From assembly GCA_007280935.1 (NCBI GenBank), contig QYQK01000101.1, forward strand, positions 1 through 38,178: a DNA stretch of 38,178 nucleotides. Direction: 5' to 3'. Position 1 is the first letter of the stretch. The number at the start of each line of letters is the position of its first letter. Of the stretch, positions 1 to 38,178 are shown one piece after another. A program made the position numbers and the translations under genes. Below the pieces are notes generated by a model. It did not search any database. It saw only the letters and a list, made by a program, of their open reading frames with translations, and was not told the origin of the DNA. The stretch is from Opitutales bacterium (GTDB taxonomy: Bacteria > Verrucomicrobiota > Verrucomicrobiia > Opitutales > UBA953).

Positions 1-11
1 ATTTTAGGGGG

Positions 12-39
12 TTGCCATCGGCCGATACACCTCTATAAA
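12..39 (+). promoter_or_regulatory. Sigma70-like promoter for the first small gene
   Basis: A TTGCCA hexamer (12-17) and a TATAAA hexamer (34-39) are separated by 16 bases, close to the sigma70 consensus. The start codon at 51 lies only 11 bases after the -10 box, so transcription would begin about five bases before the ATG. This would leave almost no 5' leader, in line with the missing Shine-Dalgarno. Confidence 0.55.
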
Positions 40-50
40 TCCTTACTACT

Positions 51-299
51 ATGAAGACACTCTTCGCTCTCTTCGTCGGTTTATTCACCTGCGCCATCGC
101 CTTTGCGGGTGGCACAACGACCACTCCTACTACCCCTACGACTCCGACCACGCCTCCTCCTCCGGTTGTTAACCCTAAGGGTGGCGGCGATAAAGGCGGC
201 GATAAAGACGGTGACGAGGACGACGACAGTCGTCGTGACCGTAAGAAGGTTTCGAAGATCGAGCCTAAGAAGTCGTTTAAGAAGTCTGAGAAGAAGTAA
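51..299 (+). CDS. Small exported Thr/Pro-rich, highly charged protein
   Basis: The 82-residue product begins with a typical signal peptide (residues 1-19, hydrophobic FALFVGLFTCAIAFA core ending at an Ala-Gly cleavage site). Next come a low-complexity TTTTPTTPTTPTT stretch and PPPP, a Gly-Lys-Asp segment, an acidic run (DEDDD) and a strongly basic Lys/Arg tail. I do not recognise a family. The composition suggests a disordered surface or periplasmic linker-like peptide. It has its own promoter upstream and an intrinsic terminator right after, so it is probably a single-gene transcript. No Shine-Dalgarno is visible before the ATG. The 145-aa minus-strand ORF and the 96-aa ORF in another plus frame look like shadows of the repetitive sequence. 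Confidence 0.7.
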   Translation: MKTLFALFVGLFTCAIAFAGGTTTTPTTPTTPTTPPPPVVNPKGGGDKGGDKDGDEDDDSRRDRKKVSKIEPKKSFKKSEKK

Positions 300-317
300 G
301 GCTATTTTCTTCCGTCC

Positions 318-350
318 AAAAGGGCCGACAAACGTCGGCCCTTTTTGTTT
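318..350 (+). terminator. Intrinsic terminator after the Thr/Pro-rich gene
   Basis: A perfect stem (AAAAGGGCCGAC, loop AAAC, GTCGGCCCTTTT) is followed by a T-rich run. It sits 18 bases after the upstream stop codon and before the chromate transporter gene. Confidence 0.9.
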
Positions 351-389
351 TAGGTTCGCTTCGTGGATGGGTTTGGTTTTTTTAACCTC

Positions 390-1583
390 ATGATGCCCCT
401 GTCCGATTGGCTCCTTTGGTTGCGCTTGGGCGCGACTTCGCTGGGCGGCCCGGCCGCTCAGATTGCGACCCTTGAGCAGGAGTGCGTCGAAAAGCGCTCT
501 TGGTTGTCGCCAGAACAATTCTCCCGCGCCTTAGGGCTTTGCATGTTCTTGCCCGGCCCCGAAGCCCAGCAACTGGTCGCTTGGATTGCCTGGAAGAAGG
601 GTGGCTGGCGCAGTGCCGTTCTGGCCACACTGTTCTTTGTCATTCCCGGTCTGCTCTGTTGCGGGGTCTTGGCGTTTTTATACCATCAGTTTGGCCAGCT
701 TCCTCTGATCGGCGGTGCGCTCTCCGGCGCCCGGGCTGCCATCGCGGGCGTTATTCTGGTCATGGCTTACCGTCTGTTTAAGACCGCCGTCTTTGATACG
801 ACTCGTCGAGCAGTCGCAGGTATAACGACGGTTGGGATGTTTTTTAGCGCCCCTTTCGCCTTTATGGCGGTCGCGGCAGGTCTCTATGCCTGGTATATCC
901 GTCCGCCGGATGAAGAGGCCGTGCCTGAAACGTCCGAAGTCCTGAAGTCTGCCGCCATCCGGGTGCTGCGCTTCCTGATTCCGGTCGGTGCCGTCTTCTT
1001 GGTGCTTTGGGCGATTTTCGGCCACGACTCCGGCATCGTTAAGCTTGCCGAGGTTTCTCTGCTCGCGGTGCTGACTTCTTTTGGCGGTGCTTACGCCGCG
1101 CTGGGAGTCTGGAAAGCACGCACGGTCGAAACTTATGACTGGATCAAGGAGCCTGCTTTTGGCGACGCGTTGGTGGTCGGTGAAATCACTCCGGGGCCGC
1201 TGCTGCTCGCCGGTAGTTTTATCGGTTGCATGGCTGGTTATAATGGCAGCCTCGGCATGGGTGGCGGCTGGCTGGCCGCTTTGGTCGGTCTCCTGGTCCC
1301 GGCGATTTTTACGTTTAGTTGTTCCACGCTCATCTTGCTCGCCACCGCTCCGCTGGCTGACGAGGGGGTAGGAGATGTTCGTTTCCATGATGTGATCGGG
1401 CTGGTGACCGCCGCCGCGGCGGGTGCTGTGTTTTGGCTGGGTCTTTCCTTGGTGCTGTCGCAGATGACTTGGGTCTACCTCTTGATTTCAGCCGCCGCGG
1501 GTGCGGCGCTTTACCTTAAAAAGACGAACATCCTCCTCTTGGTCGCCCTGGGCGCCGCGGCGGGCTGGTTCGCGGCCCGATAA
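390..1583 (+). CDS. chrA: ChrA-type chromate transporter (two CHR domains)
   Basis: An inner-membrane transporter of the CHR family, which as characterised exports chromate; some homologues may move other anions. The product is about 397 residues, the usual length of a two-domain ChrA. The first CHR half carries LGGPAAQIA and the FLPGPEAQQL motif. The second half carries FGGAYAALG and EITPGPLLL, matching the duplicated signature. Around ten to twelve hydrophobic segments are visible. The track ORF opens at a GTG (363), but the ATG at 390 (or 393) gives a protein that begins like other ChrA proteins. There is no Shine-Dalgarno. It lies between two small exported-protein genes, the downstream one Cys-rich, so a metal or oxyanion stress role for the group is possible but unproven. 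Confidence 0.9.
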   Translation: MMPLSDWLLWLRLGATSLGGPAAQIATLEQECVEKRSWLSPEQFSRALGLCMFLPGPEAQQLVAWIAWKKGGWRSAVLATLFFVIPGLLCCGVLAFLYHQFGQLPLIGGALSGARAAIAGVILVMAYRLFKTAVFDTTRRAVAGITTVGMFFSAPFAFMAVAAGLYAWYIRPPDEEAVPETSEVLKSAAIRVLRFLIPVGAVFLVLWAIFGHDSGIVKLAEVSLLAVLTSFGGAYAALGVWKARTVETYDWIKEPAFGDALVVGEITPGPLLLAGSFIGCMAGYNGSLGMGGGWLAALVGLLVPAIFTFSCSTLILLATAPLADEGVGDVRFHDVIGLVTAAAAGAVFWLGLSLVLSQMTWVYLLISAAAGAALYLKKTNILLLVALGAAAGWFAAR

Positions 1584-1635
1584 ATTAGTGAAATCAGTTT
1601 GTGATTTTCCAGCTTTGCTCCAACTTAAACTTACT

Positions 1636-1875
1636 ATGAAACAACTCACCTCCATGCTGGTTATTGCCCTTGTCTGCGCTTCGGTCGCTTTTGCAGCCTC
1701 TCCTTCGCCTGACGTCAAACCAGCTACGACGACCAAAGAGTCCTCGAAGTTTAAGGCCGGTGGTTGCTGCGATAAGGCCGATAAAAAGGGCGAAAAATGC
1801 CAACACCCTTGCTGCGTCAAGGCTGCGGCTGACGGCAAGGTTTGCGAAAAATGCAACGCCCCAGCGAAGAAGTAA
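1636..1875 (+). CDS. Small exported cysteine-rich protein
   Basis: The product is 79 residues. A signal peptide (about 1-20, ending AFA/AS) is followed by a Ser/Pro/Thr/Lys linker. The C-terminal half holds seven cysteines in the pattern CC-x9-C-x3-CC-x9-C-x2-C with intervening Lys, Asp and one His. This is reminiscent of small metal-binding or disulfide-rich peptides, but I do not recognise a named family. The ATG at 1636 is chosen because it gives the signal peptide; the longer track ORF runs back into chrA in another frame. It follows chrA by 52 bases and is closed by its own terminator, so it may be co-transcribed with chrA. A metal-binding role is inference from cysteine content alone. 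Confidence 0.75.
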   Translation: MKQLTSMLVIALVCASVAFAASPSPDVKPATTTKESSKFKAGGCCDKADKKGEKCQHPCCVKAAADGKVCEKCNAPAKK

Positions 1876-1897
1876 TTACCATTTGTTCTCGTCTATT

Positions 1898-1926
1898 AAG
1901 GGCTGAATTTTGTTCGGCCCTTTTTG
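1898..1926 (+). terminator. Intrinsic terminator after the Cys-rich gene
   Basis: Stem AAGGGCTGAA / TTCGGCCCTT (one G-T pair) with a five-base loop, followed by a T run. It ends the presumed chrA and Cys-rich peptide transcript. Confidence 0.85.
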
Positions 1927-1991
1927 TGCCCCAATGAAATGATTCCATCGGGAGTCTTGCCCCTCGTCGGGTTTGACGTAAATCTATCCGA

Positions 1992-2738
1992 ATGCTCCGC
2001 CGTCACCCGCTGATTTACTCCGTTATGTTGTTGAGTGTGGCTTTCGGTCTCTATTTTTGGACTAGGCCGGTTTCCGCCACGCCCGATTTGCCAGCTGCTA
2101 AGCTTGGCTACGAGGTCTGTCCGCCTTCTCCCGATGGCATCGGTAAGGTCTATCAAGGTCGTGAAATCGCCCAAGTGATGGGCCACCCGGGCATCGGTTG
2201 GCTCGAACGCTCCGATCGCGAGAAAGAAGAGGCCCCTTCCAAGGCAATTGCCGCCTTGGAGCTGGCGGCCGACGCCGTCATCGCGGATATCGGCGCAGGG
2301 TCAGGCTACTATTCTTTCCGGATCGCTCGGCAGCTTCCGCGCGGAAAGGTTGTCGCGGTCGATATCCAGCCCGAGATGATTGATTTTTTGACGAAGGAAT
2401 CCGTTAAGCTCGGAATAAAGAATGTGCAACCCCACCTGAGCACCATTGAAGACGTCAAACTACCCGACGGCTCTCTTGACGCCGCCTTGATGGTCGACGC
2501 TTATCACGAATTCGACCACCCGATCGAAATGCTGGCCTCCTTGCGTCGCGCCCTGCGCTCCAAGGGACGCATCTATCTCCTGGAATACCGAGCCGAAGAT
2601 CCGCACGTCCCCATCAAGCCTCATCACAAGATGACCGAGGCCCAGGCACGTAAGGAATTCGAAGCGGCCGGCTTCAGGTTCGTGGTGAACAAGCCCGATT
2701 TACCTTGGCAGCACTTGCTCATCTTCGAGCGTCCGTGA
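1992..2738 (+). CDS. Class I SAM-dependent methyltransferase with N-terminal signal or anchor
   Basis: The 248-residue product has a hydrophobic segment at about residues 8-24 after a basic start, which looks like a signal peptide or membrane anchor. A YQGREIAQVMGHPG segment (about 54-67) follows, then a Rossmann methyltransferase core: motif I VIADIGAGSGYY (96-107), motif II VDIQPEM (123-129), and DAYHEF (169-174) in the motif IV area. The substrate is unknown. Small-molecule methyltransferases of this GREIAQVMGHPG type occur in related phyla, often annotated only as class I methyltransferases. Export of a SAM-dependent enzyme would be odd, because SAM is cytosolic, so a membrane anchor with a cytosolic catalytic domain is an alternative. 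Its stop lies four bases from the stop of the convergent flavin oxidoreductase gene, with no terminator between. Confidence 0.8.
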   Translation: MLRRHPLIYSVMLLSVAFGLYFWTRPVSATPDLPAAKLGYEVCPPSPDGIGKVYQGREIAQVMGHPGIGWLERSDREKEEAPSKAIAALELAADAVIADIGAGSGYYSFRIARQLPRGKVVAVDIQPEMIDFLTKESVKLGIKNVQPHLSTIEDVKLPDGSLDAALMVDAYHEFDHPIEMLASLRRALRSKGRIYLLEYRAEDPHVPIKPHHKMTEAQARKEFEAAGFRFVVNKPDLPWQHLLIFERP

Positions 2739-2742
2739 TCAT

Positions 2743-4230
2743 TCAGGCTCCGACGTTTTTCTTGATCTCTTTGAGCTGCTGAAATTCGGGTTTGGCGGTA
2801 TAAAATTTGTCTAACGGGTAACACCCAGAGATGAGCCCGTTGCGCGGCGCGGTCGTGCAGTCGCTGAAGGTGCGGCAGATGAATTTGGTCTCCATTGCGC
2901 CGTTCTTCGCCGCATCCGCCAGCATGCTGGGGTAGCTGAGCACGGCGCGACCAACGCCGATGGCATCGCTCCACTTGTTGCGTAGAATGAATTGGGCAAG
3001 GTGCGGCAGGTATTCTTGAATATAACTCAGGCCGGAACTGACGATGATCAGGCTGCTGGGCGCCCGGGATCTCACCTGGCGAACGGCATCCACTTGACGG
3101 GCCAAATCAATCAAAGGGTCGTGCGCGGCCTGATAACCGTCGCTCGGCGGGTAGGCCGCTGGGCGTTGGATGTGCGGATTGTAATAGGGCGAGCCCGCGG
3201 AGGTGTTCAGGATCTTGACCCCAAGTTCGCCGAGCATGTTCACGAATTGGAAGGTTTCGGATAGGTCGGGTTGCGTGGGTTTTTCCGGGTTCGCCCCAAA
3301 GGCGAAACGGTAGGGAAGGAGATGCGCATGCTCTTCGGGGATGCCGGGGCCGAGTCGCCCTGGAACGGAATGCGCCGGGTCCGGACGGAAAGGCACGAAG
3401 TCGAAGAGGCTGAGGCGCACCCCGATATCAATGGGATTACCTTCAGCCCGGATGCCGGCGATGATGTCGCGTAGGATGCGAGTCCGGTTTTCGAAGGAGC
3501 CCCCGAACTTGCCAGGTCGGGTGTGGGCGCTGAGGAATTCATGCAGCAGATAGCCGTGACAGTGCTTGATGTCTACGAAGTCGGCACCGCATTCCCGGGC
3601 CACGCGGGCGGCCTTGATATAATAACGGATCAATTCTTCGACGTCGGCATCGGTGAGGACCTGATCGTCGGAAGTGACGTTAAACTTCTTGTCTAAGATC
3701 GGGTGATGGTAGGCGATGCGTGATTCCCATCGTTTCTTATCGTTGGGACGACAGAAGCGTCCCGAGTGCGTGAGCTGAAAGCCGATGACCAGATCATCCG
3801 TTGAGCCCCAGCGGGCGAGGTGTTCGGCTTTGAGGATGCCGACGAGTTCGGTGATGCCTGCTTTGTTTTCATCGTTGATGATAAGTTGGTTCATGTTGGC
3901 ACGACCGTCCGCCCGCACGGCCATGGCCTCCGCACCGCAGATGAGTTTGGCACCGCTGGCGCCGAAGCGTTGCCAGCGGCGTTTCATTTCTTCGGAGATG
4001 CCCCCGGTAGTCGTCCCATCCCAACCTTCCATAGGATGAATCGCGATGCGGTTACCGATGGTCTTCCCGTTGATTTTATTCTGAGAGATCGGCTGGGAGA
4101 GGGGGTTGCCCGCTCCGGCTTCGATAGTATCTTCAATCGGCAGTTCGATCCCGATGGAAGCGCAATGGGCGCGGAAATCCGCGACGGTCTTAAGCGACGC
4201 GACGCGGGTGAGTTTGAAAGGTTCGGACAT
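2743..4230 (-). CDS. NADH:flavin oxidoreductase, Old Yellow Enzyme-like
   Basis: An FMN-dependent TIM-barrel oxidoreductase of the Old Yellow Enzyme / 2,4-dienoyl-CoA reductase superfamily; it probably reduces or isomerises an activated C=C bond. Visible motifs in the 495-residue form are QLTHSGR (152-158), KHCHGYLLHEFLS (222-234, the substrate-binding His region), GGSFENRTRIL (243-253), and a C-terminal GVGRAVLSYP flavin-phosphate segment. Near the end, three cysteines are spaced C-x5-C-x11-C, recalling but not matching the Fe-S cysteine cluster of the dienoyl-CoA reductase branch. The start MSEPFK at 4230 is four bases after the stop of the upstream aldolase-like gene, so the two form an operon. 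The 31 residues upstream in the track ORF are in the aldolase gene and are rejected. Substrate unknown. Confidence 0.88.
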   Translation of the reverse strand: MSEPFKLTRVASLKTVADFRAHCASIGIELPIEDTIEAGAGNPLSQPISQNKINGKTIGNRIAIHPMEGWDGTTTGGISEEMKRRWQRFGASGAKLICGAEAMAVRADGRANMNQLIINDENKAGITELVGILKAEHLARWGSTDDLVIGFQLTHSGRFCRPNDKKRWESRIAYHHPILDKKFNVTSDDQVLTDADVEELIRYYIKAARVARECGADFVDIKHCHGYLLHEFLSAHTRPGKFGGSFENRTRILRDIIAGIRAEGNPIDIGVRLSLFDFVPFRPDPAHSVPGRLGPGIPEEHAHLLPYRFAFGANPEKPTQPDLSETFQFVNMLGELGVKILNTSAGSPYYNPHIQRPAAYPPSDGYQAAHDPLIDLARQVDAVRQVRSRAPSSLIIVSSGLSYIQEYLPHLAQFILRNKWSDAIGVGRAVLSYPSMLADAAKNGAMETKFICRTFSDCTTAPRNGLISGCYPLDKFYTAKPEFQQLKEIKKNVGA

Positions 4231-4234
4231 AGGT

Positions 4235-5194
4235 TTAGCTGAGGGCGGCGATGCGTTTGGCGATATCCGCGAGGATTTCGCGGTCAGAATCCGGGCGCTT
4301 GGCCGAAAGCGGATGGGTATCATCGCATTCCAGCCATCCGCGGAGCTTCAGGAACATGGCGGCGGAATGTTTGTAGGCGGGAACGGGCGGGCGGAAGGCG
4401 AGGAAGCCGAGATACTGCAAAAGGTCATTGATTTCGTAAAATGAAACTTCGCCTTTTTCCCAGGCCTTATCTCGTAAGGCAAAAGCTTCCGGGGCGAAGG
4501 TGCTCAGCCCGAGCAGGTAGTCGCTGCCGTACATGACCATGTCGATGGCGAGGTCGTTACCAGTGTATACTCGGAAATCCGGACGCGTCTGATCACGTAG
4601 CGTCAATCTCTCCCACTCCAGGTCGCGACGTAATGAGGAATGCTTCGCGCCGATGCATTGTTTTACGTCCATGAGCCCACGGTAGACGTCCAAGGAATAG
4701 ATTTTCCCAAAGGGGGCGAACATCTGTCCGAGTTCGAAGCCGACGAAACGAGGGGCGTGACGACCGATCGCGGCATAGGCTTCCACGATTTTATCATCTG
4801 TCTGGGAGGTCAGGCCGTAGCTTTGGAAGATGACCGGGGTGCCGCCGTGTTGCTGAATCATCTCCATTTGACGAGCGTAAGCACCGAGGTCGAAGGCATC
4901 TCCAGGCTTATCAAGGACGAAGGCACCGGCGACAAACCATTTTCCGCCCGTCTCCGCTTGGGTGATTTGTAGGGCACGTCGGCGGATCGAGTCGTCGATG
5001 AGATTGCCATACCCGGTATCCATGTTGACGGCCGGAGCTAGCCCGGCGGCGACGGTGCGGCGCACGTGTGCGGTGAATCCTACCCAGTCGACATCGCCGT
5101 TCGCATGGAAGGGTAGGAGGATGGCAGAACTCCCTTCGATTTTACGCTGACGGCGTATCATCGAGGTGGGCTCGGGGTGCAATGGGTTGCTCAT
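4235..5194 (-). CDS. DapA-family (dihydrodipicolinate synthase-like) aldolase or lyase
   Basis: The 319-residue product has the size and layout of the class I aldolase family that includes DapA, N-acetylneuraminate lyase and keto-deoxy sugar acid aldolases. A candidate Schiff-base lysine is K184 in CIGAKHSS, equivalent to the GIKE region of DapA. A downstream [20 protein letters not shown] segment resembles the G-D-D/E phosphate or carboxylate loop. The canonical YN(V/I)P tyrosine motif is not clear; Y126 lies further from the lysine than usual, so this is a divergent member and unlikely to be the housekeeping lysine-pathway enzyme. An internal ATG at residue 12 is an alternative start. It leads the minus-strand operon with the flavin oxidoreductase and is divergent from an MFS carrier. 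Confidence 0.85.
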
Positions 5195-5305
5195 GATCTG
5201 ATGTCATTTTGGATGTTTTATGAGAAATATCCCAGCCTCAAAAGCGGGTCACTCATTCGTTCCTTGTAGCCCAGTGGGAATCCGCTCAGATGTAAGACGT
5301 TGCTT

Positions 5306-5318
5306 GGTGCGACGCACC
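5306..5318. promoter_or_regulatory. Palindrome in the divergent aldolase/MFS intergenic region (candidate operator)
   Basis: GGTGCG-A-CGCACC is a perfect 13-base inverted repeat ending nine bases before the ATG of the MFS gene and about 110 bases from the start of the divergent aldolase gene. Its position suits an operator for a regulator controlling the catabolic island. No regulator gene is present nearby. Confidence 0.4.
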
Positions 5319-5327
5319 CCTATCTCG

Positions 5328-6653
5328 ATGAAAGAACTTCATTCCCCTGTTTCCACGAAAGACGCGATCACGCGCGGAATGCAGATGACCCTTCTCGCGG
5401 GCTTCTTGGGTTGGATGATGGATGGTTATGAGCAAGCGCTTTTCCCGACGCTCGCCGGACCCGCGCTGAAGAGTATGGTGCCCGCGGAAGTCGTGGCCTT
5501 GGGCTCTAAGGCCATCAATAGCTGGGTGGGCGGATGGATGGGTTGGATCACTTCCGCTTTCTTGATTGGCGCCGCACTGGGTGGCGCGGCCTTCGGTTGG
5601 CTCGGAGACCGCATCGGCCGCGTGAAGGCGATGTCGTTCAGTATTCTGTTTTATTCCATCTTCAGCGGGGTCTGTTATTTCGCGACCGATCCGACTCATC
5701 TTGCCGGTGCGCGTTTCATGGCGGCCTTAGGCATGGGTGGCGAATGGGCCTTGGGCGTCGCGCTGGTGATGGAAGCCTGGCCCGAACGGCATCGTTCTAA
5801 GATGGCCGCTGCCATCGGTGTGGCGGCGAACCTTGGGATGGTCCTGGTGGGTTGCGTCGCCTTGGCTTACCCGGCCGATGGTCACTCCTGGCGGATCCAC
5901 TTCTTGATCGGTGCTTCGCCGGCCATCCTTACTTTATTGATTCGTCTCTTTGTACCTGAGTCTGAAAAGTGGGAACGTTCCATGAAGAAAGAAGCAGCTG
6001 GGCCCACTCCAGGTCGCTCCAAGATCGGAGAGGTTTTTAGTGGTGAATTACTCGGTTCGACCCTCGCCGGCATTGCGATGGTCTCGGTGGTTTTCGTCGG
6101 TACTTGGGGCGCGGTACAATGGGTGCCGCTTTGGATCACCGAACTTGCGGGTCCCGATAACACCCGAGCCAAGGCTCTGGCCATGGTCATCGTGTCCGTC
6201 GGCGCCTGCACGAGCACTTTCATCGCTCCGTTGTTTCTTGCGAGATTCAAGCGCCGCACGGGTTACCAGATTCTTTGCGCATTGGCCTTCGCCGCTACGT
6301 GCTGGATTTATCGGACTCCTGCCCAATGGTCTGGCACGATGCTCTTCGATATTTTCCCCGTCATGATGGCCGTAAAGGTTTTTGTCTTGGGCATGGCAGC
6401 CACCGCCTTCTTCGGCTTCTTCCCGCTTTATCTCCCGGAGCTTTTCCCGACCCGCGTGCGTGCGACCGGCCAAGGTATTTGTTATAATACCGGCCGTCTG
6501 GTCGCCGTCCCCTTCGTGCTGCTCAGCGGTAAACTAGTTGAGACGCTCGGCGGTTATCAAAGTGCCGCCGCCGCCATCACGCTCGTCTATGCCGTCGGTT
6601 TGTTCGTGGCTTTCTTGGGCAAGGAGACTACGGGTCAAGGCCTCCAAGACTAA
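5328..6653 (+). CDS. MFS transporter, metabolite:H+ symporter type
   Basis: The product is 441 residues with about twelve membrane segments. MFS motif A is GWLGDRIGRVK (90-100), and a GMGGEWALG segment follows in TM4-TM5, typical of the SV2-like / aromatic-acid and sugar-acid symporter group. A second-half LPELFPTRVRATGQG motif is also characteristic of that group. The ATG at 5328 is chosen because the track ORF upstream adds 36 non-hydrophobic, poorly coding residues that run through the intergenic palindrome. The stop is followed one base later by the ATG of the enolase-family gene, so the two are tightly coupled. Import of the island's substrate (an organic or sugar acid) is the simplest role; the actual substrate is unknown. 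Confidence 0.88.
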   Translation: MKELHSPVSTKDAITRGMQMTLLAGFLGWMMDGYEQALFPTLAGPALKSMVPAEVVALGSKAINSWVGGWMGWITSAFLIGAALGGAAFGWLGDRIGRVKAMSFSILFYSIFSGVCYFATDPTHLAGARFMAALGMGGEWALGVALVMEAWPERHRSKMAAAIGVAANLGMVLVGCVALAYPADGHSWRIHFLIGASPAILTLLIRLFVPESEKWERSMKKEAAGPTPGRSKIGEVFSGELLGSTLAGIAMVSVVFVGTWGAVQWVPLWITELAGPDNTRAKALAMVIVSVGACTSTFIAPLFLARFKRRTGYQILCALAFAATCWIYRTPAQWSGTMLFDIFPVMMAVKVFVLGMAATAFFGFFPLYLPELFPTRVRATGQGICYNTGRLVAVPFVLLSGKLVETLGGYQSAAAAITLVYAVGLFVAFLGKETTGQGLQD

Positions 6654-6654
6654 G

Positions 6655-8061
6655 ATGAATCCGCACGATGTTCAGATTCGGGCCGTGCGCTGGCATGCCT
6701 TGCCGGTGCAGACCCGTCTACCTTTGAAATTCGGTCACGAGACGGTGACGAGCGTCGCCTGCGCGCGCGTTTGCCTGACCGTTTCGCGGGCCGATGGCTC
6801 GCGGGCCGAAGGGTGGGGCGAGACGCCTCTGAGCGTGCAATGGGTCTGGCCTTCCACGGTGCCCTACGAGGTGCGTTTCAAGGCCATGCAGGATTTCTGC
6901 GATTTGTTGACAGAAGCCTACGCTCAATTTCCCGCCCAAGGTCACCCGATGGAAATCGGCTACGATTTTATCGAAGCGGTGCTACCCAAGCTTCTCACGG
7001 CTTTCAATGCCACTTTGCCGAAGGGCGTGGTGATGCCGACTTTGGCCGCCTTGGTCTGCGCCTCGGCCTTTGATTTGGCCCTGCATGATGCCTATGGCGT
7101 CGTGAACGAGGTGCCGACTTATCTTACTTATCAGGCCCCCTGGATGAATCGCGATCTGTCCGCTTACCTGACGCCCGCCGCCGATGCTCCACAGGTAAAT
7201 TTTAGCGGCAAGTATCCGGTTAATTTTTTCCGTCAGTCCGTCGAGACGAAGTTGCTGGCCTGGCATCTCGTCGGCGGTCTCGATTATCTGACACTCGCTG
7301 AGGCGGGCTCTAATGTCTTGCAAGATGGCTACCCGAGCTCACTTGACACATGGATCAAGTGCGACGGCTTGAAGGCGCTGAAGGTCAAACTCCGTGGCAA
7401 CGACGCCCTCTGGGATTTCGCCCGCATGAAACAAATCGCCGAAATCGGCCTGCCTTTGGGTGTCGAATTATTTACGGCCGACTTTAACTGCACGGTGATG
7501 GACCCCGCATACGTCAATGGCGTGCTCGATCGCATCAAAGCGGAGCTGCCGGAACTATGGTCGAGGTTGAGTTACGTCGAGCAACCTTTCCCTTACGAAT
7601 TGGAGGATCATCCGATCGATGTCCACTCGGTCAGCGGCCGCATGCCGCTCTTTCTTGACGAGAGCGCCCATGATTGGCGAATCGTTCGCTTAGGTCGCGA
7701 ATTAGGCTGGACCGGTGTCGCGCTCAAGACTTGCAAGACGCAGACGGGTGCTTTGCTGAGTCTCTGTTGGGCCCGCGCCCATGGCATGCAATTGATGGTG
7801 CAAGACCTGACCAACCCCATGATGGCCCAGATGACCCACCTGCTGTTGGCGGCGCACGCCCCGACAATCGCCGGCGTGGAGACCAATGCCATGCAGTTCT
7901 ATCCCGAAGCCTCGATGGCAGAGGCCGAGATTCATCCAGGGCTTTACCGTCGCCAGTCGGGCCAAATCGATGGTCGTACTCTTTCCGGCCCTGGTTTCGG
8001 TTATAGATTGAATGAAATCGACCGAAAGTTACCTGCGGCACGGATGTCTTCGCCCGCTTAA
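6655..8061 (+). CDS. Enolase-superfamily (mandelate racemase / muconate lactonizing-like) enzyme
   Basis: The product is 468 residues, longer than the usual 350-400 for this superfamily. The barrel motifs are present: KVK (243-245) as the second-strand lysine pair, D276, E309 in YVEQPF and D335-E336 in FLDES as metal ligands, and K358 in VALKTCKTQTG on the opposite face. This pattern favours the MLE/dipeptide-epimerase-like branch over the mandelate racemase branch with a His-Asp dyad. The reaction would be abstraction of a proton next to a carboxylate, giving dehydration, epimerisation or cycloisomerisation. Codon 1 is one base after the MFS stop; the ORF extension upstream into the MFS gene is rejected. 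With the aldolase and carriers it suggests carboxylic-acid catabolism, substrate unknown. Confidence 0.87.
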   Translation: MNPHDVQIRAVRWHALPVQTRLPLKFGHETVTSVACARVCLTVSRADGSRAEGWGETPLSVQWVWPSTVPYEVRFKAMQDFCDLLTEAYAQFPAQGHPMEIGYDFIEAVLPKLLTAFNATLPKGVVMPTLAALVCASAFDLALHDAYGVVNEVPTYLTYQAPWMNRDLSAYLTPAADAPQVNFSGKYPVNFFRQSVETKLLAWHLVGGLDYLTLAEAGSNVLQDGYPSSLDTWIKCDGLKALKVKLRGNDALWDFARMKQIAEIGLPLGVELFTADFNCTVMDPAYVNGVLDRIKAELPELWSRLSYVEQPFPYELEDHPIDVHSVSGRMPLFLDESAHDWRIVRLGRELGWTGVALKTCKTQTGALLSLCWARAHGMQLMVQDLTNPMMAQMTHLLLAAHAPTIAGVETNAMQFYPEASMAEAEIHPGLYRRQSGQIDGRTLSGPGFGYRLNEIDRKLPAARMSSPA

Positions 8062-8116
8062 GTCAAAGACGCTTGCCCGCTTGGAGAGAACTGCCATTTC
8101 TTTGGCTTCCCCTCCC

Positions 8117-9058
8117 ATGCTACCCCGTCTACTCCTCCTCGCCGCCTGTGCTGTCTCCGCCTTTGCCGCGGATGCTCCCCAACGGAAGATTCTTTTCTTC
8201 ACCAAATCGTCCGGCTTTGAGCACGACGTGATTTCTTATAAGAAAGGCATGCCCAGTTTCGCCGAAAAACAACTCCTCGAGTTGGGCGCCGAAAACAAAT
8301 GGGAATTCGTCTTCTCGAAGGATGGTTCCAAGTTCTCTCCGCAGTACCTCGCGCAGTTTGACACGGTGATGTTCTACACCACCGGCGATCTCTGTTCCGA
8401 AGGCACCGACAAGAATCCTCCCATGTCCATGGCAGGCAAGCAGGCGCTCTTTGATTATGTCCGATCCGGCAAAGGTTTTGTCGGTACGCACTCGGCTGCC
8501 GATACCTTCCATACCGACAACGAAGATAAGAAGGGCCCCGAGCGTTTTACCAACCATGGCGACAAGGCCGACGCTTACGTCTGCTTCCTCGGCGCGGAAT
8601 TCATCCGGCACGGCAAGCAACAGGAAGGTCGTAATCAGGTCATCGACCCGACTTTCCCTGGCTTCGAAAAAGTCGGCGCGGAATTCACCTTCGCCGAAGA
8701 ATGGTACACGTTGAAGGATTTCCGTCCCGAAATTCACGTTCTCACGGTTTTTAACAACCCTGCCCTCGAGGGTGATGATTATAAGCGGCCGGCTTACCCT
8801 AACACCTGGGCACGTAATGAAGGTAAGGGTCGCGTGTTCTATACCGCCATGGGTCACCGCGAAGATGTTTGGACGAACCCGACCTTCCGTCAGATCCTCG
8901 TGGGTGGCGTGAAGTGGGCCTTAGGCGATGCCAAGGCTGCGGATCTTTCGCCTAATCTTCTGAAGGTCGCCCCGGGCGCCATGACCAATCAGCCTTACAC
9001 GGCGACGCCCGCCCCGAAGGCCAAGGCGCCCGCCAAAAAGGCCGAAGCCAAAAAATAA
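8117..9058 (+). CDS. Exported ThuA-like domain protein
   Basis: The 313-residue product begins with a signal peptide (about 1-18, AVSAFA/AD). The mature protein opens with KILFFTKSSGFEHDVI and contains GKGFVGTHSAADTF, GRVFYTAMGH and a KWALGD end, the glutamine-amidotransferase-like ThuA fold (trehalose utilisation family). The fold lacks a nucleophilic cysteine at the usual amidotransferase position; its chemistry is not settled, though ThuA-like proteins cluster with carbohydrate oxidation and 3-keto-sugar genes. The C terminus is a low-complexity Ala/Lys/Pro tail. The ATG at 8117 is chosen for its signal peptide; the upstream ORF extension is not credible. It is 55 bases after the enolase-family gene, likely in the same operon. 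Confidence 0.88.
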   Translation: MLPRLLLLAACAVSAFAADAPQRKILFFTKSSGFEHDVISYKKGMPSFAEKQLLELGAENKWEFVFSKDGSKFSPQYLAQFDTVMFYTTGDLCSEGTDKNPPMSMAGKQALFDYVRSGKGFVGTHSAADTFHTDNEDKKGPERFTNHGDKADAYVCFLGAEFIRHGKQQEGRNQVIDPTFPGFEKVGAEFTFAEEWYTLKDFRPEIHVLTVFNNPALEGDDYKRPAYPNTWARNEGKGRVFYTAMGHREDVWTNPTFRQILVGGVKWALGDAKAADLSPNLLKVAPGAMTNQPYTATPAPKAKAPAKKAEAKK

Positions 9059-9070
9059 GTCCTCGAGCAG

Positions 9071-9098
9071 GGCGGGCACTAAGCCCGCCTGGTTTGTT
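9071..9098 (+). terminator. Weak hairpin after the ThuA-like gene
   Basis: GGCGGGC-ACTAA-GCCCGCC forms a perfect 7-bp GC-rich stem 12 bases after the stop, followed by a poor T tract (TGGTTTGTTC). It could be a partial terminator or an mRNA 3'-end stabiliser between the ThuA-like and second MFS genes. Confidence 0.4.
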
Positions 9099-9121
9099 CA
9101 TGGACGTTTAAAACTAATTTC

Positions 9122-10384
9122 ATGCGCGAACCTACCGCCGAAGCCACGAAGTGGAGTGAGCTCTCCGAGCATCAGAAGAAGTCGGGTTTCGCTGCCTGGC
9201 TCGGCTGGTTCTTCGACGGTCTCGACCTGCACCTTTATACGCTCGTCGCTACGGTGTTCGTGGCTCAATTGCTGGCGTCTCCGATCGCGCACCCGGATGT
9301 CGCCAAATACGGCGCGATTATCCAAGCGGCCTTCCTAGTCGGTTGGGCCTTTGGGGGCGCAGCTTTCGGGCTCGTTGGCGACCGCCTCGGACGGAGTCGA
9401 GCGTTGGTCCTGACGATTCTCACCTACGCTATCTTTACGGGGCTTTCCTTCTTTGCCCAGACGTGGTGGCAGCTGATGATTTTCCGCTTCCTGGCGGCGC
9501 TGGGTATCGGTGGCGAGTGGGCCGTGGGCGCCTCGCTGCTCTCCGAAACCTGGCCGAAAAAGTGGCGCCCCTGGATCGCCGCCGTCCTGCAGTGCGCCGT
9601 GAATCTCGGCATCCTCTTCGCAATTTTTTCCGTCGAAGTTCTGAAGCTTTTCCCCGGCTTCGAGTCGCGTTGGGTTTTTCTTATCGGGGTCCTGCCGGCG
9701 TTCGTGACCCTTTGGATTCGTAAGGCCGTACCCGAGACGGAGGAATGGACCCAGGCCCAGCAAGGGCGCCAGCCTCCGCCGATGTCCGACTTGTTCGCCC
9801 CAGGTATCCGCCGCACGACCTTGATCGCGATGACGCTCTGTGCAATCTCGCTGACGGGCCACTGGACGTTCATGTTCTGGCAGCAGGCTTTCATTAAGAC
9901 CCACCCCGGAGTTTCCGTCTCCGCTCAGGTACACGTGACTTCGGTGGCTTTGTTTTGCGTCATCTTCGCCTCGATTTTCGGGAATTTCGCTTCGGGCTAT
10001 TGCGCCCAGCGTTTTGGTTATAAGCGAACTATCGCCGGTTTTTTCGCGGCCTATTTTATCTTCATGTTCGCGACATTCCTGATGCCGTGGAGCCTGTCGG
10101 TCACTTACGTGCTCTTTGCGGCGGTTGGCTTTACGCAGGGCGTCTTCGGTTTGTTCACGATGGTCCTGCCGCCTTTGTTTCCGACGCTGCTGCGTACCAC
10201 CGGGGCGGGCTTTTGTTATAATATCGGCCGAGTTTTTGCAGCGGCGGGGACCGTCTTTTTCGGGCTCTTCGCCAAGGTCGGAGATTTTAGCCAATGTCTC
10301 TTTTACGCTTCTTTTCTTTTTATCCCGGCGGCGATCCTGGCCTTGTGGTTACCCACCGAAGAAGCGATCGAAACTCCCCGATAG
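9122..10384 (+). CDS. Second MFS transporter, same subfamily as the carrier at 5328
   Basis: The product is 420 residues with about twelve membrane segments. MFS motif A is GLVGDRLGRSRA (83-94), with GIGGEWAVG in the TM4-TM5 area and LPPLFPTLLRTTGAGFCYNIGR in the second half. The first carrier has the parallel GMGGEWALG and ...CYNTGR segments, so the two are paralogues that have diverged clearly. Likely a proton-coupled carrier of a carboxylate or sugar. It sits 63 bases after the ThuA-like gene and a weak hairpin. It may belong to the same catabolic island, perhaps serving a related substrate or product. No Shine-Dalgarno precedes its ATG. Confidence 0.86.
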   Translation: MREPTAEATKWSELSEHQKKSGFAAWLGWFFDGLDLHLYTLVATVFVAQLLASPIAHPDVAKYGAIIQAAFLVGWAFGGAAFGLVGDRLGRSRALVLTILTYAIFTGLSFFAQTWWQLMIFRFLAALGIGGEWAVGASLLSETWPKKWRPWIAAVLQCAVNLGILFAIFSVEVLKLFPGFESRWVFLIGVLPAFVTLWIRKAVPETEEWTQAQQGRQPPPMSDLFAPGIRRTTLIAMTLCAISLTGHWTFMFWQQAFIKTHPGVSVSAQVHVTSVALFCVIFASIFGNFASGYCAQRFGYKRTIAGFFAAYFIFMFATFLMPWSLSVTYVLFAAVGFTQGVFGLFTMVLPPLFPTLLRTTGAGFCYNIGRVFAAAGTVFFGLFAKVGDFSQCLFYASFLFIPAAILALWLPTEEAIETPR

Positions 10385-10435
10385 CGCTTTTCTTAGGTAT
10401 TGTCGATTCGCTCATCCTAAGCCATTAATCCGGTC

Positions 10436-10948
10436 GTGAAGTTGAAAGATAAGCTCATCCTTTTCCTGAAAATCGAGGCGCTGACCTTGGTCATCGGTCT
10501 CAGTTTCATCTTACGCCATGTAGCCTTGGGGGTGATTAAAGATAAGAAAGCAGCCCTGGTCGCTCAACTCCCCGTGCCCTTTAAGTCCTCGGTCGCCGAG
10601 ACATTGAAGCGGTTTTCGGCCGTGATGGTTCACGACCAGTGGTTGTACCTTCTTCCTTTTTACGGGGCTTGCTTATTTGTCATCCGGACCGACCTGGTTT
10701 CGCGTTCCCTGCGGGATGTTTTTCTGAAGTGGAGCCTGATTTTCTTCGTCATGGAATTCACGACCGAATGGACCAAATACGGTTGGGATGCCGTTTCGGC
10801 CGATTTGCCAGTCCAGCTGGCGCGCTACCTTACCGGGGGTCTCATGGCCGCCGGGGTCTGGTGGCTGATGGAAAAATCCCCCCGATTGAAAGAGCTCGAT
10901 CAAAAGCCGCTGCTAGTTCGTCGTCGGACCCGCCGGGCGGTCAAATAA
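10436..10948 (+). CDS. Small multi-pass membrane protein of unknown function
   Basis: The 170-residue product starts at a GTG. Four hydrophobic segments are visible, at about 9-30, 68-83, 98-111 and 128-145, and the C-terminal tail is very basic (VRRRTRRAVK). I do not recognise the family. The next gene converges on it, with only two bases between the stop codons and no terminator. Codon use and composition look like the neighbours, so it is probably a real resident gene. Whether it belongs with the upstream MFS gene (51-base gap) cannot be told. Confidence 0.65.
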   Translation: MKLKDKLILFLKIEALTLVIGLSFILRHVALGVIKDKKAALVAQLPVPFKSSVAETLKRFSAVMVHDQWLYLLPFYGACLFVIRTDLVSRSLRDVFLKWSLIFFVMEFTTEWTKYGWDAVSADLPVQLARYLTGGLMAAGVWWLMEKSPRLKELDQKPLLVRRRTRRAVK

Positions 10949-10950
10949 GA

Positions 10951-11397
10951 TTAAGCACTGGTAATCACCTTGAATTCCTGGGCGCTCACCGGCGTCACCG
11001 AGAGACGGTTGCCCGGCCGTAAGATGAGCATCGTCTGCAAGGCTTTGTTGGCTCGGAGATCTTCAAGCGTGAAAGGCTTTTTCAGCGTCTTATGAAAACT
11101 GACTTCCACGCAGCTCCATCGAGGTTTTTCTTTGGATGCTTTCGCGTCGTAATAATCTGACTTAGGATCGAATTGCGTCGGGTCATCAAAGGCCGCCTCG
11201 GAAATCTTGGCCACTCCGACGATGCCCGTTTCCTTGCAGTTGGAATGATAGAATAGGACTAGGTCACCGACCTCGCATTGGCGGAGGAAATTACGAGCCT
11301 GATAATTTCGTACCCCCGTCCAAGGCTCGCTGCCACGCCGGTGCAATTCTTCGAACGAGAATTCGTCGGGTTCGGATTTCATCAACCAATGGCGCAT
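10951..11397 (-). CDS. EVE-domain protein (Thy28/THYN1-like)
   Basis: The 148-residue product is a single EVE domain, a PUA-like fold that binds modified bases in DNA or RNA. Diagnostic segments are HWLMKSEPDEFSFEEL near the start, WTGVRNYQARNFLR (26-39), GDLVLFYHSN (44-53) and GIVGVAKI. The length is normal for stand-alone bacterial EVE proteins. Its exact ligand in bacteria is unsettled; some relatives sit in restriction systems that read modified DNA, but nothing of that kind is next to it here. It is divergent from the TatD-family gene and convergent with the membrane protein gene at 10436. Confidence 0.92.
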   Translation of the reverse strand: MRHWLMKSEPDEFSFEELHRRGSEPWTGVRNYQARNFLRQCEVGDLVLFYHSNCKETGIVGVAKISEAAFDDPTQFDPKSDYYDAKASKEKPRWSCVEVSFHKTLKKPFTLEDLRANKALQTMLILRPGNRLSVTPVSAQEFKVITSA

Positions 11398-11482
11398 GGG
11401 AAGTACGGTGTGAGTTGCCCGTCATATTTCAAGGCAGGGTTGAGGTCTTGCCCTTTGGTCTCAACTCAATCTAATCGGGTCG

Positions 11483-12277
11483 ATGCGTCTGTTGGATTCC
11501 CATTGCCACCCCGATTATGCCGTGAAGGCCGGGCGACTGGAGTCTTGGATGGGCGAGGCGCAGGCCGTCGGCGTCGAAGCCGTTGTGGCCATCGGGACGG
11601 ACTTGCATGATTGGTCCGAATATCGTGATCTGGCTCAGAAGCACCCGCTTTTCTTCCGCCATACGGTAGGTCTGCATCCGTGTCATGTGACGGAGGGTTG
11701 GGAGGAGACCGTAGCGGCAATCGCACCCTATTTCGCCGATCGGACCACGCCGGCCGCTTTAGGGGAGATCGGGCTGGATTATTTTCGACTACCTGCCGAC
11801 GAAGCGGAGGCCGCCCAGCTTAAGCTTTGGCAGCAAGAGGCTTTTCGCCGTCAGCTGATGCTCGCCTATCAGTTCGGCTGTTCGGTTGTGATTCATTCGC
11901 GTCATGCTTTTCCTGATTGCGTGCGACTGATCGACGAAAGCGGCATCGATTGGCGAAAAGTCGTCTTTCATTGTTTCGTCGAAGGGCCGGAGCAAGTTCG
12001 CCAAATCAATGCACGCGGCGGCCGGGCTTCGTTCACCGGCATCATTACTTATCCTAAGTCCGTCGAGATCCGGGCTGCACTCCAGGCGCAAGGTTTGGCC
12101 CGCCTGATGTTGGAGACTGATGCTCCTTATTTGGCGCCGCAATCTGTCCGTGGAAAGGAAAACGCCCCGGTAAATCTCCCCGAGATTTGCGCCCAAGCGG
12201 CGATGCTTCTCGGTTTGCCCGCCGATGAGGTGGCGGAGGTTTCTACCCGTAATTCCCGCGTTTTCTTCGGCTTTTAA
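11483..12277 (+). CDS. TatD-family metal-dependent hydrolase (putative deoxyribonuclease)
   Basis: The product is 264 residues, the family's usual length. It is an amidohydrolase-fold TIM barrel with all expected metal ligands: H7 and H9 in DSHCHPD, E95 in GEIGLDY, H138 in VIHSR, H163 in FHCF and D213 in LETDAPYLAP. Characterised members are 3'-5' DNA or RNA exonucleases, or D-aminoacyl-tRNA-related hydrolases; the sequence does not tell which of the TatD, YcfH or YjjV branches this is. The cytosolic protein has no signal peptide. It starts 85 bases from the divergent EVE gene and ends shortly before the palindrome preceding the acyltransferase gene. Confidence 0.92.
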   Translation: MRLLDSHCHPDYAVKAGRLESWMGEAQAVGVEAVVAIGTDLHDWSEYRDLAQKHPLFFRHTVGLHPCHVTEGWEETVAAIAPYFADRTTPAALGEIGLDYFRLPADEAEAAQLKLWQQEAFRRQLMLAYQFGCSVVIHSRHAFPDCVRLIDESGIDWRKVVFHCFVEGPEQVRQINARGGRASFTGIITYPKSVEIRAALQAQGLARLMLETDAPYLAPQSVRGKENAPVNLPEICAQAAMLLGLPADEVAEVSTRNSRVFFGF

Positions 12278-12292
12278 ACTTTGATACCATAT

Positions 12293-12308
12293 CGTCACTT
12301 AGGTGACG
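12293..12308. promoter_or_regulatory. Palindrome upstream of the acyltransferase gene (candidate operator)
   Basis: CGTCAC-TTAG-GTGACG is a perfect 6-bp inverted repeat with a four-base spacer, 36 bases before the ATG at 12345. It could be a repressor site, or a small hairpin ending the TatD transcript, but no T run follows. Confidence 0.35.
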
Positions 12309-12344
12309 CGCGTTTAACACACGTCTGCCTCATGATTGTCATCG

Positions 12345-14147
12345 ATGTCACAAAGGGCGATACTTACCAATAAAGACGAGTTCAAGGCAGTCTTAGGGCC
12401 GCTGCATTTAGCTGAGCCTCTGCTTGATACCTTTTTTAAAGTCCGTGCATTCGACGATTTTCTTGCTCGCATCCACGCGGCCGGCCGGCCGGATTTTTTT
12501 ACTTCGGCCTTAGAGCAATCGGGGGTTTCCAGTTCGTGGAACGATACCTGCCTCGCGCGTATTCCACGCACGGGGCCATTGGTGGTGACGGCTAATCATC
12601 CGCATGGTCTGGCGGATGGATTGGTGGCGATGGATTTTATCCTTCGTGCCCGACCCGACGCCTTGGTAGTAGGTAACCGTTGGCTAAGCCAGATTCCTGG
12701 GATTCGCCCTTGGCTCATTGAGGTCAATCCTTTCAAGACGGGAGAGGAGGACACGGGCAACATGACCGGGGTGCGCCGTATCATGTCTCACCTGAAGGCC
12801 GGCGGATGTATCGTCACTTTTCCTGCGGGTGAAGTTTCCAGTCTAAAGTTAAAAGCTCGTCGCGTGGAAGACTCTGTCTGGTCTCCTCAGGTCATCCGGT
12901 TGGCCCGTAAGGTCGGCGCTTCTGTTTTGCCGCTGCATATCGAGGGCAAGAATTCTGCCTTATTCCAAAGCGCGGGCCTGATTCACCCGCGGATGCGTAC
13001 CGCGTTGCTCTTGCGGGAGTTTTTCAGCCATCGCGGAAAAGTCATTCGCCTTCGTGTCGCAAATCCAGTGATGCCGGCTCAGTTGCAGGATCATCCTGAC
13101 GATGAGGAGGCCACCAGTTTTCTCCGGCTGCGTTGTGAATTGCTTCCGGCTCGCGATCAGTCTTCCCGCGCCAGCGGTACCAAGTCGACGCCGTTGGTAC
13201 TGGCGCCCATCATCCCGCCCATAAATCCGACGCTCCTTAGGGCTGAACTGGAGAGTCTTCCGCCTGAGGATCTTTTGCTGACGAGCGGAGATTTCCGGGT
13301 TTACCGCTTCTTGGGCGCAGATTTGCCGCATACCTTGCGGGAAATCGGACGACTTCGGGAGACGACTTTCCGGTCGGTTTCAGAAGGGACGGGCTTGGAA
13401 TGTGACCTCGATGCTTATGATGCATGGTACGATCAGATGATCCTGTGGGATGATAAGACTTCGCAAATCGTCGGGGGTTATCGGTTAGGTCCCACGGACC
13501 GGATCCTGCCACTCAAGGGAAAACACGGTCTCTATACTTCGACGCTGTTTGAATTTAAGGGAGATTTTTTCCGACGTATGGATCCCGCCTTGGAGATGGG
13601 GCGATCGTTCATTCGGCAGGAATACCAACGTAAGCCTACAAGCTTGCCACTGCTCTGGCGGGGTATCGGTCGGTACGTCGTCCGCTTTCCGAAATATCAC
13701 CTCTTGTTCGGGCCCGTCAGCATCAATCCCGAATACGGCCAAGCCTCCAAAGATCTCATCTTGTCCTATCTTAAGAATAATCGCTCGGCCGATGACCTCG
13801 CTCCGTTGGTGCGGGCTAAGAATCCGCCTCGGGCGATGAGTCTACGCGACGCCGATTTGGACGTGTTGCAACGTTGCGCATTCGACCTTGATCACGTTTC
13901 CGGGCTGGTCAGCGATCTGGAGCCGGACGCCAAATCGGTTCCCGTCCTGCTTAAACATTACCTTAAACTTAACGGTCGGCTCATCGCTTTCAATGTCGAC
14001 GAGACTTTCGGGGGTTGTCTGGATGGTCTGATCGTCGTCGACCTTACCCAGACCGATCGGAAGTTACTTGCTGCTTATATGGGCGAAGAGGGCGTGAAAG
14101 GCTTTTTGGACTTCCACGATTTCGAGGATTCGCGTCCTGGGAAATAA
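12345..14147 (+). CDS. Bifunctional acyltransferase, OlsF-like (PlsC-type domain plus GNAT-like N-acyltransferase domain)
   Basis: The 600-residue product joins two domains. The N-terminal half (about 40-290) is a lysophospholipid acyltransferase-like domain with NHPHGLAD (84-91, the H-x5-D form seen in the hemolysin-type branch) and FPAGEVS (159-165). The C-terminal half (about 310-595) resembles the OlsB/hemolysin GNAT-like family, with IGRLRETTFR and an EMGRSFIRQEYQ segment. This arrangement matches OlsF, which makes ornithine lipids by N-acylating ornithine and then O-acylating the product; a different amino-acid head group is equally possible. ATG 12345 is preferred over the TTG at 12336. 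A strong bidirectional terminator follows the stop. Confidence 0.8.
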   Translation: MSQRAILTNKDEFKAVLGPLHLAEPLLDTFFKVRAFDDFLARIHAAGRPDFFTSALEQSGVSSSWNDTCLARIPRTGPLVVTANHPHGLADGLVAMDFILRARPDALVVGNRWLSQIPGIRPWLIEVNPFKTGEEDTGNMTGVRRIMSHLKAGGCIVTFPAGEVSSLKLKARRVEDSVWSPQVIRLARKVGASVLPLHIEGKNSALFQSAGLIHPRMRTALLLREFFSHRGKVIRLRVANPVMPAQLQDHPDDEEATSFLRLRCELLPARDQSSRASGTKSTPLVLAPIIPPINPTLLRAELESLPPEDLLLTSGDFRVYRFLGADLPHTLREIGRLRETTFRSVSEGTGLECDLDAYDAWYDQMILWDDKTSQIVGGYRLGPTDRILPLKGKHGLYTSTLFEFKGDFFRRMDPALEMGRSFIRQEYQRKPTSLPLLWRGIGRYVVRFPKYHLLFGPVSINPEYGQASKDLILSYLKNNRSADDLAPLVRAKNPPRAMSLRDADLDVLQRCAFDLDHVSGLVSDLEPDAKSVPVLLKHYLKLNGRLIAFNVDETFGGCLDGLIVVDLTQTDRKLLAAYMGEEGVKGFLDFHDFEDSRPGK

Positions 14148-14177
14148 AAAAGGACAGGCCGGCGGGCCTGTCCTTTT
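14148..14177. terminator. Bidirectional terminator between the acyltransferase gene and metY
   Basis: AAAAGGACAGGCC-GGCG-GGCCTGTCCTTTT forms a perfect 13-bp stem with a four-base loop, flanked by A and T runs. It therefore serves both converging transcripts, and its first base abuts the acyltransferase stop codon. Confidence 0.92.
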
Positions 14178-14195
14178 GTTTCGCTGAAATCAGTC

Positions 14196-15533
<1,338 letters not shown>

Positions 15534-15622
15534 TTAAGGACTATGACAGCCAGGCGTGTCGCTTCGCGGGCCGCAGTTACGTCTCGCCCCCGCAGCCTAA
15601 TATTCCCTATCTAAAGTCTTCC

Positions 15623-17053
15623 ATGCCCGTCTTTTTGCACGACACGATGAGCCGCGAGCTTCGGCCGCTCCTGACTAAGCCCGATAAGGCTTCTTTCGGA
15701 ATGTATTGTTGTGGACCGACCGTCTACGGGCCGGCGCATATCGGCAACTTCCGTACGTTCATTTTACAGGATGTTCTTCGCCGTACCTTGGAAGCTTCGG
15801 GTATCAAGGTTAAGCATGTGCGTAACATTACCGACGTGGACGATAAGACAATACGCGGGGCGTTGGCGGCGGGTCAGTCTTTGGCGACCTTCACGCAAGG
15901 TTGGACAGATAAGTTTCATAAGGATTGCACGGCTCTCGGTCTCTTGCCTCCGCACATCGAACCCGGTGCTGTCGTTCATATCCCTCAGCAGGTGGCGATG
16001 ATCGAGGCTCTGATCAAGCGCGGGCATGCTTACGTGGCGAAGGATGGGTCGGTTTACTTCAAGGTCTGCTCCTGTTCGGATTACGGTAAATTAAGCCATC
16101 TCGATCGCTCGAAGTTGCAGACGCAGGATACCAATAGCGCCGGCCAAGCCAACGACGCCGATGAGTATGACCGCGAGTCCGCGAATGACTTCGCTTTATG
16201 GAAAGCTTATAAGCCGGAAGATGGCGAAAATTTCTGGCCCAGCCCTTGGGGTAAGGGTCGACCGGGCTGGCATATCGAGTGTTCCGCGATGTCCTTGGAG
16301 CATCTCGGCGCTACTTTTGACCTCCATGGCGGCGGCGTTGACCTGTGCTTCCCTCACCACGAAAATGAAATCGCCCAGACGGAATGCGCCACGGGAATCA
16401 AGGGCTTCGCCGCCCATTGGTTCCATAGCGCCCACTTGCTCGTCGAGGGCGATAAGATGTCCAAGAGTAAGGGTAACCTCTACACCCTTGAACAGCTGAT
16501 CGAAAAAGGCTTCACGCCCAATGAAGTGCGCTACGCTTTGATCAGCGGCCATTACCGTACGCCGCTTAACTTCACGCTTCATGGGGTCGAAAATGCCCGG
16601 TCGGCGATCGCTAAGCTCGAACGCTGGGTAGATCGCATCCTGCCGGTCGCCGGCTTCTCGCGGGCGGAGTTTGTCGCGCCGCAGGTTCATGAATTGCAGA
16701 CGACGTGGGGTAGGTTCGCCCCAGCCTGGGAAGCTTTGCAGAATGACCTTAATATCCCCGGTTGTTTGGGGCAGATTTTCACCGTCGTCGGAGAGCGCGA
16801 AGATCCGACTCCGGCTCAGGCTCGCCAAGACGTCTGCGGGCTGGCCAAGCTTCTGCAAGCCCTTGGGTTAGTCCTGTTTGTCGCCAAGGCCGAAGCCGCG
16901 ATTCCTGTCGAAGTGGCCGAGCTCGGTGCCCGTCGCTGGGCTGCCAAGCAAGGGAAGGATTTCGCCGCCGCCGACCAGCTCCGTAAGGACTTGTCCGCGC
17001 TGGGCTGGACGATGCTCGACCGCAAAGACGGCTACGACCTTAAGAAGGCGTGA
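15623..17053 (+). CDS. cysS: Cysteinyl-tRNA synthetase
   Basis: A class I aminoacyl-tRNA synthetase charging tRNA-Cys. The 476-residue length is standard. The HIGH motif is HIGN (39-42) in CCGPTVYGPAHIGN; C30 supplies one zinc/cysteine-binding ligand and the LCFPHHENE segment supplies more. KMSKS is intact at 278-282. The C terminus carries the usual DALR-like and anticodon-binding region (AELGARRWAAKQGKDFAAAD). A TATCTA hexamer ten bases before the ATG could be a -10 box for a near-leaderless transcript, but no good -35 is seen. thrS follows after 73 bases. Confidence 0.97.
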   Translation: MPVFLHDTMSRELRPLLTKPDKASFGMYCCGPTVYGPAHIGNFRTFILQDVLRRTLEASGIKVKHVRNITDVDDKTIRGALAAGQSLATFTQGWTDKFHKDCTALGLLPPHIEPGAVVHIPQQVAMIEALIKRGHAYVAKDGSVYFKVCSCSDYGKLSHLDRSKLQTQDTNSAGQANDADEYDRESANDFALWKAYKPEDGENFWPSPWGKGRPGWHIECSAMSLEHLGATFDLHGGGVDLCFPHHENEIAQTECATGIKGFAAHWFHSAHLLVEGDKMSKSKGNLYTLEQLIEKGFTPNEVRYALISGHYRTPLNFTLHGVENARSAIAKLERWVDRILPVAGFSRAEFVAPQVHELQTTWGRFAPAWEALQNDLNIPGCLGQIFTVVGEREDPTPAQARQDVCGLAKLLQALGLVLFVAKAEAAIPVEVAELGARRWAAKQGKDFAAADQLRKDLSALGWTMLDRKDGYDLKKA

Positions 17054-17126
17054 TAGGGTAGGGGAATTGCCTCCGTCCTTGCCCTCCGCCTCGGGAGTCC
17101 CTAGCGAAAGGATAGCTTTTTACGAC

Positions 17127-19010
17127 ATGTCCACCCGCCCGACGATGACTCCCCTTGAGGAGATCCGACATTCCGCCGCCCATATGCTGGGTGCGGCCGT
17201 TCTTCGCCTCTTTCCGCAGGCGCAGCTGGATATCGGGCCGCCCACCGATAATGGGTTCTATTACGACTTCGACGTGGATCATCTATTCACGGCCGACGAC
17301 TTGGTGAAGATCGAAGAGGAGATGCGTCGCATCTCAAAGGAGAACCAGAAGTTCGAACGTTTTGAATGCACGCGCGAAGAAGCGGATAAGTTGCTCCGTG
17401 AACGCGGTCAGAATGCCTATAAGCTCGGACGTCTGGCGGACATCCCGGCCGGCGAGACGATTTCATTTTATAAGAACGGCGAGTTTGTCGACCTCTGCGC
17501 GGGTACGCACGTTCGCTATTCGTCCCAGGTGAAGGCTTTCAAGTTACTCAACATCGCCGGCGCCTATCACCGCGGGGACGAAAAGAACAAACAGCTACAA
17601 CGTATCTACGGCACGGCTTTTGCGACCAAAGATGAGATGGAGCAGCACATGGTGCGTGTCGAAGAGGCCAAGAAGCGCGACCACCGCAAACTCGGCAAGG
17701 AGCTGAAGCTTTTCCATATCGACGAAAAGGTCGGCCAAGGCCTCGTGCTCTGGGTACCCAATGGTGCCATCGTCCGCCAGGAGCTGCAGAACTTCATTTC
17801 CGAACAGTTGTTCCTGACCGGGTATAAGCAGGTATTCACGCCCCACATCGGCAACCTAGACCTTTATCGGACCTCGGGACACTTCCCTTATTATAAGGAC
17901 GCACAATTCCCGCCGTTGGTTGAGCGCGAGGCGATGGAGCTCCTTTCCAAGGAAGGTTGCGCTTGTGGCGAACTGACCAACAAGCTCGAGGACGGTACCG
18001 TCCAAGGCTTCTTGCTGAAGCCGATGAATTGCCCGCACCACATCCGGATCTTCGCTTCGCAGCCGCACTCGTATCGCGATCTGCCCGTACGTCTGGCCGA
18101 GTTCGGGACGGTTTATCGTTGGGAGCAGTCGGGCGAGTTGAATGGCATGACCCGCGTCCGTGGTTTCACTCAAGACGATGGTCACTTGTTCTGCACCGAA
18201 GATCAGGTCGGCCCGGAAGTGCTGGGCTGTCTGGAACTCGTGAAGGTCGTGCTCAAGACCTTGGGTCTGAATGATTATCGCGTCCGGGTCGGGCTGCGGA
18301 ATCCTGATTCGAATAAATACACTGGCTCTTCAGAGAACTGGGATAAGGCCGAGGCCGCCTGCCGGGCCGCTGCCGCCACCTTAGGCGTCGCTTTCACCGA
18401 AGAGGCCGGCGAGGCCGCTTTCTACGGCCCCAAAATTGATTTTGTCGTCCGCGATGTCATCGGCCGTGAGTGGCAATTAGGCACCGTGCAGGTCGACTTC
18501 AATCTGCCCGAACGTTTCGAGCTTTCGTATATCGGTCCGGACAACAAGCCGCACCGCCCCGTGATGATCCACCGTGCGCCTTTCGGTTCGATGGAACGTT
18601 TCGTGGGTATCCTCATCGAGCATTTCGCCGGAGATTTTCCGACTTGGCTTTCCCCTGAACAGGTCCGACTGATTCCTTTGAACGATGATATGAATGCCGA
18701 TTGTCAAGCGATGGCCGAAGAGTTGAAGGCTGCGAAGATCCGTTGTTCCGTCGACGCTTCTTCGGATAAGCTCGGAGCCAAGATTCGTCGCGCCGAGATG
18801 TCCAAGGTGCCTCACATGCTCATCGTCGGGGCGAAGGAGAAGGAAGCTGGGGTAGTGAACGTCCGCTCCCGGGCTGACAAATCTTTCGAGGGTAACCGTA
18901 CGCTCGCGGACTTCATCTCGCTAATCACGGCCGAAGTCGCGGAACGTCGTCTCAAGGCTCACGTTCCGGTCGCGCCAGCCGTCGGTTCACCCGCCGCTCC
19001 TGGAGCCTGA
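17127..19010 (+). CDS. thrS: Threonyl-tRNA synthetase lacking the N-terminal TGS domain
   Basis: A class II synthetase charging tRNA-Thr. The 627-residue form starts almost directly in the N2 editing domain: HSAAHMLG near residue 17 and CAGTHV supply its HxxxH and C-x3-H metal/editing residues. The catalytic zinc ligands are present in KPMNCPHH, DDGHLFC and MIHRAPFGSMER, and the C-terminal anticodon-binding domain is complete. The roughly 60-residue TGS domain of E. coli ThrS is missing; upstream in-frame sequence lies in cysS and does not encode one. The length is made up by an insertion around EREAMELLSKEGCACGE, which contains C-A-C, and by an Ala/Pro-rich tail. No T-box leader is visible. 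Confidence 0.95.
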   Translation: MSTRPTMTPLEEIRHSAAHMLGAAVLRLFPQAQLDIGPPTDNGFYYDFDVDHLFTADDLVKIEEEMRRISKENQKFERFECTREEADKLLRERGQNAYKLGRLADIPAGETISFYKNGEFVDLCAGTHVRYSSQVKAFKLLNIAGAYHRGDEKNKQLQRIYGTAFATKDEMEQHMVRVEEAKKRDHRKLGKELKLFHIDEKVGQGLVLWVPNGAIVRQELQNFISEQLFLTGYKQVFTPHIGNLDLYRTSGHFPYYKDAQFPPLVEREAMELLSKEGCACGELTNKLEDGTVQGFLLKPMNCPHHIRIFASQPHSYRDLPVRLAEFGTVYRWEQSGELNGMTRVRGFTQDDGHLFCTEDQVGPEVLGCLELVKVVLKTLGLNDYRVRVGLRNPDSNKYTGSSENWDKAEAACRAAAATLGVAFTEEAGEAAFYGPKIDFVVRDVIGREWQLGTVQVDFNLPERFELSYIGPDNKPHRPVMIHRAPFGSMERFVGILIEHFAGDFPTWLSPEQVRLIPLNDDMNADCQAMAEELKAAKIRCSVDASSDKLGAKIRRAEMSKVPHMLIVGAKEKEAGVVNVRSRADKSFEGNRTLADFISLITAEVAERRLKAHVPVAPAVGSPAAPGA

Positions 19011-19024
19011 TAGCGACGATAGGG

Positions 19025-19053
19025 TGCCTAAGCGGTAACGATGGGTTTAGGCA
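19025..19053. repeat. Inverted repeat after thrS
   Basis: TGCCTAA (19025-19031) and TTAGGCA (19047-19053) can form a 7-bp stem with a 15-base loop in the spacer between thrS and the phosphatase gene. There is no T run, so it is not a standard terminator. Its role is unknown. Confidence 0.35.
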
Positions 19054-19111
19054 GCGTTTAGATGAGGGAACGACTCTTGCTTCAGGCGGTCGTGCAGGGT
19101 TAATTACGATT

Positions 19112-20497
19112 ATGTCTTCTTCACGCGATTCCACTCGGCGTAATTTTCTTAAGATGGCTGGCTTGGGGGGCTTGGCCCTTGGGGCTGCCGCCACGCCTGC
19201 GCTGAGTGCCGCTCCGCGGGAGGCTGCGGCGAATGCCGCCCAATCTCAGGCTAAGAACGTAATCTTCATGGTCGCTGACGGGATGAACATCGCCGCGCTC
19301 TCGCTTGCCCACACGTATCTCCAACGAACTGAGAACCGGACGTGTCAATGGATGAAGCTTTACCGTGAGCTACCTGTCGTCCGCGCACTTTGTGAAACCC
19401 AATCAGCCAGCAGCCTGGTGACAGATTCCGCCGCCGCCGCTTCTTGCTGGGGCATCGGTGAGCGTATTACCAATGGGGTGATCAATATCACGCCCGACGG
19501 CCGGAAGCCCGTCACGATGATGCAGAAGATGCGCAAAGCCAAGAAGCGTACCGGGCTGGTCACTACTGCCACGGCGACACATGCCACTCCAGCGGGCTTC
19601 GTGGCGACCATTGCTTCTCGTGCTAATCAGGACGAAATCGCTCCGCAGTACCTTGAGCGCGGCGTCGACGTCGTTCTCGGCGGCGGGACGCAGTATTTCA
19701 GCGATGCGCTGATGGGGGATTATCGTAAGGCAGGTTACGCCATCGCCCTTAATCGCACTGAATTGCTGGCCTATCAGGGAGGCACGCCTTTACTTGGGCT
19801 TTTTGATAAGAGTCATATTCCTTTTGAAATCGATCGGCTGAATGATCCAGCGGTCGCCGCCCATACGCCGACGCTCTCCGAGATGACCGACGCGGCCCTG
19901 CGCTGTCTGCAGGATTCGCCGGACGGTTTCTTCCTGCTGGTGGAAGGGGGTCGCGTCGACCACGCCGCTCATGATAATGACGCGGCGGCGGCGATTCACG
20001 ATCAAATCGCCTTTGACGCGACGATCACGACCGTCCTGCGATTCGTCGAGAAACATCCTGATACTTTGCTGGTAATCACGACCGACCATGGTACTGGCGG
20101 ATTACAGCTGAACGGCATAGGTTCCGAAGATCTCGTGGGTAAGGGGTCCGCTTACAGCGAAAGTACGCCCGCGTTCATGCGTCTGACCAAGTTTACGATG
20201 TCACACGAAATGATGATGCGGCGCCTGAAGGTATTCGGACCCAAAGGCTTGGCCGGGCTGGTGGTGGAAAAGACCGGGCTGGAATTTAAGGCCGCCGACT
20301 TAAGTTCGATTAAGGACGTGAAGTCGCTCTTAAGTGTTCTCCCTAAATATATCGGCATCAGTTGGACGAGTCGTAATCACACCAGTGAAATGGTGGAATT
20401 CTGCGCCTACGGGCCTGGCTCCGGCCTCTTTACGCCCTACTTGCGTAACGATGAAGTGCATGCGATCTTGCTCAAGGCCATGGGGCTTTCGGCTTAA
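19112..20497 (+). CDS. Alkaline phosphatase, Tat-exported
   Basis: The 461-residue product is a periplasmic or secreted phosphomonoesterase of the PhoA superfamily. It opens with a twin-arginine signal (STRRNFLKMAG, then a hydrophobic stretch ending near ALSAA), implying export in folded form, possibly with cofactor. The nucleophile is S106 in VTDSAAAA; metal ligands are visible in MVADGM (D56), VEGGRVDHAAHDND, TTDHGTGG and SRNHTSE. There is no phosphate-box-like site that I can identify upstream, although a Pho role is the obvious guess. It is followed by a strong terminator shared with the convergent redoxin gene. Confidence 0.92.
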   Translation: MSSSRDSTRRNFLKMAGLGGLALGAAATPALSAAPREAAANAAQSQAKNVIFMVADGMNIAALSLAHTYLQRTENRTCQWMKLYRELPVVRALCETQSASSLVTDSAAAASCWGIGERITNGVINITPDGRKPVTMMQKMRKAKKRTGLVTTATATHATPAGFVATIASRANQDEIAPQYLERGVDVVLGGGTQYFSDALMGDYRKAGYAIALNRTELLAYQGGTPLLGLFDKSHIPFEIDRLNDPAVAAHTPTLSEMTDAALRCLQDSPDGFFLLVEGGRVDHAAHDNDAAAAIHDQIAFDATITTVLRFVEKHPDTLLVITTDHGTGGLQLNGIGSEDLVGKGSAYSESTPAFMRLTKFTMSHEMMMRRLKVFGPKGLAGLVVEKTGLEFKAADLSSIKDVKSLLSVLPKYIGISWTSRNHTSEMVEFCAYGPGSGLFTPYLRNDEVHAILLKAMGLSA

Positions 20498-20516
20498 GAC
20501 TGGGTATCCGTCCCAT

Positions 20517-20547
20517 AAAAAAGGGCGTCCGATTGGACGCCCTTTTT
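20517..20547. terminator. Bidirectional terminator between the phosphatase and redoxin genes
   Basis: AAAAAAGGGCGTCC-GATT-GGACGCCCTTTTT is a perfect GC-rich stem with A and T tails on both sides, placed between two convergent genes. Confidence 0.93.
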
Positions 20548-20565
20548 GTAAACGTAGGATAGTTC

Positions 20566-21150
20566 TTAAGACTTTTTATACTTAACTCCGCAGCCATACG
20601 GCTTGCTCTCCGTCTTAACTGGGCTCTTTCCATCCTTCAGCGCCTTGACGGCTGCCAGGACATAATTGTTCGCTTTGTCTATATTAGCGGAGTTGGTAGA
20701 GGCACGACCGTTGTTATCGTCTGCATCGCTGTCGATCGCACCCTTGTAGGCAAGGACGCCCTTGGTATCTATAACAAAGCAGTGAGGAGTTACTTTGGCG
20801 TCATAGGCACGTCCGATGCTCTGGGTCTCATCTTGGATGACGGTGCCAGGGTAGTAGGTCGCGTTCTCGAGATTGTGGCCGCCCGTGTTAATGACCAGCC
20901 AGACGATACCTTTACCGATGGCATCTTTTTGGAATTCCTGCATCTTGCCGGTATCGTAGAATTTCTTCACGAATGGGCAGCCTGGGTTATACCATTCAAG
21001 TACGACGATTTTTCCGCTGTAATCCGAGAGGCTGACGGTTTTTCCGTCGAGGGTCTTGGCGGTGAAGGCAGGAGCAGGCTGGCCGATTTCAGCCGCGGCA
21101 AAAGCGGCGACAACGGCGAACCAAGCGAGGAGGGTGGAGGCAATACGCAT
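20566..21150 (-). CDS. Exported PRX-like redoxin (AhpC/TSA fold)
   Basis: The 194-residue product has a signal peptide (about 1-20) and a thioredoxin-fold AhpC/TSA domain: GQPAPAFTAKTLDGK, then the redox loop NPGCPFVKKFY. The active site has a single cysteine (CPFV), not CxxC, resembling the PRX-like group with a (C)P(Y/F)V motif. Other cysteines occur in TPHCFVID and in a C-terminal YGCGVKY. The protein ends soon after that, so a resolving role for the last cysteine is conceivable. A periplasmic peroxidase or thiol-redox role is inference. The start at 21150 gives the signal peptide; the 17 residues before it in the ORF are rejected. Confidence 0.85.
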   Translation of the reverse strand: MRIASTLLAWFAVVAAFAAAEIGQPAPAFTAKTLDGKTVSLSDYSGKIVVLEWYNPGCPFVKKFYDTGKMQEFQKDAIGKGIVWLVINTGGHNLENATYYPGTVIQDETQSIGRAYDAKVTPHCFVIDTKGVLAYKGAIDSDADDNNGRASTNSANIDKANNYVLAAVKALKDGKSPVKTESKPYGCGVKYKKS

Positions 21151-21283
21151 GTGGGTGAGGTTTAGGGTAGGGGTGAAGTTATAGGGTTGGTTTACGTACA
21201 TTCAACACCGACAGTTGGTTGGAGTTACTTTGGGGCAGGTTTTCGGTCGTTTTTAACCCTGTTTTGACTCATGGGTTGCCAAA

Positions 21284-22123
21284 ATGCATTTAAAGGGGGA
21301 ATTAACTGACCTGATTATGGCCGATGCTCGCTCTATCGCTCTGGTTTGCGCCACGGAGATTTCTCTCTGGGAGGAGCTCGGCGTACGCGCGATGGCCGTG
21401 GCGGAGGCTGAACCCACCTTGGCTCCTTTGCTTAAGCGTTATGTATTAGAGCCGAAGAACTTCGGTGAAGGGATCGTCCGTCGTTTAGCGGAGAGACTGT
21501 CGCCCTCCGGTCACGATGTGTCGTTGATCGTCCAAGTGTTATCGGAAGCCGTGGCCGCCGACCCCGAAGTACTGGCTCAGATGCGTGCCGACATTCGGGC
21601 GACTTTGGAGCGCGATCCGGCGACCGAACATGCGCTCATTCCTTTTCTCTGGTATAAGGGTTTTCATGCTATCTCTGCCCATCGCTTAGCCCATGTGCTC
21701 TGGAAGGCCGGTCGACGGGACCTGGCGATGTATCTGCAATCTTTATCCTCGGAGAATCTCGCCGTCGATATCCACCCCGCCGCGCGCTTTGGCGTAGGTA
21801 TCTTACTCGACCACGCCACGGGCTTCGTCGCCGGCGAGACCACCGTGGTCGATGACAATGTTTCTTTCCTGCATGAGGTCACCTTAGGCGGAACGGGTAA
21901 AGCCCGCGGCGATCGTCACCCTAAGATTCGCTCCGGCGTCTTGGTGGGTGCCGGTGCTAAGATCCTCGGTAATATCACCATTGGCGCAGGCGCCAAGGTC
22001 GGCGCTGGTTCCGTGGTGCTGAAGGATGTCGCGGCGCATACGAGCGTCGCTGGCGTGCCAGCGGTGATGATCGGCCGGACTAATGTCGATGCGCCCGCGC
22101 TCGATATGGATCATTCACTCTAA
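21284..22123 (+). CDS. cysE: Serine O-acetyltransferase
   Basis: This enzyme acetylates L-serine for cysteine synthesis. The 279-residue product aligns along its whole length with CysE. The helical N-terminal domain contains DPATEHALIPFLWYKGFHA. The left-handed beta-helix has the catalytic His in LLDHATGFV and GGTGKARGDRHPKI. Later hexapeptide repeats (GAGAKILGNITIGAGAKVGAGS) and VAGVPA follow. An ATG at 21317 is a reasonable alternative start: it lies after an AAGGGGGA stretch, but the spacing of 16 is too long for a normal Shine-Dalgarno. The histidine kinase gene starts three bases after the stop, so the two are very likely one transcript. Confidence 0.95.
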   Translation: MHLKGELTDLIMADARSIALVCATEISLWEELGVRAMAVAEAEPTLAPLLKRYVLEPKNFGEGIVRRLAERLSPSGHDVSLIVQVLSEAVAADPEVLAQMRADIRATLERDPATEHALIPFLWYKGFHAISAHRLAHVLWKAGRRDLAMYLQSLSSENLAVDIHPAARFGVGILLDHATGFVAGETTVVDDNVSFLHEVTLGGTGKARGDRHPKIRSGVLVGAGAKILGNITIGAGAKVGAGSVVLKDVAAHTSVAGVPAVMIGRTNVDAPALDMDHSL

Positions 22124-22126
22124 GTC

Positions 22127-23845
22127 ATGCCCCATTCTTTTAAGTCGCAAGAACGTCCGGGCGACGCTCGCGTCTTAGATTGCCTTTATCGCGTCGGGGC
22201 TTTCGTCAATGCGACCGAAGATCCGCGGGAGGCGCTCGATTTCATCTTAGCCGAAATCGTTCAGACCTTGGGGGCTTCCAGCGCTTCCATCGCGCTGGTG
22301 GAACCGGCCACCGGCTCATTGCGTATCGAGGTCAGTAATGGTCTCGATGCCGAGTCCGCCAAGCAGATTATCCATCAGGGGCAGGGCATCACGGGATGGG
22401 TCGCTCTTTATGCGAAGCCGCAACGCATCCCTGATGTCTCCAAGGATCAGCGTTACGTCGAACTCCGCCAAGGCATCCGCTCCGAACTCGCCGTCCCGAT
22501 GGAACTCATGGGGAATGTGATCGGGGTCGTGAATTGCGATTCTGACCGGTTGGATGCTTTCACGGAGCAAGATGTCGCGTTCTTATCTTTATTAACCAAC
22601 GAGGCCTCTAAGGCCGTCGGTCGCATCTGGCTGCTCCGGCAGTTGCGCTCGAAAGCCGCGCAGCTCGAGGCCCTGGTGGGTGCCGCGCAAGGTCTGGCTC
22701 GCGAACGTGACGAGCCGGGTATCTCCTTGGATCTGGCCCGGCACACCCGTGCGCTCCTGGGTGCCCGGGCCTGTGCGTACTTTAAATTAGAAGGCCGGGA
22801 CCTGATCCTGACCAGTCTCGATGGCGACTGTGCGGGTAGCGTCTTCAACCTGAAGCTGTCGGTGGACGTGACTTCGCTAGGTACGGTCGCCACGCGTCGC
22901 CGTACCTTGGTGGTACCGATCGCGGGCAAGACGGAAGAAAACCTTTTTTCCAAGCTGATCGACCCGGTCGCAAGTTCTTCGCTTCTGGCGGTGCCCGTCC
23001 GCTACGAGGATGACACCTTCGGCGTCCTGGTCTGCGTGGCGATGGGCGCTTACCGCTTTTCGGATGACGACAAACATCTCGTCACGGCCTTGTCTTCTTT
23101 CGGCGCGTCTTCGATTCAGAATGCCCGGCTTTACGCTAAGGTTTTTGCTGTGGAAGAAGGATTACGTCGCAGCGAACGTTTAACTGCCCTCGGCATGCTT
23201 TCGGCTGAAGTCGCCCATGAGATCCGTAATCCTCTTACGGTGATGAAACTTCTCTCGGATACGCTCGCGCAAGGCATGGATGCGAAGGATCCGCGACTTG
23301 AAGACCTCGGCGTGATGCGCGAGAAAATCTCCCATATGGAAGGCGTCGTCTCCCGTGTCTTGGGTATGAGCAAGGCGCAATCAGGTGCCTTTAAGTTGAT
23401 CAATCTTCGTGAGTCGGCGGATAAGGCGATGGTGCTCCTGCGACTTAAATTGCAACAGCTCGGCGTGAAGTTTGCCGTCGAAAGCGAACCGATGATCCCG
23501 TTGGTCGAAGGCAATCCCGGTCAGATCCAACAAGTCTTTCTCAATCTAATGTTGAATGCCGTGCAGGCGATGCCCGCCGGAGGAAACTTGGTCGTCAAGG
23601 TCGGCGTCGAGCCTGGACCGCAAGGGGAGGTCGTAGTCATTCGCATCGCTGATACGGGTACGGGTATCGCCCCGGAGATTTTACCGAAGATTTTCGAATC
23701 TTTCTTCACGTCGCGCGAAGACGGCACCGGTCTGGGTCTCGCGATCGTCAAACGGATCATGCGCGATCACCGCGGGGATATCATTGTCGAGTCGACGGGC
23801 TCGGCCGGTACGGTGTTCAAGCTTTGGATGCCCGCCGTGAAGTAA
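22127..23845 (+). CDS. Soluble hybrid-free sensor histidine kinase with two GAF domains
   Basis: The 572-residue product has no membrane segment or signal peptide. GAF domain 1 spans about 15-165 (GQGITGWVAL, SELAVPMELMGNVIGVVNCDS). A second, weaker GAF spans about 180-340 (SSLLAVPVRYEDDTFGVLVC). A HisKA dimerisation helix follows with the phospho-accepting H364 in EVAHEIRNPLTV. The HATPase core has the N box LNLMLNAVQAM, G1 ADTGTGI and G2 GTGLGLAIVK. The ligand is unknown. No response regulator is encoded in this window, so it is an orphan kinase locally. Placement three bases behind cysE hints at a link with sulfur or cysteine status, but only by context. Its 3' end overlaps the convergent DedA gene. 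Confidence 0.92.
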   Translation: MPHSFKSQERPGDARVLDCLYRVGAFVNATEDPREALDFILAEIVQTLGASSASIALVEPATGSLRIEVSNGLDAESAKQIIHQGQGITGWVALYAKPQRIPDVSKDQRYVELRQGIRSELAVPMELMGNVIGVVNCDSDRLDAFTEQDVAFLSLLTNEASKAVGRIWLLRQLRSKAAQLEALVGAAQGLARERDEPGISLDLARHTRALLGARACAYFKLEGRDLILTSLDGDCAGSVFNLKLSVDVTSLGTVATRRRTLVVPIAGKTEENLFSKLIDPVASSSLLAVPVRYEDDTFGVLVCVAMGAYRFSDDDKHLVTALSSFGASSIQNARLYAKVFAVEEGLRRSERLTALGMLSAEVAHEIRNPLTVMKLLSDTLAQGMDAKDPRLEDLGVMREKISHMEGVVSRVLGMSKAQSGAFKLINLRESADKAMVLLRLKLQQLGVKFAVESEPMIPLVEGNPGQIQQVFLNLMLNAVQAMPAGGNLVVKVGVEPGPQGEVVVIRIADTGTGIAPEILPKIFESFFTSREDGTGLGLAIVKRIMRDHRGDIIVESTGSAGTVFKLWMPAVK

Positions 23846-24476
23846 GCCATTTCTGGAAGATCTTCCATAATACGGGTAGGAAAGAAACGGCGATGACTGT
23901 GCCGGTCACGACTCCGAGATTTTTGGCTAATTTCGTCCCACCGATCATATGGCCAAGGCCGACCAAAGTGACGATCCAAAGAATCGCGCCGAAGATGTTC
24001 CAGTAAAGGAAGCGGGCGGCGGGCATGCGTCCCATTCCGGCGACGAAGGGCACGAAGGTCCGGACAATCGGGATGAAGCGTGCCATGACCAATGATGCCG
24101 CGCCTTTCTCGGCATAATAGTCGCGCGCGATCTCAAGGTAGCGCTTCTTGTATAGCCAACCATCCGACCATTTTTCGACTCGCTTACCGAATTTCAGCCC
24201 AAGCCAGCGCCCGAGCTGATTACCAATGATCGCGGCTGCTATCAGCCAAAAACAGAGAGACCACGGATTTAACAGGGCAGGACGCTCGCCGTTCGCAGTC
24301 GTGAGTACGCCGGCCACAACAATCATGGAGTCGCCAGGAAGGAAGAACCCAAAGAGTAATCCAGTTTCGGCGAAGATGATCACGGTCATGACGGCAATGC
24401 CGCCTAGTTTAATCATCGCCTCAACGTCCGACATCGAACGTAGGGCTACCATGAGATCTGCGAACCAAGTTTCCAT
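23817..24476 (-). CDS. DedA-family (VTT domain) inner-membrane protein
   Basis: The 219-residue product has about five membrane segments. The DedA hallmarks are ETGLLFGFFLPGD early, and ARFIPIVRTFVPFVAGMGRM in the middle, with the conserved Arg and Pro residues of the re-entrant region. Some family members flip phospholipids or undecaprenyl phosphate. The start METWFAD at 24476 is chosen because upstream sequence is divergent to glnD and hydrophilic. Its stop codon lies inside the histidine kinase gene: the two convergent genes share 29 bases, so no terminator can separate them. It is divergently arranged with glnD, 79 bases away. Confidence 0.9.
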   Translation of the reverse strand: METWFADLMVALRSMSDVEAMIKLGGIAVMTVIIFAETGLLFGFFLPGDSMIVVAGVLTTANGERPALLNPWSLCFWLIAAAIIGNQLGRWLGLKFGKRVEKWSDGWLYKKRYLEIARDYYAEKGAASLVMARFIPIVRTFVPFVAGMGRMPAARFLYWNIFGAILWIVTLVGLGHMIGGTKLAKNLGVVTGTVIAVSFLPVLWKIFQKWLTSRRASKA

Positions 24477-24555
24477 GGGGCATATGAGTACCGGGGGACG
24501 AGAATGGCAATCACCTTGAAAGTGGTCTAAATTGTCTGCAGGGTAGGGACGTCGC

Positions 24556-27237
24556 ATGTCGCCTGAATCCGAATCTGCCGCCATCAACCTCCGCCGTTCC
24601 GCCTTACAGCACGGTTTGGCGGGCGAGGCCTCTTTGGCTGATGAATTCCTGTCTCGCGCCAAAGCCTTCTTGGCGGAGTCTCGCGAAATTCAATTGGCCG
24701 CCCATCGGGCAGGCGCACCCGGCGGCGAAGTCGCTCGATTACGCTCAGATGCGATTGATATCATTTTCGACGCACTTTTCCTAAGGGCCGGTCCGTTGGT
24801 GTCGCAGATTTCCCTGGTGGCTACCGGTGGCTATGGGCGAGCGGAGCTTTGTCCCTTAAGCGATATCGACCTTTTAGTTTTGGTGCCCGCCCATTCGGCC
24901 GAAATTAAAGCCTTGGTCGAAGTGATCTTATACCCGTTATGGGATTTGGGGCTTAAGGTTGGTCAATCCGTCCGGACGGTGACGGAGGCGACAAGTTTTG
25001 CTCTCGACGATCTGCATATGCGGGTCGCGCTTCTGGAAACACGTCTGCTTTGCGGGAACCCTAAGTTGTTCGATGATTTGGAAGCCAAGTTATCGTTGAT
25101 GCTGAGCGGACAGGCTTGGCAGCCTTTCGCGAAGTTGATTGTCGAATCCCAACGTCGTCGTCGGGAAAAGACGGGCGGGAGCGCTTATCTTCAGGAGCCA
25201 GATTTAAAAGTAGGCGTCGGCGCGCTTCGTGACGTCCAAGGCTGCGTTTGGTTGGCCCGCATCGCTCGTGGCGTCTCGGGGCCAGCCGGCCTCGCCTCCA
25301 CGGGCTTTTTGCCCGCTGGTGATTTTCAGAAATTTCTCGAAGCTCGGGCCTACCTGTTGCGCTTACGATGTGAACTGCACTTCCAGGTCACACGACCCAC
25401 CGAACACTTGTCTCTTGAGCGTCAAGATACGGTTTCCGCCGCTTTGGGGTATCAAGGAAGCCTGACGGAGCGCATCGGGTCCATGATGCGCGAATACTTC
25501 GATGCCGCGGACCATGTCCGTCGCTGCGTTGAAATTATTGAAGGTACGGTGATGGGTGAGCCCGAACCGGAGGGCTGGGGCGAGCCTTTGACTATGGATG
25601 GTTTTACGATCGTTCCAGGCGGAACGGCGTCGGCGCAGCATCGGCTTATTTTTGAAGAAGATCCTGGCCGATTAGTAAGATTGTTCCGCCTTTGCCAAAT
25701 CCACGAAGCCCGGCCAGGAAGAACTTTATCTCTTTTGGTTCGTGAGCGCGCCCATCTGCTTACCCCGCAGATCGCTCTTTCCGAGGCCGCTGCTAGTTCG
25801 TTGCGTGCCATGCTCACTGATGGCGGGCATGTCCATAGCGCTATCAATGCCTTGCGGGAACATGATCTGTTATACCGCATCGTTCCCGAATTCGCCGGCC
25901 TGCACTGCTTGGTTCAATTCGAATTCTATCATCGCTGGACCGCCGACGTTCATACGTTGCGCTGCCTGTGGGAACTCGATGAGATTTATGCTGGCAAGTC
26001 TCCCATCGATCAGAAATACCGCGAGGTCGTCTTGGGTTCGGAATCTCCTTCACTGCTTTATGCAATTCTTTTCCTGCATGACATCGCAAAGTCGGGCGGT
26101 ATCGAAGGCCATGCGGAAAGAGGTGTGCCCATCGCTGATGTCATCTTGGAGCGTTTGGGCTTTGATACCCGGGAGCGTCTTATCGCCTGCGGCGTCATCC
26201 GGCACCACTTGGTGATGGGTCTCTACTGGCAACGTCATGATGTCGATGACCCTGTTAATATTGAGCGTTTCGCCCGTTTAATGGGCGATGAACAAGTTTT
26301 ACGAAGCCTCCATGTGCATACACGTTGTGATGCCCGAGCGACCTCGCCGGATCTGTGGACAGATTTCAAAGACGGCCAACATTGGACTCTCTATCGCCGC
26401 ACCTTAGCGAAGTTGGCGGGCGAAGATGAACTCAGCGCCACTGCCATTACCGCCGAACTCCGTGCGGCGACCGCTAAAATTATAGGCAATCGTTTGCCCG
26501 GCGATGAAATCGAAGCGCATTTCACCGAGATGCCCAAGGGTTATTTCCTGCATGCCTCGCCGGAGGATGCTGCCCACCATTTATTGATGATTCACCAGCT
26601 CATCGCTTCGGTGTCCGAGGCGGATGGCGAAATCTCGCTTCGTCCGATTGTCGAATGGTTCGATGATGTGGGATCTTCCCAGCCTTCGGTGACCGTCGTG
26701 ACTTGGGATCGCGCTGGTCTCTTCAGTCGCATGGCCGGCGCTTTCGCCGTGGCGGGTATTAATATTATTTCTTGTCGGGCGTTCTCCCGGACGGATGACG
26801 TGGCCATCGACTTCTTCAAGGTCGTCTTGCCTCCCGGCAAGGAGTTAGCAGCGCAACAACGTTTTACCGAAGCTCTGGCTAAATCCTTGGTCGAGGGGTC
26901 CGATTTGCTAGACGAGGTGGCCAAGGAAGAAGCGCACGTGCTGCTGACTGCGCCGCGTCGGAAGACTTACGTGCCTTTGGCGGCCAAGGTGGAGGCCTAT
27001 TTCGAGGAAGATCTCGACCGCACCGTGATTGAGTTACAGTGCAATGACCGCTTGGGCTTGCTCTTCCGGGTCGGGCGAACAATTCGCGAGGCCGGTTACG
27101 CGATTACTTTCGCCAATGTCGCGACCGAACAGGGGTTTGCCATCGATACTTTCTACCTTACCCCGGAGCGTGGCCTGGCTACCGTCCCGCATACGGTCGA
27201 GGCTTTGGCTGGGGCGTTGCGGGAAGTGGTGTCATGA
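24556..27237 (+). CDS. glnD: [Protein-PII] uridylyltransferase / uridylyl-removing enzyme
   Basis: A bifunctional cytosolic sensor that uridylylates PII when glutamine is low and removes UMP when it is high. The 893-residue product has the full architecture. The nucleotidyltransferase motif GGYGRAELCPLSDIDLL is at 91-107. An HD domain has H508-D509 in FLHDIAKSGG, plus the GHAERG segment. ACT domain 1 is at about 709-785 (TWDRAGLFSRMAGAFA) and ACT domain 2 at about 823-893 (CNDRLGLLFRVG). The common GGYGRGEL/PYSDIDLL motif is slightly changed (RAEL, PLSD), but the two catalytic aspartates remain. Neither glnB nor glnA is in this window. Confidence 0.95.
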   Translation: MSPESESAAINLRRSALQHGLAGEASLADEFLSRAKAFLAESREIQLAAHRAGAPGGEVARLRSDAIDIIFDALFLRAGPLVSQISLVATGGYGRAELCPLSDIDLLVLVPAHSAEIKALVEVILYPLWDLGLKVGQSVRTVTEATSFALDDLHMRVALLETRLLCGNPKLFDDLEAKLSLMLSGQAWQPFAKLIVESQRRRREKTGGSAYLQEPDLKVGVGALRDVQGCVWLARIARGVSGPAGLASTGFLPAGDFQKFLEARAYLLRLRCELHFQVTRPTEHLSLERQDTVSAALGYQGSLTERIGSMMREYFDAADHVRRCVEIIEGTVMGEPEPEGWGEPLTMDGFTIVPGGTASAQHRLIFEEDPGRLVRLFRLCQIHEARPGRTLSLLVRERAHLLTPQIALSEAAASSLRAMLTDGGHVHSAINALREHDLLYRIVPEFAGLHCLVQFEFYHRWTADVHTLRCLWELDEIYAGKSPIDQKYREVVLGSESPSLLYAILFLHDIAKSGGIEGHAERGVPIADVILERLGFDTRERLIACGVIRHHLVMGLYWQRHDVDDPVNIERFARLMGDEQVLRSLHVHTRCDARATSPDLWTDFKDGQHWTLYRRTLAKLAGEDELSATAITAELRAATAKIIGNRLPGDEIEAHFTEMPKGYFLHASPEDAAHHLLMIHQLIASVSEADGEISLRPIVEWFDDVGSSQPSVTVVTWDRAGLFSRMAGAFAVAGINIISCRAFSRTDDVAIDFFKVVLPPGKELAAQQRFTEALAKSLVEGSDLLDEVAKEEAHVLLTAPRRKTYVPLAAKVEAYFEEDLDRTVIELQCNDRLGLLFRVGRTIREAGYAITFANVATEQGFAIDTFYLTPERGLATVPHTVEALAGALREVVS

Positions 27238-27283
27238 CGTGTTCTGTCCCTTGCATCTCCAGGGAAAGTGGCTTAACTTTGTT

Positions 27284-27889
27284 ATGTTTCCCATGCGTAC
27301 CCTGCCTACCCCCCTTAAGGCTCTTGCCCTCCTGGGCCTATTAATCGCTCCACTCTTCGCCGCTGACTCCAAACCTATGACGAACCCTCCTAAACTTGAA
27401 AAGGCCATGTTCGGCGCCGGTTGCTTCTGGGGGGTCGAATATCAATATGCGAAGATTCCGGGCGTACTTGAGGCCTTCAGTGGTTACGCGGGCGGTAATA
27501 TCGAAAACCCGACCTACGAAGATGTCTGTAGCCATACCTCGGGACATGCTGAGGTGATTCAAGTCACGTTTGACCCCGCTAAGATCAGCTACCGCAAGTT
27601 GGTCGAATATTTCTTCATCATGCATGACCCCACTCAGGTCAATCGCCAGGGGCCAGATGTCGGGGACCAATACCGTTCCGTGATTTTCACCTATTCGCCG
27701 GAGCAGAAGAAGGTCGCCGACGAAATCAAAGCCCGCCTCACGACGGCCAAGACTTTTGCCAAGCCTATTGCGACCAAGATTGAAGAGGCTCCTACTTTCT
27801 GGAAAGCCGAGGCCTACCATCAGAAGCATTACGCGTTGCGAGGTACTCGGCCTTATTGCCATCTCGTGTCTTTCGCCGAGGAGAAGTAA
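27284..27889 (+). CDS. msrA: Peptide methionine-S-sulfoxide reductase with signal peptide
   Basis: This enzyme repairs oxidised methionine (S form). The 201-residue product has the MsrA active site GAGCFWG with catalytic C47, and the conserved GYAGG, YRSVIF and EAYHQ segments. A hydrophobic N terminus (about 8-26, ending LFAAD) suggests export to the periplasm; the ATG at 27284, or 27293 three codons later, gives this form. An internal ATG at 27377 would give a cytosolic version. A C-terminal YCHLV segment holds a second cysteine that may act as the resolving residue. It is 46 bases after glnD and five bases before the likely GTG start of rarA. Confidence 0.93.
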   Translation: MFPMRTLPTPLKALALLGLLIAPLFAADSKPMTNPPKLEKAMFGAGCFWGVEYQYAKIPGVLEAFSGYAGGNIENPTYEDVCSHTSGHAEVIQVTFDPAKISYRKLVEYFFIMHDPTQVNRQGPDVGDQYRSVIFTYSPEQKKVADEIKARLTTAKTFAKPIATKIEEAPTFWKAEAYHQKHYALRGTRPYCHLVSFAEEK

Positions 27890-27894
27890 ATTTC

Positions 27895-29253
27895 GTGGCC
27901 GAACGGCGATCAGGATCCAAGGGGGCGCTTCCTGGTTTTGAGCCGGTGGCAGACGAAGCTTTGCCTTCGCGTCGAAGACCGTTGGCTGCCCGCATGCGTC
28001 CGACCTGCCTCGCCGAAGTCGTAGGGCACAAGGGCTTGCTCGGTAGCGAGGCTTTACTGCCTCGCCTGATTAAAGCCGACAATTTTGGTTCGCTGATATT
28101 TTACGGTCCACCCGGCTGTGGTAAGACCACGCTGGCGGAAGTCATCGCCGCCGAGACGCAATCCCAGGTGGTCAGGGTGAACGCGGTTCTTTCCGGGGCC
28201 GCAGAATTGCGCGAGGTTCTTTCGGAGGCCCGCCGACATCCTGAACGCAAGACCGTCTTGGTGGTCGACGAGATTCATCGCTTCAACAAAGCCCAACAGG
28301 ACCTTCTCTTGCCCGATGTCGAATCCGGGGTGGTTCGCCTCATCGGCTGCACTACCCATAATCCGGGGCTTTATGTCGTCCCCGCGTTGTTGAGTCGCAG
28401 TCACCTTTTTCGCCTCGACCCGCTGACGGTGCCTGAAATTGCGGCCTTCCTTGGGCGTGCTTTGACGGAGAAGGAAAACGGCTTAGGCGCTTTGGGTATC
28501 AAGGCCTCCGATAAGGTACTCCAGTTAGTCGCTGAAATGGCTTCGGGCGACCTTCGGCGGGCGCTTAACTGTTTGGAGACGCTGGTGTTATCCGCCCCGG
28601 CCTTGGGGACGGTGACGGATGAAGCGGTCGCTTCGTTCGCCCGGGAGCGTCGCATCCGTTATGACGACGGGGGCGATGATCATTACGATACGGCCTCGGC
28701 TTTCATAAAATCTCTCCGCGGGGGGGATCCCGATGCAGCCTTATATTGGATGGCGTTGATGCTCGAGGGCGGCGAAGAGCCACGTTTTATCGCCCGACGT
28801 CTCGTGATTTGCGCGTCGGAAGATATCGGTCTGGCGGATTCCCGTGCTTTGGGCGTGGCCGTAGCCGCTTTCCAGGCTTGCGAGATGGTGGGTGCTCCCG
28901 AATGCGAATACGCTTTGGCGCATGCGGCACTCTTTTTAGCCCTTTCCCCTAAGAGCAATAGTGCGACGACCGGCATCGCCGCCGCCAAAGAGGCCGTTCG
29001 TACCCAACCTCGCCAGGAGGTCCCTTTGCATCTGAAGGATTCTCACACGCAAGTCGCCCAGCGCCTAGGGCAGGGTGGCACGTATCGTTATAGTCACGAA
29101 TATACTGAGGGCATCAGCGGGCAGGATTATCTTTCTAAGCCGTTGGCTCTTTATCAGCCCGGCGAAGCCGGAGCCGAAGCCCAGATCGCCGAACGTCTGG
29201 TCCGTTGGAGGGCCCTCAAGGCTTCCATCCGCCAGAGGGAAGGGCAGTCGTGA
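27895..29253 (+). CDS. rarA: Replication-associated recombination protein A (AAA+ ATPase)
   Basis: A clamp-loader-like AAA+ protein of the RarA/MgsA/WRNIP1 family that acts at stalled replication forks. The product shows PLAARMRP (29-36, the typical family opening), GPPGCGKTT (Walker A, 71-79), [14 protein letters not shown] (Walker B, 123-136), a sensor with GCTTHNP and the C-terminal segments [12 protein letters not shown] and [10 protein letters not shown]. The start is uncertain. GTG 27895, five bases after the msrA stop, keeps PLAARMRP and is preferred; an ATG at 27856 would overlap msrA. Family members usually have PEN/TTEN where this has TTHN, so the sensor is slightly changed. The stop overlaps the next start by four bases. 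Confidence 0.93.
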
Positions 29254-30254
29254 GTAAGGTCGCAGCCCGGTTGCCTTGGTTTGGCCCAGGCAAATTCCCG
29301 CTCTATCTCGCCCCGATGGCGCGGCATACCGATGTGGCTTTTCGTCAGCTTTGTAAGGAGCAAGGGGCCGACGTGATGGTGACCGAATTCGTCCAATCGG
29401 AGGCGCTCATCCGAGACAATGCCAAAGCTTGGGAAATGGTTGATTTTACCGAAACCCAACGGCCGATGGGCGTACAAATCTTCGGAGCGACGCCGGCTTC
29501 CATGGCCAAGGCGGCCCGGCTGGTCTGCGATCGGATGAAGCCGGATTTCCTCGATCTGAACTTTGGCTGTCCCGCCCATAAGGTCATCGAACAGAATGCG
29601 GGCTCAGGGCTTTTACGCTGCCCGCCGTTGCTCTACGATTTGGTAAAAGCGGTTAAGGATTCGATTCCAGATGTACCGCTTACCGCCAAGATGCGGATTG
29701 GTTGGGATTATTCGACCATCGTCGCCGTCGAAGTGGCTGGCCGGCTGGAGGAGCTGGGCGTCGAGGCGATCGCGGTCCACGGCCGGACCAAAGAGCAGGG
29801 GTATTCCGGCACAGCCCATTGGGGTTGGATCGCGCAGGTCGCCGCCGCCGTAAATATTCCCGTGATCGGCAACGGGGATATCAAAGACGGCGTTTCGGCG
29901 CTTCTTCGTCAGAGCGAGTCCGGTGTGTCTGGGTTGATGATCGGACGAGCCGCTTTAGGTAATCCTTGGATTTTCGGGCAAATTAAAGCCGCCCTCGCCG
30001 GTTCGGCCGACGCCTTGCCCGTGATCGGTACCGCCCAGCGCTGGGATTGTATGCTCCGCTTGGCGGAATTAACCATCGACGTGCACGCCCCGCGACTGGG
30101 TTCGCGCGATGTGCGTTGGATGCTCGATCGGTTGCATCCTTTGACGCATGGCCTGCCTGGTTCGCGTAAATTACGGGATCAACTTCGTCACTGTTTAACG
30201 CTTGACGACTTACGTCGCCTTCGGGACACGCATCTTTCTGCATCCATTGCATGA
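29250..30254 (+). CDS. dus: tRNA-dihydrouridine synthase, DusB-like
   Basis: An FMN enzyme reducing specific uridines in tRNA. The 334-residue form starts at a GTG that overlaps the rarA TGA in GTGA, a classic translational-coupling arrangement. It shows YLAPMARHTDVAFRQLC near the start, the catalytic C107 in LNFGCPAHKV, AVHGRTKEQGY for FMN and phosphate contact, and GNGDI plus GLMIGRAALGNPWIF. The TIM barrel fits the DusB group, although the usual KGAGS/GSALL wording is here QNAGSGLL. An in-frame ATG at 29205 lies inside rarA and is less likely. The spacer to dnaA begins just after its stop. Confidence 0.94.
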   Translation: MSKVAARLPWFGPGKFPLYLAPMARHTDVAFRQLCKEQGADVMVTEFVQSEALIRDNAKAWEMVDFTETQRPMGVQIFGATPASMAKAARLVCDRMKPDFLDLNFGCPAHKVIEQNAGSGLLRCPPLLYDLVKAVKDSIPDVPLTAKMRIGWDYSTIVAVEVAGRLEELGVEAIAVHGRTKEQGYSGTAHWGWIAQVAAAVNIPVIGNGDIKDGVSALLRQSESGVSGLMIGRAALGNPWIFGQIKAALAGSADALPVIGTAQRWDCMLRLAELTIDVHAPRLGSRDVRWMLDRLHPLTHGLPGSRKLRDQLRHCLTLDDLRRLRDTHLSASIA

Positions 30255-30609
30255 AGGAATCACCCTATTCATAGGGCATCGGTAATTATGTGTCATCTGT
30301 GCAACAAAAACTTCACTTTCTTATCTACAGGCTAAGTGTTAATAACCTGTGCAGGGCTTGAACTTGTGCGGGCCCGGTGCGCCTTCATCAATGGGGTCAG
30401 ATTTGTCTCCCCACAGATCGAAAAAAGCCGTCGGTGAGGGTCACTTAATTTAAATACTTAAACACACTACCTAACTTTATTAATCACAACGATTTACAGA
30501 TTGATTTTACCGGGCGCTTTGGCCAGTCCCAGACCTGTAGCTTCGGACTTCCACCCTCTTTAACTTCCCTTTTACGAAATTAAACCACTTTCAGGCTTCC
30601 AAATCGCCT
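30255..30609 (+). other. 355-base spacer upstream of dnaA, candidate replication origin or dnaA control region
   Basis: No gene is visible here. The first part carries two DnaA-box-like sites (30321-30329 and 30337-30345). The middle (about 30441-30511) is strikingly AT-rich (ATTTAAATACTTAAAC and TTTATTAATCACAA), as expected of an unwinding element. Position directly before dnaA suits an origin or an autoregulated dnaA promoter. Only one site is near-consensus, there is no dnaN or gidA nearby, and no box cluster, so origin status is unproven. Confidence 0.4.
30321..30345. promoter_or_regulatory. Two DnaA-box-like sites in inverted orientation
   Basis: TTATCTACA (30321-30329) differs from TTATCCACA at one base. 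TGTTAATAA (30337-30345) matches the reverse-complement box TGTGGATAA at seven of nine positions. They are seven bases apart and lie about 265-290 bases before the dnaA start. They could support DnaA autoregulation or origin binding. Confidence 0.4.
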
Positions 30610-32001
30610 GTGAACAACCTTCCTCAACCTTCCCCCTTTCCTATGGCCAGCCCTGACAGTCATCTTTCCCTTTGGGAGACCGCTAAATCCGAACTTCGTA
30701 ACACTTTTTCCCGTGCCGACTTCGATACGTGGATTTCTACCTTACAGCCGCTCGAGATCGCCGAAGGCAATGTGCTGGTGCTCGAAGCTCCTTCCGTCCT
30801 CACGGAGGCTTGGGTGAACAGTAACTACGGCGAAGTGCTCCGTCGTCAGCTGACGCTCGTGGCTGGACGTAACATGGACTACCGCTTGACGGCATCAATC
30901 GACGCTTCGCGTCAACTGCCGCCCGTGGCCGCTCCGGCTTCCCGGGCTACGCGCCAGACTTCGGTTTCTCCGCCCCCCGCCATCAAGGCCAATAATACTT
31001 TCGAGAATTTCATCGTTGGTCCGGAAAATGAAATGGCCCACGGCGCTTCGCTCGCGGTCGCCAAGGAGCCTGGTCATTATTACAACCCGCTGTTCATCCA
31101 TGGTCCGACCGGTCTGGGTAAGACGCACCTGATGCATGCCATTGCGCATTCAGTCTATGCCGCTAATCCGCAGGCCCGGATCGCTTATATTTCTTCCGAA
31201 ACTTTCACCAACGATTTCATCACGGCCCTGCAGTCCGGCAGCGTGGCTCCGTTCCGCCGCCGTTATCGCGAATTGGATCTGCTGCTCATCGACGACATTC
31301 ATTTCCTCGCTGGCAAGGAGTCGACGCAGGATGAATTCTTCCACACCTTTAACGAGCTGCATAATAACCATAAGCAGGTAGTGCTCACGAGCGATCGCCC
31401 GGCTTCGGAAATCGCCAAACTCCAGGAACGTCTGGTTTCTCGTTTCCAATGGGGGATGGTGGCTTCCATCCAGGCCCCCGGCCTCGAAACCCGTATCGCC
31501 ATCCTGCGCAAGAAAGCCGCCGCCCGTGGCCTCGAACTTCAGCCTGAAATCGCTGAGTTTATTGCTTCCCGCGTTTCCCGGAACGTCCGTAACCTCGAAG
31601 GTGCCGTTACGCGTATCGTCGGTCTAATGGGCATGACCCGTAAGCCGCTCGAAATCGCTCAGGTCGAGAAATTGCTGCACGATATCCTGGTCGAAGAAGC
31701 CAGCCATACGCTTACCGCCGAAGTGATTCAGCGTAAGGTCGCCGAGCATTACCGCATCCAGATGTCGGACATGACTTCCAAACGCCGGATGCAGAACATC
31801 GCTTTCCCACGTCAGGTCGCCATGTACCTCTCGACGCAGCTCACCGGTATGTCCCTCGTATCGATTGGCCAAGTTTTCGGTGGTCGCGACCACGGTACCG
31901 TCATTCACGCACGTAAGACGGTGGTGAATCAGATGGAAGTCGATGCTAACGTCCGCCGCACGGTCGAGTATCTGCGCGGTCAGTTGTCGATGAATCGCTA
32001 A
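30610..32001 (+). CDS. dnaA: Chromosomal replication initiator protein DnaA
   Basis: The AAA+ initiator that binds DnaA boxes and opens the origin. The 463-residue product has all four domains: domain I (about 10-95, LWETAKSELRNTFSRADFDTW), a short Pro/Ala linker domain II, the AAA+ domain with Walker A GPTGLGKTH (165-173) and Walker B LLLIDDIHF (D228-D229), and domain IV with the DNA-binding signature GGRDHGTVIHA (424-434). The track start is a GTG at 30610; an ATG at residue 12 (30643) is an alternative. The gene is followed by a strong terminator. It lies among dus, DUF4870 and thiC, not next to dnaN/recF. Confidence 0.97.
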   Translation: MNNLPQPSPFPMASPDSHLSLWETAKSELRNTFSRADFDTWISTLQPLEIAEGNVLVLEAPSVLTEAWVNSNYGEVLRRQLTLVAGRNMDYRLTASIDASRQLPPVAAPASRATRQTSVSPPPAIKANNTFENFIVGPENEMAHGASLAVAKEPGHYYNPLFIHGPTGLGKTHLMHAIAHSVYAANPQARIAYISSETFTNDFITALQSGSVAPFRRRYRELDLLLIDDIHFLAGKESTQDEFFHTFNELHNNHKQVVLTSDRPASEIAKLQERLVSRFQWGMVASIQAPGLETRIAILRKKAAARGLELQPEIAEFIASRVSRNVRNLEGAVTRIVGLMGMTRKPLEIAQVEKLLHDILVEEASHTLTAEVIQRKVAEHYRIQMSDMTSKRRMQNIAFPRQVAMYLSTQLTGMSLVSIGQVFGGRDHGTVIHARKTVVNQMEVDANVRRTVEYLRGQLSMNR

Positions 32002-32018
32002 GCCGTCTTTCCAGACCT

Positions 32019-32047
32019 AAAAAGCCCGATGTTATTTCGGGCTTTTT
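32019..32047. terminator. Bidirectional terminator after dnaA
   Basis: AAAAAGCCCGA / TCGGGCTTTTT with a seven-base loop, flanked by A and T runs, 18 bases after the dnaA stop. It also faces the end of the convergent DUF4870 gene. Confidence 0.92.
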
Positions 32048-32067
32048 TGTGTTCAGGCCGGCTGGGG

Positions 32068-32421
32068 TCAGAGCATCCGCACGGTGAGGGGAAATTTATA
32101 AACCTTTCCTTCAGTGGCTTTGACTAGGCCGATGATCGTGAAGACGAGCCAGAGTGCCGCTAGGACCGCCAGCAGCACGAAGCCAATTAGGATTAAGCAA
32201 AGGATGCCCGAAACTATCGCATAGATGAGAAAGCTGAGCTGGAAATTCAGCAGTTCACGGCCTTGGGCATCAATAAAGGCACTTTCATCTTTCTTTACTA
32301 ACCAGACGATCAGGGGTCCGATGAGGGAGAAGCCGCACAGGCTCAGCACATGCATGATGATCCCGAGGTTTTTTTCGTCTTGGGTGGGAATGGGGTTGGC
32401 GGGGAGAGATGGAGCTTCCAT
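32068..32421 (-). CDS. DUF4870 / Tic20-like small membrane protein
   Basis: The 117-residue product has a short Pro-rich N terminus, then DEKNLGIIMHVLSLCGF, GPLIVWLVKKDESAFIDAQGRELLNFQLSF and a long hydrophobic double span, ending in a KATEGKVYKFP tail. This matches the DUF4870 family, whose function is unknown. Three or four membrane segments are expected. It converges on dnaA across a shared terminator and points away from the thiC riboswitch. Confidence 0.9.
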   Translation of the reverse strand: MEAPSLPANPIPTQDEKNLGIIMHVLSLCGFSLIGPLIVWLVKKDESAFIDAQGRELLNFQLSFLIYAIVSGILCLILIGFVLLAVLAALWLVFTIIGLVKATEGKVYKFPLTVRML

Positions 32422-32534
32422 GGGTCATTTAAAGTCACAAGGCGATGGTTGGGCGAGTCTTTCTGGCAAACGTGAGCATGGACTTGCTTCCATCGGGAGG
32501 TCGGTCTTGATAAAGACGTTCCTTCCAATTCTTT

Positions 32535-34614
<2,080 letters not shown>

Positions 34615-34695
34615 GCGTTGAGCAGGAATGCCGGCCAGGCTCACTGCTGCGAGGCAGTCAGTCAGGTCGTTTTCTTCTCCTTTTTTACCTCATCG

Positions 34696-35502
34696 ATGAG
34701 TTCTGTCCCCGCCAAGAAATCGGCCACCGCGTGGTATGACTCGCCGTTATATTATGACATGGTTTATGCCGATTATACGCCCAAGGAGACGCGTTTTATC
34801 GAGGGGATCATGCAACGTCATGGCCCGAAGCTGACGGGCCCGATGCGCGTGCTCGAGCCAGCCTGTGGGTCAGGTCGGCTACTCGAATCCTTGTCCGCTC
34901 GCGGACATGTGGTCCACGGTTTTGATTTGAATAAGCATCAGATTGCTTTCGCCAAACATCGTCTGAAGGAGAAAAAACTGCAGGGCAGGGTGTGGCGGGA
35001 TCGGTTACAGGATTTTTCCGTACCGAAGGGCGCCAAGTTTGATGTGGCCCATTGCTTTGTCAGCACGTTCAAATACATCGACACCGAAGCCGGTGCGCTG
35101 AGTTCGCTGCGTCGCATGGCCGCGGTGCTCCGTCCGGGCGGGTTACTGCTGATTGGCATTCATCTGACGGATTATAAGAATTGCCCGCCCGACCACGAGC
35201 GCTCGATTGGGCGCAAGCCTGGGGTCCGTGTCGTCAGTGACACTTGGTCTGAACCTGCTAATCAGAAGAGCCGCACCGAAGCCATGCGTACCCGGATGCG
35301 GATCACGGAAAAAGGTAAGACGCGGATCGAGGAAACATGCTGGGATTTCCGTACTTATTCGCCTGCCGAGGTCCGGGCGCTGCTGGCCAAGGTGCCGGCG
35401 CTGAAACGCGTCGCGATGCATGATTTCCATTACGACCTTGAGTCTACGCGGAAACTTAATCTGGAGTATTCGGATATCATCTTCGTCCTGCGTAAAAGCT
35501 AG
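34696..35502 (+). CDS. Class I SAM-dependent methyltransferase
   Basis: The 268-residue product has motif I VLEPACGSGRLLE (52-64), an acidic motif II HGFDLNKHQ, and a motif IV region around FDVAHCFVSTFKYID with GGLLLIGIHLTDY after it. The N terminus (ATAWYDSPLYYDMVY) is the common substrate-cap opening of small-molecule methyltransferases. No signal peptide is present. The substrate is unknown. The ATG at 34696 is preferred over the ORF extension beginning at 34618, which would add residues read from the post-thiC spacer. It is 81 bases after thiC and may or may not share its transcript. Confidence 0.85.
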   Translation: MSSVPAKKSATAWYDSPLYYDMVYADYTPKETRFIEGIMQRHGPKLTGPMRVLEPACGSGRLLESLSARGHVVHGFDLNKHQIAFAKHRLKEKKLQGRVWRDRLQDFSVPKGAKFDVAHCFVSTFKYIDTEAGALSSLRRMAAVLRPGGLLLIGIHLTDYKNCPPDHERSIGRKPGVRVVSDTWSEPANQKSRTEAMRTRMRITEKGKTRIEETCWDFRTYSPAEVRALLAKVPALKRVAMHDFHYDLESTRKLNLEYSDIIFVLRKS

Positions 35503-35571
35503 GATTCGCGACGTAGCCGGCAGGCGTTGCTTATCCTTGTCACTTACTACGGCTTGCGTCAGCTTAGCTCG

Positions 35572-36561
35572 ATGTCGTCAACCGCTTTATTTGCTCCTTT
35601 CCGCCTCAGTTTGCGGCTGGCCGCCTTGGCCCTGGTCTTCGCTCCGGCTTTCGCGCTCGATATCGAATTAGACAAGCCTACCAAGACGTTCGCCGTTTTG
35701 CCGGATAAGGCGACCGATGTCGTTCGCTACACGCTGAATGGTAAGGATCCGGATTTCACCTCCGGCGTTTACTTGGCTCCGATCGTCGCCCCTTTGGGAG
35801 CGACCGTGAAGGCGGCGGTATTTGAAGGCACGAAGCTGGTCGGTAAGGTTGCCACGCGTTCTCTGGTCGTCCCTTCGGCCGAGTTCTTTAATTCGGCCGA
35901 ACTTCCCCTCACCCAAAATCGCGATCACCGCACCTATGATTGGGTGCAGCGCCATCAGGAGATCTTGGCCTTGAACAAGCCCGGAGCCTCTTCGGCCAAG
36001 GTCGTACTCATCGGAGATTCCATCACGCATTTCTGGAGTGGCGAACCTAGGGCCACGCGTATCGCCGGGCCACTTTCTTGGGAGAAGTATATCGCCCCCC
36101 ACCAGGCTATCAATCTGGGCTTTGGTTGGGATCGGACCGAGAACGTGCTCTGGCGCCTACGTCATGGCGAGATTTCCGGCCTAAAAGCCAAAGCGTTCGT
36201 GGTGCTCATCGGTACGAATAACTTCTCCGCTAATTCCGTGCCGGAGACCGTTGAAGGGGTGGAGGAAGTCTGTCTCGAGATTCGTAAGCAGTTTCCGCAA
36301 GCCAAGATCCTCTTATTGGGTATTCTCCCGCGTTCCGAAAGGCCTGATGCGATGCGTCAGAAAGCGATTGATGCCAATAGCTCGCTCAAGGATCGGGCGA
36401 CGAAGTGCGCCGATAAGTTTATTGATCTTTCCAGTAAGTATCTCGTGAGCGATGGGCGTATCTCCAAAGATATCATGGGCGACTTTCTTCACCCTACGGA
36501 TAAGGGCTATGAAATAATGGGTGCGGCGATTGACGCGCAGTTGAAGGCCTGGGGCCTCTGA
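35572..36561 (+). CDS. Exported SGNH/GDSL esterase with N-terminal chitobiase-C-like domain
   Basis: The 329-residue product has a signal peptide (about 1-28, APAFA/LD). A small beta domain (about 32-100) contains VVRYTLNGKDPDFTSGVYLAPI and TVKAAVFEG, matching the chitobiase/beta-hexosaminidase C-terminal domain. The rest (about 110-329) is an SGNH hydrolase: IGDSITHFW with nucleophile S150, NLGFGWDRTENVLWRL (block II Gly), IGTNN (block III Asn) and DFLHPTDKGY with D304 and H307. The PAF-acetylhydrolase-like branch is the nearest in feel. Deacetylation or ester cleavage on a secreted carbohydrate is a reasonable inference. The gene ends 24 bases from the convergent lexA. Confidence 0.9.
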   Translation: MSSTALFAPFRLSLRLAALALVFAPAFALDIELDKPTKTFAVLPDKATDVVRYTLNGKDPDFTSGVYLAPIVAPLGATVKAAVFEGTKLVGKVATRSLVVPSAEFFNSAELPLTQNRDHRTYDWVQRHQEILALNKPGASSAKVVLIGDSITHFWSGEPRATRIAGPLSWEKYIAPHQAINLGFGWDRTENVLWRLRHGEISGLKAKAFVVLIGTNNFSANSVPETVEGVEEVCLEIRKQFPQAKILLLGILPRSERPDAMRQKAIDANSSLKDRATKCADKFIDLSSKYLVSDGRISKDIMGDFLHPTDKGYEIMGAAIDAQLKAWGL

Positions 36562-36585
36562 CACCTCGCTGGCCTGCTTTCCTAA

Positions 36586-37248
36586 TTAGATCGGCTTCAC
36601 GACCGATTTCGCAATTCCTTGAATGACCAACTCGGTGACTGGTACTAAGTCGGGATAATTTGTATTCTCGGCTTTGAGGAATGTCTTGGACCCTTGTTTG
36701 ACCAATCGCTTCAGGGTAGTTTGACCGTCAATCAAGGCGGCGACGATATCGCCATGCTTGGGGTGGCCGGGTTCGATGATGACCGTGTCGCCATCATGGA
36801 TGTCGGCATCGATCATCGAATCTCCGCGGACGCGTAGCGCAAAGGACTGGGGGGCGCGCCGGCGAGAGCCTTCTGTGATCGGGGCCTGCATGCTTGCGAC
36901 CACGCCCGAAGATTCGGTGTAATCTGGCAAGCCGGCCGCAATCGAACCCATGAAGGGGATGCTACCCAGCTGGATAGCGTTCTCGTCGGGGCCTTCGTAA
37001 CGGATGATGGTTTCGGAAAGGTCTTCAACCAAGGCGACCGGGGCCACCTTATAGGCCCGGGCGGCGCCGGGGATGCGTTGGAGGACGCCTTTGCGCTCAA
37101 GGGCTTGGAGATGCCCGAAGACGGCGTTGGTGCTCGCAAAGCGGAACTTCGCCTGGATGTCCCGGATGCTCGGCCAGTAGGAGTGCTCCGCCACGTGGCC
37201 TTTCATGTATTCAAGGATGGCGGCCTGTTTCTTGGTCAGTTCTTCCAT
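36586..37248 (-). CDS. lexA: LexA repressor (SOS regulator)
   Basis: The 220-residue product has an N-terminal winged helix (about 1-68; LTKKQAAILEYMKGHV and SIRDIQAKFRFASTNAVFGHLQALERKG). The C-terminal S24 self-cleavage domain has the scissile A105-G106 in GSIAAGLP, nucleophile S144 in RGDSM and general base K180 in TTLKRLV. It represses DNA-damage genes and cuts itself when RecA is activated. Two LexA-type boxes lie immediately upstream of its own ATG (four bases away), so it is expected to repress itself. It converges on the SGNH esterase gene. The recognition-helix area is fairly divergent from E. coli LexA, as expected for another phylum. Confidence 0.95.
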   Translation of the reverse strand: MEELTKKQAAILEYMKGHVAEHSYWPSIRDIQAKFRFASTNAVFGHLQALERKGVLQRIPGAARAYKVAPVALVEDLSETIIRYEGPDENAIQLGSIPFMGSIAAGLPDYTESSGVVASMQAPITEGSRRRAPQSFALRVRGDSMIDADIHDGDTVIIEPGHPKHGDIVAALIDGQTTLKRLVKQGSKTFLKAENTNYPDLVPVTELVIQGIAKSVVKPI

Positions 37249-37251
37249 AGT

Positions 37252-37263
37252 GAACGGATGTTC
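37252..37263. promoter_or_regulatory. LexA box 1 in the lexA promoter
   Basis: GAAC-GGAT-GTTC is a perfect inverted repeat of the GAAC-N4-GTTC form known for Gram-positive LexA (DinR). It starts four bases before the lexA ATG as read on the minus strand, overlapping the expected transcription start. Confidence 0.7.
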
Positions 37264-37286
37264 TATGAAAACTTGTTCACTGTCAA
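37260..37286 (-). promoter_or_regulatory. Promoter of lexA
   Basis: On the minus strand a perfect TTGACA -35 box lies at 37286-37281. A -10-like TAGAAC (37265-37260) follows after a short 15-base spacer. The -35 is convincing; the -10 is only fair. The start codon would follow transcription start by about five bases. Box 2 falls between the two hexamers and box 1 overlaps the -10 and start, which suits repression by blocking polymerase. Confidence 0.5.
37267..37278. promoter_or_regulatory. LexA box 2 in the lexA promoter
   Basis: GAAA-ACTT-GTTC is one mismatch from GAAC-N4-GTTC, with its start 15 bases from that of box 1. Together the outer arms AGTGAAC (37249-37255) and GTTCACT (37275-37281) also form a perfect 7-bp inverted repeat. 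Both boxes lie between the -35 hexamer and the start codon. Confidence 0.6.
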
Positions 37287-37463
37287 GCCTAGGGGTTAAT
37301 TTGGGCTTTTATGGGTAGAACAGATCATTCGGCCGGTGGGATGGTTCGGGCCTTAGGGTGCCAACGCGATTTTGGACTTTAACCCCATCAAGCCTTAAAT
37401 CCTAAATTTCCCCGTAGGGGGTTCTCCTTGCTTGGTCCAAATGTCGCTGATTTGCCTGATCCC

Positions 37464-37949
37464 ATGTTACACTTCGATCCCATGACCCCCGAATCGACCC
37501 CATCGCCCCGCCCTGAGAAGAAAGCCAAGAAGCCTTTACCGGCGGGGGCCATTAAGCTGAGTAAGGGCACGCTGCCGGGATGGATTGTCTATGCGGTGGA
37601 GCTGCAGCCTTTCGCCGAGCTACCCATCGGGAAGCAGCGCGAACTTCAGGAGCTTAATCCTCAGGCCAAGGAGAAGGCTCGCGTCTTTTACGTCGGACAA
37701 TCGCGACACGAAGCGGTCGATCGCTATCAGAATCACCGGGCCGGATTCAATGCGAGCGCCTGGGTGAAGCGATTCGGGGTCAGGCTTATCGTGCTCGACC
37801 GGTGGGTGCCGGCGCTACGGGGGGTGCGCGCGCAAGTCGTGAAGGACATCTTTCTCATCGCCCAGCGCAATAAGGGCGAACCCACCGCCCGCGAACGCCG
37901 GGTGACCGAACTCCTGCGCAGTGAAGGCTTCTTCGTTTATTCCAAGTAG
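37464..37949 (+). CDS. GIY-YIG-like nuclease-fold protein, divergent
   Basis: The product is about 161 residues from ATG 37464 (a second ATG is at 37482; the track opens at a TTG). A Pro/Lys-rich N terminus precedes GWIVYAVELQPF, then an insertion of about 25 residues, then ARVFYVGQSRHEAVDRYQNHRAGFNASAWVKRFG. The latter matches the YVG-x-(T/S)...R...H..G core of the GIY-YIG fold, with the usual aromatic/Trp segment after it. The conserved catalytic Glu of the family is not clear; the helix where it should lie reads AQVVKDIFLIAQ. It may be an inactive or altered nuclease, or an unrelated protein that resembles the motif. It sits downstream of, and divergent from, lexA, with no LexA box of its own apparent near its start. 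Confidence 0.6.
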   Translation: MLHFDPMTPESTPSPRPEKKAKKPLPAGAIKLSKGTLPGWIVYAVELQPFAELPIGKQRELQELNPQAKEKARVFYVGQSRHEAVDRYQNHRAGFNASAWVKRFGVRLIVLDRWVPALRGVRAQVVKDIFLIAQRNKGEPTARERRVTELLRSEGFFVYSK

Positions 37950-37998
37950 GCCCCAGAATATTGTACGTGTGCTTGATTTCTGAATCTATGTCGATGAT

Positions 37999-38034
37999 CC
38001 GGTATGAACGTGATTTCTTCGAGAAATGCACCGG
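37999..38034. other. Imperfect stem-loop element
   Basis: Inner arms ATTTCT-TCG-AGAAAT and outer arms CCGGT / ACCGG form a stem with an asymmetric internal loop, in the spacer after the GIY-YIG-like gene. No T run follows directly. It could be an RNA 3'-end structure or a protein-binding dyad. Confidence 0.35.
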
Positions 38035-38036
38035 AG

Positions 38037-38078
38037 CTATCTGCGCGGCCTTTTTACCCTATCTGCGCCTATCAGCCC
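38037..38078 (+). repeat. Tandem 10-bp direct repeats upstream of the last gene
   Basis: CTATCTGCGC occurs at 38037-38046 and again at 38059-38068, 22 bases apart (about two helical turns). An 8-of-10 copy, CTATCAGCCC, follows at 38069-38078. The array lies 71 bases before the ATG of the truncated exported protein, so a tandem binding site for an activator is plausible. Confidence 0.5.
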
Positions 38079-38148
38079 ATCTTGAAAAAGCCCTAAAAGC
38101 AGGGAACCTATTACTTTCAGCCCTGTCGTAGTCATACCTCATACCCCT

Positions 38149-38178
38149 ATGAAATACCTCCCCCTCGTCACCCTCCTC
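38149..38178 (+). CDS. Start of an exported protein, cut by the window edge
   Basis: Only ten codons are visible (MKYLPLVTLL), the basic-then-hydrophobic start of a signal peptide. The short spacer ACCCCT before the ATG, with no Shine-Dalgarno, is like other starts in this window. Function cannot be judged. Confidence 0.5.
   Translation, partial: MKYLPLVTLL

Follow-up and report, generated by a model that had tools for sequence, protein, structure and literature searches.

LexA is a textbook case of a conserved regulator with an ever-changing DNA motif. For the Verrucomicrobia, a 2016 study by Erill et al. reportedly found that the LexA motif of Verrucomicrobium spinosum is TGTTC-N4-GAACA, and its abstract is said to describe how sites placed in tandem in lexA promoters give rise to copies of other LexA motifs; sites related to those described here could already have been noted in that work. 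In Escherichia coli, rmuC (yigN) is an SOS gene under the control of LexA. By 2021, 17 LexA motifs had been counted (PMC8565304). The Gram-positive LexA/DinR box, as found in Bacillus subtilis and Mycobacterium tuberculosis, is GAAC-N4-GTTC (PMC3323433), the LexA box of Staphylococcus aureus is CGAACAAATGTTCG, and the main DNA contacts of E. coli LexA are made by S39, N41, A42 and E45 (PMC11442139).

Here, we analyze the region upstream of lexA in a stretch of 38,178 nucleotides from an Opitutales bacterium, which as a whole we call the window. The genus to which it belongs consists of freshwater Opitutae/Opitutales metagenome-assembled genomes (MAGs), and its nearest named records are also MAGs, many of them from lakes (e.g., JAPLTU010000081, UBA953). 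Our main reading, to which we assign a probability of roughly 0.92, is that the block in front of lexA is an autoregulatory operator made up of two sites for LexA dimers, that the LexA of this genus would recognize GTGAAC-N4-GTTCAC, and that single sites of the same kind would control recA, umuDC and an operon of an open reading frame and rmuC (orf-rmuC). All of the evidence is sequence comparison, mostly among MAGs, and since the relatives compared are related to one another, the counts given below are not independent.

The block upstream of lexA

On the coding strand, the sequence upstream of lexA reads CTTGACAGTGAACAAGTTTTCATAGAACATCCGTTCACT-ATG, i.e., the block abuts the start codon. It contains two boxes located 15 bp apart, centre to centre (Table 1). 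The core of the first, GAACGGATGTTC (37252-37263, plus strand), is an exact GAAC-N4-GTTC, and that of the second, GAAAACTTGTTC (37267-37278, plus strand), has one mismatch to this pattern. A prior sequence-only reading of this DNA had described tandem GAAC-N4-GTTC boxes in the lexA promoter; the location, the gene and the first box hold, and the second box is inexact in one of its half-sites. The larger AGTGAAC...GTTCACT dyad that it described is exact, and TGTTC-N4-GAACA, which it had found not to be intact at lexA, is indeed absent from positions 37249-37281 of the window.

Table 1. Positions of the lexA gene and of the sequence elements in front of it, numbered along the window
Feature	Position	Strand	Description
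lexA	36586-37248	-	220 aa; LexA DNA-binding domain and S24 peptidase, from Pfam and alignment to E. coli LexA
Start-proximal LexA box (putative)	37250-37265	.	GTGAAC-GGAT-GTTCTA; exact core GAAC-N4-GTTC; kept in ~30 relatives
Start-distal LexA box (putative)	37265-37280	.	ATGAAA-ACTT-GTTCAC; one core mismatch, GAAA for GAAC
Outer dyad, lexA-proximal half-site AGTGAAC	37249-37255	.	Exact
Outer dyad, distal half-site GTTCACT	37275-37281	.	Exact; coding strand reads GTGAAC
Probable -35 element TTGACA	37281-37286	-	32 nt before the lexA ATG; from position and conservation
Possible weak -10 element TAGAAC	37260-37265	-	15-nt spacer; within the proximal operator; from position

Among 21 non-redundant genus promoters, both TTGACA and the proximal outer half-site GTTCAC (coding strand, -7 to -2) are invariant, and the imperfect inner half-site of the distal box is also conserved in the ~30 relatives, as TTTC or ATTC on the coding strand. 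We regard TTGACA as the probable -35 element of lexA, and TAGAAC as a possible, weak -10 element; several relatives within the order carry TATACA at about the -10 position, and a promoter scan found no strict sigma-70 pair at the lexA promoter. Since TTGACA and the ATG are so close together that a leader could hardly fit in, the lexA mRNA probably has no leader or a very short one, and the same may be true of the umuDC mRNA. The start codons of both lexA (window 37246-37286) and umuDC (L009 1490-1515) lie 1-6 nt past the operator, an arrangement that is conserved in the genus and leaves no room for a ribosome-binding site.

The LexA protein encoded in the window

The product of lexA matches PF01726 (E=5.5e-21) and PF00717 (E=5.8e-23), both over the Pfam cut-off, and aligns without gaps to residues 1-68 of E. 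coli LexA. It has the features expected of the LexA family, i.e., a winged helix-turn-helix (HTH) and an S24 peptidase domain together with an Ala-Gly bond and a Ser/Lys pair, which in the translation are Ala105-Gly106 and Ser144/Lys180, and from which self-cleavage is predicted. The recognition helix reads S39-T-N-A-V-F-G-H-L47; in the alignment to E. coli LexA, S39, N41 and A42 are retained, and G45 stands at the position of E45. Divergent from lexA is an open reading frame (37428-37949, plus strand) that has no Pfam match and looks GIY-YIG-like by eye.

Recurrence of the motif at other SOS promoters

The window contains two matches to GAAC-N4-GTTC against 0.68 expected, the second of which (17802-17813) is inside thrS and is a chance match, and the motif is enriched neither in the window nor in its own genome (38 copies against 41 for a control), so that one exact box alone proves nothing. 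The significance of the lexA box rests on its conservation and on its recurrence at other SOS promoters. In nine whole genomes, GTGAAC-N4-GTTCAC with at most one mismatch is present in 52 copies, against 9 for the reversed control; GTGTTC-N4-GAACAC shows no excess in the same nine genomes (6 against 12 for its control). In several genomes of the genus (L347-L354, L358), perfect or near-perfect copies of the former lie inside the RNase Y gene at its 3′ end, where conserved codons for R-E-Q-R-F-T explain the recurrence of the perfect 16-mer, although this 16-mer may regulate the next gene. We also set aside the sites of L021 and L003 (rimO), which are within coding sequence, and further one-mismatch matches (L371-L380 apart from those named), which either lie in a coding region or fail to recur.

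Promoters were scored out of 12 against GTGAAC-N4-GTTCAC (type A) and GTGTTC-N4-GAACAC (type B), with a threshold of at least 10. The sequence-only reading had named a lack of GAAC-N4-GTTC in orthologous lexA and recA promoters as the result that would count against it; in the genus and its near relatives, 30 of 30 lexA and 38 of 38 recA promoters reach the type A threshold, as do 26/26 umuD and 9/9 orf-rmuC promoters, and type B reaches it in 0 of these 103 promoters. The exact 12-mer GAACGGATGTTC recurs in the window's own genome beside the ATG of umuDC, as GTGAACGGATGTTCAC, and the recA promoter of this genome carries GTGAACATTTGTTCAT. The core GAAC-N4-GTTC is exact in the genus recA sites, in most umuDC sites and in one lexA box out of two, which bears out the Gram-positive-type arrangement noted earlier at lexA; this half-site order is shared by the recA, umuDC and orf-rmuC promoters. 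The box is located ~50-75 nt before the start of recA and orf-rmuC and adjoins the ATG of umuDC, in each case as a single site, versus two at lexA.

The canonical SOS set, i.e., lexA, recA and a translesion polymerase, therefore carries the box, as does orf-rmuC (RmuC, UmuD, UmuC and RecA were identified by Pfam). UmuC is the sole Y-family polymerase in each of nine genomes, so the imuB/dnaE2 cassette, suggested earlier as a place to look for the motif, is inapplicable here. The gene that precedes rmuC, and which is the first of the box-bearing operon (L364 942-1472, L367 1007-1540), encodes a conserved protein of ~177 aa (MREDIPEWLGKPP...) that matches no Pfam family and is a candidate new SOS gene.

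One could argue that LexA still reads TGTTC-N4-GAACA, and that GAAC-N4-GTTC at lexA is a by-product of neighbouring half-sites of tandem TGTTC-N4-GAACA sites. Arrangements of this kind do occur elsewhere: in family f11 of the order, sites lie 16 bp apart, which puts half-sites at 8-bp intervals, and a GTTC-N4-AAAC pair also occurs between them; L228, from another family, has a GTTC-N4-GAAC-N4-GTTC-N4-GAAC array. In the window, however, the inner pair at lexA is TTTC-N3-GAAC, with the wrong spacing and one base off. The phylum-type motif has no genome-wide excess, and every isolated site at recA, umuDC and orf-rmuC is of the GAAC-N4-GTTC form, with the phylum type at 0 of 73 at the threshold of at least 10/12. 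These single sites argue that GAAC-N4-GTTC is the working operator, and we consider a by-product very improbable.

Conservation of the lexA block

In the genus and its neighbours (~30 genomes), the stretch running from TTGACA up to the ATG has hardly changed, and the flank upstream of it has diverged: the lexA promoters average 1.42 bits per column over positions -45 to -1 versus 0.24 bits over -100 to -51. Nearly all of these genomes have an intact outer half-site on both sides (GTGAAC and GTTCAC), and the inner half-sites are weaker. Of 38 lexA promoters in the family, 25 have a box spacing of 15 bp and 5 a spacing of 14 bp; in five species, this 14-bp spacing is accompanied by one extra base after TTGACA, so that promoter length is kept. 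In 35 of 57 promoters outside the family, the tandem sites have a 15- or 16-bp spacing, versus ~9% of shuffles. The two sites are thus at a fixed spacing, as a cooperative tandem operator demands, and a predicted architecture of two LexA dimers on tandem sites, conserved across the order at 15-16 bp, is well supported.

A conserved block that contains an invariant TTGACA and stops at ATG might also be nothing but core promoter and translation start, with an incidental palindrome. This we judge scarcely credible, since the same 16-mer is found at recA, orf-rmuC and umuDC, where its register relative to any -35 element differs, and since the recA promoters of lineages that have no lexA mostly lack the box.

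Lineages without lexA

In genus g2, lexA was found in none of the sampled genomes, most of which are over 90% complete, and part of genus g4 is also without lexA. The recA loci of g2, a sister genus (L132-L139), mostly have no SOS box, i.e., lexA has apparently been lost and recA kept. At the same threshold, the recA box is present in 34 of 34 genomes with lexA versus 1 of 11 lexA-less g2/g4 genomes (Fisher p=3e-9, with relatedness ignored). The recA box is also present in seven genomes, from the genus or neighbouring genera, in which lexA was not found; most of them are incomplete MAGs. One of the seven, G006 (L359, L370, L085, L110), is a 99% complete genome of the genus that carries boxes at recA, umuD, umuC and orf-rmuC with lexA not found, for which a recent loss of lexA or an assembly gap is possible.

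A recA box in genus genomes where lexA was not found might also suggest that some other S24/HTH regulator binds the motif in place of the window's LexA, a suggestion to which we give hardly any weight, since UmuD, the other S24 protein of the window's own genome, shows no HTH domain, missing lexA genes are readily explained by incomplete MAGs, and the type of motif follows LexA clade and recognition helix.

LexA clades and motif types across the order and class

In a LexA tree of 99 rows, the LexA proteins of the order, except those of family f14, form one clade (71 of 99 rows, SH-aLRT 100) that includes the carriers of type A, and nearly all of its Opitutales members have the recognition helix STNxVxGH. 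Many of them have tandem sites of the TGNAC-N4-GTNCA kind that, as a rule, are spaced by 15 or 16 bp and end one base before ATG. Among 89 promoters of STNxVxGH LexA genes, the mean type A score is 9.48 versus 6.86 for shuffled sequence, with type A above type B in 80 and type B above type A in 0. Beyond the family, the boxes have degenerate inner half-sites (TGNAC-N4-GTNCA, or a looser form), and several promoters of the order score at chance level; AGTGAACAWWT...CAY is common to many recA promoters of the order.

LexA proteins of the same class with the helix SQTAAxSH, as well as two of three from f14, have GTGTTC-N4-GAACAC-like sites upstream, a small set of seven SQTAAxSH and three f14 sequences. 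These sites match the motif reported for V. spinosum. Relatives with the phylum-type motif are found in families f14, f30 and f51, and the recA promoters of f14 (L336-L344) carry neither motif clearly. With same-class relatives and one family of the same order bearing GTTC-N4-GAAC, the proposal that this lineage has a different LexA motif is borne out. Other families of the class (L217-L230) have further palindromes before lexA, e.g., ACCGTTC-N4-GAACGGT (L222) and a TATAC type, and these differences point to several LexA motifs within the class.

Compared base by base, types B and A differ in that the central two base pairs of each half-site are swapped (G-TT-C in type B, G-AA-C in type A), and the half-sites are not turned round. 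We tentatively suggest, at somewhat less than even odds, that in Opitutales the LexA operator changed from GTTC-N4-GAAC to GAAC-N4-GTTC by this central exchange, together with a change of the helix to STNxVxGH, and so converged on the Gram-positive solution; 8-bp-phased arrays like that of f11, which contain both readings, may be relics.

A model of the operator and its implications

If the block is the lexA operator, its two LexA-dimer sites, 15 bp apart, would cover the promoter from its -35 element up to the start codon, each box would bind one LexA dimer, and the bound dimers would obstruct RNA polymerase. DNA damage would lead to RecA filaments and to self-cleavage of LexA, which would leave the sites vacant and the four operons (lexA, recA, umuDC and orf-rmuC) expressed. 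Binding, repression and inducibility at these operators are all predictions. As each lexA box combines a strong outer with a weaker inner half-site at a fixed spacing, cooperation between the two dimers is probable.

Sister groups of one order appear to use two motifs of identical length and spacer, and the candidate residues are few (positions 41 and 43-45), which would make the operator change of a global repressor testable by residue swaps. Our findings also correct the assumption of one phylum-wide Verrucomicrobia LexA motif in the prediction of SOS regulons from environmental genomes.

Comparison with known LexA systems

The V. spinosum motif and the genus box come from the same phylum and agree in half-site length, spacer, outer GTG...CAC and the G and C of each half-site, and differ in that the middle two bases are exchanged (G-TT-C versus G-AA-C), which appears as a reversed half-site order; GTTC-N4-GAAC, the order typical of the phylum, does not reach the 10/12 threshold at lexA or recA in the genus. 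E. coli lexA, with tandem CTGT-N8-ACAG boxes, and, by prediction, the window lexA are both autoregulated via two adjacent LexA sites, although the half-sites differ, and the centres are 15 bp (about 1.4 turns) apart in the window, against two turns (21 bp) for E. coli. The rmuC genes of E. coli and of the genus are both linked to LexA, and that of the genus follows the 177-aa protein in one predicted operon. The Gram-positive LexA/DinR box is identical to the genus box in its 12-bp core, half-site order and N4 spacer; its flanks are CGAAC/GTTCG, and the genus box has GTGAAC/GTTCAC without the C/G flanks. Its hosts belong to a different phylum; the 99 rows of our LexA tree include no Gram-positive LexA, and the likeness described is one of operators. 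The LexA of B. subtilis has S39, V43, G45, H46 and L47 in common with the recognition helix of the window. The motif is, on this comparison, a putative lineage-specific LexA motif with a Gram-positive core, i.e., a variant of a known phenomenon.
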